Source of the DNA: Gammaproteobacteria bacterium
GTDB lineage: Bacteria > Pseudomonadota > Gammaproteobacteria > Pseudomonadales > Pseudohongiellaceae
Reading direction: 5' to 3'
Assembly (NCBI GenBank): GCA_029246545.1
Contig: JAQWMX010000005.1
Span: forward strand, 186,001-250,000
DNA: 64,000 bases
Shown: positions 1-64,000 of the stretch, one piece after another
Position numbering within the stretch: position 1 is the stretch's first letter
Layout of the letters: each line of letters opens with the position of its first letter
Program-made: the position numbers and the translations under genes
Notes under the pieces: generated by a model
The model's database searches: none
Seen by the model: the letters and a program-made list of their open reading frames with translations, nothing else
What the model was told of the DNA's origin: nothing

Positions 1-2
1 AC

Positions 3-1205
3 CCTCAAATACCAGTTATTATCATAACAGCTCATTCAGATTTAAGCAGTGCTGTTAAATCGTACGAACATGGTGCATTCGAATATCTACCGAAACCTTT
101 TGATGTAAATGATGCAAAAGAAGTTGCAAAGCGTGCTGTAAAACATGCACAAGAACACAGAGGAACGAATAAAGTTATTCCTGATATAAATACCAAAGAG
201 ATAATTGGCGAAGCCCCAGCTATGCAAGAAGTATTTCGCTCCATAGGTAGACTTTCTCATTCCAAAATAACAGTTTTAATTAAAGGAGAATCAGGAACTG
301 GAAAAGAACTAGTAGCTCAAGCATTACATAAGCATAGCCCAAGATCAGAAGAACCTTACATACCATTAAATGTTGCGGCCATTCCAAAGGATTTAATTGA
401 ATCAGAGTTGTTTGGCCATGAAAAAGGAGCTTTTACCGGCGCCAATCAACAAAGAGTTGGACGATTTGAACAAGCTGACGGTGGCACCCTATTTCTTGAT
501 GAAATTGGGGATATGCCTATGGAGGTACAAACACGATTATTACGGGTGCTTTCAGACGGCGAGTTTTTTCGTATAGGTGGATTGAGCCCTATTAAAACTG
601 ACGTGCGCATAATTGCAGCAACTCATCAAAATCTACAAGAACGAGTACGTGAACATTTATTTCGCGAAGACCTTTATCATCGGCTCAATGTAATCCCGAT
701 TCATCTTCCGAAGTTATCTGAAAGGAGAGAAGATATACCCTCCTTGATGGTGCATTTCTTACAAAAGTCTGCTCAACAAATGAGTGTAGACGCAAAAATC
801 ATAAGGCCCGACACTACAAAATATCTAACAGGATTAAGTTGGCCAGGCAACGTTAGGCAGTTGGAAAATTTTTGTAGTTGGATCACGGTTATGGCCCCAG
901 GTCGTGAAGTATTTATTAATGATTTACCTGAAGAGTTTCTAAAACCTGAAAACCAAAATGGTATTTCAGGCAATTGGGCGCAGACTTTAAAAAACTGGGC
1001 AGATCAAGAATTAAGTTTAGGGCATACTGGCATCCTTCAACAAGCCAATCCCATATTTGAAAAGTGCATGATAGAGGTCGCTCTAAAACATAGTGGAGGC
1101 AGAAAAAAAGATGCTTCTGAACTACTGGGTTGGGGCAGAAATACTTTGACTCGGAAAATAAAAGAACTTGGCCTAAATTCTAGCGATCAAGATAATGAAG
1201 ATTAA
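3..1205 (+). CDS. ntrC: Nitrogen regulation response regulator NtrC (5' partial)
   Basis: NtrC is a sigma-54-dependent activator that, when phosphorylated by NtrB, switches on nitrogen-assimilation genes. The frame is open from base 3, so the gene began before the window. The fragment holds the last part of the receiver domain, including the conserved KPF motif, a linker, then the AAA+ domain with Walker A GESGTGKE, the GAFTGA loop that contacts sigma-54, and Walker B LFLDEIGD. A Fis-type helix-turn-helix closes the protein. The first internal ATG at 222 is not the real start because receiver-domain sequence continues upstream of it. The gene lies before trmL and secB as in Pseudomonas. The family is certain; NtrC rather than a paralogue is inferred from the domain order, the receiver sequence and this context. 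Confidence 0.92.
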   Translation, partial: PQIPVIIITAHSDLSSAVKSYEHGAFEYLPKPFDVNDAKEVAKRAVKHAQEHRGTNKVIPDINTKEIIGEAPAMQEVFRSIGRLSHSKITVLIKGESGTGKELVAQALHKHSPRSEEPYIPLNVAAIPKDLIESELFGHEKGAFTGANQQRVGRFEQADGGTLFLDEIGDMPMEVQTRLLRVLSDGEFFRIGGLSPIKTDVRIIAATHQNLQERVREHLFREDLYHRLNVIPIHLPKLSERREDIPSLMVHFLQKSAQQMSVDAKIIRPDTTKYLTGLSWPGNVRQLENFCSWITVMAPGREVFINDLPEEFLKPENQNGISGNWAQTLKNWADQELSLGHTGILQQANPIFEKCMIEVALKHSGGRKKDASELLGWGRNTLTRKIKELGLNSSDQDNED

Positions 1206-1228
1206 AATCTCAATAGGATATTAGTTTC

Positions 1229-1702
1229 ATGTTCAACATCGTACTTTTTGAGCCCGAAATACCTCCAAATACAGGCAACATAATTCGACTTGCAAGCAAT
1301 TCAGGTTGCCAGTTACATCTGGTCGAACCTCTTGGTTTTTCTTTAGACGAAAAAAGTTTGCGGCGTGCCGGCCTCGATTACCATCAATATAGTTCTCTAC
1401 AAACTTATACAAACTGGCAAGAGTTTTTAACAAAAAAAGATAAGGGTAAAATTTATGCCTTTAGCACTAAAGGAAAAAAAATATATACTGACATTAATTA
1501 TGCTGAGGGAGACTTTTTACTCTTCGGCCCAGAAACTCGTGGGCTTCCTGAAGAAATTAGAACAAGTAAGTCTGTTGATGAAGTGCTGATAATTCCTATG
1601 CAAAGCAGCAGCAGAAGTTTAAATTTATCTAACTCTGCTGCTATTGCAGTTTATGAAGCCTGGAGACAATTAAATTTTCAGAGCAGCCAGCTTGGCTTTT
1701 AA
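1229..1702 (+). CDS. trmL: tRNA (cytidine/uridine-2'-O-)-methyltransferase TrmL
   Basis: SPOUT-class enzyme that methylates the ribose of the wobble nucleotide 34 in tRNA-Leu isoacceptors using S-adenosylmethionine. The 157 residues equal the length of E. coli TrmL. The N-terminus (NIVLFEPEIPPNTGNIIRLA) is the family signature. The trefoil-knot motifs are LLFGPETRGLP near residue 97 and IPMQSSSRSLNLSNS near residue 122. It follows ntrC by 23 bases and ends convergently with secB. Confidence 0.95.
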   Translation: MFNIVLFEPEIPPNTGNIIRLASNSGCQLHLVEPLGFSLDEKSLRRAGLDYHQYSSLQTYTNWQEFLTKKDKGKIYAFSTKGKKIYTDINYAEGDFLLFGPETRGLPEEIRTSKSVDEVLIIPMQSSSRSLNLSNSAAIAVYEAWRQLNFQSSQLGF

Positions 1703-1725
1703 TAACTAGATCCTCATATTAATTT

Positions 1726-2223
1726 TTAGCTATCAGCTTTTGATTGTTCTGCTTGTTGTTCCCGAGCTTGCGTGAATGCAGCTTCAAAATTAACTGGTGC
1801 TAACATCAATGCAGGAAAGCTGCCTTTAGTTGCCAGATTATCAATAGCTTCTCTGCCATAAGGGAAAAGTACATTCGGACATGTAATATGCATTACCTGG
1901 ACTAAGTCTTCCTCACCTAAACCTTCGATTAAGAAAACACCAGCTTGTTGAACTTCAGCAATAAATAATACTTTTTCCTTTTCGTTTTTAACCTCAACTG
2001 TCAAAGTTAAAATAACTTCATACAAATTATCATCGAACTTATTGGTTTTAGTATTCATGTTAAATTGAATGCTAGGTTTATATGGCTCTTTAAATACTTC
2101 AGGCGTATTTGGCGCCTCAAAAGAAGAATCTTTTATATAAACTCGTTGTATTATGAATTTTGGTGCTGTTTCATCTGCTTGACCAGCACGTTCTTCACTA
2201 ACTTGTTCTTTGGTATCTGCCAT
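1726..2223 (-). CDS. secB: Protein-export chaperone SecB
   Basis: Cytosolic tetrameric chaperone that keeps precursor proteins unfolded and hands them to SecA. The family pattern YIKDSSFEAPN lies near residue 30 and the CPNVLFPYGRE segment near residue 115. I chose ATG 2223 (MADTKEQ). A TTG two codons upstream at 2229 is also possible and sits closer to an AGGA sequence. In E. coli and Pseudomonas a glutaredoxin gene lies between secB and the rhodanese gene; here only 76 bases separate them and no grxC is present. Confidence 0.95.
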   Translation of the reverse strand: MADTKEQVSEERAGQADETAPKFIIQRVYIKDSSFEAPNTPEVFKEPYKPSIQFNMNTKTNKFDDNLYEVILTLTVEVKNEKEKVLFIAEVQQAGVFLIEGLGEEDLVQVMHITCPNVLFPYGREAIDNLATKGSFPALMLAPVNFEAAFTQAREQQAEQSKADS

Positions 2224-2299
2224 TTTCAACTTTTTCCTATATTTGAGAATTTTTAATTTAAATTATGGTTATTTCTTACTAAGCAATAATCGTAGATTT

Positions 2300-2713
2300 T
2301 TAAACCACCAATGGTAAGCCTTGAGTTTGCCATTCCGCCATCCCGCCTGTCATTCTACAGACTTGTGTATACTCTTTGGCTTCTAGCTTCTTAACTGCCT
2401 CTCCTGACTGATGACCCATCTGGCATACTACAATAACTGGGTTGTTCTTATTTTTTTCTAGTTCAGTCATGCGTTCATCTAGTTTAGACAAAGGAATATT
2501 TGTTGCATTAACTATATGCCCTTTATCAAAAACCTTCTTGTCTCTTATATCTAGAACTAGACCATCATCTTGATTAATTAGCCGAGTCGTTTCATGTATA
2601 CCTACAGTTTTTCCGGCTTTCTTTTGCAAATAAATTATCAACGTCGTTAATAAGATTAACCATATGCCGGTAAGCATCCAATGGTTGATAAGAAATTCTA
2701 TAAAACGCGCCAT
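2300..2713 (-). CDS. yibN: Membrane-anchored rhodanese-domain protein (YibN-like)
   Basis: Single rhodanese (sulfurtransferase) domain behind an N-terminal membrane helix at about residues 12-29 (WMLTGIWLILLTTLIIYL). The active-site loop is VVCQMGHQSGEA with its Cys near residue 98, so the catalytic cysteine is present. The expected location is the inner membrane with the domain in the cytoplasm. Its position between secB and the divergent gpmI matches E. coli yibN. The physiological sulfur acceptor of this family is not settled. Confidence 0.85.
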   Translation of the reverse strand: MARFIEFLINHWMLTGIWLILLTTLIIYLQKKAGKTVGIHETTRLINQDDGLVLDIRDKKVFDKGHIVNATNIPLSKLDERMTELEKNKNNPVIVVCQMGHQSGEAVKKLEAKEYTQVCRMTGGMAEWQTQGLPLVV

Positions 2714-2875
2714 AATTTACTCTAAGACTGCTCATACAAATTGGCACGCAGTATAAAGAACTAAGCACCCAGAGTAAAACCACAGGAATCTGTTTTTTTA
2801 AGGGTAAGTTTGTTTAACTAATCTCTTAGAGAGCCTATAATTTACCTTCCTTGCATTTAGCCTTTTTTAATCTCT

Positions 2876-4423
2876 ATGAATCAACCAATAATACCCCGCC
2901 TATTGTTAATTCTCGACGGTTGGGGGCATCGTGATGAAGTTGATGCCAACGCTATTAGCATGGCTAATACGCCAACTTGGGATAAGCTGTTAGCAGAACA
3001 TCCAAATACACTCATTCATACATCAGGGTTAAAAGTTGGCCTGCCTGAAGGTCAAATGGGGAATTCTGAAGTTGGTCACATGAACCTTGGTGCTGGTCGC
3101 GTGGTCTATCAAAACTTAACTCGCATTAATAAAGCTATTTCTGATAAAGATTTTTTCACTAATCCAGCCTTCATCGACACTTGCCAGAAGGTCAATGCAG
3201 CTAAAGGAGCTTTGCATATTATAGGGCTCTTATCTCCCGGTGGTATTCATAGCCATGAAGATCAGATTGAAGCAATGATTGACCTGGCAATTCAACAAGG
3301 TTGTGAAAAAATTTATCTGCATGCATTACTTGATGGTAGAGACACACCCCCACGCAGTGCAGAATCTTCTCTAATTAAATTTTCTGCCAAACTTGAAGGT
3401 TCAGGCAAAGGTCAAATTGCTAGTGTGACAGGTCGTTTTTATGCGATGGATCGAGATAACCGCTGGGATAGAGTGGAACAAGCATACCAAAGTATTGTAT
3501 TGGGAGAAGCTGAATACCATTGTGAAAGCGCAGTAGCAGCTCTACAAAATGCCTACAGTAGAAATGAAGACGATGAATTTGTTAAACCCAGTTGTATCCA
3601 CGCATCCAACAGTGAGGCCATTAAAATAAAAGACAATGATGCAGTGATCTTTATGAATTTTCGTTCTGATCGCGCTCGAGAACTTACTCGCGCATTATTT
3701 AATTCTGATTTTTCAGCATTTAAGTCTCATCAGCAAATTGATTACAGTGCATTTCTCACTCTCACAAAATATGCGGATGACATAAAAGCACCGTGCGCAT
3801 TCCCGCCAATGGAATTAACTAATAGTCTGGGTGAATACCTAGCTAAGAATGATTTAACACAATTAAGGATCGCCGAAACTGAAAAATATGCTCACGTAAC
3901 TTTTTTCTTTAGTGGCGGACGTGAAACAGAGTTTAGCGGTGAAACACGTATTTTAGTGCCTTCTCCACAAGTTGAAACCTACGATTTGAAGCCGGAAATG
4001 AGTGCATACGAAGTGTGCGAAAAGTTGATAAAATCTATAAAAAACCGAGAATATGCTGCCATCATCTGCAATTTTGCAAATGGAGACATGGTTGGCCACA
4101 CCGGTAATATAGACGCTTCCATCAAGGCAGTAGAAGTTCTTGACGAATGCATGGGTATGATTACTGAAGCAATTTTAGAAGTAAGTGGCGACTGTTTGAT
4201 TACAGCAGACCATGGCAATGTAGAAAAAATGCGTGATGAACAAAGTGGACAAAGCCTAACCTCACACACTGACGGCCCAGTTCCTTTGGTATATGTTGGA
4301 AAACAAACACTCAAGTTGAAGGCAGATGGCTCTTTATCTGATATAGCCCCAAGCCTGTTAAGCCTTATGCACTTAGATCAACCTGATGAGATGACTGGCC
4401 ATACATTAATTGAATTTACATGA
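2876..4423 (+). CDS. gpmI: 2,3-bisphosphoglycerate-independent phosphoglycerate mutase
   Basis: Interconverts 3- and 2-phosphoglycerate in glycolysis and gluconeogenesis with two Mn ions and a phosphoserine intermediate. The length of 515 residues is normal (514 in E. coli). The N-terminal LLILDGWG carries metal ligand Asp14, the catalytic Ser64 lies in GQMGNSEVGH, and LITADHGNVEKM near residue 440 carries C-terminal metal ligands. Its stop overlaps the envC start by four bases (ATGA), so the two are probably translationally coupled, as in the gpmM-envC operon of E. coli. Confidence 0.97.
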   Translation: MNQPIIPRLLLILDGWGHRDEVDANAISMANTPTWDKLLAEHPNTLIHTSGLKVGLPEGQMGNSEVGHMNLGAGRVVYQNLTRINKAISDKDFFTNPAFIDTCQKVNAAKGALHIIGLLSPGGIHSHEDQIEAMIDLAIQQGCEKIYLHALLDGRDTPPRSAESSLIKFSAKLEGSGKGQIASVTGRFYAMDRDNRWDRVEQAYQSIVLGEAEYHCESAVAALQNAYSRNEDDEFVKPSCIHASNSEAIKIKDNDAVIFMNFRSDRARELTRALFNSDFSAFKSHQQIDYSAFLTLTKYADDIKAPCAFPPMELTNSLGEYLAKNDLTQLRIAETEKYAHVTFFFSGGRETEFSGETRILVPSPQVETYDLKPEMSAYEVCEKLIKSIKNREYAAIICNFANGDMVGHTGNIDASIKAVEVLDECMGMITEAILEVSGDCLITADHGNVEKMRDEQSGQSLTSHTDGPVPLVYVGKQTLKLKADGSLSDIAPSLLSLMHLDQPDEMTGHTLIEFT

Positions 4424-5574
4424 CTCGAGCATATGCTAAGCTAGCATTAATATTATTTGTAAGTGCTTACTTACTTAATTTACCTTTATTAAATGGGCAA
4501 GAGGACCCTAGCCAAGCAGATTTAGTCGTACTCGCTAATACTATTTCTGATGTCCAATCTCTGATAGAAAACACTCGCCAGCAACGTAGCTCAGTTGAGA
4601 TTAATCTTGAAACCAACGAAAAAGCAATTAATGACCTAAACCTAAGCATAAGTGATATACAAGAGCGCATTAACAATGAACAAACAAGACTTGCTAACCT
4701 AGAGCAGCAGAGTGTCGAACTCAATACAGAAAGAAGTAATCAAGAAGTCCTTATCGGCCAGTATTTCCTAGCAGCCTATCAAAACGGCAACCAAGAGTAC
4801 CTAAAGTTACTGCTTAACCAACAGAGTATTAGCAGCAGCGCGCGAGTGCTGAGATATTACCAGTATTTCAATGAGGCTAGGACAAAAAGAATAACCGATT
4901 TTCAAGAATTATTAACTGAAATAGAGTCTATCAGTAGTGAACTCCAGGAAAGTAACAGAAACTTGCTAATTCAGCGCGACAACCTTATTAACCAGCAAAA
5001 CAATCTTGAACTAAGGCAGAGAGAGCGTTTAAGCCTGTTAATGGAGCTAGATATAACTCTTGCAAGCAGCACTAATGAATTATCTCGCTTAGAGGTTCAA
5101 TATGAGGAAATGTCCTTGCTGATTGAAGAATTATCTTTAGCTATTCTAGAGCTCTCATTTGGATCACAAGATGAAGATTTTTTATCCCTGAGAGGTTCGC
5201 TGCCTTGGCCTTTGCAAGGCCCTTTGCTGAATGCTTATGGTGAAAACTATGAATTAGGAGACCTCGATTGGGAAGGCGTAACAATCGCTGGGATATCTGG
5301 CACCGAGGTAAGAGCCATTCATCATGGACGGGTAATTTATTCTGATTGGTTTTCCAACTCCGGACTTCTCTTGATAATAGATCATGGCGATGGTTATATG
5401 AGTCTTTATGCCCACAACCAGTCTCTATTTAAAGAAGTCGGCGAATGGGTTACCTCGGGTGAGGTGGTAACTGCTGTTGGCAACACAGGTGGTCGCAACG
5501 AAAATGGGGTTTATTTTGAGATTCGCTATGATGGTGAAGCTCAAGACCCAGAAAATTGGTTAGTGAGGCAGTAA
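4420..5574 (+). CDS. envC: Murein hydrolase activator EnvC
   Basis: Periplasmic division factor that is recruited by FtsEX and activates amidases AmiA/AmiB at the septum. The N-terminus is a hydrophobic signal segment (residues 8-26), followed by a long Gln/Glu/Leu-rich coiled coil to about residue 245 and a C-terminal LytM/M23 domain. That domain has YAHNQ and GVYFEIRYDG where active peptidases carry zinc-binding histidines, so it is a degenerate, non-cleaving LytM domain, as expected for EnvC. It overlaps gpmI by four bases and is followed 18 bases later by ctpA. Confidence 0.92.
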   Translation: MTRAYAKLALILFVSAYLLNLPLLNGQEDPSQADLVVLANTISDVQSLIENTRQQRSSVEINLETNEKAINDLNLSISDIQERINNEQTRLANLEQQSVELNTERSNQEVLIGQYFLAAYQNGNQEYLKLLLNQQSISSSARVLRYYQYFNEARTKRITDFQELLTEIESISSELQESNRNLLIQRDNLINQQNNLELRQRERLSLLMELDITLASSTNELSRLEVQYEEMSLLIEELSLAILELSFGSQDEDFLSLRGSLPWPLQGPLLNAYGENYELGDLDWEGVTIAGISGTEVRAIHHGRVIYSDWFSNSGLLLIIDHGDGYMSLYAHNQSLFKEVGEWVTSGEVVTAVGNTGGRNENGVYFEIRYDGEAQDPENWLVRQ

Positions 5575-5592
5575 GCCTCTGGTCAAAACTCT

Positions 5593-6915
5593 ATGAAAAC
5601 ATTACACATTATTAAAATTTTAAGTCCTTTTTGTCTGATTTGTCTTAGCTTCATGCTGGCAATACGGGTTCAAGCTCAATCTGAACAAGCTCAGGTTCAA
5701 GTAAGTGCTGAAAGCCTGCCCCTACCATTGGATGAAGTACGAATTTTTACAGAGGTATTAAACCGAATTCGCAATGCATATGTAGAACCCATCGATGACA
5801 AGACTTTATTGGAAAATGCTGTCAGAGGAATGCTTGCAGGTATAGACCCTCATTCAAGTTACTTGGTTAATGAAGAGTTCGATAATTTGCAGGAAATGAC
5901 TACGGGAGAATTTGGCGGTCTAGGGGTACAGGTGGGTGTTAATAATGGCTTCATCACCATCATCAGCCCTGTTGATGGTTCCCCCGCAGATATTGCTGGC
6001 GTCAAAGCTGGAGATATAGTTATCAAAATTGATGAAAAACCAACTTCTGATATCACGATAGATGAAACTACAGATTTAATGAGGGGCCCTCCGGGAACGG
6101 ATATCGTTCTGACAATCTTACGCGAAGGTGTGGACGAAGCACTTGAGATTACTGTTACTCGTGACATCATAACTTCGAACAGCGTACGTTCTAGAATCAT
6201 AGAACCAGGCTTTGGGTATATAAGAATTTCTCAATTTGTCACAGGCACCGGGAGAGAAGTAAATACTGCATTAGAAAACATTCATCAGGATGATGCTGAG
6301 CTCCAAGGACTTATCTTAGATATGCGCAATAATCCTGGTGGCGTTTTACAAGCTGCTGTTGATGTTGTCGATGCTTTTATTTCTGAAGGGCTTATTGTTT
6401 ACACTGAAGGTCGTGAAACAAATTCATATTCTCGATTTGATGCTACTCCGACAGATCCAAGTCGAGGTGTGCCCTTAATCGTTTTAATTAATCAAGGTTC
6501 TGCATCTGCTTCAGAAGTTGTAGCTGGCGCTCTACAAGATCACAACAGGGCAGTTGTCATGGGCACGCAAAGTTTCGGTAAAGGCTCAGTGCAAACAGTA
6601 TTGCCTCTTGCCAATAATCGCGCGATAAAATTAACCACAGCACTATATTACACTCCAAATGGACGTTCTATTCAGGCGCTCGGAATTACACCTAATATAA
6701 TTGTTAGACAAGGAAGGTTAACAAGCCTACCTGAAAATCCTGCAAGCTATCGTGAAGAAGATCTTGATGGGCACCTAGAGAATGGCGATTTAACTGGATC
6801 AATTCCTGAAGTGTTAGACCTCACAGGTCAACAAGTCATTATTGGTGACTATCAATTAAACGAAGCGATGAATATATTAAAAGGGTTATCTCTTCTCCGA
6901 GCCCAACCTTATTAG
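5593..6915 (+). CDS. ctpA: S41-family carboxy-terminal processing protease CtpA
   Basis: Periplasmic tail-specific protease, in Pseudomonas involved in degrading cell-wall hydrolases. Signal peptide at residues 1-28 ending AQA, N-terminal helical segment, PDZ domain at about 100-190 (GEFGGLGVQVG), then the S41 catalytic domain. The serine cluster QGSASASEVV (residues 301-310) and Lys330 in SFGKGSVQ form the Ser/Lys dyad region. It is the last gene of the gpmI-envC-ctpA run. Six bases after its TAG stop begins copy A of the 120-bp repeat described separately. Confidence 0.93.
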   Translation: MKTLHIIKILSPFCLICLSFMLAIRVQAQSEQAQVQVSAESLPLPLDEVRIFTEVLNRIRNAYVEPIDDKTLLENAVRGMLAGIDPHSSYLVNEEFDNLQEMTTGEFGGLGVQVGVNNGFITIISPVDGSPADIAGVKAGDIVIKIDEKPTSDITIDETTDLMRGPPGTDIVLTILREGVDEALEITVTRDIITSNSVRSRIIEPGFGYIRISQFVTGTGREVNTALENIHQDDAELQGLILDMRNNPGGVLQAAVDVVDAFISEGLIVYTEGRETNSYSRFDATPTDPSRGVPLIVLINQGSASASEVVAGALQDHNRAVVMGTQSFGKGSVQTVLPLANNRAIKLTTALYYTPNGRSIQALGITPNIIVRQGRLTSLPENPASYREEDLDGHLENGDLTGSIPEVLDLTGQQVIIGDYQLNEAMNILKGLSLLRAQPY

Positions 6916-6920
6916 TAATA

Positions 6921-7035
6921 AGACTACTGTGCTCGGCGATGCTTCGTTGAAAACTTTATTTCACTCAGTCACTTATTAAAACAATAAGCTCCTTCGCAAA
7001 ATAAACCTTTCGCCTTGCCTGACCTTCGCACATTT
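6921..7035 (+). repeat. Stop-codon-adjacent repeat, copy A (3' of ctpA)
   Basis: Begins about six bases after the ctpA stop. Read in the ctpA direction it matches copies B and C: CTACTGTGCTC, then CTTCGTTGAAAA, then CAGTCACTTA, then AAGCTCCTTC, then CCTTTCGCCTTGCCT. An internal stem is formed by CTTTATTT and AAATAAA on either side of the GTCACTTA...GCTCCTTC loop. Copies A and B face each other across about 97 bases, so the ctpA-hisF gap is an imperfect long inverted repeat. Confidence 0.75.
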
Positions 7036-7132
7036 AGTTTTTATGGCTTTTTAAAGTGCCCAGTTCGTATTAATTCGTTTACTAAGCAATTTAACTGAGA
7101 AAACAATTATCTTTCAATTTAACATTCGCAAT
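7036..7132. other. Spacer between the two inverted repeat copies
   Basis: AT-rich sequence between copies A and B in the 341-base gap between the convergent genes ctpA and hisF. I see no open frame, RNA gene or clear terminator in it. Confidence 0.5.
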
Positions 7133-7255
7133 AAAAGCGTCACGAGCGAAATTAGAACAAGGCAAAGGGACAATTTACTGAAGGAGCTTACAACCAGTAA
7201 GTGACTGAATTAAATTTTACCTTTAACGAAGTTGTAATGAGCGCAGTAGCTTTCT
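7133..7255 (-). repeat. Stop-codon-adjacent repeat, copy B (3' of hisF)
   Basis: Read on the minus strand it starts two bases after the hisF stop: GCTACTGCGCTC, CTTCGTTAAAGG, CAGTCACTTACTGG, TAAGCTCCTTCAG, CCTTTGCCTTG, ending CGTGACGCTTTTA. The internal stem is AATTTA paired with TAAATT, which differs in sequence from the stem of copy A but lies at the same place. No transposase or target duplication is visible. Confidence 0.78.
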
Positions 7256-7256
7256 A

Positions 7257-8027
7257 TTAACGAACTACTATTCCCTTAGAGGCCATATAATCTTTAGCTT
7301 CGGGAATACTGTATTCTCCGAAGTGAAAGATGCTCGCCGCTAACACAGCATCAACTTTACCTTCCACAATTCCATCAACTAAATGTTGCAAATTACCAAC
7401 ACCACCGGATGCTATTACTGGAACGCTAACCGCCTCACTAATCGCCCTATTTAACGCCAAGTCAAATCCATTCTTTGTGCCATCTCGGTCCATACTGGTT
7501 AGTAATATTTCTCCAGCACCGTAGGAAACCATGCGCTTGGCCCACTCAATGGCATCAAGTCCAGTGGCTTTGCGCCCACCGTGGGTAAACATTTCCCAAC
7601 GTAAAGGCTCACCTTCAAGAGAAACTTGTTTGGCATCAATAGCTACAACAATACACTGAGAACCAAACTTTTCTGCTGCCTCTTTTACAAATTCAGGATT
7701 CATAACTGCACTGGTATTAATAGCAACTTTATCAGCACCCGCTCTGAGCATTATACGAATATCTTCAAGTTTACGAATTCCACCACCAACAGTTAGTGGA
7801 ATAAAGACCTGGCTAGCTATCGACTCAACTGTATGAATAGTTGTCTCTCTGTTATCACTACTGGCGGTAATATCAAGGAAAATAATCTCATCGGCGCCCT
7901 GATCACAATAGCGTTTTGAAACTTCTACAGGGTCCCCGGCATCTCGGATATCCAAAAATTTTACACCTTTAACAACACGGCCATTTTCACAATCAAGACA
8001 AGGAATAATACGTTTTGCCAAACTCAT
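7257..8027 (-). CDS. hisF: Imidazole glycerol phosphate synthase, cyclase subunit HisF
   Basis: TIM-barrel subunit that condenses ammonia with PRFAR to give imidazole glycerol phosphate and AICAR. The catalytic aspartates are Asp12 (IIPCLDC) and the one in VVAIDAKQ near residue 130; phosphate-binding glycine motifs VGGGIRK and ASGGVGN are present. The 256 residues are normal length. Its start overlaps the hisH stop by four bases. In Pseudomonas and E. coli hisA lies between hisH and hisF, and it is absent here. Confidence 0.96.
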
Positions 8028-8680
8028 GGTTCACCATTCCAACTTAAGAAATTTTTAAGCAATTGTAGACCTACGGTTTGACTTTTTTCAGGATGAAACT
8101 GAACGGCAAAAATGTTTTTGTCAGCTATGGCTGAACAAAAAGGCACAGTGTACGAACTTTTGCCAACAATATTTGCTTTGTTTTTTTGGTGTGTATCGGG
8201 TGTTGCATAAAAACTGTGCACAAAATAGAAGCGGCTATTATTCTCAATACTCTGCCACATTGGATGAGATGATGTTTGCTTAACTTCATTCCAGCCCATA
8301 TGTGGCACTTTTAGCAAATCACTATTTCCATCTTTCTGCCCCTCTTGGAAACGTTTTACTTCACCAGGAAATAATCCAATACAGTCCACACCATTATTTT
8401 CTTCAGAGAAACTCAACATAGCCTGCATACCAACACAAATACCCAATATTGGCTTTTCTTGCCTAGCTTGCATCAAAAGCTCGTCAATTTTTAGTCGCTT
8501 AATTTCAGCCATACAATCTCTCATAGCCCCGACGCCTGGAAAGATTAAACGATCTGCATCACGTATTTTTTGGGGATCAGCCGAAACTGTTAGAGAAATA
8601 TTTTCATCCACATACTCAAGCGCCTTCCCAACGGAATGAAGATTACCCATACCATAATCAATTACGACAACTCTATTCAT
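8024..8680 (-). CDS. hisH: Imidazole glycerol phosphate synthase, glutaminase subunit HisH
   Basis: Class I glutamine amidotransferase subunit that supplies ammonia to HisF. The nucleophile is the Cys in [12 protein letters not shown] near residue 83, and the His/Glu pair is in VQFHPEKSQ near residue 195. I chose ATG 8680 ([13 protein letters not shown]), which fits the family N-terminus, over the in-frame TTG one codon earlier. It overlaps hisF by four bases, so the two subunits of the heterodimer are coupled. The gap to hisB upstream contains repeat copy C. Confidence 0.95.
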
Positions 8681-8741
8681 CAATGCTTTTTTATCAACTT
8701 CTGCAAAAATTTAATAATATTATCTCGATCGGAAACTTTTC

Positions 8742-8865
8742 AAAAAGCGTCATAAGCGACTCTGAGGCGAGGAAAAAGTAAAATTTAATGAAGGAGCCTA
8801 CAAATCAGTAAGTGACAGAATTAAATTTTACTTTTAACGAAGTATTAGCGAGCCCAATAGCTTTT
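8742..8865 (-). repeat. Stop-codon-adjacent repeat, copy C (3' of hisB)
   Basis: Read on the minus strand it begins one base after the hisB TGA: AAAAGCTATTGGGCTCGC, CTTCGTTAAAAG, CTGTCACTTACTG, TAGGCTCCTTC, then TCCTCGCCTCAGAG and CGCTTATGACGCTTTTTG. The internal stem is the best of the three: AAAGTAAAATTTA pairs with TAAATTTTACTTT. The outer ends AAAAGC/GCTTTT are also complementary. It separates hisB from hisH. Confidence 0.8.
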
Positions 8866-8866
8866 A

Positions 8867-9460
8867 TCAGAGGCTTCCCTTCGTCGATGGGACCGTGCCT
8901 TGCATACGAGGATCAGCTTCAATAGCCATACGCACAGCACGTCCAAATGCTTTAAACACTGTTTCAATTTGATGATGAGCATTATTACCCTTAAGGTTAT
9001 CAATGTGTAAAGTCACATTAGCGTGGTTCACAAAACCCTGGAAAAACTCATAAAATAAATCAACATCAAAATCACCAACTGTCCCACGAGAAAAAGGAAT
9101 AGTGTACTCAAGGCCTGGACGACCTGAAAAATCGATAACTACTCTAGAAAGAGCTTCATCTAAAGGGACATAGGCGTGACCGTAACGGCGGATACCGGTT
9201 TTATCTAAAGCCTTATCGAATGCTTGACCCAGTGTGATGCCTAAATCTTCTACTGTGTGGTGGGCATCTATTTCAAGATCTCCATTTGCAATTACTTCTA
9301 TATCCACCAAACCATGTCGAGATACTTGCTCCAACATATGCTCCAGAAAGGGCAAGCCTGATTCAATTTTAAATATGCCAGTACCATCAAGGTTAACACT
9401 AACCTTGATTTGGGTTTCATTAGTATTTCTTTCAACGGTAGCCGTTCTTGGCTCACTCAT
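8867..9460 (-). CDS. hisB: Imidazoleglycerol-phosphate dehydratase HisB
   Basis: Mn-dependent dehydratase that makes imidazole-acetol phosphate in histidine synthesis. Both metal motifs are present: HHTVEDLG and [14 protein letters not shown]. The protein is the monofunctional type of about 197 residues, without the histidinol-phosphatase domain of E. coli HisB. The open frame continues upstream to 9568, but ATG 9460 ([20 protein letters not shown]) fits the family start and has AGAGG five bases before it. The extra 36 codons resemble no known IGPD extension. Confidence 0.95.
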
Positions 9461-9582
9461 AACTGCCTCTATCTCTTCTGCACTATTGCTTTCGAATAAT
9501 GCAGCATTAGAAAAAAAGTGATTATACTGCCAATATGCTTTTAATGTGAAAAAAAGGCTGATAATCATTACACTTGTTCACT

Positions 9583-10656
9583 ATGCCTTATCCAGATAAT
9601 TCAAAGTACGCTGACTTTAGTAAAGCTGTTTTAGTTTGGTTTCAAGATCACGGCCGAAAGAATTTTCCTTGGCAACTGAATCCTAGCCCGTATCGGGTTT
9701 GGATCTCAGAAATCATGTTGCAACAAACTCAAGTTGCTACTGTAATCCCCTATTATCAAAAATTTCTGCAAAGTTTCCCTGATTTAAAAAAACTAGCACT
9801 TGCAGAAGAAGATAAGGTACTTCACCACTGGACTGGATTAGGGTATTACGCTCGAGCAAGAAACCTTCATAAAGCAGCCAAGATAATTTATCACGATCAT
9901 CAAAGTGTTTTCCCAGCTACGCTTGAAGAATTAATTGATCTGCCAGGTATCGGAAGGTCTACTGCAGGTGCTATTCTCGCCTTGGCTGATGATAAATATG
10001 CCGTCATTCTTGATGGTAATGTTAAGCGAGTACTTAGCCGCTTTCATTGTGTTGAAGGTTGGTATGGTCAAAGTAGCACCATAAAACAACTCTGGGAGTT
10101 AGCTGAGAGATATACACCGGCCAAGAATTGTAGAAACTATACTCAGGCCATGATGGATCTTGGTGCGACACTTTGCACTCGAACTAAACCATCTTGCTCA
10201 CTCTGCCCATTAGTACTTCACTGCGAAGCTTATTTAAGTCAAAGAACCTCTGAATTCCCTCAAAAGAAACCCAAGAAGAAACTTCCAGTGAAAACCACAC
10301 AAATGCTAATCCTACAAAATAAAAGTGGTAATAAAGTATTACTCGAAAAAAGGCCTCCTCATGGTATATGGGGTGGCTTATGGAGCTTTCCAGAAATTCA
10401 GGAGAAAGACAGTATAAAAAGTTTCGTACAAAAAAATGGATTTACTGTTAAAAATGAAATCATGAGCTGGAATAACTTACGCCATACTTTTAGCCACTTT
10501 CACTTGGATATAAGGCCAAAAATTCTAAACTTACAAAAAGATACCAACATGGTCATGGAGAAGCCTGGATGGCACTGGTATGATTTAAATTCACCACCGG
10601 AACTAGGATTGGCGTCTCCGGTCAAAACACTTTTGGAAATGCTGAGTAATAAATAA
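9583..10656 (+). CDS. mutY: A/G-specific adenine glycosylase MutY
   Basis: Base-excision repair enzyme that removes adenine opposite 8-oxoguanine. It has the helix-hairpin-helix [12 protein letters not shown], the catalytic Asp in [11 protein letters not shown], and the 4Fe-4S motif CX6CX2CX5C ([17 protein letters not shown], about residues 196-212). The C-terminal NUDIX-like domain reads the 8-oxoG strand. I chose ATG 9583; an in-frame TTG lies at 9574. Its stop overlaps the yggX start by one base (TAATG), the same pairing as in E. coli and Pseudomonas. Confidence 0.95.
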
Positions 10657-10925
10657 TGAGTAGAAAGGTTTTCTGTCAAAAATACCAAAAAGAATTGGAA
10701 GGGTTACTAACTCCGCCTTATCCAGGAGCTAAAGGGCAGGATATTTTCGATAATATTTCTAAACAAGCCTGGCAAGAGTGGCAACAACTTCAAACCAGGC
10801 TAATCAATGAAAAATCCCTTAGCATGATTAACCCTGATGACCGCAAATATCTAACTGAAGAAATGGATAAGTTCTTAGCCAATGAAGATCATGATGAAGC
10901 CGATGGCTACGTACCAGAAATCTAA
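10656..10925 (+). CDS. yggX: Fe(2+)-trafficking protein YggX
   Basis: Small cytosolic protein linked to protection of Fe-S clusters against oxidation. The 89 residues match the family length and signature: [15 protein letters not shown] with its conserved Cys, [31 protein letters not shown] and the acidic YVPE C-terminus. Coupled to mutY, whose product carries an Fe-S cluster. Confidence 0.95.
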
Positions 10926-11074
10926 GACAAAATCGCAATACAATCTTGACTAAAGCACCCCCCAACAGGTTTAATACGCGGCTTGCAATAAGCTAGTAGT
11001 TTTAAATTGTGACTCCTTATTCGCTTAAAGTTCTTTTAGTGTTATGAGTTAAGACAAGACAAAAGCTAAAAAAT

Positions 11075-11150
11075 GCCCAGATAGCTCAGTCGGTAGAGCA
11101 GAGGATTGAAAATCCTCGTGTCGGTGGTTCGATTCCGCCTCTGGGCACCA
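11075..11150 (+). tRNA. tRNA-Phe (anticodon GAA)
   Basis: A 76-base cloverleaf. The acceptor stem GCCCAGA pairs with TCTGGGC, followed by an encoded CCA. The D arm contains AGCTCAGTCGGTAGAGC, the anticodon stem GAGGATT-GAA-AATCCTC presents GAA, and the T arm contains GGTTCGATTCC. No typical terminator follows within 60 bases. Confidence 0.97.
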
Positions 11151-11274
11151 TTCAATCGCTTTAAATCAACTAATAAATTCTAAGCCTTAAATCTTCCTTT
11201 CTTACCAAGCTATTACTTCAATGAATGAGCCCCATCATGATAGTAAAGTATTTTGATGATGTGGAGACAGAATT

Positions 11275-11312
11275 GAGATGAAATGAGGTGAGATGAAATG
11301 AGGTGAGATGAA
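11275..11312. repeat. Short tandem repeat, 15-bp unit x 2.5
   Basis: The unit GAGATGAAATGAGGT occurs twice in full (11275-11289 and 11290-11304) and once in part. It lies in the 227-base gap between tRNA-Phe and the lipoprotein gene that ends at 11378. No open frame or RNA gene is evident around it. The repeat is purine-rich on the plus strand. Confidence 0.85.
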
Positions 11313-11377
11313 TTTGAGAAAATATAAGGGGGAGAAGTCGAAGTCAAATTATACAAAAATATTATAAATTGGCGGGG

Positions 11378-11932
11378 CTAAAAAATTAAATTATTCGGAG
11401 TCAAAGTAAGCATTGGATATTCAGGGTGGGGTAAAAACTGTAATAGCGTTATCGAACCAGCAGCATTTACTCTTATTTCATTTGCATAAGGCCCCTGCTC
11501 ACTATCACAATTTTGTAGCCAGACAGTTGTGCTACCTTGAATAGTTGAGTCAAATTCTTCACAAGCATGAACAGCGAATACTTCATCTTCACTAGAGTAT
11601 TCTAGCCCTGCATCTGTTTTTAAAATATTGATATTTAGGTCACCAGGTAAAAGCCCAGTAACATCAATTACTTGGAAGCCGTCAAAAATAACAAGAATGG
11701 TGCCGTCTGAATTTACAAAAGATGTTTGATTCTGTCCTGTAGGTATCACAGGGAGTAGGCTATGATTATCGCCTGACCAAATTAATGTCCAAGCGAGCTC
11801 TTCTAGTGGAACTGTTACTTGTTCATCTTCAAAAATGGACATAAGCAGGTCCAGCTGTGTTGATCGAAAACTACATGCTTGCACTCCTATAATAACTAGA
11901 GCTATTAAAAATAATGCCTTTATCATTCTCAT
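11378..11932 (-). CDS. Putative YjbF/GfcB-like lipoprotein
   Basis: A lipoprotein signal is clear: a hydrophobic stretch at residues 4-18 and a lipobox ending at Cys20 (VQAC). The mature part is about 165 residues and mostly beta-like. Its place at the end of an operon with a YjbH-family protein and a YjbE-like small protein suggests the YjbF/GfcB exopolysaccharide lipoprotein, and the segment around FDGFQVIDVTGLLPG would fit that fold. The sequence match alone is weak. The start overlaps the yjbH-like stop by four bases, so the two are coupled. If not YjbF it is an unassigned outer-membrane lipoprotein. Confidence 0.6.
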   Translation of the reverse strand: MRMIKALFLIALVIIGVQACSFRSTQLDLLMSIFEDEQVTVPLEELAWTLIWSGDNHSLLPVIPTGQNQTSFVNSDGTILVIFDGFQVIDVTGLLPGDLNINILKTDAGLEYSSEDEVFAVHACEEFDSTIQGSTTVWLQNCDSEQGPYANEIRVNAAGSITLLQFLPHPEYPMLTLTPNNLIF

Positions 11933-14001
11933 CCTTGAGGCACCATTCTTCGCAAGTTGTTATTCAATGCATCGTAGCGTGTTGGCCGTAAATCATACCA
12001 AAGAGTACCTCCAAAACCACTAAGCCTCTGGCCTCCGTCACGCTGAACTGAGCGAATAAGATTGGTATAAGAACTGCGAGTATTTCCTGGTAATATTTGA
12101 CCTAAGGGTACTTTAAAAAAGAGGCCTTTATCAAAACTGCCTTCGCCAAAATCTTCAGCTGACACGTTTGTAAATGTAGCAAATGCTCCCATTTGCCAGC
12201 CATTATCAAACGTTCTTCTAACTTCGAAGGTAAGACCTTTATCTTTTGCTAGATACCTTCCAGCATGCACGGCAACATCATAGTTATACCAAGGCGTTGC
12301 CCAATAGGCGCTTATATGACCAGTGAGTACAGAGTAATCTAATAAATCAAAGTCTTTATCATAGTCTCTTTGTTTTACCCAATTCAAATTGAACCCAAAA
12401 GCTAAGCGAGAACTAAACGGGCTGTATAATAACTCCCCACCTACACCAGCATACATTTCTTCAAGAATGCCACTGTATGCACGATAATAAAGATCACGTG
12501 CTAAATTGCCTCTTTTTTGCACAAATAAACTGTCTAAACCTGTATCACCTTCCTTTAAATATCTTGCTATATCAGTCCTGACATGTGGTAACACATCAGA
12601 TTCAGCACCTCGAGATATCGTGTCAAAATCATTATCTATGTCCAAATTATAGCTCGCATATAAACTAAAATTATTGCCCAAATCCGCTGATGCACTCAAA
12701 TTCAACAGAACTTGGTAACGCAGGGGCTTGTCAGGATCAAACAATGAAAAACGAGTTGCTAAGTCAGCCCCAAATGTCACATTTGGAATGCGATAGGCTG
12801 TTGCAAAGGTAGGATCTTCTATTTTCTCTGCAGGAATGATGTCGATTAAATCATCGGCATTAACCCAGTTCCTTTGGCGATCACCAAATTGACGCTGATA
12901 AAGAACTGCATTATTACGGGTACCATAATCATTGAGAATAACTTCTATAGTTTCAACTTGAGGAGGCAGATGAATTTCTGCCAGAGTCAAAAACCGGTTT
13001 ATACTATCCGCCGCTAAATTATACTGTCGGTTTGATAACTCAAAACGCACTAATTTTTCATCTGAGGACCAAAGGGCAGATCTAAGTAACAAACCATTTG
13101 CTTCTACATCAACAAGTAAGCGTCCATACCAAATATTTTGAGGTGTGACATTACTCTCACCAACTGAGTTAGAACTTACAGGAATGACAAGGTTTCTGGA
13201 TTGGCGCGGTAATAAGCTTTTAGTATCTGTAGAAACTGATATATTAAAGGCATACTGATTGCCTTGCTGCCTGCTTACCCCAAGAGTTAAACCATTGGAA
13301 GGCTCCCATTCCACGCCATAACTAATCGCAGAAGCGTCAGGGATAGTGCCAAATCGGCGTTCTCTTTGGTACGAATCTGAATTATACTCAACTAAAAAAC
13401 GTGTATTCCAGTTTTCTAGTTCATAAGAAAAACCACCAAATAAGCCAACATCCGGCCCACTAAAAAAGTTATTGAAAGAAACTTTTCCGCCTAACCCAAT
13501 TTCTTCATCACGAACTGAAAAACCATCTGCAATATTTATTAAAGGGTTACTGAAGGCATCTCGCTCAGCCAATCTCCCCCAACCCATGCCTAAAGTAAAA
13601 TCAAAGGCCCCAATAGATTTGGAAGCGACAAGATATTCACTTCCCCAGGCTCCAGTACCTAATACATCCCTAATGCCAACTGCTATTTGTGGAAATACTC
13701 TCCTCTCTTGGATAAGACGCAACTTAACTTCATAGCTCCTATCGTAAAGACCATCGCTAGACCCTGCAACCTTATCAGGATTGAAAATAGTGTAGCGAAA
13801 AGTAGATTCTAACCAGGGCGTCAATTGGTAATTCAGTGAATATATATCAGCCACAGTTTGCCGGCTCATGGCGACTTTAAATTCTCCATCATCCATCATT
13901 CTAGCACTTGGTATATCAATCAACCCTGTAGTGCCAAGGTCTGCGGCAACCCCAAGAGCCGGGGAGAGCCCAATGGCAAAAGCTAATATAAATCTAATCA
14001 T
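11929..14001 (-). CDS. YjbH-family outer-membrane exopolysaccharide protein
   Basis: The 690-residue product has a signal peptide (residues 1-19, cleavage after VAA) and then the family opening DLGTTGLIDIPSARMMDDGE. The rest is rich in alternating aromatic/polar segments typical of outer-membrane beta-barrels, and the length is typical of YjbH/GfcD proteins. In E. coli YjbEFGH is a capsule/exopolysaccharide system of unknown precise function. No YjbG homologue is visible here. The gene lies downstream of a strong terminator that separates it from the small yjbE-like gene. Confidence 0.85.
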   Translation of the reverse strand: MIRFILAFAIGLSPALGVAADLGTTGLIDIPSARMMDDGEFKVAMSRQTVADIYSLNYQLTPWLESTFRYTIFNPDKVAGSSDGLYDRSYEVKLRLIQERRVFPQIAVGIRDVLGTGAWGSEYLVASKSIGAFDFTLGMGWGRLAERDAFSNPLINIADGFSVRDEEIGLGGKVSFNNFFSGPDVGLFGGFSYELENWNTRFLVEYNSDSYQRERRFGTIPDASAISYGVEWEPSNGLTLGVSRQQGNQYAFNISVSTDTKSLLPRQSRNLVIPVSSNSVGESNVTPQNIWYGRLLVDVEANGLLLRSALWSSDEKLVRFELSNRQYNLAADSINRFLTLAEIHLPPQVETIEVILNDYGTRNNAVLYQRQFGDRQRNWVNADDLIDIIPAEKIEDPTFATAYRIPNVTFGADLATRFSLFDPDKPLRYQVLLNLSASADLGNNFSLYASYNLDIDNDFDTISRGAESDVLPHVRTDIARYLKEGDTGLDSLFVQKRGNLARDLYYRAYSGILEEMYAGVGGELLYSPFSSRLAFGFNLNWVKQRDYDKDFDLLDYSVLTGHISAYWATPWYNYDVAVHAGRYLAKDKGLTFEVRRTFDNGWQMGAFATFTNVSAEDFGEGSFDKGLFFKVPLGQILPGNTRSSYTNLIRSVQRDGGQRLSGFGGTLWYDLRPTRYDALNNNLRRMVPQG

Positions 14002-14051
14002 TTTACTAATATAGAAAAAGTAGTTACAAAGGGTTAAATTATTTGAGGCAT

Positions 14052-14079
14052 AAAAAAAGGCGGCAAAAGCCGCCTTTTT
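14052..14079 (-). terminator. Intrinsic terminator inside the yjb-like operon
   Basis: The perfect stem GGCGGC/GCCGCC (14059-14064 with 14069-14074) has an AAAA loop and is flanked by seven A and five T. On the minus strand the stem is followed by seven T. It lies 31 bases after the yjbE-like stop and 51 bases before the yjbH-like start, so it probably limits transcription of the downstream genes. Confidence 0.9.
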
Positions 14080-14109
14080 AATCTTGCAAGCTATAAACTA
14101 ATTAACACC

Positions 14110-14385
14110 TTAGGTCCCTGTCGACGTAGCAGGTGGGTTTGGACTAGGAACAACTTGACTAGTATTAGTGGAAACTGGTAGAAAAATATCTGGTCTTCCT
14201 GAGTCGTTATCAGAAGATGCAACAGCTCCAACGACAACTACGGCAGCAACAACAGCAACAACAGCCGGGGTAACGCCTGCTATAGCACCAGCGGCGGCGG
14301 CTTGAGCATTTGCATTTAAGGCTGGGAAAATAGCCATAGAAATAGCCATTACTGCGATTATTAATTTTTTACTTAGAATTCTCAC
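14110..14385 (-). CDS. Small secreted Ala/Val-rich protein, YjbE-like
   Basis: A 91-residue exported protein. The start is GTG 14385: AAGGAG lies exactly eight bases before it, whereas the longer open frame to 14412 has no ribosome site. The signal peptide (RILSKKLIIAVMAISMAIFPA) ends at about ANA, residue 27. Next comes a low-complexity Ala/Val stretch, then a Ser/Pro/Thr-rich tail. The size, the composition and its position as first gene before a YjbH protein match YjbE. The terminator behind it suggests it is made in excess over the later gene products. Confidence 0.65.
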   Translation of the reverse strand: MRILSKKLIIAVMAISMAIFPALNANAQAAAAGAIAGVTPAVVAVVAAVVVVGAVASSDNDSGRPDIFLPVSTNTSQVVPSPNPPATSTGT

Positions 14386-14393
14386 GATTATTA

Positions 14394-14399
14394 CTCCTT
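14394..14399 (-). promoter_or_regulatory. Ribosome binding site that fixes the GTG start at 14385
   Basis: AAGGAG on the minus strand, eight bases from GTG. It decides the start of the YjbE-like gene in favour of a 91-residue product whose first residues form a normal signal peptide. Confidence 0.8.
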
Positions 14400-14669
14400 C
14401 ACTTATGATCAAAATTGTTCGATTAGATATTCAACCGCCGAGAAGAATCTCAGCTTCTCCTAGAAAGGTAATGTTGTCAAGTTTAGCTATGAATGTCTAG
14501 TCTAAATGTTAAAAATACCTACTTTCCCCATGTTTTTTTGCAAAATCCCCTTTTATATCTAAAAAAACCCATCTAAATTACAGATGAATTGCGATTTACT
14601 GCCTAGATCCCATTAAATGCTATGAATGCTTAATTTGCATTAAAAACTGAGTCTACGTATGTTTATCGA

Positions 14670-15830
14670 ATGAATAACCCGTCTCAAATACCTTCATCTC
14701 TAAAGCTAGAAACAAATATAATTAATTATTTAGGCCTACTCTTACTTATTGTTTTTACAGTATTTTTATCAAATATATGGCGCTTCCAAGAAGTTTTGCA
14801 CTGGCTAGGACAATCTATTCTTTTATGGTCACTTGTGATGTGCAGAACGTCAAAAATACTGGATCAAAATCGTTATTCGGTGCATGAAGCAATATATCCG
14901 AATTTAGGCTGGGCAAATCGGCTCACGCTACTTAGGGGCTTTTTTATAGCAGTTACAGGCGGATTTATCTTTCACCCCAATCTAGATGAAAAAATCCTTT
15001 TAATTCCTGCACTTAGCTATTTTATTGCAGCCATAATTGATCGAATTGATGGCTATATTGCCCGTCTTACAAAGCATGAAAGCCTATTAGGCACTGAGCT
15101 AGACATCGAATCTGATGCTTTGGGGTTATTGATTGCACCACTGTTGGCCGTTTGGATCGGCCAAATTCATTGGTCTTACCTATCTGTAAGCCTTGCTTAT
15201 TATCTATTTCAATGGGGTCTATATTGGAGGTCAGCTCGCAATAAGCCTGTCTATCAACTGCCTAGTAACATGTCTCGTAGAGCTGTTGCAGGATTTCAGA
15301 TGGGGTTTCTTTCAGTTGTGCTTTGGCCTATTTTGGCACCACCAGCTACTATGATTGCAGGATTGGCATTCATGCTTCCCTTGCTTGTAGGGTTTGTTAT
15401 GGACTGGTTTACAGTAAGTGGAAAAATTAAGTTAGATGATCTTCATACTCGAAACTTTCTTAATCAACTAAATAAAGCAACTCACCTTGTAATTTTGCCC
15501 ATGCTGAGAATTCTAATCACATTGTTGCTTTGCTTAAGTTTAATAAGAATAAATTCATTTCCATTAATGAACAATGGACTTTCTCTTATCAATATACCCT
15601 TACTATTAAGCTTATTGTCTTCCGCATTAATGATATCACTTGGAATAAATGGCCGGTTCTTTGCCATTATTCTTTCATGCCTTTTGTGCTGGCATTTTCT
15701 TTCTTACGAAATGCAGTTTCTTGATGGGATTCTACTTGTTTCAGTAATTTGGGTTATGCAGTTTGGTACTGGTAAATTTAGTTTATCGATCAGAGATGAT
15801 AACTGGGTAAACCGATACGATGGCGCCTGA
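14670..15830 (+). CDS. CDP-alcohol phosphatidyltransferase family membrane protein
   Basis: Integral membrane enzyme that would transfer a phosphatidyl (or other phospho) group from a CDP-alcohol donor to an alcohol acceptor. The complete catalytic motif DX2DGX2ARX8GX3DX3D is present at about residues 126-150 (DRIDGYIAR...GTELDIESD). At 386 residues it is longer than PgsA, with extra membrane helices at both ends. It is translationally coupled (TGATG) to the next gene, a flippase-like protein. The substrate is unknown. The pairing and the neighbouring glycosyltransferase operon suggest a special lipid rather than bulk phosphatidylglycerol. Confidence 0.82.
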   Translation: MNNPSQIPSSLKLETNIINYLGLLLLIVFTVFLSNIWRFQEVLHWLGQSILLWSLVMCRTSKILDQNRYSVHEAIYPNLGWANRLTLLRGFFIAVTGGFIFHPNLDEKILLIPALSYFIAAIIDRIDGYIARLTKHESLLGTELDIESDALGLLIAPLLAVWIGQIHWSYLSVSLAYYLFQWGLYWRSARNKPVYQLPSNMSRRAVAGFQMGFLSVVLWPILAPPATMIAGLAFMLPLLVGFVMDWFTVSGKIKLDDLHTRNFLNQLNKATHLVILPMLRILITLLLCLSLIRINSFPLMNNGLSLINIPLLLSLLSSALMISLGINGRFFAIILSCLLCWHFLSYEMQFLDGILLVSVIWVMQFGTGKFSLSIRDDNWVNRYDGA

Positions 15831-16816
15831 TGCTTAGCTACAAATTTATTAGAGCCTTCACTTGGCTAATTGCATTAGCTTTAGCTGCTTGGATCATTCG
15901 TGATTTACCATTCGAAATTATCATTGAAACTATTTTTAGTTTAACCGTCGCACAATGGTTTTATTGGACGTTGATTAACCTAATCATAATTTTAATCCTC
16001 GTATGGCGCTGGCTAGTCTTAACAAAAGGATTCAAACTAAAGCTCAATCTAATTAATTTGCTACTACTACGTCAAGCTGGCCAAAGCATAAGTTTTATTA
16101 CGCCAGGTCCTCAATTTGGTGGCGAACCACTGCAAATATTTTTACTGTGGAAAAAATATTTTATCTCTCCTGGCGATTCAGTTTTGGCAGTTGCTGCAGA
16201 TAGGGCGTTTGAACTTTGGACTAATTTTGCAGTGCTTTTAATTGGAATAATAATTTTATTTTTTACTCAAACAGAACTTGCTAACTGGGTTTCAATAGCC
16301 ACTCTAGTATCTTCTTTAATACTTATTCTTAGCCTAAGTATTTGGTTTCTGATAAATCAAAGTGAAAAAATAGAAACAAATATAAATAAACTTGTTCAAA
16401 AATGGCTGGTCAGCAAACGATTATCTGAAATTAATTTCCACTCTAATAATTTCACTGCTTCCTTAAAGACATTATTAACCAATAAGGTTGCCCTTATATT
16501 TGCATTGCTTTTATCAATAAGCGGTTGGTTTCTTACATTCTTCGAGCTTTATCTAGTATTAAACTTCTTTAGTATTAACCTTGATTTAAGCCAATTCGTA
16601 TTATTAATGGTGGCAATGCGATTAGCTTTTTTATTACCGCTTCCCGGCGGAATTGGAACACTAGAAGCATCTGTAATTTGGAGCTTTTCTGCACTAGCAT
16701 TGCCAGTCAGTTCAGCTGCGGCTCTACTAGCTTTACTCAGGTTTCGAGATATTTTAGTACTTGTAGCAGGTTTTATATGCCTTAGATTACTTCAATCCAA
16801 AACAGTCGCGGTTTGA
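15830..16816 (+). CDS. Lysylphosphatidylglycerol synthase TM-region / flippase-like protein
   Basis: Polytopic membrane protein of 328 residues with about eight hydrophobic segments. The family motifs are QAGQSISFITPGPQFGGEP near residue 83 and LPLPGGIGTLEAS near residue 268. This is the transmembrane half of the MprF family (AglD/YbhN group) without the aminoacyltransferase domain; such proteins are thought to move or modify lipids. It overlaps the upstream CDP-alcohol transferase by one base. Its last 30 bases overlap the convergent methyltransferase gene. Confidence 0.8.
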   Translation: MLSYKFIRAFTWLIALALAAWIIRDLPFEIIIETIFSLTVAQWFYWTLINLIIILILVWRWLVLTKGFKLKLNLINLLLLRQAGQSISFITPGPQFGGEPLQIFLLWKKYFISPGDSVLAVAADRAFELWTNFAVLLIGIIILFFTQTELANWVSIATLVSSLILILSLSIWFLINQSEKIETNINKLVQKWLVSKRLSEINFHSNNFTASLKTLLTNKVALIFALLLSISGWFLTFFELYLVLNFFSINLDLSQFVLLMVAMRLAFLLPLPGGIGTLEASVIWSFSALALPVSSAAALLALLRFRDILVLVAGFICLRLLQSKTVAV

Positions 16817-17665
16817 AATGCTTATGGCGAGAATCTCTTGATCAAGCTCTTTATAGCGACTTGATAACCAGGTTTCTAAACCTGGGAATCCAGCCAATGC
16901 TTTCTTAATAGTATCTAGTATATTTTTAATAAATAAACTATCTCCTTCACCCAATTCCCAGTTAGACTCCCCATCAACAACTTGCTCACAGCCATATTTT
17001 TTTAACCAAATTGGAAGAGCTATGCCCGTCAAGCTAGGTTGCCAATCTAAATTAGGAAACCTGCTATCCATATCTAGGTGATAGAGCTCTGAAATTTTAT
17101 GATCACTATCATGTGCCGGATAAAATTCGGTATTTCCTGAGAAGTTTAAGCTGAAATAGCATGCACCCCGAGCTTTTAATTTATCTAAAATTATTGACAT
17201 AATTGTTGGCACTGGCAGTAAGTCAATTACTGCATGACTTAATAATAAGTCAAAGCTTTTATCGCCAAAAAGCTGGTCGATTTTATTAGCATCAGCTTCT
17301 ATCCATTCAATAAATATATCTAACTCATTATTACTGATGTGCCAAAGCCCTTCTGAATTTATTTTAAAAGTACATCCATATTTATTTGCCCATCCTTTAA
17401 ATCGAGACAATGCAGCTTCTTTAAACATAGTTTCAGGCTCAAGAACAATATAATGGCACTTTTGAAGTAATGAAGCTTCGAGTAAGCGCTCAATCATTGT
17501 GCCTATACCAGCACCAATTTCTAACACTCTGAGAGTTGAGTCTTGCTTATTTCTAGACAATAACCAATTGGAGAAATGTCCCCAAACAACTTCATTCAGA
17601 CTTCTGTCATCGATACTTTTTTTCACATCCAAGTATTTAACATAATCAAATGTTTCATTGACCAA
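16787..17665 (-). CDS. Class I SAM-dependent methyltransferase
   Basis: A 292-residue Rossmann-fold methyltransferase. Motif I is VLEIGAGIGTMIERL near residue 46, the acidic end of strand beta-2 is VLEPE near residue 75, and DLLLSHAVIDLLP near residue 140 is the motif IV region. The last gene of the six-gene operon that begins with the GTP cyclohydrolase II gene, it overlaps the glycosyltransferase by 11 bases. The acceptor is unknown. It is not a Cfr, UbiE or MetW type by its motifs. The context suggests methylation of the pathway product or of its sugar. Confidence 0.8.
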   Translation of the reverse strand: MVNETFDYVKYLDVKKSIDDRSLNEVVWGHFSNWLLSRNKQDSTLRVLEIGAGIGTMIERLLEASLLQKCHYIVLEPETMFKEAALSRFKGWANKYGCTFKINSEGLWHISNNELDIFIEWIEADANKIDQLFGDKSFDLLLSHAVIDLLPVPTIMSIILDKLKARGACYFSLNFSGNTEFYPAHDSDHKISELYHLDMDSRFPNLDWQPSLTGIALPIWLKKYGCEQVVDGESNWELGEGDSLFIKNILDTIKKALAGFPGLETWLSSRYKELDQEILAISISNRDCFGLK

Positions 17666-18737
17666 ATGTAGTCTCCTTCTTTTGAATTAAGGACATTAAA
17701 AAAGTTCTAATTTTTTTACTACTTTCATCCCAAGTCGGGTGCTGAGAATATTTTTTTTGAACTAATTCTGACATCTTCTTGAGTAATTCTCGGTCATTGT
17801 CTAAAAGAGTAATAAATTCAGCAAGCCCTTGCTCGTCCTTTGAATCAACAAGATAGCCATTAACGCCATCTTCAATAATTTCTTGAGCACCGCCTAAGTT
17901 GCAGCCGATTACAGGCAGACCAAATTGCATAGCTTCTAAAAAGACAATTCCGTATGCCTCATTTATTGAAGGTAAAACAAATACGTCATTATCTAGGTAT
18001 TGTTTCTTTAGACTCTCATCCGTTAATGAGCCATAAAATTTAATTCGATTTTCAATTCCATTAATAGCTATATATTTTTTTATATTGTTCATATAACGTA
18101 GATCAATGTCCTCACGGCCTACAACAGAAAGCGTAATACTTTCATCAAGCATATGAATGGCTTTTATAAGAACATGCAAACCTTTTTGTTGAGTAATATT
18201 TCCAACAAATAAAATCTTAAGATTTTGTCCAATATAGTTTCTGTTAATTTTTTCGACTGCAGTGAAGTTATCGCCACATGGAAAAGCGATAATATTCGGC
18301 AGGAGCTTATTATCTAGTAGTTTATTAGATTGATTAAGAGTTTCTTTACTATTAAGTATCAAGGCATCAACTGAGTTTAAGTAAAAATTTTCAATAAGTT
18401 TATAGACCATTTTTTTGTAGGGACCAACAGGCCTAGCACTATTAAATAAATGCACAAGAGAAACGATAGGACACTTTAGTAATTTTTTTAATTGTTTATT
18501 AATAAGCCAAAATGATGGATGGACTAGTTCATCTTGAATTAAAACATCTAATTTAATGCTCTTGAGTACGTCAGGGATAGAATATGTTAATAAGGCTTTA
18601 AAGTACGAAGGTTTTTTTAGACTAATAACAGTGACTTCATCACCATTCTTGCGTAAATATTCAACTAATTTTCGATCATAGAGATAACCACCACTGATAG
18701 TATTTATATCACCATAAATCAATAGTCCAATTCGCAT
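17655..18737 (-). CDS. Family 4 glycosyltransferase
   Basis: GT-B fold glycosyltransferase of 360 residues. The N-terminal acceptor domain carries the GG loop INTISGGYLYD. The C-terminal donor domain has LKILFVGNITQQKG near residue 176 and the EX7E retaining-enzyme motif ending NEAYGIVFLEAM, followed by GLPVIGCNLGGAQEII. It probably uses a nucleotide-sugar donor. It sits between the PTPS-like gene and the methyltransferase, so it may glycosylate the small molecule made by the preceding enzymes. Confidence 0.85.
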   Translation of the reverse strand: MRIGLLIYGDINTISGGYLYDRKLVEYLRKNGDEVTVISLKKPSYFKALLTYSIPDVLKSIKLDVLIQDELVHPSFWLINKQLKKLLKCPIVSLVHLFNSARPVGPYKKMVYKLIENFYLNSVDALILNSKETLNQSNKLLDNKLLPNIIAFPCGDNFTAVEKINRNYIGQNLKILFVGNITQQKGLHVLIKAIHMLDESITLSVVGREDIDLRYMNNIKKYIAINGIENRIKFYGSLTDESLKKQYLDNDVFVLPSINEAYGIVFLEAMQFGLPVIGCNLGGAQEIIEDGVNGYLVDSKDEQGLAEFITLLDNDRELLKKMSELVQKKYSQHPTWDESSKKIRTFLMSLIQKKETTFGQ

Positions 18738-18746
18738 AGCTTTGAC

Positions 18747-19133
18747 TTAGCTATCCCCATAATCTTTCTTATATGCTGCCCAGCAGGTTTTATTTTCCCA
18801 TAATTTTACCTCTAACACCCCATCACCAGGAAGAGTGATTTGGCTAATCATCATTTCCCAAATAATTCGACTGAAGTGTTCAATGCTAGGATTTATCCCA
18901 TTAAATTCTGACAATTCATTCAAAGTTTTATCTTTAAAATAACTAACAACCTGCTCAAGCGCAGCATCAATATCAATAATATCGACTAAATATCCGTGTT
19001 GATCCAAACTGTCATGCTCTATTACTAATTCCAGCATAAAGTAATGCGAATGAAGATAGTTTTCTTCTCCCCAATCTCCACCAATTAAAAAGTGTTGGGC
19101 AATAAATTCTTTTTGTACGGCAATGCTATACAT
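18747..19133 (-). CDS. 6-pyruvoyl-tetrahydropterin synthase-like (QueD family variant)
   Basis: A 128-residue T-fold protein. Zinc-ligand histidines are visible as His14 in AQHFL and the pair in LHSHYF (residues 29 and 31). The usual HGH is HSH, and no Cys stands before it: the loop reads GGDWGEENY, so the proton-abstracting Cys of classical PTPS/QueD is missing and Glu lies in that region. This marks a divergent subfamily, so calling it preQ0 or biopterin synthase would be unsafe. It is separated by three bases from the dehydrogenase upstream. Its substrate is probably a dihydroneopterin-type phosphate, but that is inference. Confidence 0.75.
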   Translation of the reverse strand: MYSIAVQKEFIAQHFLIGGDWGEENYLHSHYFMLELVIEHDSLDQHGYLVDIIDIDAALEQVVSYFKDKTLNELSEFNGINPSIEHFSRIIWEMMISQITLPGDGVLEVKLWENKTCWAAYKKDYGDS

Positions 19134-19136
19134 GGC

Positions 19137-20141
19137 TTAATCCTCATAAGTGAATATAACTTGCAATGCTTTTCCCGCTTCTTTATCAAGCAAGCAATAG
19201 GCCTTAGTAGCATCTGATAAAGGAAAACGGTGAGTAATAAATTTTTCAACTTCCATTTCTTCTAATGAACTTAAAGCTTTGTTCAATCTCTTCTCTTTCG
19301 TCCATTTAGCAGAGTGTTCTGGGCTAATGGTGCTTACTTGACTAGAAATAATTTTTAATCTATTCCGATGAAAAGCGCCACCCAAATTTATAGGCACCGT
19401 CTTATTACCATACCAACTACCAATAATTATGCGTCCAGAAAATCCGCTTAATTCTATAGCTAGATTCAAAGCTTCTGGATTTCCGCTTAATTCAAATATC
19501 AAATCAAAGCCATCACACTTTCCTAGAAGTTCTTTCGAATCAGGCAAGAAACCTGAAGTACTTTTCTCTCTTTCAGCGAATTCTCTACGAAACTTTAATC
19601 CATCGACTGCAGAAACCTTATTTAATGACTGTTGATTTAACAATACATTAACCAATTGCCCTACCACCCCCAAACCAAGTATGGCAACATTTTCATGTTT
19701 CTGGGCTTCCCCATCGATTAAAAAATTTACTGCTGTTTCCATGTTAGCTAAAAAAGTGCCCGCTTCTTCAGACATTTCATCTGGCAAAAAAATAAACTGA
19801 TCGATTTTACAAATAAAGTGTGAGGCATGCGGTTGGAGTGCAAATACTTTTTTACCTTTAATACTCTTATCTACGGAGCTTCCTGTTTCTTCAACAACAC
19901 CAACACAGGCATAACCATAGGGTAGAGGATACGAACCGTCCAATCCTTCAAATGCTTTAATAGAAGCATCTAATGGTAAGTCTTGAGGTACTTGTCCGCG
20001 ATAAACCAACATTTCAGTGCCAGCACTGATACCAGAAACCTTAGTTTTAACTAGCACATCATCTTGAGCTAAAGAGCCAAGTTCATGTTCACGAATTTCA
20101 ACTTTCCCTGGTTCAATGAACCATAACTGTTTGGCCTTCAT
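19137..20141 (-). CDS. Zinc-type medium-chain alcohol dehydrogenase-like protein
   Basis: MDR-superfamily oxidoreductase of 334 residues. The N-terminal GroES-like domain has GISAGTEMLVYRG. The NAD(P)-binding site is AILGLGVVGQLV near residue 150. The Cys/His catalytic-zinc signature GHE is replaced by YGYACVGVVEE, so a normal catalytic zinc site is doubtful; the family is close to threonine-dehydrogenase-like and bacteriochlorophyllide-type MDR members. It overlaps the RibD-like gene by four bases. It is the likely redox enzyme of the pathway. Confidence 0.8.
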   Translation of the reverse strand: MKAKQLWFIEPGKVEIREHELGSLAQDDVLVKTKVSGISAGTEMLVYRGQVPQDLPLDASIKAFEGLDGSYPLPYGYACVGVVEETGSSVDKSIKGKKVFALQPHASHFICKIDQFIFLPDEMSEEAGTFLANMETAVNFLIDGEAQKHENVAILGLGVVGQLVNVLLNQQSLNKVSAVDGLKFRREFAEREKSTSGFLPDSKELLGKCDGFDLIFELSGNPEALNLAIELSGFSGRIIIGSWYGNKTVPINLGGAFHRNRLKIISSQVSTISPEHSAKWTKEKRLNKALSSLEEMEVEKFITHRFPLSDATKAYCLLDKEAGKALQVIFTYED

Positions 20142-20860
20142 TTATCCGGCTCGCTGTATTTCAAATCGCCCCAAACTATCAAGTCTTCATCAAGCTTCTC
20201 ATAATAAATAGGCGATATATTAGGCGAAGAAGATATATCTTCTACTTCTAAGTCTCCTACCGCTTTATAACCGCCTATTAATTTGGGCGCTACAGTCATA
20301 ACTATCGCATCTGCTAAACCTAACTTTAGAAATTCCGTAATTACTTTCGCGCCACCTTCAACCATTAAACTTTCTATACCTCTCTCACGTAATACTCTCA
20401 TTGCTGGTAAAAGTGGAATAAAATCACTGCTTTGTTGAGAAACCTGAATTATTTCGAGGTCTGTTTTTTTTGACTGCTGCGAAAGTTTATCGTTTGCAAC
20501 GGTTAGCACCCAACATTTTTTATCTGGATGCTGGTGTAATTTTGAATCAAGAGGCATACGTAATCGACTATCTAGAACTATCGGCTGTGGATTATTACCT
20601 ACCCATTCACGGACAGTTAATTGCGGGTCGTCGGACAGGACAGTCTCAATTCCAACTAGAATGCCTTCATGCAGACTTCTAAGTTGATGGGTTAATTGGT
20701 TGGATGCAAAGCAACTTAAAGCAGCCGCCTCACCTTTACTCGTTGTAATACTTCCATCCCAGGACTGAGCGAAAGCGAGCGTAATAAAAGGTCTATTAAT
20801 AAACTGAAAAGTTTTTTTTCGAGAGCTTAACCAGCTTTCAATCTGTTGGTTGAGGCTCAT
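20138..20860 (-). CDS. RibD C-terminal (pyrimidine reductase) domain protein
   Basis: A stand-alone reductase domain of about 240 residues with the RibD-C/DHFR-like fold: RPFITLAFAQSWDGSI near residue 23, GIETVLSDDPQLTVR and the cofactor-loop SLMVEGGAKVITEF. The N-terminal deaminase domain of bifunctional RibD is absent. The expected reaction is NADPH reduction of the ribosyl side chain of the GTP cyclohydrolase II product to ribityl. I chose ATG 20860 (MSLNQQ); ATG 20884 is an alternative. Either way it overlaps the upstream cyclohydrolase gene (by 23 or 47 bases), implying coupled translation. Probably not the general riboflavin enzyme. Confidence 0.82.
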   Translation of the reverse strand: MSLNQQIESWLSSRKKTFQFINRPFITLAFAQSWDGSITTSKGEAAALSCFASNQLTHQLRSLHEGILVGIETVLSDDPQLTVREWVGNNPQPIVLDSRLRMPLDSKLHQHPDKKCWVLTVANDKLSQQSKKTDLEIIQVSQQSSDFIPLLPAMRVLRERGIESLMVEGGAKVITEFLKLGLADAIVMTVAPKLIGGYKAVGDLEVEDISSSPNISPIYYEKLDEDLIVWGDLKYSEPDK

Positions 20861-21494
20861 TTTGATCTTTTGCTTGATGAGCATCTTGATTGTCGTTAAT
20901 CGACAAAATATGATTCATACGCTTTGCTTTAGTCATCAGGTATTGCGCATTCTCGGGGTGCACAGTTGCTTCCACATCTACTCTTTCATTAACCACTATA
21001 CCTTCAGTTTCAAGCGCTTCAATTTTTGTAGGATTATTCGTTAATAAGCGAATAGATTTAACCTTTAAATCTTTAAGAATTAATGCTGCCAACGAATATT
21101 CCCTCTCGTCAGCCAGATGGCCCAGCAAAATATTGGCATCTACCGTATCGTGACCTTTATCTTGCAAGTTGTAAGCTTCAATTTTTTTCGAAAGACCTAT
21201 ACCTCTTCCTTCTTGACGCATGTAGACGATAACCCCACAACCCTGTTTGGCAATTTTTTGCATGGCGAAATCTAATTGCTCACCGCAATCGCAACGTAAT
21301 GACCCCAACACATCCCCAGTAAAACATTCAGAATGCACTCGCGTTAATACGTTTTCAGTATTTTCTATATCACCTAAAAACAAAGCTAAATGATCTTTAT
21401 CATCTTCAGTATTAGTGTACGCACACAACTGAAAGTCCCCATATTTTGTAGGGATACGTGCACTTGTGGTGCGAGTTACTTGTTTATCACTCAT
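20838..21494 (-). CDS. ribA: GTP cyclohydrolase II
   Basis: Opens the imidazole ring of GTP, releasing formate and pyrophosphate and leaving a 2,5-diamino-6-ribosylamino-pyrimidinone phosphate. The zinc motif CX10CXC is present (CFTGDVLGSLRCDC, about residues 58-71), followed by MRQEGRGIGL and the arginine/Tyr region RLLTNNPTKIEAL. The 218 residues are a monofunctional RibA length. It heads the operon that continues with the RibD-like reductase. It could serve riboflavin synthesis, but its neighbours suggest a dedicated paralogue, so the symbol refers to the enzyme family. Confidence 0.88.
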   Translation of the reverse strand: MSDKQVTRTTSARIPTKYGDFQLCAYTNTEDDKDHLALFLGDIENTENVLTRVHSECFTGDVLGSLRCDCGEQLDFAMQKIAKQGCGVIVYMRQEGRGIGLSKKIEAYNLQDKGHDTVDANILLGHLADEREYSLAALILKDLKVKSIRLLTNNPTKIEALETEGIVVNERVDVEATVHPENAQYLMTKAKRMNHILSINDNQDAHQAKDQNEPQPTD

Positions 21495-21557
21495 GGTGGG
21501 TAATGTTACTTTTTTATACGAAGCCGGTAAAGCTAAGGTTTCAGTCAGAACAAGCTA

Positions 21558-22364
21558 TTAAAGCGCTTGCCAATCAAAATTGATATCACCAATTGCAAAA
21601 AAATATGGATTTAATATATTTTCTTTTTGGTTATATCGATATGTTTTAAATTTACTATCTTTCAATATTCCGCCAGCAGCCTCCAAAATAGCTTGTGCTG
21701 CAGCAGTATCCCACTCAGAAGTAAGCGCTAATCGAGGATATATGTCTGCTTTACCTTCAGCTACCAAACAAATTTTTAAAGAGCTACCCATACTCAATAA
21801 TTCAACTTTTTTAAAAGATTTTTCAATTTTTTTGAGCCAAGCATCTAATTCTTCACCACGGTGACTTCTACTAGCAACAATTTTCACTTCTTTGGATATA
21901 GATGTTGTAGCAACTCTTATCTCAGTCTCTACACCAGCATCTTCTTTCCAAGCTCCTTGGCCAAGTACACCTGAATATAAGATATCTTTAACTGGCACGA
22001 AAACAGCTCCCAGCACGGGCACATGGTTATCAATTAATGCAATATTGACAGTAAACTCGCCGTTACGTTTTATAAACTCTTTAGTGCCATCTAGTGGATC
22101 AACTAACCAATATCGAGTCCAAGCTTCACGCTCACCCCAACTGATATCTGCAGACTCTTCAGAAAGAATTGGTATTTCAGGAGTAAGCTCATTCAGCGCA
22201 TAAACTATTATCTGGTGAGCTGCTATGTCTGCTTCAGTCAATGGCGAGTCATCTTTTTTATTCGCCACCTCAATATCACCGTCCCTTTGGTAAACTTCCA
22301 AGATAGCTGCACCAGCTTCTTTGCTGATATTTTTCACTGAATCTATTAAATCAATTGGTAACAT
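21558..22364 (-). CDS. cysQ: 3'(2'),5'-bisphosphate nucleotidase CysQ
   Basis: Mg-dependent phosphatase that removes 3'-phosphoadenosine 5'-phosphate left by sulfate assimilation. It has the inositol-monophosphatase-fold motifs: DSPLTEADIAAH near residue 38, the metal site WLVDPLDGTKEFI near residue 90, and TSEWDTAAAQAILEAAGG near residue 214. It lies 63 bases upstream of the pterin-like operon on the same strand, but is functionally a better fit with the divergent yrfG, as cysQ-nudE-yrfG order is common. Confidence 0.93.
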   Translation of the reverse strand: MLPIDLIDSVKNISKEAGAAILEVYQRDGDIEVANKKDDSPLTEADIAAHQIIVYALNELTPEIPILSEESADISWGEREAWTRYWLVDPLDGTKEFIKRNGEFTVNIALIDNHVPVLGAVFVPVKDILYSGVLGQGAWKEDAGVETEIRVATTSISKEVKIVASRSHRGEELDAWLKKIEKSFKKVELLSMGSSLKICLVAEGKADIYPRLALTSEWDTAAAQAILEAAGGILKDSKFKTYRYNQKENILNPYFFAIGDINFDWQAL

Positions 22365-22443
22365 ATTAACTGTTATATCATCCCTATATAATTAAGAACA
22401 AAAATAGATTATAGACAACTCTTGGTAATTAAGCCTGACTAAT

Positions 22444-23097
22444 ATGATCAACTGGTCTCAAATCGACACCGTCCTTTTAGATATGGATGGCACCCTATTA
22501 GACTTATCTTTTGATAATTTCTTTTGGCGAGAACATCTACCGAAAGTATATTCCCAGCAAACGAATATACCTTTAGATAAAGCTATAGAGATACTTGAAA
22601 AATTTTCAAATTCTCTTATGGGCACGCTTAATTGGTATTGTGTTGATCATTGGTCTGAGTCACTACAAATTGATGTAGAAGCTGCTAAACATGATGTAAA
22701 AGAACATATACGATTTCGCCCTCACACACTTAAATTTTTAAATTTTCTCAATCAAAAAAGTAAATCAAGTATCTTGGTAACAAATGCTCACCCCAAATCT
22801 ATGGAGTTAAAGGTAGCCACCATGGAGCTTCACCAACACCTTGATAAAATAATTAGCTCTCACGAATTCTCATTGGCGAAAGAAAATGAAGGTTTTTGGC
22901 ACCTTTTCCAAAAAAGAGAAGGATTAGATTTATCCCGTTGTCTATTTATTGACGACAGTAAATCAGTGCTTGATCGTGCCAAAGCAGAAGGGCTTGGGCA
23001 TATTCTTCAAATTCTAAAGCCTGACTCCACACAAGAGCCTCTACCTCAAGGAGAGTTTTTAGCTGTTCATGACTTTGATGAGCTGATGTCTACATGA
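22444..23097 (+). CDS. yrfG: GMP/IMP nucleotidase (HAD family)
   Basis: HAD-superfamily phosphatase of 217 residues. Motif I is VLLDMDGTLLDL near residue 10, motif II is SILVTNAH, and motif IV is LFIDDSKSVLDRA near residue 165. The long cap includes NWYCVDHWSE, characteristic of YrfG. The stop overlaps the hslR start by four bases, reproducing the yrfG-hslR pair of E. coli. Confidence 0.9.
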   Translation: MINWSQIDTVLLDMDGTLLDLSFDNFFWREHLPKVYSQQTNIPLDKAIEILEKFSNSLMGTLNWYCVDHWSESLQIDVEAAKHDVKEHIRFRPHTLKFLNFLNQKSKSSILVTNAHPKSMELKVATMELHQHLDKIISSHEFSLAKENEGFWHLFQKREGLDLSRCLFIDDSKSVLDRAKAEGLGHILQILKPDSTQEPLPQGEFLAVHDFDELMST

Positions 23098-23522
23098 ACA
23101 AAAAAAACAATGACAAAACTCCTTCTACAACTGGATTAACTAAAGTCCGCATAGATAAATGGCTGTGGGCCGCCCGCTTTTTTAAGACTCGAAATCTTGC
23201 TAAGCAAGCCATTGATGGCGGTAAAGTACATTGTAATGGGGCTCGCTGTAAAAGTAGTCGCGAAATTGAAATTGGAGCTAATTTGGAAATTCGCCAGGGT
23301 TGGGATGAAAAAACAGTTATTGTCTCAAGACTCTCTGATAAACGTGGGGGTGCACCTCAAGCAGCACAACTTTATCAAGAAACTTCTGAAAGCTTGGGAA
23401 AACGACAATTGCAACTAGATCAACGAAAAGCCATGCAAAACTCGAACCCACACCCAAGCGGACGGCCTAACAAACAAGATCGGCGATTAATTCACCGCTT
23501 TAAACAAAATCAAGTTGAATAA
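23094..23522 (+). CDS. hslR: Ribosome-associated heat shock protein Hsp15
   Basis: S4-type RNA-binding protein that rescues free 50S subunits carrying nascent chains. The S4 domain is evident as VRIDKWLWAARFFKTRNLA followed by DGGKVHCNGARCK, and the tail is basic. The 142 residues fit the family. hslO, next in E. coli, is not here; gshA follows instead. Confidence 0.92.
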   Translation: MNKKNNDKTPSTTGLTKVRIDKWLWAARFFKTRNLAKQAIDGGKVHCNGARCKSSREIEIGANLEIRQGWDEKTVIVSRLSDKRGGAPQAAQLYQETSESLGKRQLQLDQRKAMQNSNPHPSGRPNKQDRRLIHRFKQNQVE

Positions 23523-23594
23523 CTCAAATCATGCCCCCATCTTTGATCATGTGGCATAATGCCGAACTTTTAAAAACGTGTTGGAAGCAAAAAG

Positions 23595-25160
23595 TTGAGT
23601 GAGCAATTAAAAAACCTGCTTGGTACTTTAGGAGAATTGCCTGATATTGGATGTCTTAAAAGCATCACTCACGGCATTGAAAAGGAAAGTTTACGAGTAG
23701 ACAAACATGGCAGAATAGCCATGACCCAACATCCATCAGGGCTTGGCTCTCCTTTGACCCATGAATTTATTACAACTGACTTCTCGGAAGCATTAATTGA
23801 GTTTATAACACCAGTTTTTACAGACCCTACCAGTAGCCTTAAATACCTAGAAGATATCCATCGCTTCCTATATAGCCAATTAGAGGACGGGGAATTACTG
23901 TGGACCTCCAGTATGCCGTGCATCATTGAGCAAGATGATCAAATTCCACTTGCACAATATGGCTCATCAAATATTGGCAAACTAAAGACACTATACCGAT
24001 CTGGCTTAGGTCATCGTTATACTCGTGCTATGCAGACTATTGCAGGCATTCATTATAATTTTTCTCTACCAGACGATTTTTGGCAACTTTTACATAGCTC
24101 ACATGAATCTAAGCAAGAACTGCAGGAATTTAAAACTGAGCAATATTTTAATTTAATCCGAAACTTTCGCCGCTATTCCTGGCTACTTATTTATCTTTTT
24201 GGCGCATCGCCAGCAATATGTAAAAGTTTTATTAAAGATAAAACTGACCATGGCTTAGAGCCTTTTGATGATTACACTTACCACATGCCTTATGGCACCT
24301 CTTTACGTATGGGGGACTTAGGCTATACCAGTGATGCACAGACAGATTTATTTGTCAGTTATAACTCATTGGACGAATACATTACAGGTATGCGTGAATC
24401 CATTCAAACCCCTTATACACCCTATACTGTCTTTGATAAGCTAGGTACTGATCATCAACAAATTAACAGCAATATTTTACAAATCGAAAATGAGTTTTAT
24501 AGCACCATTCGACCAAAACGTGTTAGCAAAAATAGTGAACGACCAATACATAGTTTGAAAAATGGTGGAGTCGAGTATATAGAAGTACGCTGTTTGGATT
24601 TAAATCCATTTCTACCTATCGGCATTGATGAAACACAAATAAATTTCTTAAATGCGTTTTTATTATTTTGCTTGCTTAGAAAAAGTCCTCCTTCTTCAAA
24701 AGAGGAATATAAAGAAATTCAGCATAATTTCAGCTCAGTTGTTTCTGAAGGCAGAAAGCCTGGACTCAAATTAGCTCAGAATGGCGAAGCTATTTCTTTA
24801 TCAGTTTGGGCAGAAGAAATATTACAAGAAAGCTTAGAAGTTGCTAATTTACTTGATAGCACCTGTACAATTTCAAGTTACCAGGACGCTGTTAAAAAGC
24901 AACTAGCAAAAGTCGATAATAGCGACCTCACACCTTCAGCTCAAGTATTAGCTACTATGCGTGAAAATCAAATGCCCTATTTTCCATTTGCTTTAAAACA
25001 ATCACAAGAAAGCGCCGAATATCTTCAAAATAAACTGAACAATGAAACTTTAGATCAATTTAAAAAAATTACTGAACAATCTAATCGTGATCGAGAACAT
25101 ATCGAACAATCTGATAAATTAAGCTTTGATGAATTTCTTAGCCAAGCAAATGTTGGTTAG
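23595..25160 (+). CDS. gshA: Glutamate-cysteine ligase
   Basis: First step of glutathione synthesis: ATP-dependent joining of glutamate and cysteine. The 521 residues match the gammaproteobacterial GshA type (518 in E. coli), with SITHGIEKESLRV at the N-terminus, HEFITTDFSEALIEFITP, the MPYGTSLRMGDLGY block and VEYIEVRCLDLNP. The start codon is TTG (ttg agt gag caa), 10 bases after a GGAAG sequence. gshB lies 21 kb away in this window. Confidence 0.95.
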   Translation: MSEQLKNLLGTLGELPDIGCLKSITHGIEKESLRVDKHGRIAMTQHPSGLGSPLTHEFITTDFSEALIEFITPVFTDPTSSLKYLEDIHRFLYSQLEDGELLWTSSMPCIIEQDDQIPLAQYGSSNIGKLKTLYRSGLGHRYTRAMQTIAGIHYNFSLPDDFWQLLHSSHESKQELQEFKTEQYFNLIRNFRRYSWLLIYLFGASPAICKSFIKDKTDHGLEPFDDYTYHMPYGTSLRMGDLGYTSDAQTDLFVSYNSLDEYITGMRESIQTPYTPYTVFDKLGTDHQQINSNILQIENEFYSTIRPKRVSKNSERPIHSLKNGGVEYIEVRCLDLNPFLPIGIDETQINFLNAFLLFCLLRKSPPSSKEEYKEIQHNFSSVVSEGRKPGLKLAQNGEAISLSVWAEEILQESLEVANLLDSTCTISSYQDAVKKQLAKVDNSDLTPSAQVLATMRENQMPYFPFALKQSQESAEYLQNKLNNETLDQFKKITEQSNRDREHIEQSDKLSFDEFLSQANVG

Positions 25161-25232
25161 TATTATTAATTGTTATTAATTAAGAGTTGGCTAGTTTAGA
25201 ATCTTACTTATCTTCATTGGAATCCAATAAAT

Positions 25233-25751
25233 ATGAACTTTCTAAATAATAAATACTTAAATATTCGCTTAATCTATTTATATATATTCTTAATTTGCGC
25301 GAGTCTTTTAGGTATAGCCTTGTATATGGAAAATGTTATGGGATTAGAGCCTTGCCCACTATGCATGACTCAGCGCTTATTTTTTGCAATGACTGGAATC
25401 ATTGCATTAATTGCTTTTATTCATAATCCCAAAGAATTGGGTAGATCAGTGTATGGCTTTATTTGCGCCGCATTTTCATTTGGCGGTGGTGGATTTGCTA
25501 TTCGACAGATTTATCTACAGCATTTACCTGAAGACCAAGTACCTGCATGTGGCCCTAGTCTAGGCTATATGATTGAAGTCTTTCCAATGTCGGAAGTTAT
25601 TACAGCAATGCTTTCAGGTGATGGCAACTGTGCTGAAGTTGTTTGGCAAGACCCGGTGATCGGCATGAGCATCCCGGAATGGAGCTTATTGGGCTTCTTA
25701 ATGCTGGGCTGCCTTTGTGTATTTCAGGCTTTACGAAACTCTCAGCCATAA
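25233..25751 (+). CDS. dsbB: Disulfide bond formation protein DsbB
   Basis: Inner-membrane protein that reoxidises DsbA and passes electrons to quinone. Four membrane helices are visible. The first redox pair is the CXXC in LEPCPLCMTQR near residue 41; the second pair is formed by the Cys in PACGPSLGY and the one in DGNCAEVVWQ. Length 172 fits. Confidence 0.93.
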   Translation: MNFLNNKYLNIRLIYLYIFLICASLLGIALYMENVMGLEPCPLCMTQRLFFAMTGIIALIAFIHNPKELGRSVYGFICAAFSFGGGGFAIRQIYLQHLPEDQVPACGPSLGYMIEVFPMSEVITAMLSGDGNCAEVVWQDPVIGMSIPEWSLLGFLMLGCLCVFQALRNSQP

Positions 25752-25768
25752 TTTTATTTACAAATAGG

Positions 25769-25992
25769 TTAACAACAGCCCGAAGCTTCGTTTCCGCCAC
25801 TATGAGAACCCCCTTTATTCTCTATAGCAGGACGCAAAGTTCCAGCAGCTTTACTGAACTTTTGATCGCCAGAGAAATCTACGGCAGAAGTTTTAATAAC
25901 TCAACATCGTAGTCAACTGGGCAACACAGGCTTGCTTCTACTTCTTTCGCACCTCCGGCATATCTTTCTGAAACTTTTGCTTCTACACTCAA
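25769..25992 (-). pseudogene. Decayed methyltransferase gene with internal deletion
   Basis: Only the two ends of a gene remain. A TTG at 25992 with GGGAG seven bases upstream opens 37 codons containing EVEASLCCPVDYD, which I recognise as the N-terminus of an ArsM-like methyltransferase family (CCPVDYD..LL..IP). The frame then hits TAG at 25879-25881. In another frame the sequence continues open to TAA at 25769, ending in a Gly/Ser-rich tail with a terminal GCC, compatible with the C-terminus of such enzymes. The SAM-binding core is gone. Best read as an internal deletion joining head to tail out of frame. The family call rests on memory of the motif. Confidence 0.6.
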
Positions 25993-26041
25993 TCTTGTTC
26001 TCCCAAAATTAATCTATTTATTATTTTATAAAATAATAAAA

Positions 26042-28177
26042 CTATTTTCTTCTCCAGTGATGAAACTTTTCCAACCATGGGTATAGCCATTCTGGCGCAT
26101 GTGCTTTTTGCCACTCACCAGCTACAAATTTATTACTTTCAGCAAGGGTTGGATAAATGTGGATTGTTGACATGATTTTTTTCAAACCCAGACCATGCTT
26201 CATTGCCAAAACATATTCTGTGATTAAATCAGAGGCATGATAGCCCACGATAGTAACACCAAGAATTTTATCTTTGTCTGGTTGGGTTAATACTTTAACA
26301 AAACCTTTATCCTCACTGTCAGCGATGGCTCGATCAAGATCATCAATTTGATAGGTAGTAACTTCGTATTCTATCCCTTTAGTTTTAGCATCTTTTTCAT
26401 TTAAGCCAACCCTAGCAACTTCAGGGTCTGTGAAAGTCGACCATGGCACTATAGAGTAATCAACCTTAAACTTTTTAAATCCTGCAAATAGACTGTTAAC
26501 TGAAGTGTACCAAGCCTGGTGTGCCGCCATATGTGTAAACTGATAAGGCCCAGCAACATCTCCACAAGCGTAAATATTTGGGAAATTAGTTTGTAAATAA
26601 TCATTTACTCTAATTGTACCCTGCTCCGTTGTTTCAAGGCCCAAGGCTTCAAGCCCAAAGCCTTGGATATTTGCTTTACGCCCTATTGCCAAGAGCGCCA
26701 CATCAAACTCTAGAGTAATTTCATTCTCATCTTTTTTAAGAGTAGCCTGGTTAAGTCCAGCTTGTTTTTGAAACCTAAGAACTTGATGTTCTCCCAGAAA
26801 CTTTATGCCTTCTTGTTGAAAATTTTCTAGCATGTAATCTGATACTATTTCATCTTCTCTTGGCAACGGCTTAGAAACAATATCTACTTGGGTAACTTCA
26901 GATCCAAGACGAGAAAAAGCTTGGGCAAGTTCGCACCCTATTGGCCCACCTCCAACAACTAAAAGCTTTTCAGGAAGGCTATTCAGATTCCATATCGAAT
27001 CAGAGGTCACATAATCTATATCGGCTAGTCCTGGAATTGGCGGGACAAAGGGACTCGCTCCCGTAGCAAGAACTATACTGCGTGTGCTTATTTGCTTACC
27101 TGCAACTTCTACAAGAAAAGGAGAAATAATTTTGGCTTCACCTTGAATACATTCCACCCCTAATTCTGTATAGCGCTCAATTGAATCATGGGGTGCAATT
27201 TTACTAATAACATTTTTAATGCGTTGCATCACCGCGGGGAAGTCAATTTCATATGAAGCAGTGTTAATCCCAAACTCTTCTGCTCTGGAAAATAAGTGGC
27301 TTACCCCAGCACTTCTAATTAAAGCCTTACTTGGAACACAACCTGTATTAAGACAATCTCCTCCCATAAGATTTTTTTCTATAAGTACAACCTTAGCTTT
27401 AGTCAATGCCGCTATATATGAAGTAACCAAACCAGCAGAACCTGCTCCAATAACAACAAGGTTTGTATCGAACTTTTTAGGAGCGGGGAATTCTTTATAA
27501 ACTTTTCTTTTTTTCAAAAGAGCAATCATCCATTTAGCCAGCCAAGGAAACAAAGCTAGTACAACCAACACTCTAATTAGACCAACACTCAATACTGCGG
27601 GAATACTTTCAGCCATACCAAGTTGAACACCCACTTCAACATACAGCCCTGTGCCAACCAACATTCCAAGTTGGCTTACCCAATAAAAATCACGTAAGCG
27701 AATAGGTGTTAAAGCTATCAGCATATTGACCAAGAAGAATGGGAAAACAGGGATTAAGCGTAAAGTAAATAAATAGAAAATACCGTCTTTCTTAATGCCA
27801 TCATTTAAGGGCTTCAAACTTTTCCCAAATTTTCCTTGTACCCAATCACGCAGAATTGTCCTGGCCATTAAAAACGCTAATGTCGCACCTATTGAGCTTG
27901 CAAATGACACCAATAATAAGCCCCACCAAAACCCAAACAGCGCACCGCCCACTAATGTCACTAGAGCGGCAGCCGGAAGAGAAAAAGCAGTAATCAAGAT
28001 GTAGAGGAAAAAATAAAGTAGAGAAACCAGCGTAAAATTGTTTTCTTTATAATCCAAAAGCAAATCTCGCTGCTCCTGAAAGAATGACAACTGCAGATAA
28101 TCACCTAAGTCAAAAATAAAAAAACAGCTTAAAACTGTTAGGAAAAGCAGAAGCAGGACAAGTTGTTTTTTGTTCAT
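26042..28177 (-). CDS. Fusion of a DedA/VTT membrane domain and a pyridine nucleotide-disulfide oxidoreductase
   Basis: A 711-residue two-part protein. Residues 1-225 form a polytopic TVP38/TMEM64 (SNARE-associated/VTT) domain with FSLPAAALVTLVGGALFG and RLIPVFPFFLVN. Residues 238-711 form an FAD-dependent oxidoreductase: FAD site VVIGAGSAGL (241-250), redox-active pair Cys275/Cys280 in GGDCLNTGC, NAD site VVGGGPIGCELA, and a dimerisation domain ending HIYPTLAES. The reductase half resembles mercuric reductase/dihydrolipoamide dehydrogenase, but the His-Glu pair at its end is HIYPTLAE and no N-terminal heavy-metal domain exists. The membrane half suggests redox chemistry at the inner membrane on an unknown substrate. 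Confidence 0.88.
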   Translation of the reverse strand: MNKKQLVLLLLFLTVLSCFFIFDLGDYLQLSFFQEQRDLLLDYKENNFTLVSLLYFFLYILITAFSLPAAALVTLVGGALFGFWWGLLLVSFASSIGATLAFLMARTILRDWVQGKFGKSLKPLNDGIKKDGIFYLFTLRLIPVFPFFLVNMLIALTPIRLRDFYWVSQLGMLVGTGLYVEVGVQLGMAESIPAVLSVGLIRVLVVLALFPWLAKWMIALLKKRKVYKEFPAPKKFDTNLVVIGAGSAGLVTSYIAALTKAKVVLIEKNLMGGDCLNTGCVPSKALIRSAGVSHLFSRAEEFGINTASYEIDFPAVMQRIKNVISKIAPHDSIERYTELGVECIQGEAKIISPFLVEVAGKQISTRSIVLATGASPFVPPIPGLADIDYVTSDSIWNLNSLPEKLLVVGGGPIGCELAQAFSRLGSEVTQVDIVSKPLPREDEIVSDYMLENFQQEGIKFLGEHQVLRFQKQAGLNQATLKKDENEITLEFDVALLAIGRKANIQGFGLEALGLETTEQGTIRVNDYLQTNFPNIYACGDVAGPYQFTHMAAHQAWYTSVNSLFAGFKKFKVDYSIVPWSTFTDPEVARVGLNEKDAKTKGIEYEVTTYQIDDLDRAIADSEDKGFVKVLTQPDKDKILGVTIVGYHASDLITEYVLAMKHGLGLKKIMSTIHIYPTLAESNKFVAGEWQKAHAPEWLYPWLEKFHHWRRK

Positions 28178-28310
28178 TTTGTGTGTTGATATGCCATAAT
28201 TAGTTCAAACTTGTACAAATAGATGACTTTCAGACAAATATGTTACTAAGAAAATCAGCTTATTACCTCTTTATCATTGTTTGATTTTTAGTGATTTATA
28301 TATTGAGTAA

Positions 28311-29336
<1,026 letters not shown>

Positions 29337-29413
29337 GCATAATGTAGACTCCATATTTAACATCAAGAGCAAAACCTATAATTTAATTTCAATTTTTTAG
29401 TAAGGAACTAATA

Positions 29414-29740
29414 ATGAGCGATAACATTAGCCACATTTCAGATGACAGTTTTGAAGACGACGTCATTAATTCAAATGGACCAGTACTAGTAGATTTTTGG
29501 GCAGAATGGTGTGGCCCATGCAAAATGATCGCTCCAGTTCTGGAAGATTTGGCTGATGAATATAATGGCAAGCTTAAAGTTTGTAAAATGGATGTCGATC
29601 AACACAAAGCAATTGCTGAAAAGTACAATGTGAAAGGTATCCCAACATTAATCATATTTAATAATGGCGATGCTGCTGGTAAAAAAGTTGGTGCACTTTC
29701 AAAAGCACAGCTATCAGCATTTATAGACAGTACAATTTAA
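29414..29740 (+). CDS. trxA: Thioredoxin 1
   Basis: Cytosolic disulfide reductase of 108 residues. The active site WCGPC is at residues 32-36, followed by the cis-Pro region GIPTLIIF near residue 74. The ribosome site AAGGA lies before the ATG. It precedes rho, an order common in proteobacteria including E. coli. Confidence 0.97.
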   Translation: MSDNISHISDDSFEDDVINSNGPVLVDFWAEWCGPCKMIAPVLEDLADEYNGKLKVCKMDVDQHKAIAEKYNVKGIPTLIIFNNGDAAGKKVGALSKAQLSAFIDSTI

Positions 29741-29768
29741 CTATTCAGTCTAATTAAGCTGAATAGTT
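29739..29768 (+). terminator. Hairpin after trxA, probable terminator
   Basis: AACTATTCAG and CTGAATAGTT form a perfect 10-bp stem around a 10-base loop, overlapping the trxA stop. The T-run comes 11 bases later (CAGTTTTTTT), not directly after the stem, so it may work as a weak terminator or as an mRNA-stabilising 3' end. Confidence 0.6.
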
Positions 29769-30034
29769 TAAAAAATCAGTTTTTTTATAATAATTACTTT
29801 ACACGGCTTAGGGCGGGTGATAGATTACCCGCCAGCTTGTCATTTCAGGTGCCGCTCTTAGGTGCCAAATCAGTAAAAATAAAATTTTAATACATAATAA
29901 GCCTTACACGAGGCAGATCTGACAGGCAATAATTTTAATAAACCTTATTATCAATTAACTACTTTCATTTTCTTAAACAATTAACCCACCCTTCTTTTTT
30001 CTCAAAAAGACTTATTACACTTTGAATTTACCCT
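29769..30034 (+). other. Leader region of rho
   Basis: A gap of nearly 300 bases before rho without an open frame. It contains one clear hairpin, GGCGGGT (29812-29818) with ACCCGCC (29827-29833), not followed by a T-run. rho leaders in enterobacteria are long and autoregulated by attenuation, so a regulatory leader is plausible, but I recognise no defined RNA family here. Confidence 0.4.
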
Positions 30035-31294
30035 ATGAATCTATCTGAATTAAAAACAAAACCAATTTCCGAATTAACACAAATTGCCCAAGATATGGGT
30101 CTCGATAACGTAAGTCGTACACGTAAACAAGACGTTATCTTCCAGCTATTGAAACGTCATGCGAAAAATGGCGAAGACATTTATGGCGAAGGTGTACTCG
30201 AAATTTTACAAGATGGTTTTGGCTTTTTACGTTCAGCCGATGCTTCATACCTGGCTGGCCCTGATGATATTTATGTATCTCCTAGCCAGATTAGACGTTT
30301 TAATTTACGCACTGGAGATACAGTTGCTGGCAACATTCGCCCTCCCAAAGATGGAGAAAGGTATTTTGCTTTACTCAAAGTTAAAGAAATTAATTTTGAT
30401 AAACCTGAAAACTCCCGTAACAAAATACTTTTTGAAAATCTTACACCTCTTTTCCCTGACGACCGACTTACACTTGAAGTAGGAAACGGCAGTTCAGAAG
30501 ATTTAAGCTCACGAGTTATTGATTTAGTCGCACCCATAGGTAAAGGGCAACGCGGATTGATCGTCTCACCACCAAAAGCAGGCAAGACTTTAATTCTACA
30601 GAATATTGCTCAAGCAATAGTTCGCAACTCACCAGATTGTCATCTAATCGTACTATTAATTGATGAAAGACCAGAAGAAGTTACCGAAATGAAACGCTCT
30701 GTGCGTGGTGAAGTAGTTGCCAGTACTTTCGATGAGCCACCTTCACGTCACGTTCAAGTTGCCGAAATGGTTATCGAAAAAGCCAAACGTTTAGTTGAGC
30801 ACAAAGAAGATGTCATTATTCTTCTAGACTCAATGACTCGTCTTGCTCGAGCATACAACACGATTATTCCTTCATCGGGTAAAGTCTTAACTGGTGGTGT
30901 TGATGCCCATGCTCTTGAGCGACCGAAACGTTTCTTTGGTGCTGCTCGTAATATTGAAGAAGGCGGCAGCTTAACTATTATTTCTACTTGTCTGATAGAA
31001 ACCGGTTCAAAAATGGACGAAGTTATTTACGAAGAGTTTAAAGGCACCGGCAATATGGAATTACATCTGGACAGAAAAATGGCAGAGAAACGTGTTTATC
31101 CTGCTATCAATGTTCGTCGATCAGGCACGCGCCGTGAGGATTTGTTAACCACTGAAGAAGAATTACAACGCATGTGGATCTTGCGCAAACTGCTTACTTC
31201 TATGGAAGACGTCCCTGCTACCGAATTTATCCTGGATAAATTAAAAGATACCAAGACCAACGACGAATTTTTCCAAGCAATGAAGCGTAAATAA
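30035..31294 (+). CDS. rho: Transcription termination factor Rho
   Basis: Hexameric RNA-dependent ATPase that ends transcription. N-terminal helical domain starting [18 protein letters not shown], then the cold-shock-like RNA site (DGFGFLRS), Walker A SPPKAGKT near residue 185, Walker [17 protein letters not shown] and the secondary RNA-binding loops [10 protein letters not shown]-type (here [16 protein letters not shown]) . The 419 residues equal the E. coli length. Confidence 0.98.
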
Positions 31295-31318
31295 AACGTA
31301 ACTGGATTTAGCCTAGCT

Positions 31319-32785
31319 ATGTTCAAGGACCTCCGCGAATTTATTGAATTACTTGAGCAGCAAGGCGAATTAAAACGCATATCTACTCCTGTCGATCCAT
31401 ATCTCGAAATTACCGAAATTTCTGATCGAACCCTTCGCCGAGAAGGTCCAGCACTCCTATTTGAAAACCCTATTAATTCAGGCATACCAGTATTAGCTAA
31501 TCTATTTGGCACAACTAAACGTGTCGCTATGGCGATGGGTCAAAAAGATGTTGAGGCTTTACGCGATGTCGGAAAACTATTGGCTTTCTTGAAAGAACCT
31601 GAGCCACCTAAAGGATGGAAAGACTTACTTGAAAAAGCTCCTATATTTAAGCAGGCGCTTAATTTAGCTCCTAAAGTCATTAAGTCCCCGCCCTGTCAGG
31701 AAATAGTTATCGAAGAAAATGATATCGACTTAAACACCATCCCTATCCAAACTTGCTGGCCTGAAGATGTTGCTCCACTAATTACCTGGCCATTGGTTAT
31801 TACCAAAGGCCCCAATAAAGAAAGGCAAAACCTTGGTATATACCGTATGCAATTAATCGGTAAAAACCGTTTAATTATGCGTTGGCTACCTCATCGCGGT
31901 GGCGCCCTTGATTTTAAAGAATGGCAAGAAGCACATCCTGGTGAAGGCTTCCCAGTGAGCATTGCCATAGGTGCAGATCCAGCAACTATTTTGGGCACAG
32001 TCACACCTATTCCAGATACCCTGTCTGAATATGCCTTTGCTGGTTTATTACGTGGCAGTAAAACTGAAGTCGCACAAAGTTTAAGTAACGAACTACAAGT
32101 ACCCGCTTCTGCCGAGTTTGTTCTTGAAGGTGTCATAGAGCCTGACGATATTGCCACAGAAGGTCCGTATGGTGACCACACGGGTTATTACAATGAAGTA
32201 GAAAAGTTTCCGGTGTTTACCGTTAAAAAGATTACGCATCGTAAAGATCCGATCTATCACAGCACCTATACTGGAAGGCCCCCAGATGAGCCGGCAATTC
32301 TCGGCGTTGCCTTAAACGAAGTTTTCGTCCCAATCATCCAAAAGCAATACCCGGAAATTACCGATTTTTATTTGCCGCCAGAAGGCTGCTCTTATCGGCT
32401 CGCTGTTATCAGCATTAAGAAACAATATCCTGGCCACGCAAAGCGGGTAATGATGGGCCTATGGTCATTCTTACGCCAATTTATGTATACCAAATTTGTC
32501 ATCGTGGTAGATGACGATATTAATATCCGTTCTTGGGAAGATGTTATTTGGGCCATGACAACGCGTATGGACCCAGCTAGAGACACCGTCATAATTGAAA
32601 ATACACCAATAGATTATCTTGATTTCGCCTCACCCGTTTCCGGGTTAGGTTCAAAAATGGGTTTCGATGCCACCACTAAAATTGGTGCTGAAACCACCCG
32701 CGAATGGGGACAGTCCATCACCATGAGCCAGGACGTTAAAGACAGAGTTGATGCCATTTGGCAGGAACTCGGTATTTTTGATTAA
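31319..32785 (+). CDS. ubiD: 3-octaprenyl-4-hydroxybenzoate carboxy-lyase UbiD
   Basis: Prenylated-FMN-dependent decarboxylase of ubiquinone synthesis. The 488 residues are close to the E. coli enzyme (497). The N-terminus [20 protein letters not shown], the block [15 protein letters not shown] near residue 278 (bearing the catalytic Glu) and the C-terminal region are characteristic. It follows rho by 24 bases and is closed by an intrinsic terminator. The partner UbiX is not in this window. Confidence 0.95.
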
Positions 32786-32824
32786 AAAACTGGTAAACCC
32801 TCAAAACTGTACTAAATTGAAACT

Positions 32825-32851
32825 ATCACCCTAAAACGGTGATTTTATTTT
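32825..32851 (+). terminator. Intrinsic terminator after ubiD
   Basis: ATCACC (32825-32830) pairs with GGTGAT (32838-32843) around a 7-base loop and is followed directly by TTTATTTTC. It separates ubiD from the double-glycine-leader peptide gene. Confidence 0.8.
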
Positions 32852-32882
32852 CTTATTAAATTCTTACGACAAGGAGATAGTC

Positions 32883-33136
32883 ATGAGAGCGTTAACCGTA
32901 AAAGAAGTAGATGAAGTAAGTGGCGGTTCTTATCTGAGTGATATAACAGACTTAGCAACTCAAACTGGTGTAGTTGGTAGCATTATAGGTTTGCAGCGAC
33001 TGGAACTGCAGCTGGTGCAACCACTGGAGGTTGGTGGGGTGCAGGTTTTGGAGCTGCCTGGGGTGCTGGAACAGGACTTGGGACCTATATTTATAACAGA
33101 TATGTCAGCCGCCTAATTTTAAATGACCAATATTAA
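32883..33136 (+). pseudogene. Double-glycine-leader (class II microcin/bacteriocin-like) peptide gene, frameshifted
   Basis: ATG 32883 has a strong AAGGAG seven bases before it. The first 15 residues, MRALTVKEVDEVSGG, are a typical double-glycine leader cut by C39-peptidase ABC exporters. The core starts SYLSDITDLATQTGVV. In the ATG frame the protein then turns into unlikely sequence and stops at 33116. Shifting by one base at the TTT run (32990-32992) gives a Gly/Ala-rich sequence with GWWGAGFGAAWGAGTG, ending YIYNRYVSRLILNDQY at the TAA of 33134-33136. That composition is what pore-forming GG peptides look like. One missing T explains the break. No exporter gene is near. Confidence 0.75.
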
Positions 33137-33162
33137 AGGTTCTAATTCAAAAATTATAAAAG

Positions 33163-33196
33163 CCTCTAGAATTTTTTTTATAAAAATTCCTAGAGG
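33163..33196 (+). promoter_or_regulatory. Hairpin before the small membrane protein gene
   Basis: CCTCTAGAATTTTT and AAAAATTCCTAGAGG form a long stem with a single bulge and a short T/A loop. The right arm contains AGAGG, the only purine-rich ribosome-site candidate before ATG 33210, so folding could hide it. It could also be a weak terminator for the peptide gene. Confidence 0.5.
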
Positions 33197-33209
33197 TAAT
33201 GTGATTTAA

Positions 33210-33542
33210 ATGGAAATTAAAGTAAGAAACTACATTCGAATATTAGGACTACTTCTTTCTGTTCTAGGTTTTTTTGTTATTTACTTGATGTTAACTGATG
33301 AAAACCCTCTTAGTCGATATGATATATTTTATTCTGTTGGAGCTGGCCTTTTCTTTTCCCCATTAGTTCTCTCTAGTTCAATACTAGGCAGAGTTCCATA
33401 TTTTCTTTCAAAACGTATACCAAAAATGTTTGAAGATACGACACTCAATGCAGAAAAGAATTTTAAAGAGTTTTCTGTTGAATCTGCAGTAGGGGCAATT
33501 GTTTTCTTAACTATTGTATTTTTAACAATTCACTTTCAATGA
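33210..33542 (+). CDS. Small three-helix membrane protein, candidate immunity protein
   Basis: A 110-residue protein with hydrophobic segments at about residues 10-28, 41-60 and 91-108 and basic loops between them. I recognise no family. It lies 73 bases after the double-glycine-leader peptide gene on the same strand, and small membrane proteins in that place are often immunity proteins for the bacteriocin. That role is inferred from position only. It could equally be an unrelated orphan gene. Confidence 0.55.
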   Translation: MEIKVRNYIRILGLLLSVLGFFVIYLMLTDENPLSRYDIFYSVGAGLFFSPLVLSSSILGRVPYFLSKRIPKMFEDTTLNAEKNFKEFSVESAVGAIVFLTIVFLTIHFQ

Positions 33543-33599
33543 AATGAACTTAAAATTTCATAACCTATATTAATAACAAATATTTTTATGAGTTTGAGT

Positions 33600-34835
33600 T
33601 CACTTCAAATTGGGCATGGGTAAATCAGGCAGTTTTCTATCCATTAAATTTATCGCTTGACGATAACAAGTAAGACTTTGTTCATGCTCACCTAAATGTT
33701 CGAGTAACCTACCTAATTCAGCATTAATTTCTGAACTTAATCGAGTATTGTTGGAAAGGCGCAATGCTAATTCAAAATATTCCCGAGCTTTACCCCATAA
33801 TTTATTACGTAAACTTAATCGACCTAAAGTTAACATCAAGTTAACATTTTTCGGGCGGTCTTTTACCCAGCCCTCTACTAATAAAATTTGTTCTGCTGCA
33901 TCCTTAGTATCAATATAGCCTAACAATTCAATTAATCTGTCACTCCATTGATGCTTAATAAACTTTGTTAACAAATTGACTGCTTCTTCGCTATTCCCAG
34001 AAGACAATAATGCTCTTAAATAAGCTTCCATTACTAGTTCGCGTTTTTGTAAAGTTTTATGGAAGCTGCTCCAAATAGTTTTCAACTCATTATCATTAAC
34101 TGATTGAGTTGAGGCTTTATGCAATCGATGTACTGCCAATTGCTCCTTTAAATTTAGCAGCTCTTCATTCGATAATACTTTTTGTTTCTCGAGCTCAGGT
34201 AAAAGAGAATTTAATTGCTTCCAATCTTTTAAAGAAACATAAATATCTTTAAGTAACATTAAGGCATAAGGGCTTTCGGGCTGTTCTTTTATGATGGCTA
34301 GTAATAAGGCCAAACTTTGTTCTTCCTTGCCAGACTTAAGCTCAAGCAAAGCCTGAAATGTTTTAATACCAGAATTGGAAACTAATGACTGCTGCTTGGC
34401 TTGAGACAAACAGAATATACAAGCCAATTGATCCTTACGTTGAAATGCTGCATAAGCTGCGGCAAGGTAATTAACACTAGGAACTTGAGCTCGATTGGCC
34501 GACTCTACTAACAGTTTATAAGCATCTTGCCATTGGCCTAATAACAGCTTCTGCCACCCTAACTCCGTTTGTCTCCGTACATTCTTTTGATTAAATATTC
34601 TATACCAAGTTTCTTTATTAAATAATTTGAATGGGTTTATTATTTTTAGGAGTTTGAATAAGCCTATAATCACAAGATAGGTAATTATCAGAGAAATAAT
34701 CGCAGCCCCCAAAGTTACTTCTACAGAGTATGCTCTAAAAGTTACCAGAACATAGCCAGGGTCCTCTGCTAAAAAAACAGAAAGATAAGCTCCAACACCT
34801 AAAGCCAGTAATAGAATTAAAAATGCTTTAACCAC
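33600..34835 (-). CDS. hemY: HemY family TPR membrane protein
   Basis: Inner-membrane protein of 411 residues with two N-terminal membrane helices (about residues 2-22 and 38-62) and then a TPR-rich domain. This is the proteobacterial HemY of the hemCDXY operon, unrelated in reaction to Bacillus protoporphyrinogen oxidase HemY; its exact role in haem synthesis is not settled. The start codon is GTG 34835. Last gene of the operon. Confidence 0.88.
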   Translation of the reverse strand: MVKAFLILLLALGVGAYLSVFLAEDPGYVLVTFRAYSVEVTLGAAIISLIITYLVIIGLFKLLKIINPFKLFNKETWYRIFNQKNVRRQTELGWQKLLLGQWQDAYKLLVESANRAQVPSVNYLAAAYAAFQRKDQLACIFCLSQAKQQSLVSNSGIKTFQALLELKSGKEEQSLALLLAIIKEQPESPYALMLLKDIYVSLKDWKQLNSLLPELEKQKVLSNEELLNLKEQLAVHRLHKASTQSVNDNELKTIWSSFHKTLQKRELVMEAYLRALLSSGNSEEAVNLLTKFIKHQWSDRLIELLGYIDTKDAAEQILLVEGWVKDRPKNVNLMLTLGRLSLRNKLWGKAREYFELALRLSNNTRLSSEINAELGRLLEHLGEHEQSLTCYRQAINLMDRKLPDLPMPNLK

Positions 34836-34876
34836 GGTTTAACGACTCTTTTTTCATATGTTTAAAATTCACAACT

Positions 34877-35938
34877 TTAGTTACTTGCGCCAATTGAGTT
34901 ATCACCCATTAAATTTTCTAGCAAGGAAAGACTTTCACTTAAGCGAGTTAAATTTAGCAAAATCGTTTCACCTTGTAACTCTCTCAAAACTCCTAGAATA
35001 AATGGTTTTTGTTGATCTTGTTCTGGAATATTTTGTTGTGCCAGCATAATCACATTACCGATGCTATCTTGATAAATTGCTTGCCTTCTCTGTAGTAAAG
35101 CAAGTTTTGCTTGTTCTATTTGTAGCTGTATATTTTGACGAACAAAAGTTATTTGCTGATTGTTTAACGGTATAACTACCGGGGTATCTAATCTTCGAAC
35201 TGTGAAATATCGCCCTAGAAACGCACTGAAGTTATTAAACATTCCTTCACTAGTATCATCTGAATTTTCATCTAGAAATTCAGAGCTAGGTTCAATATAT
35301 GAACCTAAACTCACATTACTCAACTGTTGAGATAGAACGCTTAAACGCATATAAAAAGTTTCAGTATCAATACCCTGACTATTTCTCAAGATTTGAATGT
35401 CGGACATTAAAAGGCTATTGATTCTATCCAGAGCAGGATCATTAATTTGGGCAAGTATTGCATTACTACTTTGATATAAGCTTAAAGCAATAGGAACATC
35501 CTGAACCAAATCTAAATATTGCTTTGCGAGTCTAAGCATAGAAGCTGCTTCGACTATTTGCCATATCCCTGTAGATCGATTTACGTTCATTCCCAAACGC
35601 AAACTCACTAACTCCTCATTCAAGTTATCTAGCCTAACGTTTTGTTGGTTAAATAAAATTTCAGAACTTGCCTCAGAATTATTTATATTTTCAAAATCTT
35701 GCTGTGCAACTTGAAACTGACTAAGCAGATTTTCATTTTCAATAGCAAGCTGACTCTGCCTAATTTGCAAACCATCAATTACATCTTGCTGCCGCCAACT
35801 TAGATAAAAAAGTCCAATTAAGCCCAATACTACAATAAATTTTATGCTTGATTTTAAAAATAAATAAGCAGAATTATCTCTCAATTTTTTATTGACAGGC
35901 TTTGGGGATATTTCATTTTCGATATCAACTTTACTCAT
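34877..35938 (-). CDS. hemX: HemX family protein
   Basis: A 353-residue protein with one membrane helix at about residues 29-47, a coiled-coil segment after it and a mostly helical periplasmic domain with the AASMLRLAKQYLDL block that is conserved in HemX. It was once annotated as uroporphyrin-III methyltransferase, but no SAM motif is visible. It overlaps hemD by eight bases. The proposed role is organising haem biosynthesis at the membrane. Confidence 0.85.
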   Translation of the reverse strand: MSKVDIENEISPKPVNKKLRDNSAYLFLKSSIKFIVVLGLIGLFYLSWRQQDVIDGLQIRQSQLAIENENLLSQFQVAQQDFENINNSEASSEILFNQQNVRLDNLNEELVSLRLGMNVNRSTGIWQIVEAASMLRLAKQYLDLVQDVPIALSLYQSSNAILAQINDPALDRINSLLMSDIQILRNSQGIDTETFYMRLSVLSQQLSNVSLGSYIEPSSEFLDENSDDTSEGMFNNFSAFLGRYFTVRRLDTPVVIPLNNQQITFVRQNIQLQIEQAKLALLQRRQAIYQDSIGNVIMLAQQNIPEQDQQKPFILGVLRELQGETILLNLTRLSESLSLLENLMGDNSIGASN

Positions 35939-36713
35939 TGATCTTTTCTACGCCTGACGCTATTGATTTATCATCTGCTGCTTTTAATAGAGAAATAGTT
36001 TCAAACCCCACCTTGTCTGCAACATCTACTAGCCTTGGTGAAGAAACAAAAACATTAAATTTATAGTATTCAGGGTATATTTTTTCAAATAAAAAAGTGA
36101 AATTATGAATAGCTTCTGCACTACTAAATACAATCCCATCTGGTTTTTCAGATTGCAAAATTTCTTTTAAATATTTCTTTTTGTATTCAGGAATAGCTCT
36201 TTTATAAAGTTCAATATATTCAACATCTACGTCTTTTGATCTTAAAGTCTTTGCTAGTAACTCTCTACCACCTTTACCACGAAATATTAATGCCTGCTTT
36301 TTCTTTTCACTTTCTTTTTGTAAAATTTTTCTAAGTTCAGGTAGTATTAACATCCCTTCTGTTCTCATAGATTTTTTTGGATAAGCTACTTTTAATCCAT
36401 AGCTTTCAAGCACCTTCGCAGTGACCGGTCCAGGACTAAAACAACCAATTCCTGTTGGAAGTTCGGTATAGTATTCACCAACAAGTTCCATAGCAATACT
36501 TGCAGCATTTGTGCTAATAAAAAATGCCATATCGTATTGTTCGAGTTTTTTTATCTTTTTTAGTGATGCTTTATCTTGTGGTAAAGGTTGAATTTCCATC
36601 AGAGGCAAATGAAATACTTTAGCACCACGCTTCTCAAGCAGGTCCGTTAGATTTTCCGCTTGATCTTTAGGGCGCGTCAGCCAAAGTGTAATATTATTAA
36701 GAGAAGTATCCAT
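35931..36713 (-). CDS. hemD: Uroporphyrinogen-III synthase
   Basis: Cyclises hydroxymethylbilane to uroporphyrinogen III. The family has low sequence conservation; visible marks are the N-terminal LWLTRPKDQAENLTDLL, the hinge-side FFISTNAASIAM near residue 65, and DGIVFSSAEAIHNF near residue 185. The length of 260 is normal. It lies 24 bases after hemC and overlaps hemX by eight bases, which supports the call. Confidence 0.9.
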   Translation of the reverse strand: MDTSLNNITLWLTRPKDQAENLTDLLEKRGAKVFHLPLMEIQPLPQDKASLKKIKKLEQYDMAFFISTNAASIAMELVGEYYTELPTGIGCFSPGPVTAKVLESYGLKVAYPKKSMRTEGMLILPELRKILQKESEKKKQALIFRGKGGRELLAKTLRSKDVDVEYIELYKRAIPEYKKKYLKEILQSEKPDGIVFSSAEAIHNFTFLFEKIYPEYYKFNVFVSSPRLVDVADKVGFETISLLKAADDKSIASGVEKINE

Positions 36714-36737
36714 ATTTAATTAATAACTAATTAATAG

Positions 36738-37661
36738 TTAGACGATATCATCCAATAAACGCCGAGCTCCTTGCTGCAATAATAGTTCAGCAACTTTAAT
36801 TCCCAACTCTTCAGAAGCTGAAGAACTCCCCTCTAGTTCAGACCGTAAAATTTCTTTACCATCTGCACTTCCAACAATGCCGCATAGCTTAAGCGAATCG
36901 CCACTTAATTCTGATAAACAAGCTATGGGCACCTGGCAGCCACCATTTAATTTTGCATTCATAGCGCGCTCAGCATTGACACAAATTGAACTTTGGCGAT
37001 GATTTAGTACACTTAAATAGTTCAACACTTTATTGTCAGCAACTCTGCACTCAATGCCAATTGCACCTTGTCCACCTGCCGGCAAGCACAATGATGGCTC
37101 TAAATATTCTTGAATACGAATTTTCATACCAAGCCTTAACAGCCCTGCTGCGGCTAAAATAATTGCGTCATATTCATTTTCATCTAATTTTTTTAAACGA
37201 GTATTTACATTACCGCGTAAATCCTTAATTTGAATATCAGGTCTAGCCGCACGCAACTGACTTTGTCGTCGCAAACTAGAAGTGCCAACTACAGCGCCAT
37301 GTGGTAACTCTTCAAAGCTCGGAAACTTATTTGAAACAAAAGCATCACGATAATCTTCGCGTTCACAGATAACTGCCAATCCCAAACCCTCAGGGAACTC
37401 CATAGGCACATCTTTCATTGAATGCACGGCTATATCAGCCTTTCCCTCCAATATCGCAAGTTCGAGCTCTTTAAGAAACAGCCCTTTTCCGCCGATTTTA
37501 GACAAAGGAGAATCTATAATTTTATCGCCTCTAGTAGTCATTGGCAGAAGTTCTGTTTTTAAGCCTGGGTGTGCATGCTCAAGTTGAGCTTGAACATGCT
37601 CAGCTTGCCACATTGCTAGCGGGCTTTGTCGTGTTGCTATGCGAATTGTTTCACTACTCAT
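36738..37661 (-). CDS. hemC: Porphobilinogen deaminase (hydroxymethylbilane synthase)
   Basis: Polymerises four porphobilinogens. The N-terminus [18 protein letters not shown] is diagnostic and the Cys that holds the dipyrromethane cofactor is in [10 protein letters not shown] near residue 240. Head of the hemCDXY operon, divergent from argH as in Pseudomonas; the algZ-algR pair that lies there in Pseudomonas is absent. Confidence 0.96.
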
Positions 37662-37772
37662 ATTGAAAACATTTTACTGTATCCGATGTCTTAAACCAGC
37701 TTCTATATCACTCAATCGTCCTATATTGCTATAATTCGCGCCCACTAGCATCAAGGAATCCATTTTTTAGAA

Positions 37773-39167
37773 ATGAGCGAAGAAAATAACAGCAAAAGCA
37801 AACTCTGGGGCGGGAGATTTACCGAAGCCACAGATGCTTTTGTACAACGATTCACAGCTTCAGTTGAATTCGATAAACGCCTTTATAAGGCTGATATCGA
37901 AGGCTCAATTGCGCACGCCACAATGTTGAAACAAGCTAAAATTTTAAATTCAGATGAGCTTAAACAAATCACCTCTGGCTTGCATGAAATACAAAACGAT
38001 ATCGAGTCCGACTCTTTTAAGTGGTCTATTGAATTAGAAGATGTACATATGAATATTGAGGCAGCTCTCACTGCAAAGATTGGTGATACTGGCAAAAAAT
38101 TACATACCGGCCGCTCAAGAAATGATCAGGTCGCTACTGATATCAGGCTTTATGTACGTGAAGAAATTGATTATGTAAGTCTGCTTGTCAGAAGGTTACA
38201 AGATGGAATTCTTGATCTGGCTGAACAAAACACAGATACCGTCATGCCTGGGTTTACCCATTTGCAAACAGCACAACCAATCACATTCGGCCATCATTTA
38301 ATGGCTTGGTTTGAAATGATGCAGCGTGATTTTGAGCGCCTGCAAGATTGCAGAAAACGTGTGAATATTTCACCACTGGGTTCTGCAGCATTAGCAGGGA
38401 CCACCTATCCGATTGATCGCGATTTAACAGCTTCCTTGCTTGGCTTTGATAAAGCCTCAAATAACTCATTGGACTCAGTGAGTGACCGTGACTTTGCTAT
38501 TGAGTTAAGTGCTGCTGCCAGTTTGGTCATGATGCACCTATCGAGGTTCTCGGAAGAGTTAGTGCTTTGGACTTCATCCCAATTTAATTTTATAGACTTG
38601 CCGGATAGGTTTTGTACAGGCTCATCGATTATGCCGCAAAAGAAAAACCCCGATGTGCCTGAATTAATAAGAGGTAAAAGTGGCCGTGTATTTGGTCATT
38701 TGGTTTCTTTATTAACCTTAATGAAGTCACAACCTCTGGCTTATAACAAGGATAACCAAGAAGATAAGGAGCCCTTATTTGACACTTTGGATACGCTAAA
38801 AGACAGCCTAATGGCTTATGTAGAAATGGTGCCAGCTATTAAAGCGAAAAAAGAAAATATGCAGCTTTCCGCAGCACAAGGGTTCGCCACTGCTACCGAT
38901 CTGGCTGATTATTTAGTAAAAAAAGGCATGCCCTTTAGAGATGCCCATGAAGTTGTTGGCAAAGCTGTGGCTTTTTGTATCGAACAACAAAAAGATCTGG
39001 GCAGCCTCAGCATAGAGGAATTGCAAAACTTCTCCGAGACTATTACTGATGATGTATATGACGTGCTCACACTAGAAGGTTCAGTCAGTGCTAGAAATCA
39101 TATTGGCGGTACAGCCCCATCCCAAGTAAAAACTGCCATAGCCAATGCACGGGCCCTGTTGGCCTAG
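37773..39167 (+). CDS. argH: Argininosuccinate lyase
   Basis: Last step of arginine synthesis, splitting argininosuccinate into arginine and fumarate. The fumarase/aspartase-superfamily signature [15 protein letters not shown] is near residue 282, carrying the catalytic serine of the mobile loop. Further marks are [15 protein letters not shown] and the N-terminal [19 protein letters not shown]. 464 residues, normal length. It shares a 111-base divergent region with hemC. Confidence 0.97.
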
Positions 39168-39282
39168 GCTCAATTGCTTAGTCTCATTTTAGTCAATTAG
39201 CGCTAGACGCTGCTATTCCAGACGTTTATTCTTATTCAAAAGAGTATTTATAACCGAAAGATTCTATGACCCTGGAGGTCTT

Positions 39283-39879
39283 ATGAGCATCACGAGCATT
39301 ATCATCCTGATCGTCCTTGCAGTTGTCATTTTTATGACCATAGGCATCTACAATAAATTAGTCACTTTCAAAAATCGTTTTGAAAATGCCTTTTCCCAAA
39401 TTGAAGTACAACTCAAGCGCCGCTATGACTTGATTCCCAATATGGTAGAAACTGCTAAAGCCTATATCACACATGAACGTGAAACACTTGAAGCCGTCAT
39501 ACAGGCTCGAAACCAGGCTATGCAAGGCTTAGAAGCTGCTGCTGCCAGCCCTGGTAGTCCTGCAGCTATGTTAGATTTGAGTCAAGCAGAAGGCTTGCTT
39601 ACAGGTGCCTTAGGCAAATTAAATGTTGTTGTAGAAGCGTATCCAGATCTGAAAGCCAATCAGAATATGATGCAAGTATCTGAAGAGCTCATCAGTACCG
39701 AAAACAAGGTGGCCTTTTCTCGGCAAGCATTTAACGATGCCGTAACCATGTATAACACTTACAAACAGACTTTTCCGCCAGTAGTACTTGCCGGTATGTT
39801 TGGCCACAGTGAGGATGCTAGCCTACTTGAATACGAAGATAGCGAAGCAATGCAGGATGCACCTAAAGTTTCCTTTTAA
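39283..39879 (+). CDS. lemA: LemA family protein
   Basis: A 198-residue protein with an N-terminal membrane helix (residues 3-22) and a long helical bundle beginning YNKLVTFKNRFENAFSQIEVQLKRRYDLIPN, the family hallmark. A strong GGAGGT lies before the ATG. Function unknown. It is paired with the M48 peptidase gene 42 bases downstream, a very common neighbourhood. Confidence 0.92.
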   Translation: MSITSIIILIVLAVVIFMTIGIYNKLVTFKNRFENAFSQIEVQLKRRYDLIPNMVETAKAYITHERETLEAVIQARNQAMQGLEAAAASPGSPAAMLDLSQAEGLLTGALGKLNVVVEAYPDLKANQNMMQVSEELISTENKVAFSRQAFNDAVTMYNTYKQTFPPVVLAGMFGHSEDASLLEYEDSEAMQDAPKVSF

Positions 39880-39921
39880 GGCTTTTACCAATTCGCCTGA
39901 ATTCGAGAAGCCAATCTTAGC

Positions 39922-41838
39922 GTGAATTTTTTTGCCCAACAGGATCGAGCCAGAAACACGACTAGAAAACTAGTGTTTCTGTTTTCCTGTGCAGTTATAA
40001 GCTTAATATTCATAACCTCATTGCTCATTATCTTTACTATCAGTTTTTCTGAGGGGGCTTCTGCTGATATAGCTTTTGACTCAGATTTAATTACTTCCAA
40101 TATTTTTATTTTGGTGAGTTTAGGAGTGATTGCTGTTGTAACCCTAGGTTCACTATTCAGACTTGCCCAGCTAAGAGGTGGCGGCAGAGTTGTAGCTGAA
40201 GCTATGGGTGGTCGTCTACTCAATACCGGTACTCGTGATGCCGATGAAAGAAAAGTTCTTAATGTCGTTGAAGAAATAGCTATTGCCTCTGGCACACCCG
40301 TGCCACCTGTCTACCTAATGGAAGATACTGCTATCAATGCTTTTGCTGCTGGTTACAAAGCACAAGACGCAGTTATAGGCGTTACCCGCGGGTGTGTACA
40401 ACAACTGAATCGTGATGAACTACAAGGAGTCATCGCTCACGAATTTAGCCATATATTTAACGGCGACATGCGTTTAAATATACGTCTCATGGGGCTGCTC
40501 TACGGCATTATGGTTATTGGTTTAATTGGATACTACATTGTCAGAGGTAGTGTCTATCGAGGCCACAGTTCTCGCTCAAATAAAAAAGGTGGCGGTATAG
40601 TGATTCTTGGCATCGGCTTATTGATCGTGGGCTACGGGGGCACATTTTTTGGCAACATCATCAAAGCAGCGGTAAGTCGACAGCGAGAATTCCTTGCCGA
40701 TGCATCGGCAGTTCAATTTACGCGTAACCCTGATGGTATATCTGGTGCACTTAAGAAAATTGGAGGCTATAAGGAAGGCTCTACTATCAACAGTGCTGAT
40801 GCATCTGAAATCAGTCACATGCTTTTTAGCCAAGGATTAAAAACCAGTTTTACTGGCCTCTTTGCTACACACCCTCCTTTAAAAGAACGCATTTCTAAAA
40901 TTGACCCTTATTGGCATGGGGACTTTATTGAAACAGCAGGTCAGAAACCTTCGAGCTCATCTGCTGAAAAAACATCAGGATTTAGTGCTGAAGGCGCTGA
41001 TGGCTCTTTAGGCGCTGATGGCTCTAAATCAGCAATCGATTCTATTGGCGAACCCGGCTATCAACATATTGAGTTAGCAGCTAATAACTTAAGCCAGTTG
41101 CCAGATGAAATCACAGAAGATGCACACAGCTCATTTGGTGCCTGCATGTTAATGCATTGTTTATTGATGGAACTAGCCTCCCCTGCAATAGAAAAAAAAC
41201 AATTAGCCATACTTGAGCAAGGATTGAGTCCTCGGCAATATTCCAGCTTGTTAGCTATTAAAAATAAAGCCAGCTGGATCAGCAGAGATTTGTATCTAAC
41301 TTTAATAGATTTATGTTTACCAGCGCTTAAGCAGCTTTCTGCAATCCAATATCGAACCTTTATGAGTCATCTTAGTCAGTTGATAGTCGCTGATGAGCAT
41401 GTCTCTGTTTTTGAGTGGTGCATTTTTAAAATCTTACGTTACAACCTGGACCAAGAGGCTCAAACAAAAGAAAAAAGAGTTGATCTTAAGGCTGCTGGTT
41501 GGGCAAGTGAAGCCCTTTTATCTGTTTTAAGTATGATCGGAAATAGTGATGTGGTAGCAGCAGAAAATGCATTTAATAATGCGCAAGCCCTACTATCAAT
41601 CCAACAACAATTGAATTTCAAAGCCGAATATAAAGACAATACTGAAGCTTTAGAAAAAGCCACTGACTTATTAAAAGACCTAAAACCTTTGCAAAAACCC
41701 AGGTTGTTAAAGGCTATGGCTAGTTGCATCAATGCTGACGGTATTGTTTCTCCAGAAGAAGCAGAGTTACTCAGAGCTGTGGCATCCTTACTAGATTGCC
41801 CTATCCCGCCTTTGCTAAACCAGCAAAAATTTATTTAA
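39922..41838 (+). CDS. HtpX-like M48 metallopeptidase fused to a TerB-like C-terminal domain
   Basis: A 638-residue protein starting at GTG 39922. Two membrane helices occur at about residues 15-37 and 55-72. The zinc motif HEFSH is in GVIAHEFSHIFNGD near residue 172, and two further helices follow near 190 and 232. Beyond residue 335 comes a Ser/Gly/Ala-rich linker and then a helical region of about 250 residues ending SCINADGIVSPEEAELLRAVASLLDCP, which resembles TerB/DnaJ-TerB modules. E. coli HtpX stops at about 290 residues. Probably a membrane quality-control protease. Confidence 0.87.
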   Translation: MNFFAQQDRARNTTRKLVFLFSCAVISLIFITSLLIIFTISFSEGASADIAFDSDLITSNIFILVSLGVIAVVTLGSLFRLAQLRGGGRVVAEAMGGRLLNTGTRDADERKVLNVVEEIAIASGTPVPPVYLMEDTAINAFAAGYKAQDAVIGVTRGCVQQLNRDELQGVIAHEFSHIFNGDMRLNIRLMGLLYGIMVIGLIGYYIVRGSVYRGHSSRSNKKGGGIVILGIGLLIVGYGGTFFGNIIKAAVSRQREFLADASAVQFTRNPDGISGALKKIGGYKEGSTINSADASEISHMLFSQGLKTSFTGLFATHPPLKERISKIDPYWHGDFIETAGQKPSSSSAEKTSGFSAEGADGSLGADGSKSAIDSIGEPGYQHIELAANNLSQLPDEITEDAHSSFGACMLMHCLLMELASPAIEKKQLAILEQGLSPRQYSSLLAIKNKASWISRDLYLTLIDLCLPALKQLSAIQYRTFMSHLSQLIVADEHVSVFEWCIFKILRYNLDQEAQTKEKRVDLKAAGWASEALLSVLSMIGNSDVVAAENAFNNAQALLSIQQQLNFKAEYKDNTEALEKATDLLKDLKPLQKPRLLKAMASCINADGIVSPEEAELLRAVASLLDCPIPPLLNQQKFI

Positions 41839-41885
41839 GACAGTATAATTCGCGCTTTAGAAATTCTTGAACACAAATCGACGTC

Positions 41886-42038
41886 ATGAAAAAAGCAATC
41901 TTTATACTGCTTACAACTTGCCTTGTTTGCGCTTGTGGTCAAAAGGGGCCTTTAGTACCTCCGGAAACAGTAGCAGAAATACTGGTTACAGAGGTGGTCT
42001 TGTCTGAAATGACAGAATCTATTTCGAGTCACTTTTAA
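41886..42038 (+). CDS. lptM: LptM-like small lipoprotein
   Basis: A 50-residue lipoprotein gene. The signal MKKAIFILLTTCLVCAC ends in a lipobox, and the mature part begins with the signature CGQKGPLVPPE of LptM (YifL/LppL), which helps mature the LptD translocon. Its TAA overlaps the lysA ATG by one base, matching the lppL-lysA-dapF order of Pseudomonas. Confidence 0.9.
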   Translation: MKKAIFILLTTCLVCACGQKGPLVPPETVAEILVTEVVLSEMTESISSHF

Positions 42039-43285
42039 TGAGCAGCTTTCATTATCAAAATAATCAGCTTTTTGCTGAAGCTGTACCTTTATCTCAGATT
42101 GCCGAGCTCTTTGATACGCCCTGCTATGTCTACTCTAGACAGGCTTTGGAAGAAGCTTATCTCACCTACAAAAATGCCTTTTCTAATCAAAACGCAATAA
42201 TTTGTTATGCCGTAAAAGCCAATTCCAATCTTGCTGTTTTAAATGTACTTGCAAGACTTGGTGCTGGTTTCGATATTGTTTCTGGCGGAGAGCTTGAACG
42301 TGTATTGGCTGCCGGCGGCTCTGCTGGAAAAATTATTTTCTCAGGGGTAGGAAAAACACAAAGTGAATTACGCCAGGCACTAGAGGTTGGCATTCATTGT
42401 TTTAATGTTGAGTCTGAAGCCGAGCTAGAAAGACTGAACTCTGTTGCTTTGGATATGGGTGTAATTGCGCCTGTTTCTTTACGCGTAAACCCCGATGTTG
42501 ATGCACAAACTCATCCCTACATCTCTACCGGATTAAGAGAAAATAAATTCGGTATTAATATTGATCATGCTTTTGAGGTGTACCAACATGCTCATTCACT
42601 TGCAGGTTTAAACGTTATTGGTGTTGATTGTCATATCGGTTCTCAGTTAATTAAGCTGAGCCCTTTTGCTGACGCTCTACAAAGAATTTTGCAGTTGGTA
42701 GATAAACTCAGTGATGTTGGTATTACTCTGCAACATTTAGATATGGGCGGCGGCCTGGGTGTGAGCTATCAAGATGAGACTCCTCCGACCCCCGTAGATT
42801 ATGCGGCTGAGATTGCTCCTATACTAAAAGATACTAATTTAAGATTGATACTTGAGCCTGGGCGCTCCATATCTGCTGATGCCGGTATATTACTAACTAA
42901 AGTTGAATATTTAAAAAGTAATGGTGATAAAAACTTTGCCATTGTTGATGCCGCAATGAACGATCTAATTCGACCAGCTCTGTATCAAGCATGGATGGAT
43001 ATCATCCCTGTTAATAAAAACTCACTGGGAAATTCAGCTTCATACGATATAGTTGGACCGGTTTGTGAATCTGCTGATTTTCTGGGTAAAGATAGAAAAC
43101 TCTCTCTAGCGGACGGGGACTTATTAGCTGTGTGCTCGGCGGGCGCCTACAGCTTTGGCATGAGTTCAAACTATAATACTCGGAACCGAGCAGCAGAGAT
43201 CATGATTGACGGTGAAACTGTTCATCTCGCAAGACGTCGTGAAACATATCAGGACCAACTCGATTTGGAAAACCCGCTGCCTTAA
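42038..43285 (+). CDS. lysA: Diaminopimelate decarboxylase
   Basis: PLP-dependent last step of lysine synthesis. The PLP lysine is in ICYAVKANSNL near residue 58. HIGSQ near residue 200, the phosphate-binding GGGLGV loop near residue 240, the EPGRS motif near residue 276 and CESADF near residue 347 complete the alanine-racemase-fold active site. 415 residues. Coupled to lptM upstream; dapF follows after 55 bases. Confidence 0.96.
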   Translation: MSSFHYQNNQLFAEAVPLSQIAELFDTPCYVYSRQALEEAYLTYKNAFSNQNAIICYAVKANSNLAVLNVLARLGAGFDIVSGGELERVLAAGGSAGKIIFSGVGKTQSELRQALEVGIHCFNVESEAELERLNSVALDMGVIAPVSLRVNPDVDAQTHPYISTGLRENKFGINIDHAFEVYQHAHSLAGLNVIGVDCHIGSQLIKLSPFADALQRILQLVDKLSDVGITLQHLDMGGGLGVSYQDETPPTPVDYAAEIAPILKDTNLRLILEPGRSISADAGILLTKVEYLKSNGDKNFAIVDAAMNDLIRPALYQAWMDIIPVNKNSLGNSASYDIVGPVCESADFLGKDRKLSLADGDLLAVCSAGAYSFGMSSNYNTRNRAAEIMIDGETVHLARRRETYQDQLDLENPLP

Positions 43286-43340
43286 TTTTTTTTAAAATAA
43301 AGCTAGAACCAATAGAAAGTATAAAGAGAGAAGAATAACT

Positions 43341-44171
43341 TTGCGTTTTACGAAAATGCACGGCCTAGGTAATGACTTTATATTGTTGGATCAAATCCAG
43401 CAGGATACTCCTGTGCCTGTAGAACGTATTTCAGAGTTGTCAGACCGCCGAAAAGGTATCGGATTTGACCAGTTGTTAATCATTGAGCCAGCCACCATTA
43501 CTGGAAGTGATTTTAATTATCGTATCTATAATGCCGACGGATCAGAGGTTGAACATTGTGGCAATGGTGCTCGTTGTGTAGCTCGCTATATAAAAGATCA
43601 AGAATTAAGCGACAAAACCACTATCGCGCTTGGCATGCCTACTGGCAACATTATTCAGTGTGAACTGCAAGAAGACGGTCAGGTAACTGTAGATATGGGC
43701 GAACCAATCACTAAGCCTCAGGCTATTCCCTTTTTGACTGACGCTGAAGCTCTCACTTATCCCCTCGAAATTTCAAATGCTAGTACGCTAGAAATTTCGG
43801 CACTTTCTATGGGGAATCCCCACGCGGTTTGCCTTGTAGAGGATGTTACTACTGCCCCAGTTCAAGAACTTGGCCCACTAATTGAGAAACATGAGCTTTT
43901 CCCAGAGCGAGTTAATGCAGGGTTTATGCAGATAGTCAGTCCTGAGTTAATTCGCTTACGCGTCTATGAACGAGGCGCTGGTGAAACATTAGCATGTGGT
44001 ACTGGAGCATGTGCTGCCGTCGCGGCAGGAATTCTTAGATCTCTGCTGTCGGAAACCGTGACAGTTGAAGTTAAAGGTGGCAAACTCTCTATTAATTGGA
44101 AAGGTCTTGGACACCCAGTTTTCATGACTGGACTAGCCACAACTGTTTACGAAGGACATCTTAATTTATGA
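43341..44171 (+). CDS. dapF: Diaminopimelate epimerase
   Basis: Interconverts LL- and meso-diaminopimelate. The two catalytic cysteines are in EHCGNGARC near residue 74 and LACGTGACAA near residue 218. The start is TTG 43341, required by the family N-terminus RFTKMHGLGNDF; no nearby in-frame ATG precedes it. The stop overlaps the DUF484 gene by four bases. Confidence 0.96.
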   Translation: MRFTKMHGLGNDFILLDQIQQDTPVPVERISELSDRRKGIGFDQLLIIEPATITGSDFNYRIYNADGSEVEHCGNGARCVARYIKDQELSDKTTIALGMPTGNIIQCELQEDGQVTVDMGEPITKPQAIPFLTDAEALTYPLEISNASTLEISALSMGNPHAVCLVEDVTTAPVQELGPLIEKHELFPERVNAGFMQIVSPELIRLRVYERGAGETLACGTGACAAVAAGILRSLLSETVTVEVKGGKLSINWKGLGHPVFMTGLATTVYEGHLNL

Positions 44172-44905
44172 AACCAAGTTCCCAGAATTCTCTCGCCAAA
44201 ACTGACGATTTAAGCCTGGACGATGAAAGTGTTGCCAGCTATTTGTTGGAGCACCCTGATTTTTTTGCAGACCATGAAGACTTGTTATTGAGTTTGCGAA
44301 TACCGCATAAAAGTGGCCAAGCTATTTCTCTACTTGAGCGTCAAGTCTCGTTGTTACGAAGAAAAAATGACGAAACCCAAGATAAAATAACAAGCTTCGT
44401 TGAAAATGCCAAAGAAAATGATGCTCTATTCGAAAAAACACGCACTATAGTTCTTGATATTATTAAGGCAACGACTTTAGAAGATCTATCCAGCTTAGTA
44501 GAAGAGAAGTTAAAGCAAGAGTTTGATGCGACTTCCAGTAAACTATTTTTTGCAACTGATGATGAGATAGAAGGATCAGAATCAACTATATCCATACTAC
44601 CTCTTGAACTAACCAGCAAAGTGCTTGGCAAGTTATTTCAAAGAAAGCGTGCATACTGTGGCAGCCTTAACAAAGATCAAGCAACCTTATTTTTCCCAGA
44701 GTCGGGCAAGATCAGTTCGGTTGCAATCATTCCTATACATTTTCAAGATGAGGCTAAGTTAAAAGCCAAGCTGCCAGGAGTTCCTTTATTAGTAGTAGCA
44801 AGCAACAAAGATAAACACTTCAACTCCACTTTGGACACCTTATTTCTTGATTTCATTGGAGAAATACTTTCTTCCCATATTAATGGACTCCTAATTAACA
44901 CTTAA
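44168..44905 (+). CDS. DUF484 family protein (GAF-like)
   Basis: A 245-residue conserved protein found downstream of dapF in many gammaproteobacteria. The N-terminus VASYLLEHPDFFADHEDLLLSLRIPH and the coiled-coil LLERQVSLLRRKNDE are diagnostic; the rest is predicted as a GAF-like fold. Function unknown. In Pseudomonas xerC follows; here a convergent unknown membrane-protein gene follows instead. Confidence 0.88.
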   Translation: MKPSSQNSLAKTDDLSLDDESVASYLLEHPDFFADHEDLLLSLRIPHKSGQAISLLERQVSLLRRKNDETQDKITSFVENAKENDALFEKTRTIVLDIIKATTLEDLSSLVEEKLKQEFDATSSKLFFATDDEIEGSESTISILPLELTSKVLGKLFQRKRAYCGSLNKDQATLFFPESGKISSVAIIPIHFQDEAKLKAKLPGVPLLVVASNKDKHFNSTLDTLFLDFIGEILSSHINGLLINT

Positions 44906-44913
44906 GTAGCTAA

Positions 44914-45555
44914 CTATTTAGATTCAATTTTATTTTCCATTCTGCTTTCTGAAAAATCTGCAGGAACAGGGCTTACCCATCCATCTTTTAAAGATTGAAC
45001 CCAGAAATAAACGATAGAGCAAACCCCTAAAAACAAACCTAGTACAACTCCAGCATCGACTATGCCTCGCCAAGGTTGAGGCAGCATCCTGACCAACAAG
45101 ACTAAAGTAATTATTGCGCCAGTTAATATGAATGAAATTAATTTTCTCTTCTTTGTGGCGTAAATGTAGCCCATGCAGAGTAATGGGGCCAAAATTACGT
45201 ATAGAAAACTTTTCAAACTATTCTTCTCAAGAAAAGCTTTAGCTCTGATGATTACGCGTGGAGCAAAATTAAGGTGGAAACCTTTATAACCTTCTGCGTA
45301 GGCCATATACAGGGCGAACAAAATAAGACTAAGCCATTGCCATAAATTTAAAGAATAATTGAGCATGTCTAATACTCGAAGAGACAACCTGACAATTGCA
45401 AATAGCAAAATTAAAAGCACCCCACTGATGCCCCAATAATAACCAAACGCTTTCAAAAACTTTTCTCCTGACCTAGTAACAGCTGAAGAATTGTACCAAA
45501 TACCAGGTTTTAAAACGTAGATTTTATTAGTAAACAGGTAATGGTAACTGGGCAA
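44914..45555 (-). CDS. Conserved membrane protein of unknown function
   Basis: A 213-residue protein with about five hydrophobic helices (around residues 42-62, 72-90, 115-132, 140-157 and 166-187). The segments YAEGYKGFHLNFAPR and LPQPWRGIVDAGVVLGL look strongly conserved and I believe similar hypothetical proteins occur across gammaproteobacteria. No function can be assigned. The first 29 bases overlap the end of the unknown gene upstream, so the true start could be slightly later. Confidence 0.65.
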   Translation of the reverse strand: MPSYHYLFTNKIYVLKPGIWYNSSAVTRSGEKFLKAFGYYWGISGVLLILLFAIVRLSLRVLDMLNYSLNLWQWLSLILFALYMAYAEGYKGFHLNFAPRVIIRAKAFLEKNSLKSFLYVILAPLLCMGYIYATKKRKLISFILTGAIITLVLLVRMLPQPWRGIVDAGVVLGLFLGVCSIVYFWVQSLKDGWVSPVPADFSESRMENKIESK

Positions 45556-45883
45556 TCAATTGATAAATTTTTGTTAATAGACGCACTTGCTCATCATCAT
45601 TTTCTTGATAATTTTCATGATTGAGTACGCTACATAGTTTTTGTAATTCTCTTGCACATGCCTTATCCCCATTTTTACAATAAAAAGACTCCAGTAATGC
45701 CAAACGTGAACTATGCTTTTTTACTTCGATGAAAACTACTTCCTTTTCTTGCACCAAACTCGCATTACAGTACCCCTCCAATGCTTGTTCAAGCATCAGA
45801 ACTAGATTACTGCAATACTGTTGTAAGGCATGTTGCGCTTCATGCAAAGGGTTCAAGCTGCTTGCGCTCCTGGCGAAAAGCAA
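45527..45883 (-). CDS. Hypothetical protein behind the response regulator
   Basis: A 118-residue soluble, mostly helical protein with four cysteines; I recognise no family. Its start overlaps the end of the response-regulator gene and its end overlaps the membrane-protein gene, so the three look like one operon. The overlaps of about 30 bases are longer than usual and make the exact start uncertain. It takes the place held by pilH/pilI in Pseudomonas but has no receiver or CheW motif. Confidence 0.5.
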   Translation of the reverse strand: MLFARSASSLNPLHEAQHALQQYCSNLVLMLEQALEGYCNASLVQEKEVVFIEVKKHSSRLALLESFYCKNGDKACARELQKLCSVLNHENYQENDDEQVRLLTKIYQLIAQLPLPVY

Positions 45884-46275
45884 AGTTTAAGTAATTCATT
45901 CTTTCCAAAAGGTTTAACTAAGACTGCATTTGCTCCAGCTGCATATGCCTTTGCTTGCTCTAATTTACTTGCAAATTCCAACACCACAATCAAAGGGATA
46001 TATTGAAAAATTGATTGCGCTTTAACCAAAGCGCAAAATTGATAACCGTCTAGCTTGCCTATATTCACATCAATAAATACAGCTGATGGTTTATTTTTTG
46101 CTAAGGCACATAAGCCATCGAAAGGGTCATCTTTAAGCAACAAATCATATGATGACTTTTCTACCAGCTGTTTAACGGTCTCTAGAATCAAAGGATTATC
46201 GTCAATAAATAGAAGAAAATTTTTCTGTTTAGTTGAACCAACATTACCTTTTTGGCTTTTTGTTGAAATTCCCAT
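45853..46275 (-). CDS. PilG-like single-domain response regulator, degenerate
   Basis: A CheY-like receiver of 140 residues with no output domain. The acidic pair is in LLFIDDNP, the phosphoacceptor Asp in AVFIDVNIGKLDG and the conserved Lys in VLVKPF. The switch Thr/Ser after strand beta-4 is missing: IPLIVVLEF stands where IPVIMLTA is usual. I chose ATG 46275 because AAGGAG lies six bases before it; the longer frame to 46308 lacks a ribosome site. It is divergent from gshB exactly where pilG sits in Pseudomonas, but pilH, pilI, pilJ and chpA do not follow. Confidence 0.75.
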   Translation of the reverse strand: MGISTKSQKGNVGSTKQKNFLLFIDDNPLILETVKQLVEKSSYDLLLKDDPFDGLCALAKNKPSAVFIDVNIGKLDGYQFCALVKAQSIFQYIPLIVVLEFASKLEQAKAYAAGANAVLVKPFGKNELLKLCFSPGAQAA

Positions 46276-46281
46276 CAAAAA

Positions 46282-46287
46282 CTCCTT
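46282..46287 (-). promoter_or_regulatory. Ribosome binding site for the response regulator
   Basis: AAGGAG on the minus strand six bases from ATG 46275. It fixes the start and shortens the product by 11 residues relative to the longest open frame. Confidence 0.75.
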
Positions 46288-46475
46288 CGCTTTTATCTGT
46301 AGCTCCATCTGTACATATATATAGCAGGCTTATTCAGTTTCCTCCAAAATATTCAATCATATTGATCCGTATTCCGTAGTCTTTCTTTATTAGTTACATT
46401 ATAAAATCTCGAGTTTCTACCCGTAAGGACAGGCTCTTTGATATAATTCGTCGATTATTTGTTGTGGATATACTT

Positions 46476-47426
46476 ATGTCGGTAAAGCTAGCAGTAGTAA
46501 TGGATCCTATTCAGGATATTACAGTCAAAAAAGATTCAACTCTTGCCATGCTAATCGCAGCGCAAGAAAAAGGTTGGAATCTTGCCTACATGGAGCAGAC
46601 TGATTTGTATCTTGATGATGGTATTGCGATGGCCGAAACCAGAACACTTACTGTCGCTGACGATAAACAAAACTGGTTTGCCTTAGGGGATTCAATTCGC
46701 CAGAAGCTTAGCGATTTTGATGTAATCCTTATGCGTAAGGACCCACCATTCGATAATGAATATATTTATACCACCTATATTCTAGAAGCTGCAGAACAAC
46801 AAGGCACATTAATTGTTAACAAACCGCAAAGTTTACGAGACTGCAATGAGAAAGTTTTTGCTACTCAATTTCCACAATGTTGCACACCTGTATTAGTAGC
46901 CAGTAGTCCAACGCTTTTAAGAGAATTTTATGATCAGCACGAGGACGTTATTTTTAAACCACTGGATGGCATGGGCGGATCATCTATATTCAGAATAAAA
47001 CCTGGAGATCCAAATCTTAGTGTCATTATCGAAACGTTGACTGATTTTGGGAAAAATCAAATTATGGCGCAAAAGTTTATTCCCGAGATAAAAACTGGGG
47101 ATAAACGCATTTTGATGATTGATGGCCAGCCGGTAAATTACGCTTTAGCTCGCATTCCTGCTCCAAATGAAACCCGCGGCAATCTTGCGGCTGGAGGCAG
47201 CTCTAGGGGCATACCTTTAACCGATCGTGATCGCTGGATATGTGAACAGATTGGCCCTACACTGAAGAATAAAGGTTTAATCTTCGTTGGATTAGATGTC
47301 ATAGGCGACTATCTCACCGAGATTAATGTCACCAGCCCAACTTGTATTCGTGAACTGGATTCAGCCTTTGATTTGGATATAGGTGGCGACTTAATGGAGT
47401 GCATTACAGCTAAATTGGGAAAATAA
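46476..47426 (+). CDS. gshB: Glutathione synthetase
   Basis: ATP-grasp enzyme that adds glycine to gamma-glutamylcysteine. The N-terminus VKLAVVMDPIQDI, the ATP-binding block VIFKPLDGMGGSSIFRI near residue 150 and the C-terminal EINVTSPTCIRELD are diagnostic. I chose ATG 46476 over an in-frame GTG at 46464 because it fits the family start. The stop is immediately followed by the TonB-like gene, with no spacer. Its partner gshA is at 23.6 kb. Confidence 0.96.
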   Translation: MSVKLAVVMDPIQDITVKKDSTLAMLIAAQEKGWNLAYMEQTDLYLDDGIAMAETRTLTVADDKQNWFALGDSIRQKLSDFDVILMRKDPPFDNEYIYTTYILEAAEQQGTLIVNKPQSLRDCNEKVFATQFPQCCTPVLVASSPTLLREFYDQHEDVIFKPLDGMGGSSIFRIKPGDPNLSVIIETLTDFGKNQIMAQKFIPEIKTGDKRILMIDGQPVNYALARIPAPNETRGNLAAGGSSRGIPLTDRDRWICEQIGPTLKNKGLIFVGLDVIGDYLTEINVTSPTCIRELDSAFDLDIGGDLMECITAKLGK

Positions 47427-48314
47427 TTGTCTATCTCAACCGACATAGATCCAATTGAATTCGCTAACCAATCCCTAGCTAATGAACGCTTTGGCTTCAC
47501 TCTATTCATGTCACTTTGTGCCCATGCAGTTTTAATCCTTGGTGTCGGTTTTACTTTCTATGAACAACTTAATACGCCTTCCAGTCTTGAAGTAACCCTG
47601 GCCCAATACGAAAGTGACGAGGCCCCTGAAAATGCCGATTTTCTAGCACAGGCCAATCAAGAAGGCAGCGGCTCTCAAGATGAATTAGCTCGACCTAGTT
47701 CGCCTTTTGAATCACGTTTTAATGCTGATGTGATTCAAGAAGTAGCCGCATTTGAAACAGAAACAGTATTAAATAATTCTGAACGTGAGATCTTAACCAG
47801 TATTGATTCAAATTCCCGTCTAAATGCTGAAGAAGAGATTCAGAATACTCCACAAAGCCAAGACTTCCAAGGCACTGCTCAGAACTCCTTGGATCAAACC
47901 TTAGCAAGCCTTCAGGCGCAATTGGACATCCATCGAGAGGCTTATGCACAACGCCCAAGAAAATATACAATTTCTTCTGCTTCTACTCAGCAAGCGCGCG
48001 ATGCACTTTATTTAGATGGGTGGCGTCGGAAAATCGAAGCTGTAGGAAATTTTAATTATCCTCAGCAAGCTAGTGCTGCTGGAATATATGGTCAATTAAG
48101 ACTAATGGTTGCTTTATTTCCGGATGGCCGGGTAAGTGAAGTAAGAATATTAAGCACTTCTGGTCAAACAGTCTTAGATGATGCTGCAATTCGTATCGTG
48201 CAGTTGGCTGCTCCATTTGACCCTTTTCCAGCTGATATGCGTGAAGATGTCGATATTCTTGAAATTGTCCGAACCTGGCAATTTCATCAAAGCAATACTT
48301 TTACTAGTAATTGA
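47427..48314 (+). CDS. TonB-like energy transducer
   Basis: A 295-residue protein starting with TTG directly after the gshB stop. It has one N-terminal membrane helix (about residues 26-44), a Gln/Ser/Glu-rich periplasmic linker and a C-terminal TonB domain: GIYGQLRLMVALFPDGRVSEVRI, then LDDAAIRIVQLAAPFDPFP. The Pro-Lys/Pro-Glu repeats of E. coli TonB are absent, and no exbB/exbD lies near. The same gene occupies this place in Pseudomonas (TonB3, linked to twitching motility), so its partner may be the pilus rather than iron uptake. Confidence 0.8.
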   Translation: MSISTDIDPIEFANQSLANERFGFTLFMSLCAHAVLILGVGFTFYEQLNTPSSLEVTLAQYESDEAPENADFLAQANQEGSGSQDELARPSSPFESRFNADVIQEVAAFETETVLNNSEREILTSIDSNSRLNAEEEIQNTPQSQDFQGTAQNSLDQTLASLQAQLDIHREAYAQRPRKYTISSASTQQARDALYLDGWRRKIEAVGNFNYPQQASAAGIYGQLRLMVALFPDGRVSEVRILSTSGQTVLDDAAIRIVQLAAPFDPFPADMREDVDILEIVRTWQFHQSNTFTSN

Positions 48315-48350
48315 ACCAATTAAGAACGATCTAGGCTCACTGAAGGCAAT

Positions 48351-48938
48351 ATGGAACAACAAACACAATCAAGCACATTCGGCCTCAATGATCAGTTTCT
48401 AATAGCTATGCCTCAATTATCAGATTCCTTTTTTGAAAATTCAGTAATCTATATGTGGCAGCACTCTGATGAAGGCGCAATAGGGATAGCAGTTAATTTG
48501 CCTTTACCTATCACTCTCAGCGAGCTTTTCGAGCAGCTTGGCATTGATGATGAAAGACCCTCTGATTCACCGCAAACAGTTTTATGCGGCGGCCCTGTTG
48601 AACCCAACAAGGGATTTATTCTGCACGACAGTGCGCCTAATTCAAAGGTTTGGGAAGCAACACTCAACCTAAAAAATAGTCTCTTTATTACAACTTCTCG
48701 GGATATTCTTGAAGACATTGCGAAAGGTAAAGGACCGAGGAATTATTTTGTTGTTTTGGGTTGTGCTGGTTGGGGGCCCGGCCAGCTTGAACAAGAAATT
48801 ACTGAAAATTCCTGGTTTAGTTGTCCTGCCGAAAAAGAGCTAATTTTTTCTACGGAGTTTCAAAATAAAGCAAAGCTGGCTGCTGCTTCTCTAGGTTTTG
48901 AGCTTTCACAATTAAGCTCTGACCAAGGTTCTTGTTAA
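48351..48938 (+). CDS. yqgE: YqgE/AlgH family protein
   Basis: UPF0301 protein of 195 residues. Family marks are FLIAMPQLSDSFFENSVIYMW near the start, GAIGIAVNLP, the CGGPVEPNKGFILH block and LGCAGWGPGQLEQEI. Its biochemical function is unknown; AlgH was named for an effect on alginate in Pseudomonas. Four bases separate it from ruvX. Confidence 0.94.
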   Translation: MEQQTQSSTFGLNDQFLIAMPQLSDSFFENSVIYMWQHSDEGAIGIAVNLPLPITLSELFEQLGIDDERPSDSPQTVLCGGPVEPNKGFILHDSAPNSKVWEATLNLKNSLFITTSRDILEDIAKGKGPRNYFVVLGCAGWGPGQLEQEITENSWFSCPAEKELIFSTEFQNKAKLAAASLGFELSQLSSDQGSC

Positions 48939-48942
48939 ACAT

Positions 48943-49380
48943 ATGTCTACTCATCTGACAGCGTTAGCTTTTGATTACGGTACAAAAAAAATTGGCGTAG
49001 CTGTAGGTCAAAGTATTACTCAAACTGCATCCCCGCTTGCAGTTCTAGCTGCTCGGGATGGCGTCCCTGATTGGGACACGATAGAAAAACTAGTGAAGGA
49101 GTGGCAACCCGGTGCATTCGTTGTAGGCATGCCATTTAATATGGATGGCAGTGAAAATAAAATGACTGTCCGCGCACAAAAGTTTTTACAACGCTTAGGT
49201 GGCCGCTTTAATATTGCCTGCTATAGCATTGATGAAAGGCTAAGCAGCCGTGAGGCGAAAGACATTAGAAGAAGTATGGCTGAGGCGCATGGCAAATCGT
49301 ACAATGAAAGGGACGCCATAGATTCTATAGCCGCACAGCTCATTTTAGAAAACTGGTTTGCTAGTACTGCTCTTTCCTAA
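48943..49380 (+). CDS. ruvX: Holliday junction resolvase-like protein / pre-16S rRNA nuclease
   Basis: RNase H-fold nuclease YqgF of 145 residues. The catalytic acidic residues lie in LAFDYGTKKIGVAVGQ near residue 9, the VVGMPFNMDGSE motif near residue 64, IDERLSS near residue 98 and ERDAIDSIAAQLIL near residue 125. The family matures 16S rRNA ends in E. coli. It is convergent with pilT, so pilU and the pyrRB genes found between these genes in Pseudomonas are missing. Confidence 0.94.
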   Translation: MSTHLTALAFDYGTKKIGVAVGQSITQTASPLAVLAARDGVPDWDTIEKLVKEWQPGAFVVGMPFNMDGSENKMTVRAQKFLQRLGGRFNIACYSIDERLSSREAKDIRRSMAEAHGKSYNERDAIDSIAAQLILENWFASTALS

Positions 49381-49464
49381 AATAGCTGAACCGGTTTTTA
49401 GAGTGTTTCTAAATTCTTAAATACTTTCTTATCTAAAGACTTTATAATCTAAATACTAACTTCC

Positions 49465-50498
49465 TTAAAAGCTTTCAGGCGTTTTAGCTTTGGACTTAGC
49501 CTCATTACGATCAACAAGCCCTTTTCCAACCAAATCTATTAAGCATTGATCTAAAGTCTGCATGCCGGCTGCTGCCACAGTCTGAATGGCAGAATACATT
49601 TGAGCAATCTTACCTTCACGGATCAAGTTTCGAATTGCCGATGTACCAATCATAATTTCATGCGCAGCCACCCTGCCACCGCCAACTTTCTTTAAAAGAT
49701 TCTGCGATATAACTGCTTGCAATGATTCAGATAACATTGAACGCACCATGTCTTTTTCTGCTGCTGGGAATACATCAATAATACGGTCGATGGTTTTAGC
49801 CGCAGAGGTTGTATGTAAGGTGCCAAACACTAAATGTCCGGTTTCTGCAGCGGTCAGTGCTAAGCGAATGGTTTCAAGGTCACGTAATTCCCCTACCAAT
49901 ATGATGTCCGGATCTTCACGTAAGGCTGAGCGCAATGCCTCATTAAAACCATGGGTATCACGGTGAACATCACGCTGGTTTACCAAAGATTTTTTACTTT
50001 CATGCACGAATTCAATAGGGTCTTCAATAGTCAGAATATGCTCATAGCGGGATTCGTTTACGTAATCGACCATCGCTGCAAGCGTAGTACTTTTACCAGA
50101 ACCTGTTGGGCCGGTCACAACAACAAGTCCTCTAGCATTATTTGAGATTTTCCTAAAATTTTCCCCCATGCCTAATTGCTCCATAGTAAGCACTTCAGCT
50201 GGAATAGTACGAAATACCGCTGCAGAACCACGATTTTGTACAAATGCATTGACCCTAAATCGAGCCAATCCTGGAATTTCAAAGGAGAAATCTGACTCAA
50301 GAAACTCTTCAAAATCCTTACGTTGCTTGTCATTCATGATGTCATAAATCAGTCCATGAACTTCTTTATGCTCCATTGAATCAACATTAATACGACGGAT
50401 ATCGCCATCAACTCGAATCAGTGGGGCATGCCTGCTGTGATATGGAGGTCAGAAGCGCCTTGCTGGACACTAAAATTTAGTAGTTCTTGAATATTCAT
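49465..50498 (-). pseudogene. pilT: Twitching motility ATPase PilT with an N-terminal frameshift
   Basis: PilT is the hexameric ATPase that retracts type IV pili. ATG 50498 opens MNIQELLNFSVQQGASDLHITAG, then after GMPH the frame stops. Adding one C to the run at 50423-50426 restores PLIRVDGDIRRINVDSMEHKEVH and joins perfectly to the long frame below. Repaired, the protein has 344 residues, as in P. aeruginosa. The rest is intact: Walker A GPTGSGKSTT, Asp box TIEDPIEFVH, Walker B IILVGELRD and the His box GTLHTTSAAKT. The long frame alone starts at ATG 50376 (303 residues) and lacks part of the PAS-like N-domain. Either a real mutation or a homopolymer error. Confidence 0.88.
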
Positions 50499-50551
50499 CG
50501 TCGACTTAACCCCTTATAATCAATTTTATTGAAAATAAATTCTGTGGATCC

Positions 50552-51265
50552 ATGAACGCCAGCATACCAGAAAATATCCGTGAAGTTCGCCACCAAATTT
50601 CAGAATTTGAAGATACTTATCAGCGCCCTAATGGTTCGGTAAACTTACTTGCAGTCAGCAAAACTCACCCCACCCAATGCATCATCGATGCTCATGCTGC
50701 TGGACAAAAAGCTTTTGGTGAAAACTATGTGCAGGAAGCCTTAGATAAAATATCTGCCTTACAAGAGTATGACCTAGAATGGCATTTTATTGGACCGATC
50801 CAATCCAATAAAACTAAAGCTCTCGCCGAAAATTTTGATTGGGTCCACAGCGTTGATCGCAGCAAAATAGCGCGACGCTTGAGTGAACAAAGGCCTGTAA
50901 ATTTAGCCCCATTAAAAATATTACTACAGGTAAATCTTGATGATGAACCTAGTAAAGCAGGCATCGCATTAAACGAAATAAAAATGTTAGCTAATGAAAT
51001 AAAGGATCTAGCAAATATCGAATTATCAGGTTTAATGGCCATTCCTGCACCAGGAAAAGACCTAGACTCGCAAAGATTAGGCTTTCGCTTACTGGCGCAA
51101 GCTAAAGATGATTTGCAAGCCCAGGGTATTAGAACCTGCCAGCATTTATCTATGGGTATGAGCAGCGACTTTGAAGCCGCAATTGCTGAAGGTGCAACAA
51201 TAGTTCGAATTGGTTCAACTATTTTTGGTCCTAGGAAACAGATTTACTCAGAGCTCGATAATTAA
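50552..51265 (+). CDS. yggS: PLP homeostasis protein YggS
   Basis: Alanine-racemase-fold protein of 237 residues that binds pyridoxal phosphate and controls vitamin B6 levels. The PLP lysine is in LLAVSKTHP near residue 36; further marks are FGENYVQEALDK, WHFIGPIQSNKTK and LSMGMSSDFEAAI. Divergent from pilT by 53 bases and followed by proC and yggT, the usual order. Confidence 0.95.
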   Translation: MNASIPENIREVRHQISEFEDTYQRPNGSVNLLAVSKTHPTQCIIDAHAAGQKAFGENYVQEALDKISALQEYDLEWHFIGPIQSNKTKALAENFDWVHSVDRSKIARRLSEQRPVNLAPLKILLQVNLDDEPSKAGIALNEIKMLANEIKDLANIELSGLMAIPAPGKDLDSQRLGFRLLAQAKDDLQAQGIRTCQHLSMGMSSDFEAAIAEGATIVRIGSTIFGPRKQIYSELDN

Positions 51266-51402
51266 GGTTTCACCGTTGGGTATTTGTAATTAGCTCTCTT
51301 TTGTTCATTACCAACAAATACCCTTAGAGTTGAGATCATTGCTACTTCCCAATACAAGTCAGTTCTTGCTTAGTTAAGCCTAGATACGCCGTTTCATGTA
51401 CA

Positions 51403-52248
51403 ATGTCGCGCATGATTAATCAGGATCAAACCATAGCCTTCATTGGTGCCGGCAACATGGCAACTGCCTTAATAAAAGGATTAATAGCCAAGGGTTGCCC
51501 TTGTGCGAATATCTGGGCATCCGATACCAATATTGAGCAACTCAGCTTATTGAAGAATGACAGCGGTATTAATGTATCTAGTGATAATGCGGAAGTTATC
51601 ATACAGGCTGATATTGTCGTATTGGCTGTAAAGCCCCAGCTTATGAATGACGTGCTACTACCTTTGCAAAATGTTTTGGCTGAAAAGACTGTACTACTGA
51701 TTTCAATTGCTGCGGGCGTCTCAATAAAAACGCTGGAAACTTTAAGTTCAACACAGCAAGCCATAGTGCGCTGCATGCCTAACACACCAGCTCTAGTAGA
51801 AGCTGGTGCTTCTGCTTTATTTGCTAATAGCAGCACGTCTGAAGCTCAAAGACAGCAGTCGCAATCCATTTTATCAGCGGTAGGAACAGTTTGCTGGCTT
51901 CAACAAGAAAGTGATATCGATACAGTGACAGCTTTATCGGGGTCTGGGCCCGCCTACTTTTTCTTGTTTATAGAAGCACTCCAAAAAGCCGCTGTTGATC
52001 AGGGCTTAAATCCAGACATCGCAAATAGTTTGGCTCTGCAAACTGCATTTGGGGCAGCGAAACTGGCACTTTCCAGCGATGGAGATGTTGCAGAGTTACG
52101 TCGCAAAGTCACTTCTCCCGGCGGCACAACTGAAGCCGCAATCGCTCAATTTGAAAAAGATGGGTTTAGCAATATTATTGCCCGAGCAGTAGAAAAAGCA
52201 AAAGCCAGATCTGAAGAGCTGGCTCTTTTATCCGACAACCAAAAATGA
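51403..52248 (+). CDS. proC: Pyrroline-5-carboxylate reductase
   Basis: Last step of proline synthesis. The NAD(P) site IAFIGAGNMATALIKGL is at residues 11-27, and the C-terminal block ALSGSGPAYFFLFIEAL...LRRKVTSPGGTTEAAI is diagnostic. The first ATG 51403 is used; ATG 51412 is an alternative and neither has a strong ribosome site. Seven bases separate it from yggT. Confidence 0.95.
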   Translation: MSRMINQDQTIAFIGAGNMATALIKGLIAKGCPCANIWASDTNIEQLSLLKNDSGINVSSDNAEVIIQADIVVLAVKPQLMNDVLLPLQNVLAEKTVLLISIAAGVSIKTLETLSSTQQAIVRCMPNTPALVEAGASALFANSSTSEAQRQQSQSILSAVGTVCWLQQESDIDTVTALSGSGPAYFFLFIEALQKAAVDQGLNPDIANSLALQTAFGAAKLALSSDGDVAELRRKVTSPGGTTEAAIAQFEKDGFSNIIARAVEKAKARSEELALLSDNQK

Positions 52249-52255
52249 GTTAAGC

Positions 52256-52849
52256 ATGGGAAGTTCAATCAGTCAGGTATTAATACTAATTATCAACACT
52301 CTCGGCGGACTGTATATTTTTGCAGTTCTTATACGCTTCTTATTGCAGGCGACAAGAGCAGATTTTTATAACCCAGTTTCTCAATCTATTGTGAAATTCA
52401 CATCCCCTTTGCTAAATCCCTTACGAAAAGTGGTGCCTGGCTATAAAGGTTTTGATTTCGCCGCCCTAATACTGGCCTTTAGTTTAAATATAATTGCTAC
52501 TGCATTAATGATATTTATAGCTGGTTTTGATTTACCTGATTTAGGCACCATAGTTGCGTGGTCATTTGTCGGCTTAGTTGATTTTGTTTTAAATATTTAT
52601 TTTTATGGCCTATTAATATCAATTATAGCTAGTTGGATAGCCCCCCATAGTGGGAACCCAGTCTTACTACTTATACAACAATTATTAGAGCCAATAATGA
52701 AAAAAATTCATAAAATGTTGCCACCAATGGGCGGTCTGGATTTTTCTCCAATTTTTGTTTTTCTAGGTATTCAGGCGATCGAAATTTTATTGGTACAAGG
52801 TTTAGCACAAAGCCTACGTTTACCTCCCGATTTTGTTATCGGTATTTAA
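52256..52849 (+). CDS. yggT: YggT family membrane protein
   Basis: A 197-residue inner-membrane protein made of two YggT repeats, each with the mark FYNPVSQSIVKFTSPLLNPLRK or the related APHSGNPVLLLIQQLLEPIM. About four to five helices. The family is linked to osmotic tolerance and cell-envelope organisation. It forms a unit with yggS and proC. Confidence 0.92.
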   Translation: MGSSISQVLILIINTLGGLYIFAVLIRFLLQATRADFYNPVSQSIVKFTSPLLNPLRKVVPGYKGFDFAALILAFSLNIIATALMIFIAGFDLPDLGTIVAWSFVGLVDFVLNIYFYGLLISIIASWIAPHSGNPVLLLIQQLLEPIMKKIHKMLPPMGGLDFSPIFVFLGIQAIEILLVQGLAQSLRLPPDFVIGI

Positions 52850-52868
52850 GTGAAGCTGTAAATAAATC

Positions 52869-54080
52869 ATGACTAGCACAATCCCAAAAGATTCAGTCGG
52901 CATCGTTAAGCCGGAGCTTATTCATTTCGATGAAGCATTAACTCTGCGCAGCGGAAAAGTTATTGAGTCCTACGATCTGATGATTGAATGTTATGGTGAG
53001 CTAAATCAAGATAAATCCAATGCCATACTAATTTGCCATGCCCTTAGTGGCGATCACCATGCTGCCGGTTATCATGAATTAGAAGGCAAAAAAGATGAGA
53101 AGCCCGGCTGGTGGGATACTTGTATTGGGCCTGGTAAACCGTTTGACTCAGATATATTTTTTATCGTCAGCCTGAATAATTTAGGCGGCTGTTCTGGTAG
53201 TACAGGCCCAACTACAATCAACCCAGAAACTGGCAAGGCTTATGGCCCTGATTTCCCAATCATAACGGTGAGAGACTGGGTTAATAGCCAGGCTCGTTTG
53301 GCAGATCACCTTGAAATTGATCAATGGGCCGCGGTTATTGGTGGCAGCTTAGGTGGCATGCAAGTATTACGCTGGGCCATTTCATATCCTGAGCGTATAC
53401 GCCACGCAATAGTTATTGCTGCTGCACCCAAACTATCTGCACAAAACATCGCTTTTAACGAAGTCGCCCGTCAATCAATTACAACTGACCCAGACTTCCA
53501 TCAAGGCCATTATTACGAACAAGGTACCTATCCAAAAAAAGGCTTAACTCTGGCGAGAATGATCGGCCATATTACTTATCTGTCGGATAGCTCCATGAAT
53601 GAAAAATTTGGTAAAGATTCATTAACCGGCGGTAACTTTGGTAGAGATTTAAGTACTGGCAAACTCAATTTCGGTTTTGATGTTGATTTTCAAGTGGAAA
53701 GTTATTTGCAATATAAAGGCGAAAGCTTCTCCAGTAACTTTGATGCAAATTCTTATTTACTGATTACTAAAACTTTGGATTATTTTGATCCGGCTGTCGA
53801 TTATGAAGGAGACCTGAGTAAAGCCTTTTTGCACGGTAACTGTAAATTTTTAGTTGTGTCTTTTAGTTCTGACTGGCGTTTCCCGCCTGAGCGCTCTCGT
53901 GAATTAGTTAACACCTTGCTCAAAGCCAAACGCCAAGTGTCGTATCTTGAGATTGAATCTGATGGCGGCCATGATGCTTTTCTACTACCTGTCCCACGTT
54001 ATTTGGAAGGCTTGTCATCATATTTATCTGTAGTTGCGAATGAAACTTTCACAAACGAGAAGACCAGTCATGCGAGCTGA
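52869..54080 (+). CDS. metX: Homoserine O-acyltransferase MetX (probably succinyl-specific)
   Basis: Alpha/beta-hydrolase-fold enzyme that activates homoserine for methionine synthesis. The nucleophile Ser is in [10 protein letters not shown] near residue 157, with the oxyanion region [11 protein letters not shown] near residue 58 and the catalytic His in GGHDAFLLP near residue 358. The family name gives acetyltransferase, but metX linked to metW in proteobacteria has usually proved succinyl-specific. It overlaps metW by 11 bases. Confidence 0.94.
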
Positions 54081-54660
54081 TCTAAGTATCATAAAAGACT
54101 GGATTGAACCACAAAGTCGAGTGCTCGACTTAGGTTGTGGTGATGGCTCATTTTTAGCACTACTAAAAGAAGAAAAACAAATCTTTGATTGCGGCTTAGA
54201 TTTGGATGCTGAAAATATAAATAAATGCCTGCTTGCTGGTGTTAACGTAATTGAGCAAGACTTAGATAAAGGCTTGGCTAATTTTTCAGATAATAGTTTT
54301 GATTCGGTTCTACTAACTCAAACTCTACAAGCCGTACAAAAACCAGATGTGCTAGTCGATGAAATGCTACGCATTGGGGAAAAATGCATTATAATTTTTC
54401 CTAATTTTGCTTATTGGCGTTATCGCCTTTACTTAGTGAGTAAAGGGCGTATGCCAGTATCAAAAAGTATTCCTTTTGAATGGTACGACACGCCTAATAT
54501 TCATTTCTGCACCATTAAAGATTTTGATTTTTTGTGCAGTACAAAAAATATTAAAGTTCTAAATCGTACCGTAGTTGATGATAAACATCAAAACTCTAGC
54601 TTGATGAATATTTATCCAAATTTATTTGGCATTAATGCTATTTATCATATTTCTAGGTAA
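54070..54660 (+). CDS. metW: Methionine biosynthesis protein MetW
   Basis: SAM-methyltransferase-fold protein that works with MetX. Motif I is [15 protein letters not shown] near residue 18. I chose ATG 54070 ([12 protein letters not shown]), the family N-terminus, rather than the longer frame starting at 54034. It lies inside the last 11 bases of metX. The [16 protein letters not shown] block near residue 118 is characteristic. Confidence 0.94.
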
Positions 54661-54664
54661 TACG

Positions 54665-55114
54665 ATGAATAGCTTATTAAAAAAAATTACATTATCTTTC
54701 TTAACATTATGCATCTCTTTTCCGGTATTTTCCCAAAGTGAAACGTCGCAGGTCATCGGTGAATACACCGTGCACTATATTGCTGTTAATAGTAGTTTTA
54801 TTAGTCCGGAAATTGCAGAAAGTTATGGCATAGTGAGAGCCCCTCGGAATGCATTTTTAAATATTTCTGTTATTAAAAATACTGGCGGCACAGGTACTTC
54901 CGTTACGGCACAAATAACTGGCATTAAGGCTAATCTTCTCGGACAAAATACAGCACTAGACTTTATCGAAATAAGAGAAGGTGATGCAATCTACTATATA
55001 GGTCAGTTAGAATTTTCTAATGCAGAAAATTTACGTTTTAATCTAGAAATACAGCCAGAAAATAGCACCCGAATTTACCCTCTCAATTGGACCACCAAAC
55101 TTTATATTAACTAG
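54665..55114 (+). CDS. DUF4426 exported protein
   Basis: About 149 residues with a signal peptide (residues 1-24, ending VFSQ). The DUF4426 pattern YTVHYIAVNSSFISPEIAESYGI and the C-terminal block YPLNWTTKLYIN are clear. Periplasmic, function unknown, conserved between metW and rdgB in Pseudomonas-like genomes. ATG 54665 is used, four bases after the metW stop; the longer frame from 54626 overlaps metW and has no signal peptide. Confidence 0.88.
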   Translation: MNSLLKKITLSFLTLCISFPVFSQSETSQVIGEYTVHYIAVNSSFISPEIAESYGIVRAPRNAFLNISVIKNTGGTGTSVTAQITGIKANLLGQNTALDFIEIREGDAIYYIGQLEFSNAENLRFNLEIQPENSTRIYPLNWTTKLYIN

Positions 55115-55171
55115 CGCTAAGCTTTATCAAAATTCTATATATATCCTTCATAAATCCTATAACTAAATACA

Positions 55172-55774
55172 ATGACTAAAATCGTTTTAGCCAGCAACAA
55201 CCAAGGTAAGCTCAAGGAACTACAAGAGACTCTTGGTGCTTTAAAACTCAACTTAATTTCTCAAAGTGGTTTCGATTTTCCTGAAGCAATCGAAGACGGT
55301 TTGAGTTTTGTTGAGAATGCCATCATCAAAGCCCGGCACGCGGCTCACCACACAGGACTGCCTGCTATAGCAGATGATTCAGGTCTTGAAGTAGACGCTC
55401 TAAATGGTGAACCCGGAATTTATTCTGCACGATACGCTGGCACAAAATTAAGCAGGCAAGAAAATGATGCCGCCAATAACCGCTTAGTTCTCGAAAAGCT
55501 TAAAGCCATACCCGAAAAGAATAGAACCGCTCGGTTTCATTGTGTCATTGCATATTTGCGTACAGAAGATGACCCAATGCCTTTAATTTGCCAAGGTAGT
55601 TGGGAAGGAAAAATTTTGTTTAATGAACAAGGTGAAAACGGTTTTGGCTACGATTCTATTTTCTATGTTCCCAGCCATGATTGTGCTTCAGCAGAACTTT
55701 CTCCGGAAATTAAAAACACATTAAGCCATCGCTTTCAGGCTATCCAGGATTTGTTAAGACGCTGGTCACTATGA
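55172..55774 (+). CDS. rdgB: XTP/dITP pyrophosphatase RdgB
   Basis: Removes deaminated purine nucleotides (XTP, dITP) from the pool. The N-terminal IVLASNNQGKLKEL substrate-binding motif, the metal/catalytic block PAIADDSGLEVDALNG near residue 64 and the C-terminal NTLSHRFQA are diagnostic. 200 residues. It overlaps hemW by four bases. Confidence 0.95.
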   Translation: MTKIVLASNNQGKLKELQETLGALKLNLISQSGFDFPEAIEDGLSFVENAIIKARHAAHHTGLPAIADDSGLEVDALNGEPGIYSARYAGTKLSRQENDAANNRLVLEKLKAIPEKNRTARFHCVIAYLRTEDDPMPLICQGSWEGKILFNEQGENGFGYDSIFYVPSHDCASAELSPEIKNTLSHRFQAIQDLLRRWSL

Positions 55775-56961
55775 CTGCGAATAAAGAGACCAACATAATT
55801 GCGACTAACATACGAGCCACCAGCCTAAAAAACCTGCCTCCTCTTAGTCTTTATATTCATATTCCTTGGTGTATAAAAAAATGTCCATACTGTGATTTTA
55901 ATTCACATGCTTTTGAAAAATCTTTCCCTGAAAAAGAATACATAAATGCATTACTGGAAGATTTACAAATGGATCTACACTATGTACAAGGCCGAACTTT
56001 ACAATCTATTTTCATTGGCGGCGGCACTCCTAGCTTATTTTCTCCAGAATCGCTTTCAAATTTGTTATCAAGTATTAATTCATTGATTCCTTTTGCTGAA
56101 GGTATAGAGATTACTCTGGAAGCTAACCCAGGAACATTTGAGCAAAATAAATTTTCAGAATTTCGTGCTGCCGGTATTAATCGTCTCTCTATAGGCATAC
56201 AAAGTTTTCAAACTGAATTTTTAAAAAAACTAGGGAGGGTACACACTGATCAGGAAGCATTACTTGCCCCTGAAATTGCACTGCAAGCAGGATTTGATAA
56301 CTTTAATTTAGATTTAATGTTCGGTTTGCCAGATCAGACATCAGAACAAGCTAGAGCTGACCTTATGCAAGCAGTAAAATTTAATCCCTCCCATATTTCC
56401 TGGTATCAATTAACCATAGAACCAAACACAGTTTTTTATAGTAAGCCGCCAACATTACCAGCAAGCTCATTAATAGAATCTATGCATGAAGAAGGCATAA
56501 AGTTGCTTGAATCTGAAAGTTTTGACAGGTATGAAATTTCAGCTTTTAGCAAATCCGGAAAACCAGCTCGACATAATATTAATTATTGGCAGTTTGGTGA
56601 TTATCTCGGTATCGGTGCGGGCGCACACGGCAAAATTAGTTTGCTAAATAAGAATAAAATCATGCGTACAAGAAAGAACCGACAGCCTCAGGCCTACCTT
56701 GACCCACATAAAGACTATTTAGCGGATATAACCCCTATTCCTGAGCAAGATCTGGTATTGGAGTTTATGATGAACGCATTACGATTAAGAGATGGCGTTA
56801 CAGAGAAGCTTTTACATGAAAGAACTGGGATCGAGCTTCAACCTGTTACTTCTATATTGGAAAAGCTCAGAAACGAAGGATTACTAAAGACAGATACTCT
56901 ATGCACTACCTCTAAAGGCTATAATCTATTAAATACTGTGCTGCAGGCTTTCATGAATTGA
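55771..56961 (+). CDS. hemW: HemW-type radical SAM protein (haem chaperone)
   Basis: Radical SAM protein of the oxygen-independent coproporphyrinogen oxidase-like group. The cluster motif CX3CX2C is CIKKCPYC near residue 34, followed by FIGGGTPSLFS. The extra N-terminal cysteine of genuine HemN is absent, so this is HemW, which delivers haem to proteins, rather than the biosynthetic enzyme. Followed by the Fnr/Anr gene. Confidence 0.92.
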   Translation: MTANKETNIIATNIRATSLKNLPPLSLYIHIPWCIKKCPYCDFNSHAFEKSFPEKEYINALLEDLQMDLHYVQGRTLQSIFIGGGTPSLFSPESLSNLLSSINSLIPFAEGIEITLEANPGTFEQNKFSEFRAAGINRLSIGIQSFQTEFLKKLGRVHTDQEALLAPEIALQAGFDNFNLDLMFGLPDQTSEQARADLMQAVKFNPSHISWYQLTIEPNTVFYSKPPTLPASSLIESMHEEGIKLLESESFDRYEISAFSKSGKPARHNINYWQFGDYLGIGAGAHGKISLLNKNKIMRTRKNRQPQAYLDPHKDYLADITPIPEQDLVLEFMMNALRLRDGVTEKLLHERTGIELQPVTSILEKLRNEGLLKTDTLCTTSKGYNLLNTVLQAFMN

Positions 56962-57024
56962 AAGCAACAGGTAATATTGCCCAATTAATATCTTAACCAA
57001 TAAAACAGGTAATTATATAGATCT

Positions 57025-57776
57025 ATGTCAAATGTTGCTTTGAACAAAGACACATGTACACATGTACACATGGTTTTATTCAGACATCTTGCACTAATTG
57101 CAATCTTAGAGGCTTATGCATGCCTCTAGCCATGGACGTAAAAGACATTGACCGTTTGGATAAAATTATTCAACGTGGTCGCCCTATTCAATCTGGAGAG
57201 CACCTTTATCGCGCTGGCGATGTGTTTTCTTCAATTTATGCTGTGCGCTCTGGCTCAATAAAAACCTATCTTGTAGATGATGAAGGCGTAGAACAAATCA
57301 CCGGTTTCTATTTACCTGGTGAAGTCTTGGGCTTTGACGGCATAGATAATACCGATCATGGTTGTAACGTTGTGGCGCTAGAAACATCCACGGTCTGTGA
57401 AATACCATTTAATCGTTTAGAAGAGCTAACTTTGCAAATACCAACATTGCAAAGACATTTTTCCCAATTGATGAGCAGACAAATCAAATCTGACCATCAA
57501 ATGCTATTAACGCTTAGTAAAAAGAATGCAGAAGGCCGAGTAGCAACACTTTTATCCAGCCTCTCACATCGCTACAGTCGACGAAAATTATCACCAAATG
57601 CCTTGCGATTGCCTATGTCTCGTATGGATATTGGTAATTTCCTTGGCCTAACCATTGAAACAGTTAGCCGTACATTCAGTCGTTTACAAAAAGAAAACAT
57701 TATTGACGTTGACGGCAGAGAAGTGGTTATTAATAACCATGATCGTCTAAACGAAATTTGCCATAAAAACCGCTAG
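57025..57776 (+). CDS. Fnr/Anr oxygen-responsive regulator; start region disrupted by a tandem repeat
   Basis: Crp/Fnr-family activator with a 4Fe-4S oxygen sensor. Counting from ATG 57054, three cluster cysteines form CX2CX5C (13, 16, 22) and the fourth is Cys104 in DHGCNVVAL. The C-terminal helix-turn-helix contains IGNFLGLTIETVSRTFSRL. An upstream ATG at 57025 would add MSNVALNKD, but an 8-bp tandem repeat puts it out of frame; with one repeat unit fewer the two join as NKDTCTHGFIQTSC. As the sequence stands, translation must begin at ATG 57054 inside the repeat (240 residues), where no ribosome site is seen. Confidence 0.85.
57052..57072. repeat. 8-bp tandem repeat at the fnr/anr start
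   Basis: The unit ACATGTAC occurs twice, followed by a partial unit ACATG. Since eight is not a multiple of three, each gain or loss of a unit changes the reading frame between the upstream ATG 57025 and the body of the gene. Confidence 0.9.
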
Positions 57777-57816
57777 TTTTTTATAATCCGCAAAGCCAAC
57801 ACAAGACATTAGTTAC

Positions 57817-58656
57817 ATGATGCGACTAGTACTTCTCATTTTTATTAGCATTCTTCCCTTTTCTAGTCTTGGTGCAGATAAGCCTCAGCGCATTGTCAGT
57901 ATGAGTTTATGTAGTGATGAATTATTACTTCTCTTATCTGAGCCTGCCAATATTGTTTCATTAAGCTACTTATCAGTAGACCCACGTTACTCATATTTAA
58001 ACAAAGATAATAATATTGACCTTACAGGGGTTTATCTAAACCGTGGCCAAGCCGAAGAAATTATTCCTTTAGAACCAGACTTAATTCTTAGCACTAGATT
58101 TAGTGCAAGCACTGCAGTCAACTTACTGCAAAACTTTGGCTATCCAGTCACTAATTTGGGCTTTCCCACAACCTTAGAGCAGACTTTTCAACAAATACAA
58201 GAAGTAGCGCAAATCTTAGGTGAACAAGAACGAGGAACAAGACTCATTCAAGTCCTACAAAATCGTATCAGAATAGTACAAGAAAGCCTTGAGCCTCAAC
58301 GAGACCTTACAGCTGTATTTTATTCCAACAATGGTTTTAGTTTTGGCAGCGGCACTTTAAGAGATGAGTTTTTAAATTCTCTTGGCATGAAAAATTTAGC
58401 CTCCGAGAAGGGATTAATAGGATCAGGAAAATTACCCATCGAATTATTAATTTCAGAACAACCAGATTTACTTTTGATCGATCAATCCGGTTTACATGAT
58501 GAAAAGCTTGCCCAACCTTTACTTCAACATCCAGTTCTTGAGCAATATTTCCCTGCTGAAAAAGTAATCGTGCTACCTAGCACTTTATTTCAATGTGCCG
58601 GTCCTAGTTTGGTTGAAGCCTATGAGCTAATGGCTCAGGCATTAGGTAAATTATAA
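57817..58656 (+). CDS. ABC transporter substrate-binding protein (BtuF/TroA-like)
   Basis: Periplasmic protein of 279 residues with a signal peptide (residues 1-19). The class III binding-protein fold is indicated by QRIVSMSLCSDELLLLL, the LEPDLILST helix and the C-terminal QPDLLLIDQSG. Such proteins bind cobalamin, haem or ferric siderophores. No riboswitch or TonB-dependent receptor nearby narrows the substrate. It overlaps the permease gene by one base. Confidence 0.82.
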   Translation: MMRLVLLIFISILPFSSLGADKPQRIVSMSLCSDELLLLLSEPANIVSLSYLSVDPRYSYLNKDNNIDLTGVYLNRGQAEEIIPLEPDLILSTRFSASTAVNLLQNFGYPVTNLGFPTTLEQTFQQIQEVAQILGEQERGTRLIQVLQNRIRIVQESLEPQRDLTAVFYSNNGFSFGSGTLRDEFLNSLGMKNLASEKGLIGSGKLPIELLISEQPDLLLIDQSGLHDEKLAQPLLQHPVLEQYFPAEKVIVLPSTLFQCAGPSLVEAYELMAQALGKL

Positions 58657-59654
58657 TGCCTACTTCAAAACAGCGATTTTATTTCTACCTATTATTACTT
58701 AGCGTACCGCTGTTTTTTATTTGGCATTTATACAGTGGCCCGACTGATCTTTCGATTATTACAGCACTTAAAGATCTGCTAAATGGTAACTCAAGCACTG
58801 ACGCTTTAATCTTTTCAGAAATACGCTTACCTAGAGCGCTGCTCGCTATTTGTATTGGTATCTCATTAGCACTTTCTGGTGCTGCATTGCAGGGCTTACT
58901 AATTAATCCATTGGCCAGTCCTGATTTACTTGGCGTTTCTCAATCAGGTGTTTTTGCAGCAGTGTTAGTTCTCTATTACGGCTTGGCATCTCTAAGTTGG
59001 TTTATTGTGCCTTTAGCAGCAATGTCGGGAGCGTTAATTGCTGTAGCAATTATTTTTTCACTAGCTGGAAAATATCAAGGCGCTTTAACAATTATTCTTA
59101 TCGGCATTGCTATTAATGCTCTTACCTCGGCCATGACTTCATTAGCATTAAACTTTGCACCTAACCCCTTTGCCCTTCAAGAAATTTATTTTTGGATGCT
59201 GGGATCATTAAGTAATCGAAGTAGCAATGAATTATTTTTCGCCTTACCTTTTATGATGCTAGGTTGGGCTTTAATTTTTCCGCGTAAACGTTTTTTAGAT
59301 GCTATGAGCTTGGGAGAAGATACAGCATTATCTCTAGGCTTTAATTTAAAGAAACAAAAATTACTATTAATTTTTGGTGTTGCTTTATGTACTGGCGCTT
59401 CAGTTGCTGTGAGCGGCAATATCAGTTTTATTGGCTTAATGGTTCCGCATTTGTTACGCCCTTTAGTAAACAATGAACCAGGTAGACTACTCACCTACAG
59501 CGCTTTAGGCGGCGCTTCATTATTATTACTGGCTGACACTTTGGTGCAAAATATCCCCGGACCACAAGAGCTACAAGTTGGAGTTATCACTGCTGCATTA
59601 GGTGGGCCATTCTTTTTATTGTTAATTTTTAAAAATCGGCATTTATTAAGATGA
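58656..59654 (+). CDS. FecCD/BtuC-type ABC permease
   Basis: Polytopic permease of 332 residues with about ten helices. Family marks are LPRALLAICIGISLALSGAALQGLLINPLASPDLLG near residue 57 and the coupling region FIGLMVPHLLRPLV near residue 258. Second gene of a three-gene importer, overlapping both neighbours (TAATG before, ATGA after). The substrate is a metal chelate or cobalamin. Confidence 0.88.
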   Translation: MPTSKQRFYFYLLLLSVPLFFIWHLYSGPTDLSIITALKDLLNGNSSTDALIFSEIRLPRALLAICIGISLALSGAALQGLLINPLASPDLLGVSQSGVFAAVLVLYYGLASLSWFIVPLAAMSGALIAVAIIFSLAGKYQGALTIILIGIAINALTSAMTSLALNFAPNPFALQEIYFWMLGSLSNRSSNELFFALPFMMLGWALIFPRKRFLDAMSLGEDTALSLGFNLKKQKLLLIFGVALCTGASVAVSGNISFIGLMVPHLLRPLVNNEPGRLLTYSALGGASLLLLADTLVQNIPGPQELQVGVITAALGGPFFLLLIFKNRHLLR

Positions 59655-60427
59655 CTCCAATAATTAAGGCAAACAATCTCTGCTGGGAGATTAATCAAAC
59701 CAAGATTATTAACGATATAAGTCTTACTATTGAAAGTGGTCAAGTATTAGGGATTATTGGCCCAAATGGAGCTGGTAAGTCGTCTTTGTTAAAAATACTT
59801 GCTCGAATCAATAAGCCACAAACAGGCAAGTTAAATTTATTTGATAAGCCCTATACAGAAATAGACTTACGCTCCTTTGCAAAAAAAATTGCCTACTTGG
59901 AGCAAAATGCTCCAGTCAATTGGCCTATATTAGTTGAGAAAGTTATCGAGCTTGGACGCAGCCCTCATCAAAAATCATACGCAAAACTAAACCCAGAAGA
60001 TAATGTGGCTATAAAAAAAGCAATCGAAGCTACAGGTATAAAGCATCTGTTAGGAAGAGTAATCTCATCATTATCACAAGGTGAAAAAATGTTAGTTGCT
60101 CTTAGCAGAATTTTCAGCTTAGAACCCAAACTTATTCTGGCCGATGAACCGACCGCAGCATTAGATCCGTATCATCAATTATTAATTATGGAGTTATTGC
60201 AAAACCACACTAAGACAAATCAAGATCAAGCTGCTGTGGTTGTCCTGCATGATTTAAGTCTTGCTACACGTTTCTGTGACAAGCTCTTATTAATGCATAA
60301 AGGAAAAATTGTTAGTTCTGGCACAACAGAAAGCGTTCTTAGTGATGAAAATTTACGCGAGTATTATAAAATCAACTGCTATAGTGATTTTAAGCAAGGG
60401 CTGATTCAGCCCTTAAACAGAATATAA
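59651..60427 (+). CDS. ABC transporter ATP-binding protein (BtuD/FecE-like)
   Basis: Nucleotide-binding subunit of 258 residues: Walker A GPNGAGKSSLL near residue 37, Q-loop AYLEQNAPV, signature SSLSQGEKMLVALSR (LSQGE in place of LSGGQ), Walker B LILADEPTAALD and switch His in VVVLHDLSLA. It completes the importer with the two genes before it. Confidence 0.9.
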   Translation: MTPIIKANNLCWEINQTKIINDISLTIESGQVLGIIGPNGAGKSSLLKILARINKPQTGKLNLFDKPYTEIDLRSFAKKIAYLEQNAPVNWPILVEKVIELGRSPHQKSYAKLNPEDNVAIKKAIEATGIKHLLGRVISSLSQGEKMLVALSRIFSLEPKLILADEPTAALDPYHQLLIMELLQNHTKTNQDQAAVVVLHDLSLATRFCDKLLLMHKGKIVSSGTTESVLSDENLREYYKINCYSDFKQGLIQPLNRI

Positions 60428-60451
60428 TTCTTTATTTATAGAGGAATCGAA

Positions 60452-60880
60452 GTGGCTATTTGGAAAACATCAACAAGCCCAGAAGAAATAAACCAACGCC
60501 TTGCTAATTGGATGGCTGGTAACTTGGGAATTAGCTTCACCGAAGTTGGTGATGATTATTTAAAAGCTACAATGCCACTGTCTCACTTAACTAGTCAGCA
60601 TATGGGCTTCATACATGGTGGTGCGAATGTTGTCTTAGCTGAAACTATAGCAAATATTGGCTCCATTATGTGCTGTGAAAAAGACCAGACCGTAGTTGGA
60701 TTAGATATTAATGCTAATCATATTCGACCCGGCAAAAGCACAGTCACAGCAACTGCTAAACCTATTCACATTGGCCGATCTACTATGGTTTGGGAAGTAA
60801 ACATCCACGATGAAAATGACAAGCTAACTTGCATTTCTCGATTTACTGGGGCCGTAATCCCCAAACCTCAAAACAATTAG
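60452..60880 (+). CDS. Hotdog-fold thioesterase (PaaI/YbdB/MenI-like)
   Basis: A 142-residue acyl-CoA thioesterase of the hotdog fold. The start is GTG 60452 with GAGGA six bases before it. The active-site region is HMGFIHGGANVVLAETIANIGS near residue 50, with the catalytic acid in the ETIAN helix; GLDINANHIRPG follows. The substrate (DHNA-CoA, aryl-CoA or a general acyl-CoA) cannot be told. Five bases separate it from argE. Confidence 0.85.
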   Translation: MAIWKTSTSPEEINQRLANWMAGNLGISFTEVGDDYLKATMPLSHLTSQHMGFIHGGANVVLAETIANIGSIMCCEKDQTVVGLDINANHIRPGKSTVTATAKPIHIGRSTMVWEVNIHDENDKLTCISRFTGAVIPKPQNN

Positions 60881-60885
60881 AAGCG

Positions 60886-62055
60886 ATGGATACTCCTCAT
60901 TTTAAGGGCACATCGGGTTTTTTAAGCCTGTTTAATCATCTACTGAGCCTTGCAACCGTAAGTTCTGCCAATCCAGCATTAGACCAGTCAAACTTACCTG
61001 TCATACATTTGCTTGCTGAAGTTTTTGAACAACTGGGGTTTTCATGCGAACTAATTCCGGTTTCCAACGCCCCTGCAAAAGCCAACTTAATTGCAACTTA
61101 CGGCTCTGGTCCAGGCGGCCTAGTTTTATCGGGGCATACAGATACCGTGCCTTTTGATGAAGCGCTTTGGCAGCATAACCCTTTGCAGATAACTGAAAAA
61201 GATAATCGCCTTTACGGGCTTGGCTCAACTGATATGAAAGGTTTTTTTGCAGTTATCTATGCGGCGCTGGAACCTCTATTAAATCAGGATCTTCCCTTCA
61301 AACAGCCTCTTATTATTCTGGCAACCGCCGATGAAGAAAGCTCAATGAACGGCGCCAGAGAACTAGCAAAAATAGGAAAGCCTAAAGCTCGCTATGCCGT
61401 AATAGGAGAACCCACCAGTTTAAAACCAATTAATATGCATAAAAGCATCATGTTGGAGACCATCCGTATTCAGGGCCAAAGTGGTCATTCTTCCAATCCT
61501 GCTTTAGGGAAAAATGCACTTGAAGCGATGCACGAAGTCATTGCTGCGCTGTTAAATTTTCGTCAATTGCTGCAAGCAGAGTATAAAAATCCGCATTTTG
61601 ATATCGATATCCCCACCATGAACCTTGGCGCCATTCACGGCGGCGACAACCCAAATCGAATTTGTGGCCACTGTGATTTAGAATTCGATGTGCGTCTTTT
61701 ACCGGGCATGGGAAATGATTCAATAAGAGAAAAGATCAAAGCACTAGTAGAGCCAATTGCCAAAAAATATCAGACAGAAATAAATCTATCCTCATTATTC
61801 CCCGGCGTCGAAGCCTTTGAGAATAAAGACAGTGAATTAGTAAGAATCGCCGAAAAGCTTACAGGTCACAGTGCAATGAGCGTAGCTTTTGGTACTGAAG
61901 CGCCCTTTCTACAAGAGCTCGGGATGGATACTATTGTACTCGGCCCTGGCTCTATCGACCTTGCACATCAACCAAATGAGTACATGGATGTAAACCAAGT
62001 ACAGCCAGCCATTACTATTATTCAGGATTTAGTTAAGCGCTGTTGTTTAATCTGA
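60886..62055 (+). CDS. argE: Acetylornithine deacetylase
   Basis: M20-family zinc amidohydrolase that frees ornithine in arginine synthesis. The first metal ligand is in LVLSGHTDTVPFDEALW near residue 78; the bridging Asp and catalytic Glu are in LYGLGSTDMKGFFA and ATADEESSMNGA; a late ligand is PGSIDLAHQPNEYMD. ATG 60886 follows the thioesterase stop closely and gives 389 residues, the usual size; the longer frame from 60829 overlaps the thioesterase. It is the ArgE rather than DapE type by the GSTDMKGFF and FGTEAPFLQ blocks. Confidence 0.92.
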   Translation: MDTPHFKGTSGFLSLFNHLLSLATVSSANPALDQSNLPVIHLLAEVFEQLGFSCELIPVSNAPAKANLIATYGSGPGGLVLSGHTDTVPFDEALWQHNPLQITEKDNRLYGLGSTDMKGFFAVIYAALEPLLNQDLPFKQPLIILATADEESSMNGARELAKIGKPKARYAVIGEPTSLKPINMHKSIMLETIRIQGQSGHSSNPALGKNALEAMHEVIAALLNFRQLLQAEYKNPHFDIDIPTMNLGAIHGGDNPNRICGHCDLEFDVRLLPGMGNDSIREKIKALVEPIAKKYQTEINLSSLFPGVEAFENKDSELVRIAEKLTGHSAMSVAFGTEAPFLQELGMDTIVLGPGSIDLAHQPNEYMDVNQVQPAITIIQDLVKRCCLI

Positions 62056-62068
62056 GCTATTTTAGCTG

Positions 62069-62096
62069 ACGGGATACAGTTAATCCCGTTATATCT
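62069..62096 (+). terminator. Probable terminator after argE
   Basis: ACGGGAT (62069-62075) pairs with ATCCCGT (62083-62089) around a 7-base loop, followed by TATATCTTT, 13 bases after the argE stop. The T-run is interrupted, so its strength is uncertain. Confidence 0.6.
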
Positions 62097-62198
62097 TTGA
62101 GGTATGAGTGAAAGTGACACTGAATACGTAAATTTCAGCAATGGCAAACTTCTTTATCATAATATTCTAGTTTTGCCGAAAATGAGATTGCACTGAAC

Positions 62199-62222
62199 GT
62201 CCGCTTACAGAAGAAAGCGGAC
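62199..62222. other. Hairpin between argE and the PEP-synthase-like gene
   Basis: GTCCGCTT (62199-62206) and AAGCGGAC (62215-62222) form a perfect 8-bp stem with an 8-base loop, 41 bases beyond the stop of the minus-strand gene. No T-run follows on either strand, so I do not call it a terminator. Confidence 0.55.
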
Positions 62223-62262
62223 ATTAACCTCACACCAGTTTAAAAAACATGATGGCCTGATT

Positions 62263-64000
62263 CTAATAAACCCAGGGTCTTGCTTGTTTAATCGCTAGCA
62301 CACCATCAAGAGTGATCTTGAATTCTATTTCCATTGCGAACTCTTCACCGCTTTCAATTTCATAAAGCTCACGAAAACCGTTATGAATACGATTCATGTA
62401 ATCACGTAAGCCAACTCTATATTCATCAGTTAATAACAGTTCACCTTGAGTTCGATTAGAGCTGCTAATTTGTCGATCTTTTATTGGCAATACGGAATTT
62501 AAAAGAATCTCTTCAGGAATAGATTCTTGGTTAGGATTTGTAACTAGATCTTCACCAGCTTGTACATTAACGTAATAAGTACGCCCTGGATTAACGCCTG
62601 TAACTTCGTAAACAATGTCATCACTGACAGCGACTCCATTGGCTGCCTCGTCATCATAATTAGGGTGAACTAAAATCCCCATTGCCGCAGAAAAATGGTC
62701 TATCTTATAGAACTCTCTTTCTTCAAAAGCGCGGAAATTCCACAAAGATGCAAAAACCTGTTTTACTGATTTGGCAATGTGGCCTTCGCTAGGACGATGC
62801 GTGTAAGAATCATAAAGCCCTGCTCCACTAAAGCCTGGTAGATCTTCATTATTAGTACTGGAGCGTAAACGTATAGGTAATGATTCAGGAAATGAATTCT
62901 GCATTTCAGCTAAGGCATTCATCATCCAGGCTGGCATATCACCATCTTCAATACCATCACGCATAATTTCTAGTACGCGTTCTCTTTCATCTGCATCGTC
63001 GTTGAAAGATGGAAGCGCCAGCATACGTTCTACATCGTTATAAAAATTATTGTGCTGCATGAATTCATCGTAAAAATAAAAAGGAATGGCGAAACCATCT
63101 GGTATCGCTTCTGCTGGAAAATCCAAGGTACGTAAGGTCGCAACATTAGCTGCCTTAACGCCAATGTTAATCGAGTCAGTAAAGCCAACATCAGCCAATG
63201 GTCGAATAGTTGTTACCGACAAATCGCGCTCTGGTAGCTGGGGTTCCGTCGGGCGCAAATTGGCATAAAATTCTTCTACTTCGTTTGAGTTCGCTTCACG
63301 GATTTCATAACCATCAGCAGCAACCCGGTAATACACATAGCGCCCTATTAGATTTGAAATTGCCTCTTGTTCTGTAGCATTACGAATATAAGCGTTTGGA
63401 ATGCTATCTTGCACCGCCCGTAAGTTTACATGTGATAATGGCGTTTGGCGAAAGCCCGTAATAATCCCGGCAACATGCGGCATTTCATTCGGCAAACTTT
63501 TATAAAGCACTACATCACGTGAACCAGGCCTTTCATCGAGCTCCATCAAACGCAAAATGCCGAAGCCTTCTGCTTCATTTAAAGGTAAATAGGCGATGTC
63601 AGAAAATTCATCTTCATCTAAAAATACTGACAGATTTCCAGCTGCAAACTGATCACGCTGACTTTCATAAAGATTAAGAGCTGCAGGCATTGGATGATAA
63701 GCAAGTTTATCCGCCAAAATGGGCGCATTATTAATCAGCTCATCATGAGCAGTCTGCAATAAGTCGTATGGGTATCTGTCAAAGGGTTCAAACTCATAGG
63801 TGTATAAACCAGCTTCTCCATTAGGGGCACTTAATAAGGGCCAATAAACTAATACCCCTCGCATTATCCTGCCATCGTTTTCCCCCATGCCATCTCTGGA
63901 ACTCATGCCATAATTACGCATAAAGCTCGAATGGTTGCGATGCCTTAAGGTATTCATAAAATAAGTTGTAGGGTTTCCAGTGTTGGCGCCAGCGATGATG
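62263..64000 (-). CDS. PEP/pyruvate-binding (PPDK-N ATP-grasp) protein with permuted domains, 5' partial
   Basis: The frame is open to the window edge, so the N-terminus is missing; the ATG at 63957 is internal because conserved sequence (AGANTGNPTTYF) continues upstream. The visible part starts with an unassigned region (TLRHRNHSSFMRNYGM, ENDGRIMRGVLVYWPLL), then a mobile swivel-like domain with the catalytic-His region GFRQTPLSHVNLRAV, then a PPDK-N/ATP-grasp domain from GVKAANVATLRTL through RLRSSTNNEDLPGFSGAGLYDS to EFKITLDGVLAIKQARPW. In PEP synthase the ATP-grasp domain comes first; here the order is reversed and the PEP-binding barrel is not seen. Reaction unknown, probably a phosphotransfer. 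Confidence 0.78.
   Translation of the reverse strand, partial: IIAGANTGNPTTYFMNTLRHRNHSSFMRNYGMSSRDGMGENDGRIMRGVLVYWPLLSAPNGEAGLYTYEFEPFDRYPYDLLQTAHDELINNAPILADKLAYHPMPAALNLYESQRDQFAAGNLSVFLDEDEFSDIAYLPLNEAEGFGILRLMELDERPGSRDVVLYKSLPNEMPHVAGIITGFRQTPLSHVNLRAVQDSIPNAYIRNATEQEAISNLIGRYVYYRVAADGYEIREANSNEVEEFYANLRPTEPQLPERDLSVTTIRPLADVGFTDSINIGVKAANVATLRTLDFPAEAIPDGFAIPFYFYDEFMQHNNFYNDVERMLALPSFNDDADERERVLEIMRDGIEDGDMPAWMMNALAEMQNSFPESLPIRLRSSTNNEDLPGFSGAGLYDSYTHRPSEGHIAKSVKQVFASLWNFRAFEEREFYKIDHFSAAMGILVHPNYDDEAANGVAVSDDIVYEVTGVNPGRTYYVNVQAGEDLVTNPNQESIPEEILLNSVLPIKDRQISSSNRTQGELLLTDEYRVGLRDYMNRIHNGFRELYEIESGEEFAMEIEFKITLDGVLAIKQARPWVY

Follow-up and report, generated by a model that had tools for sequence, protein, structure and literature searches.

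What does a gammaproteobacterium make with a GTP cyclohydrolase II, a RibD reductase that has no deaminase domain and, packed against them, a dehydrogenase, a PTPS-fold protein, a glycosyltransferase, and a methyltransferase? The six genes lie at 16787-21494 on the minus strand of the window (the whole stretch of 64,000 nucleotides analyzed), in open reading frames that coincide exactly with those of the first-pass annotation, which had taken them for an operon. Its list was incomplete: two convergent genes on the opposite strand (14670-16816) had been missed, and because these lipid-type genes adjoin the set, the range of possible products changes. The reading we favor, although we hold it short of probable, is a dedicated system that would convert GTP, via the cyclohydrolase II route, to a pterin-like, glycosylated, often methylated, and perhaps lipid-linked compound. 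The features are as follows.

20838..21494, minus strand: RibA, GTP cyclohydrolase II (Pfam GTP_cyclohydro2, E 1.9e-68; NCBIfam ribA above cutoff)
20138..20884, minus strand: RibD_C reductase without deaminase domain (Pfam RibD_C alone, 7.7e-40)
19137..20141, minus strand: MDR dehydrogenase (DH), BchC-like (Pfam ADH_zinc_N, 5.6e-6, bits below curated cutoff; ADH_N)
18747..19133, minus strand: PTPS-fold protein with the motif ExxxHSH (Pfam PTPS, 7.2e-25)
17655..18737, minus strand: GT4 glycosyltransferase (GT; Pfam Glycos_transf_1, 4.2e-36)
16787..17665, minus strand: SAM methyltransferase (MT), a family of its own (Pfam Methyltransf_28, 1.1e-6, weak)
15830..16816, plus strand, convergent: LPG_synthase_TM (LPG_TM), flippase-like membrane protein (Pfam, 6.4e-26)
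14670..15830, plus strand, convergent: CDP-alcohol phosphatidyltransferase (CDP-OH; Pfam CDP-OH_P_transf, 7.1e-15)

Adjacent genes of the six overlap (RibA and RibD_C by 47 bases when ORFs are started at the first ATG, RibD_C and DH by 4, GT and MT by 11) or are separated by 3 bases (DH and PTPS) or 9 bases (PTPS and GT). No Rfam match at gathering scores was found within 13000-24000; counts of promoter-like sites (15 versus 28.6 in shuffles) and terminator-like sites (8 versus 5.7) were uninformative.

Conservation and Co-Occurrence of the Gene Set

Judged from sequence searches, the PTPS-like gene is sparse outside certain families. Matches at E up to 1e-3 occur in 128 of 274 genomes of the class, with at least 43% identity in only four, the window's own genome included; in the phylum, where 71 of 398 genomes matched at E up to 1e-12, the highest-scoring match other than its own reached 69 bits versus 226, and none was judged an orthologue. 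Relatives were found at 436 places in a one-genome-per-species collection. The best 80 of these were studied and, with loci L035-L037, L097, and L098, make up 85 loci; L146 and L148, two contigs of one MAG with identical cluster layout and identities, are counted as two. The best 80 of the 436 are mostly from Gammaproteobacteria, some being labelled Chloroflexi, Verrucomicrobia/Opitutales, Calditrichia, or Deltaproteobacteria, and MAG-title labels such as Geobacteraceae, Rhodoferax, and Klebsiella may be binning errors. Named isolates that carry the cluster include Methylomonas sp. LW13, Cellvibrio mixtus, and Saccharospirillum impatiens.

Neighbors were identified from mechanical ORFs and BLAST, and a gene missing close to a contig end should not be read as truly absent; counts refer to the 54 of 85 loci in which the PTPS-like gene is flanked on each side by at least 6 kb. 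DH is present in all 54, GT in 53, RibD_C in 50, CDP-OH in 44, MT in 43, RibA in 41, and LPG_TM in 40. Gene order varies among the 85 loci (in L151, all seven genes other than RibA are on one strand). The six genes proposed as a unit are kept together more than chance would allow, and they are part of a larger conserved set that includes CDP-OH and LPG_TM. A membrane protein family (F9) is found in 35 of the 85 loci; it matches the lipoteichoic acid primase 4uop weakly (E 0.034), one member tried had no Pfam match, and the window's genome has no match.

In a sample of 59 genomes of the window's family, CDP-OH is found in 39 of 40 PTPS-positive genomes versus 2 of 19 PTPS-negative ones (G707 and G711, which are 73 and 77% complete), LPG_TM in 36 versus 1, and cluster-type RibD_C in 38 versus 1. 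PTPS-like matches also occur in 13 plasmid records; in the six stretches read, the core of DH, PTPS-like, GT, and MT genes is found on haloarchaeal and Streptomyces plasmids, and the PTPS-like proteins are annotated as a queuosine enzyme. In Natronorubrum, Haloarcula, and Streptomyces, the core has CDP-OH nearby. No RibA or RibD_C was seen in the haloarchaeal stretches read, three of five of these have no CDP-OH, and the Halobellus stretch has no GT.

This distribution bears on whether the product is instead a soluble pterin or lumazine glycoside, as in cyanobacteria and Chlorobium, with CDP-OH and LPG_TM serving another lipid and only co-regulated or co-inherited. Such an explanation, which we consider possible but doubtful, would account for the loci and haloarchaeal stretches that have neither gene or only one, and pterin glycosides and their glycosyltransferases are known (PMC5683033 and PMC13259868, from excerpts of both). 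It is harder to reconcile with the co-occurrence of both genes with the PTPS-like gene in the window's family and with the plasmid loci where CDP-OH accompanies the core.

Riboflavin, Queuosine, and Folate

The window's RibA has the HSEC and CDC zinc-ligand motif of GTP cyclohydrolase II, as do 53 of 55 cluster RibA ORFs; of the two exceptions, one is a fragment at a contig end and the other was called in a poor frame. The riboflavin operon of the same genome (ribD-ribE-ribB-ribH-nusB) is on a separate contig (C12), with the RibD deaminase, RibB, RibE, and RibH that the set lacks; a riboflavin duplicate was therefore rejected, even though RibA is probably shared. The sole other GTP cyclohydrolase II domain in the genome (E 5.2e-37) is part of the operon's RibB protein and is degenerate, with none of the three zinc cysteines of the window's RibA in a by-eye alignment. 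On this comparison the genome probably has no working GTP cyclohydrolase II other than the window's RibA, which, because the RibB-protein domain has no zinc cysteines, probably serves riboflavin too. The first-pass view that the set does not make riboflavin is upheld by the separate operon and weakened by the probable sharing of RibA; its caveat, that these might be the genome's only ribA and RibD reductase, applies to RibA but not to RibD_C, a true second copy distinct from the full RibD on C12.

Other carriers have the cluster RibA in addition to another copy; at least two RibA matches above 190 bits were found in 13 distinct genomes among 24 scored. Chance neighborhood, with RibA as a riboflavin enzyme and the rest unrelated, would suit the window's genome, where the cluster RibA is the sole copy with an intact zinc motif, but it is hardly credible, being contradicted already for the set as a whole by conservation in changing layouts, by co-occurrence, by the 13 genomes, and by fusion of RibA to RibD_C in four loci (L035, L036, L154, and L166).

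The cluster RibD_C carries DGS in 62 of 63 matched sequences (of 74), where aligned RibD and archaeal reductases read DGK or DGR. Among the solved structures related to it are 2azn and 4ha7, and 4ha7 carries the name of a 2,5-diamino-6-ribosylamino-4(3H)-pyrimidinone 5'-phosphate reductase. The Rib7 fragment (4ha7) groups in the tree with 11 of 12 cluster enzymes (support 83/87), on a very long branch at an open fork from which nothing firm is drawn; the L037 enzyme is placed on the other side.

The PTPS-like protein (structure model pLDDT 92.8) is closest by sequence and fold to SCO6650-type PTPS homologues and belongs with them; the nearest solved chain is 3d7j, deposited as "Uncharacterized protein SCO6650". 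By pattern, 84 of 85 loci have Glu where QueD has its catalytic Cys. A further Glu, E113, is invariant among nine members and is in register with the ring-anchoring Glu of PTPS. The T-fold is that of QueD and COG0720 (Z 15.1 to QueD), but ExxxHSH fits none of the three motifs given in the excerpted text of PMC5041015: CxxxHGH (QueD, PTPS-I; 43.6 bits versus a cutoff of 89.25), CxxxxxHGH (PTPS-II, biopterin), and ExxHGH (PTPS-III, folate), the Glu here preceding the first His by four places instead of three. The same excerpt names a PTPS-V subfamily as unclear, and the PTPS-like protein could be PTPS-V.

Queuosine, too, was discarded as the function of the set, in agreement with the first-pass annotation: queC and queE are on another contig (C18), and the ORFs listed around them include no queD. 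A search of the genome for queD found only the window's gene, by a pairwise method of low sensitivity (no match in 146 of 274 genomes).

Folate and biopterin use the cyclohydrolase I route. A second dihydropterin route replacing cyclohydrolase I, for folate or another cofactor, might be imagined, given that the DH step proposed below would yield dihydroneopterin phosphate. It is very unlikely, since each of the 10 carriers tested has FolE (in the window's genome, outside the set) and folate requires no GT, MT, or CDP-OH enzyme.

A Predicted Route from GTP

The steps below and the lipid link are predictions, built on observed gene content, conservation, co-occurrence, fusion, motifs, and folds. 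RibA would convert GTP to 2,5-diamino-6-(5-phosphoribosylamino)-4-oxopyrimidine, and the deaminase-less RibD_C would reduce the ribosyl to a ribityl chain, giving a 2-amino intermediate. Archaea and fungi make this reduced 2-amino intermediate en route to riboflavin; bacterial RibD deaminates first, and bacteria normally do not make it. The proposed pathway, if true, would be the reason for a bacterial RibD reductase without its deaminase. DH would oxidize a side-chain hydroxyl, with the 2'-OH favored because condensation of the resulting ketone with the 5-amino group could close a dihydropterin ring; this closure is doubtful, because carriers with FolE can obtain dihydropterin without the cyclohydrolase II route. 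The PTPS-fold enzyme would process the ring or side chain, GT would add a sugar and MT, where present, a methyl group; CDP-OH would probably link a phosphatidyl lipid to the product itself or to a phosphorylated derivative, and LPG_TM may move the product across the membrane.

Zinc-dependent MDR alcohol dehydrogenases usually have the zinc motifs CGxC and GHE; the window's DH reads SGIS and GYA at these places, and its reaction is uncertain because those motifs are missing. The pattern classes listed for 84 DH relatives are S(A/G)(I/V)SxGTE and YGY(A/S); the first is missing from 11 rows, the second from 2, and both from 5. The best NCBIfam model is bchC (6.2e-25, far below cutoff). GT has the N-terminal motif GG(Y/F/N)xYDR, read by eye, its strict pattern occurring in 60 of 75. 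Thirteen MT members from several phyla align, with a common C-terminal part, and no informative solved relative of MT was found.

The catalytic motif of CDP-OH (DxxDGxxARx8GxxxDxxxD) is complete in the window's protein and in 57 of 58 relatives, and the fold agrees. The closest fold is PgsA at Z 12.2, only modestly ahead of unrelated helical chains (up to 9.7); in plain Foldseek nothing matched at E 0.001 or below, the best hit (3.4e-3) being PgsA. The acceptor of PgsA is a phosphorylated alcohol, and the nearness of the modeled fold to PgsA is only suggestive as a clue to the CDP-OH acceptor. A creatininase beside the Streptomyces and Haloarcula clusters gained no support as the formyl-removing ArfB (37 and 21 bits versus a cutoff of 180); its best model, MftE, was also below cutoff.

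The proposed pathway draws on the conserved set with varying order, the RibA-RibD_C fusions, and the co-occurrence of families; on the haloarchaeal stretches without RibD_C and RibA, in organisms to which the reduced 2-amino intermediate is native; and on the invariant E113 and intact CDP-OH motif, with a fold nearest PgsA. Against it count the loci (of 54) lacking RibA (13), MT (11, several from Methylomonas and relatives), CDP-OH (10), or LPG_TM (14), the haloarchaeal gaps in GT and CDP-OH, the DH without its zinc motifs, the PTPS-like protein without the QueD Cys (and in Streptomyces without part of HxH), and the small lead of PgsA in Z. RibA, a reductase, and a glycosyltransferase would be enough for a glycosylated aminopyrimidine, with no pterin formed, like faba bean vicine, also from the RIBA product and with a pathway beginning with RIBA (PMC12202586, from an excerpt). 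We consider this unlikely: no other member of the set is as constant as the PTPS-fold protein, in which the candidate ring-binding Glu is retained.

If the proposed pathway is right, riboflavin and queuosine labels have been masking a route, common in the environment, to a chromophore that is derived from GTP, bears a sugar, and is possibly bound to lipid. More speculatively, the set might give bacteria and haloarchaea a membrane lipid of a new class, with a glycosylated, sometimes methylated pterin or ribityl-pyrimidine head group formed from GTP via cyclohydrolase II; this would be a light-absorbing, redox-active lipid from an undescribed pathway.

Comparison with Known Systems

No pathway matching the set gene for gene was found in the open-licence PMC papers searched, which does not imply absence from print. 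The archaeal and fungal riboflavin branch, in which reduction precedes deamination, also uses a stand-alone RibD_C-type reductase, whereas the cluster RibD_C is found in a bacterium with a normal RibD, where it keeps company with DH, PTPS-like, and GT genes. Pathways to biopterin glucoside and cyanopterin share the GTP start, a PTPS-fold enzyme, and a glycosyltransferase; they begin with cyclohydrolase I, unlike this set with its cyclohydrolase II, RibD_C, and lipid-type genes. PgsA and the phosphatidylinositol-phosphate synthases share the fold and complete catalytic motif of CDP-OH, which unlike PgsA forms its own orthologous group with extra helices, the NCBIfam equivalogs scoring far below cutoff. 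Most biological pterins start with cyclohydrolase I, according to an excerpt of PMC13259868.

Also close is the Streptomyces SCO6650 region, viewed only via a plasmid locus of S. fungicidicus (L209). There, no RibD_C is annotated, a creatininase is present, Met replaces Tyr before LQ in the GTP cyclohydrolase II, and the ExxxHSH motif of the Streptomyces PTPS-like protein is missing its Glu and one His. Earlier studies of S. coelicolor SCO6655 and SCO6650 reportedly ended without a pathway. Like the window, the S. fungicidicus locus brings DH (37% identity over 279 residues), PTPS-like, GT4, MT, CDP-OH, and GTP cyclohydrolase II genes close together.

A conserved gene set around the PTPS-like protein

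Open reading frame positions and Pfam/NCBIfam matches confirm both the coordinates and the named domains of the six minus-strand genes that the first-pass annotation had read as an operon; neighbouring genes either overlap or leave 3 or 9 bases between them. The core of that gene set was right, but two genes had been missed, the first two below.

14670-15830, plus strand: CDP-alcohol phosphatidyltransferase (CDP-OH)
15830-16816, plus strand: flippase-like membrane protein (LPG_TM)
16787-21494, minus strand: GTP cyclohydrolase II (RibA), RibD reductase domain without deaminase (RibD_C), dehydrogenase, PTPS-like protein, GT4 glycosyltransferase and methyltransferase

Predicted exported proteins of 690 and 184 residues (11378-14001) stay beside the cluster in close relatives (loci L099-L101 and L118).

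The same neighbours surround the PTPS-like protein in three other gammaproteobacterial genomes, in two of which RibA and RibD_C form one protein, as they also do at loci L154 and L166. Scanning a single genome for each species turned up 436 relatives of the PTPS-like protein. Across 85 loci (the best 80 of the 436 and five others), neighbour clustering found the PTPS-like protein at 85, the dehydrogenase at 83, the glycosyltransferase at 75, RibD_C at 71 (74 by direct BLAST), LPG_TM and CDP-OH at 58 each, RibA at 55 (56 by BLAST), and two methyltransferase families at 45 and 13; several further neighbour clusters resemble antisense frames. Where at least 6 kb is available on each side (54 loci), the counts are dehydrogenase 54, glycosyltransferase 53, RibD_C 50, CDP-OH 44, methyltransferase 43, RibA 41 and LPG_TM 40.

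The glycosyltransferase and methyltransferase vary in position (upstream divergent, upstream co-directional or downstream). CDP-OH and LPG_TM lie mostly downstream and convergent, as in the window; at locus L151 they head a same-strand run, with a four-base overlap between LPG_TM and RibD_C. That the set is kept together despite reshuffling is the mark of a functional unit. In a congener (G671, locus L100), the LPG_TM match (G671:C1:370417-371304) has 11 in-frame stops, the methyltransferase and glycosyltransferase are in pieces and CDP-OH is open; the broken genes represent either decay or sequencing errors.

Family F9, a membrane protein some 540 residues long, is found near the cluster at 35 of the 85 loci (e.g., L127:2263-3873 and L130:2796-4436) and at 29 of the 54. 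It has a weak match to lipoteichoic acid primase (E 0.034), and no member was found in the window's own genome. It could move a phospho-headgroup onto another acceptor.

Within the window's family, 40 of 59 genomes have the PTPS-like gene. Orthologues of CDP-OH occur in 39 of these 40 versus 2 of the 19 others (Fisher p 1e-11), LPG_TM in 36 versus 1 (p 2e-10), and cluster-type RibD_C (E below 1e-60) in 38 versus 1 (p 5e-12), the p values assuming independent genomes although family genomes are related. Genera g421, g422, g423 and g427 each include both presence and absence, which takes several gains or losses to explain. We are highly confident that the gene set is a real, dedicated system; its pathway is widely conserved and, as far as we found in the open-licence literature, uncharacterised.

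RibA and riboflavin synthesis

The window's genome (2.25 Mb, 97.43% complete) encodes one further GTP cyclohydrolase II domain, within the RibB protein (contig C12, L214:6026-7144) of an ordinary riboflavin operon. Alignment by eye indicates that this domain carries none of the zinc cysteines; proteins of this kind are called RibBX. Because these cysteines are missing, the window's RibA is very likely, to judge from sequence, the only working GTP cyclohydrolase II of its genome, and ribA, next to an unrelated pathway, is probably essential. The first-pass annotation, by which the set does not make riboflavin, thus overstated the independence of ribA. The genome has another RibD reductase besides the window's.

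Matches to PF00925 were scored in 24 genomes; 20 of these have the cluster-type PTPS gene, and the other 4 belong to the family but lack it. At least two matches above 190 bits were found under 14 genome handles, or 13 distinct genomes (the coordinates show G659 and G724 to be one genome), exactly one in nine genomes, and none in G010. Among the single-match genomes, RibA is inside the cluster by position in G658, G664, G726 and G727 and outside it in G705; the remaining four have no cluster. By these counts, RibA of the cluster is, depending on the lineage, either an additional copy or the sole one.

Enzyme features and a putative pathway

Pattern matching places Glu at the QueD catalytic Cys position of the PTPS-like proteins at 84 of the 85 loci and H(S/A)H at 83, with one locus off-pattern and one having N for the first His; E113 is invariant in nine aligned members. 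Published motifs are CxxxHGH (PTPS-I), CxxxxxHGH (PTPS-II) and ExxHGH (PTPS-III), and the same source (PMC5041015) also names a PTPS-V of unclear function, which the window's family could represent. On contig C18, queC and queE are adjacent (L213:6528-7878); the ORFs listed in their surroundings include no queD.

The BchC-like dehydrogenase has none of the usual zinc motifs. Of 74 RibD_C members, 63 fit the search pattern and carry DGS or DGC. The entire catalytic motif is present in CDP-OH, whose predicted model (mean pLDDT 85) appears nearest to PgsA (Z 12.2), followed by phosphatidylinositol-phosphate synthase (Z 10.0).

We infer every step of the following chemistry. Cyclohydrolase II would open the pathway, because RibA and RibD_C are paired and sometimes fused, and because the pair is absent from the haloarchaeal stretches examined, where riboflavin synthesis should supply the same intermediate. 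Having no deaminase, RibD_C would yield a 2-amino ribityl-pyrimidine, whose 2'-hydroxyl would be oxidised to a ketone able to close into a dihydropterin; a PTPS-fold enzyme would suit the step after that. The GT4 enzyme and methyltransferase would decorate the product, and CDP-OH and LPG_TM point toward the membrane. Ring closure is among the weakest steps, because FolE is present, and so is what CDP-OH joins. At 11 of the 54 loci that extend 6 kb or more either way, the methyltransferase was not found in the stretch, so methylation is not universal. Cyclohydrolase II probably feeds the pathway; a lipid-linked product is a tentative suggestion, and the exact order of chemistry proposed is unlikely to hold.

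Archaeal and Streptomyces relatives

In Halomicrococcus, Natronorubrum, Haloarcula and Haladaptatus, plasmid stretches include the dehydrogenase, PTPS-like and GT4 genes and a gene at the methyltransferase place (annotated hypothetical in Haloarcula); a Halobellus plasmid stretch has the dehydrogenase, PTPS-like and methyltransferase genes, the glycosyltransferase being missing. CDP-OH is close to the core in Natronorubrum and Haloarcula and was not seen in the Halomicrococcus, Haladaptatus and Halobellus stretches examined. A Streptomyces fungicidicus plasmid (L209) encodes CDP-OH, dehydrogenase, PTPS-like protein, GT4, methyltransferase, creatininase and GTP cyclohydrolase II. Identity to the window's CDP-OH is 35% over 180 aligned positions in Haloarcula and 28% over 169 in Streptomyces; the Streptomyces dehydrogenase is 37% identical to the window's over 279. 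Creatininase-family genes lie near both the Streptomyces (L209:15645-16436) and Haloarcula (L211:1213-1971) clusters, each with MftE (mycofactocin synthesis) as top model, below cutoff.

Among solved structures, SCO6650 (E 1.5e-13), deposited as uncharacterized, is the best match to the PTPS-like family; it also comes first in comparison of the predicted fold (Z 17.4, versus 15.1 for QueD). SCO6650 is said to be without the PTPS active site yet to keep the pterin pocket, and SCO6655 is reportedly a GTP cyclohydrolase II that halts at a formylated product; the GTP cyclohydrolase II of the Streptomyces cluster has Met in place of Tyr, consistent with such behaviour. It is therefore likely that the Streptomyces branch was recognised earlier as a cluster of unknown function.
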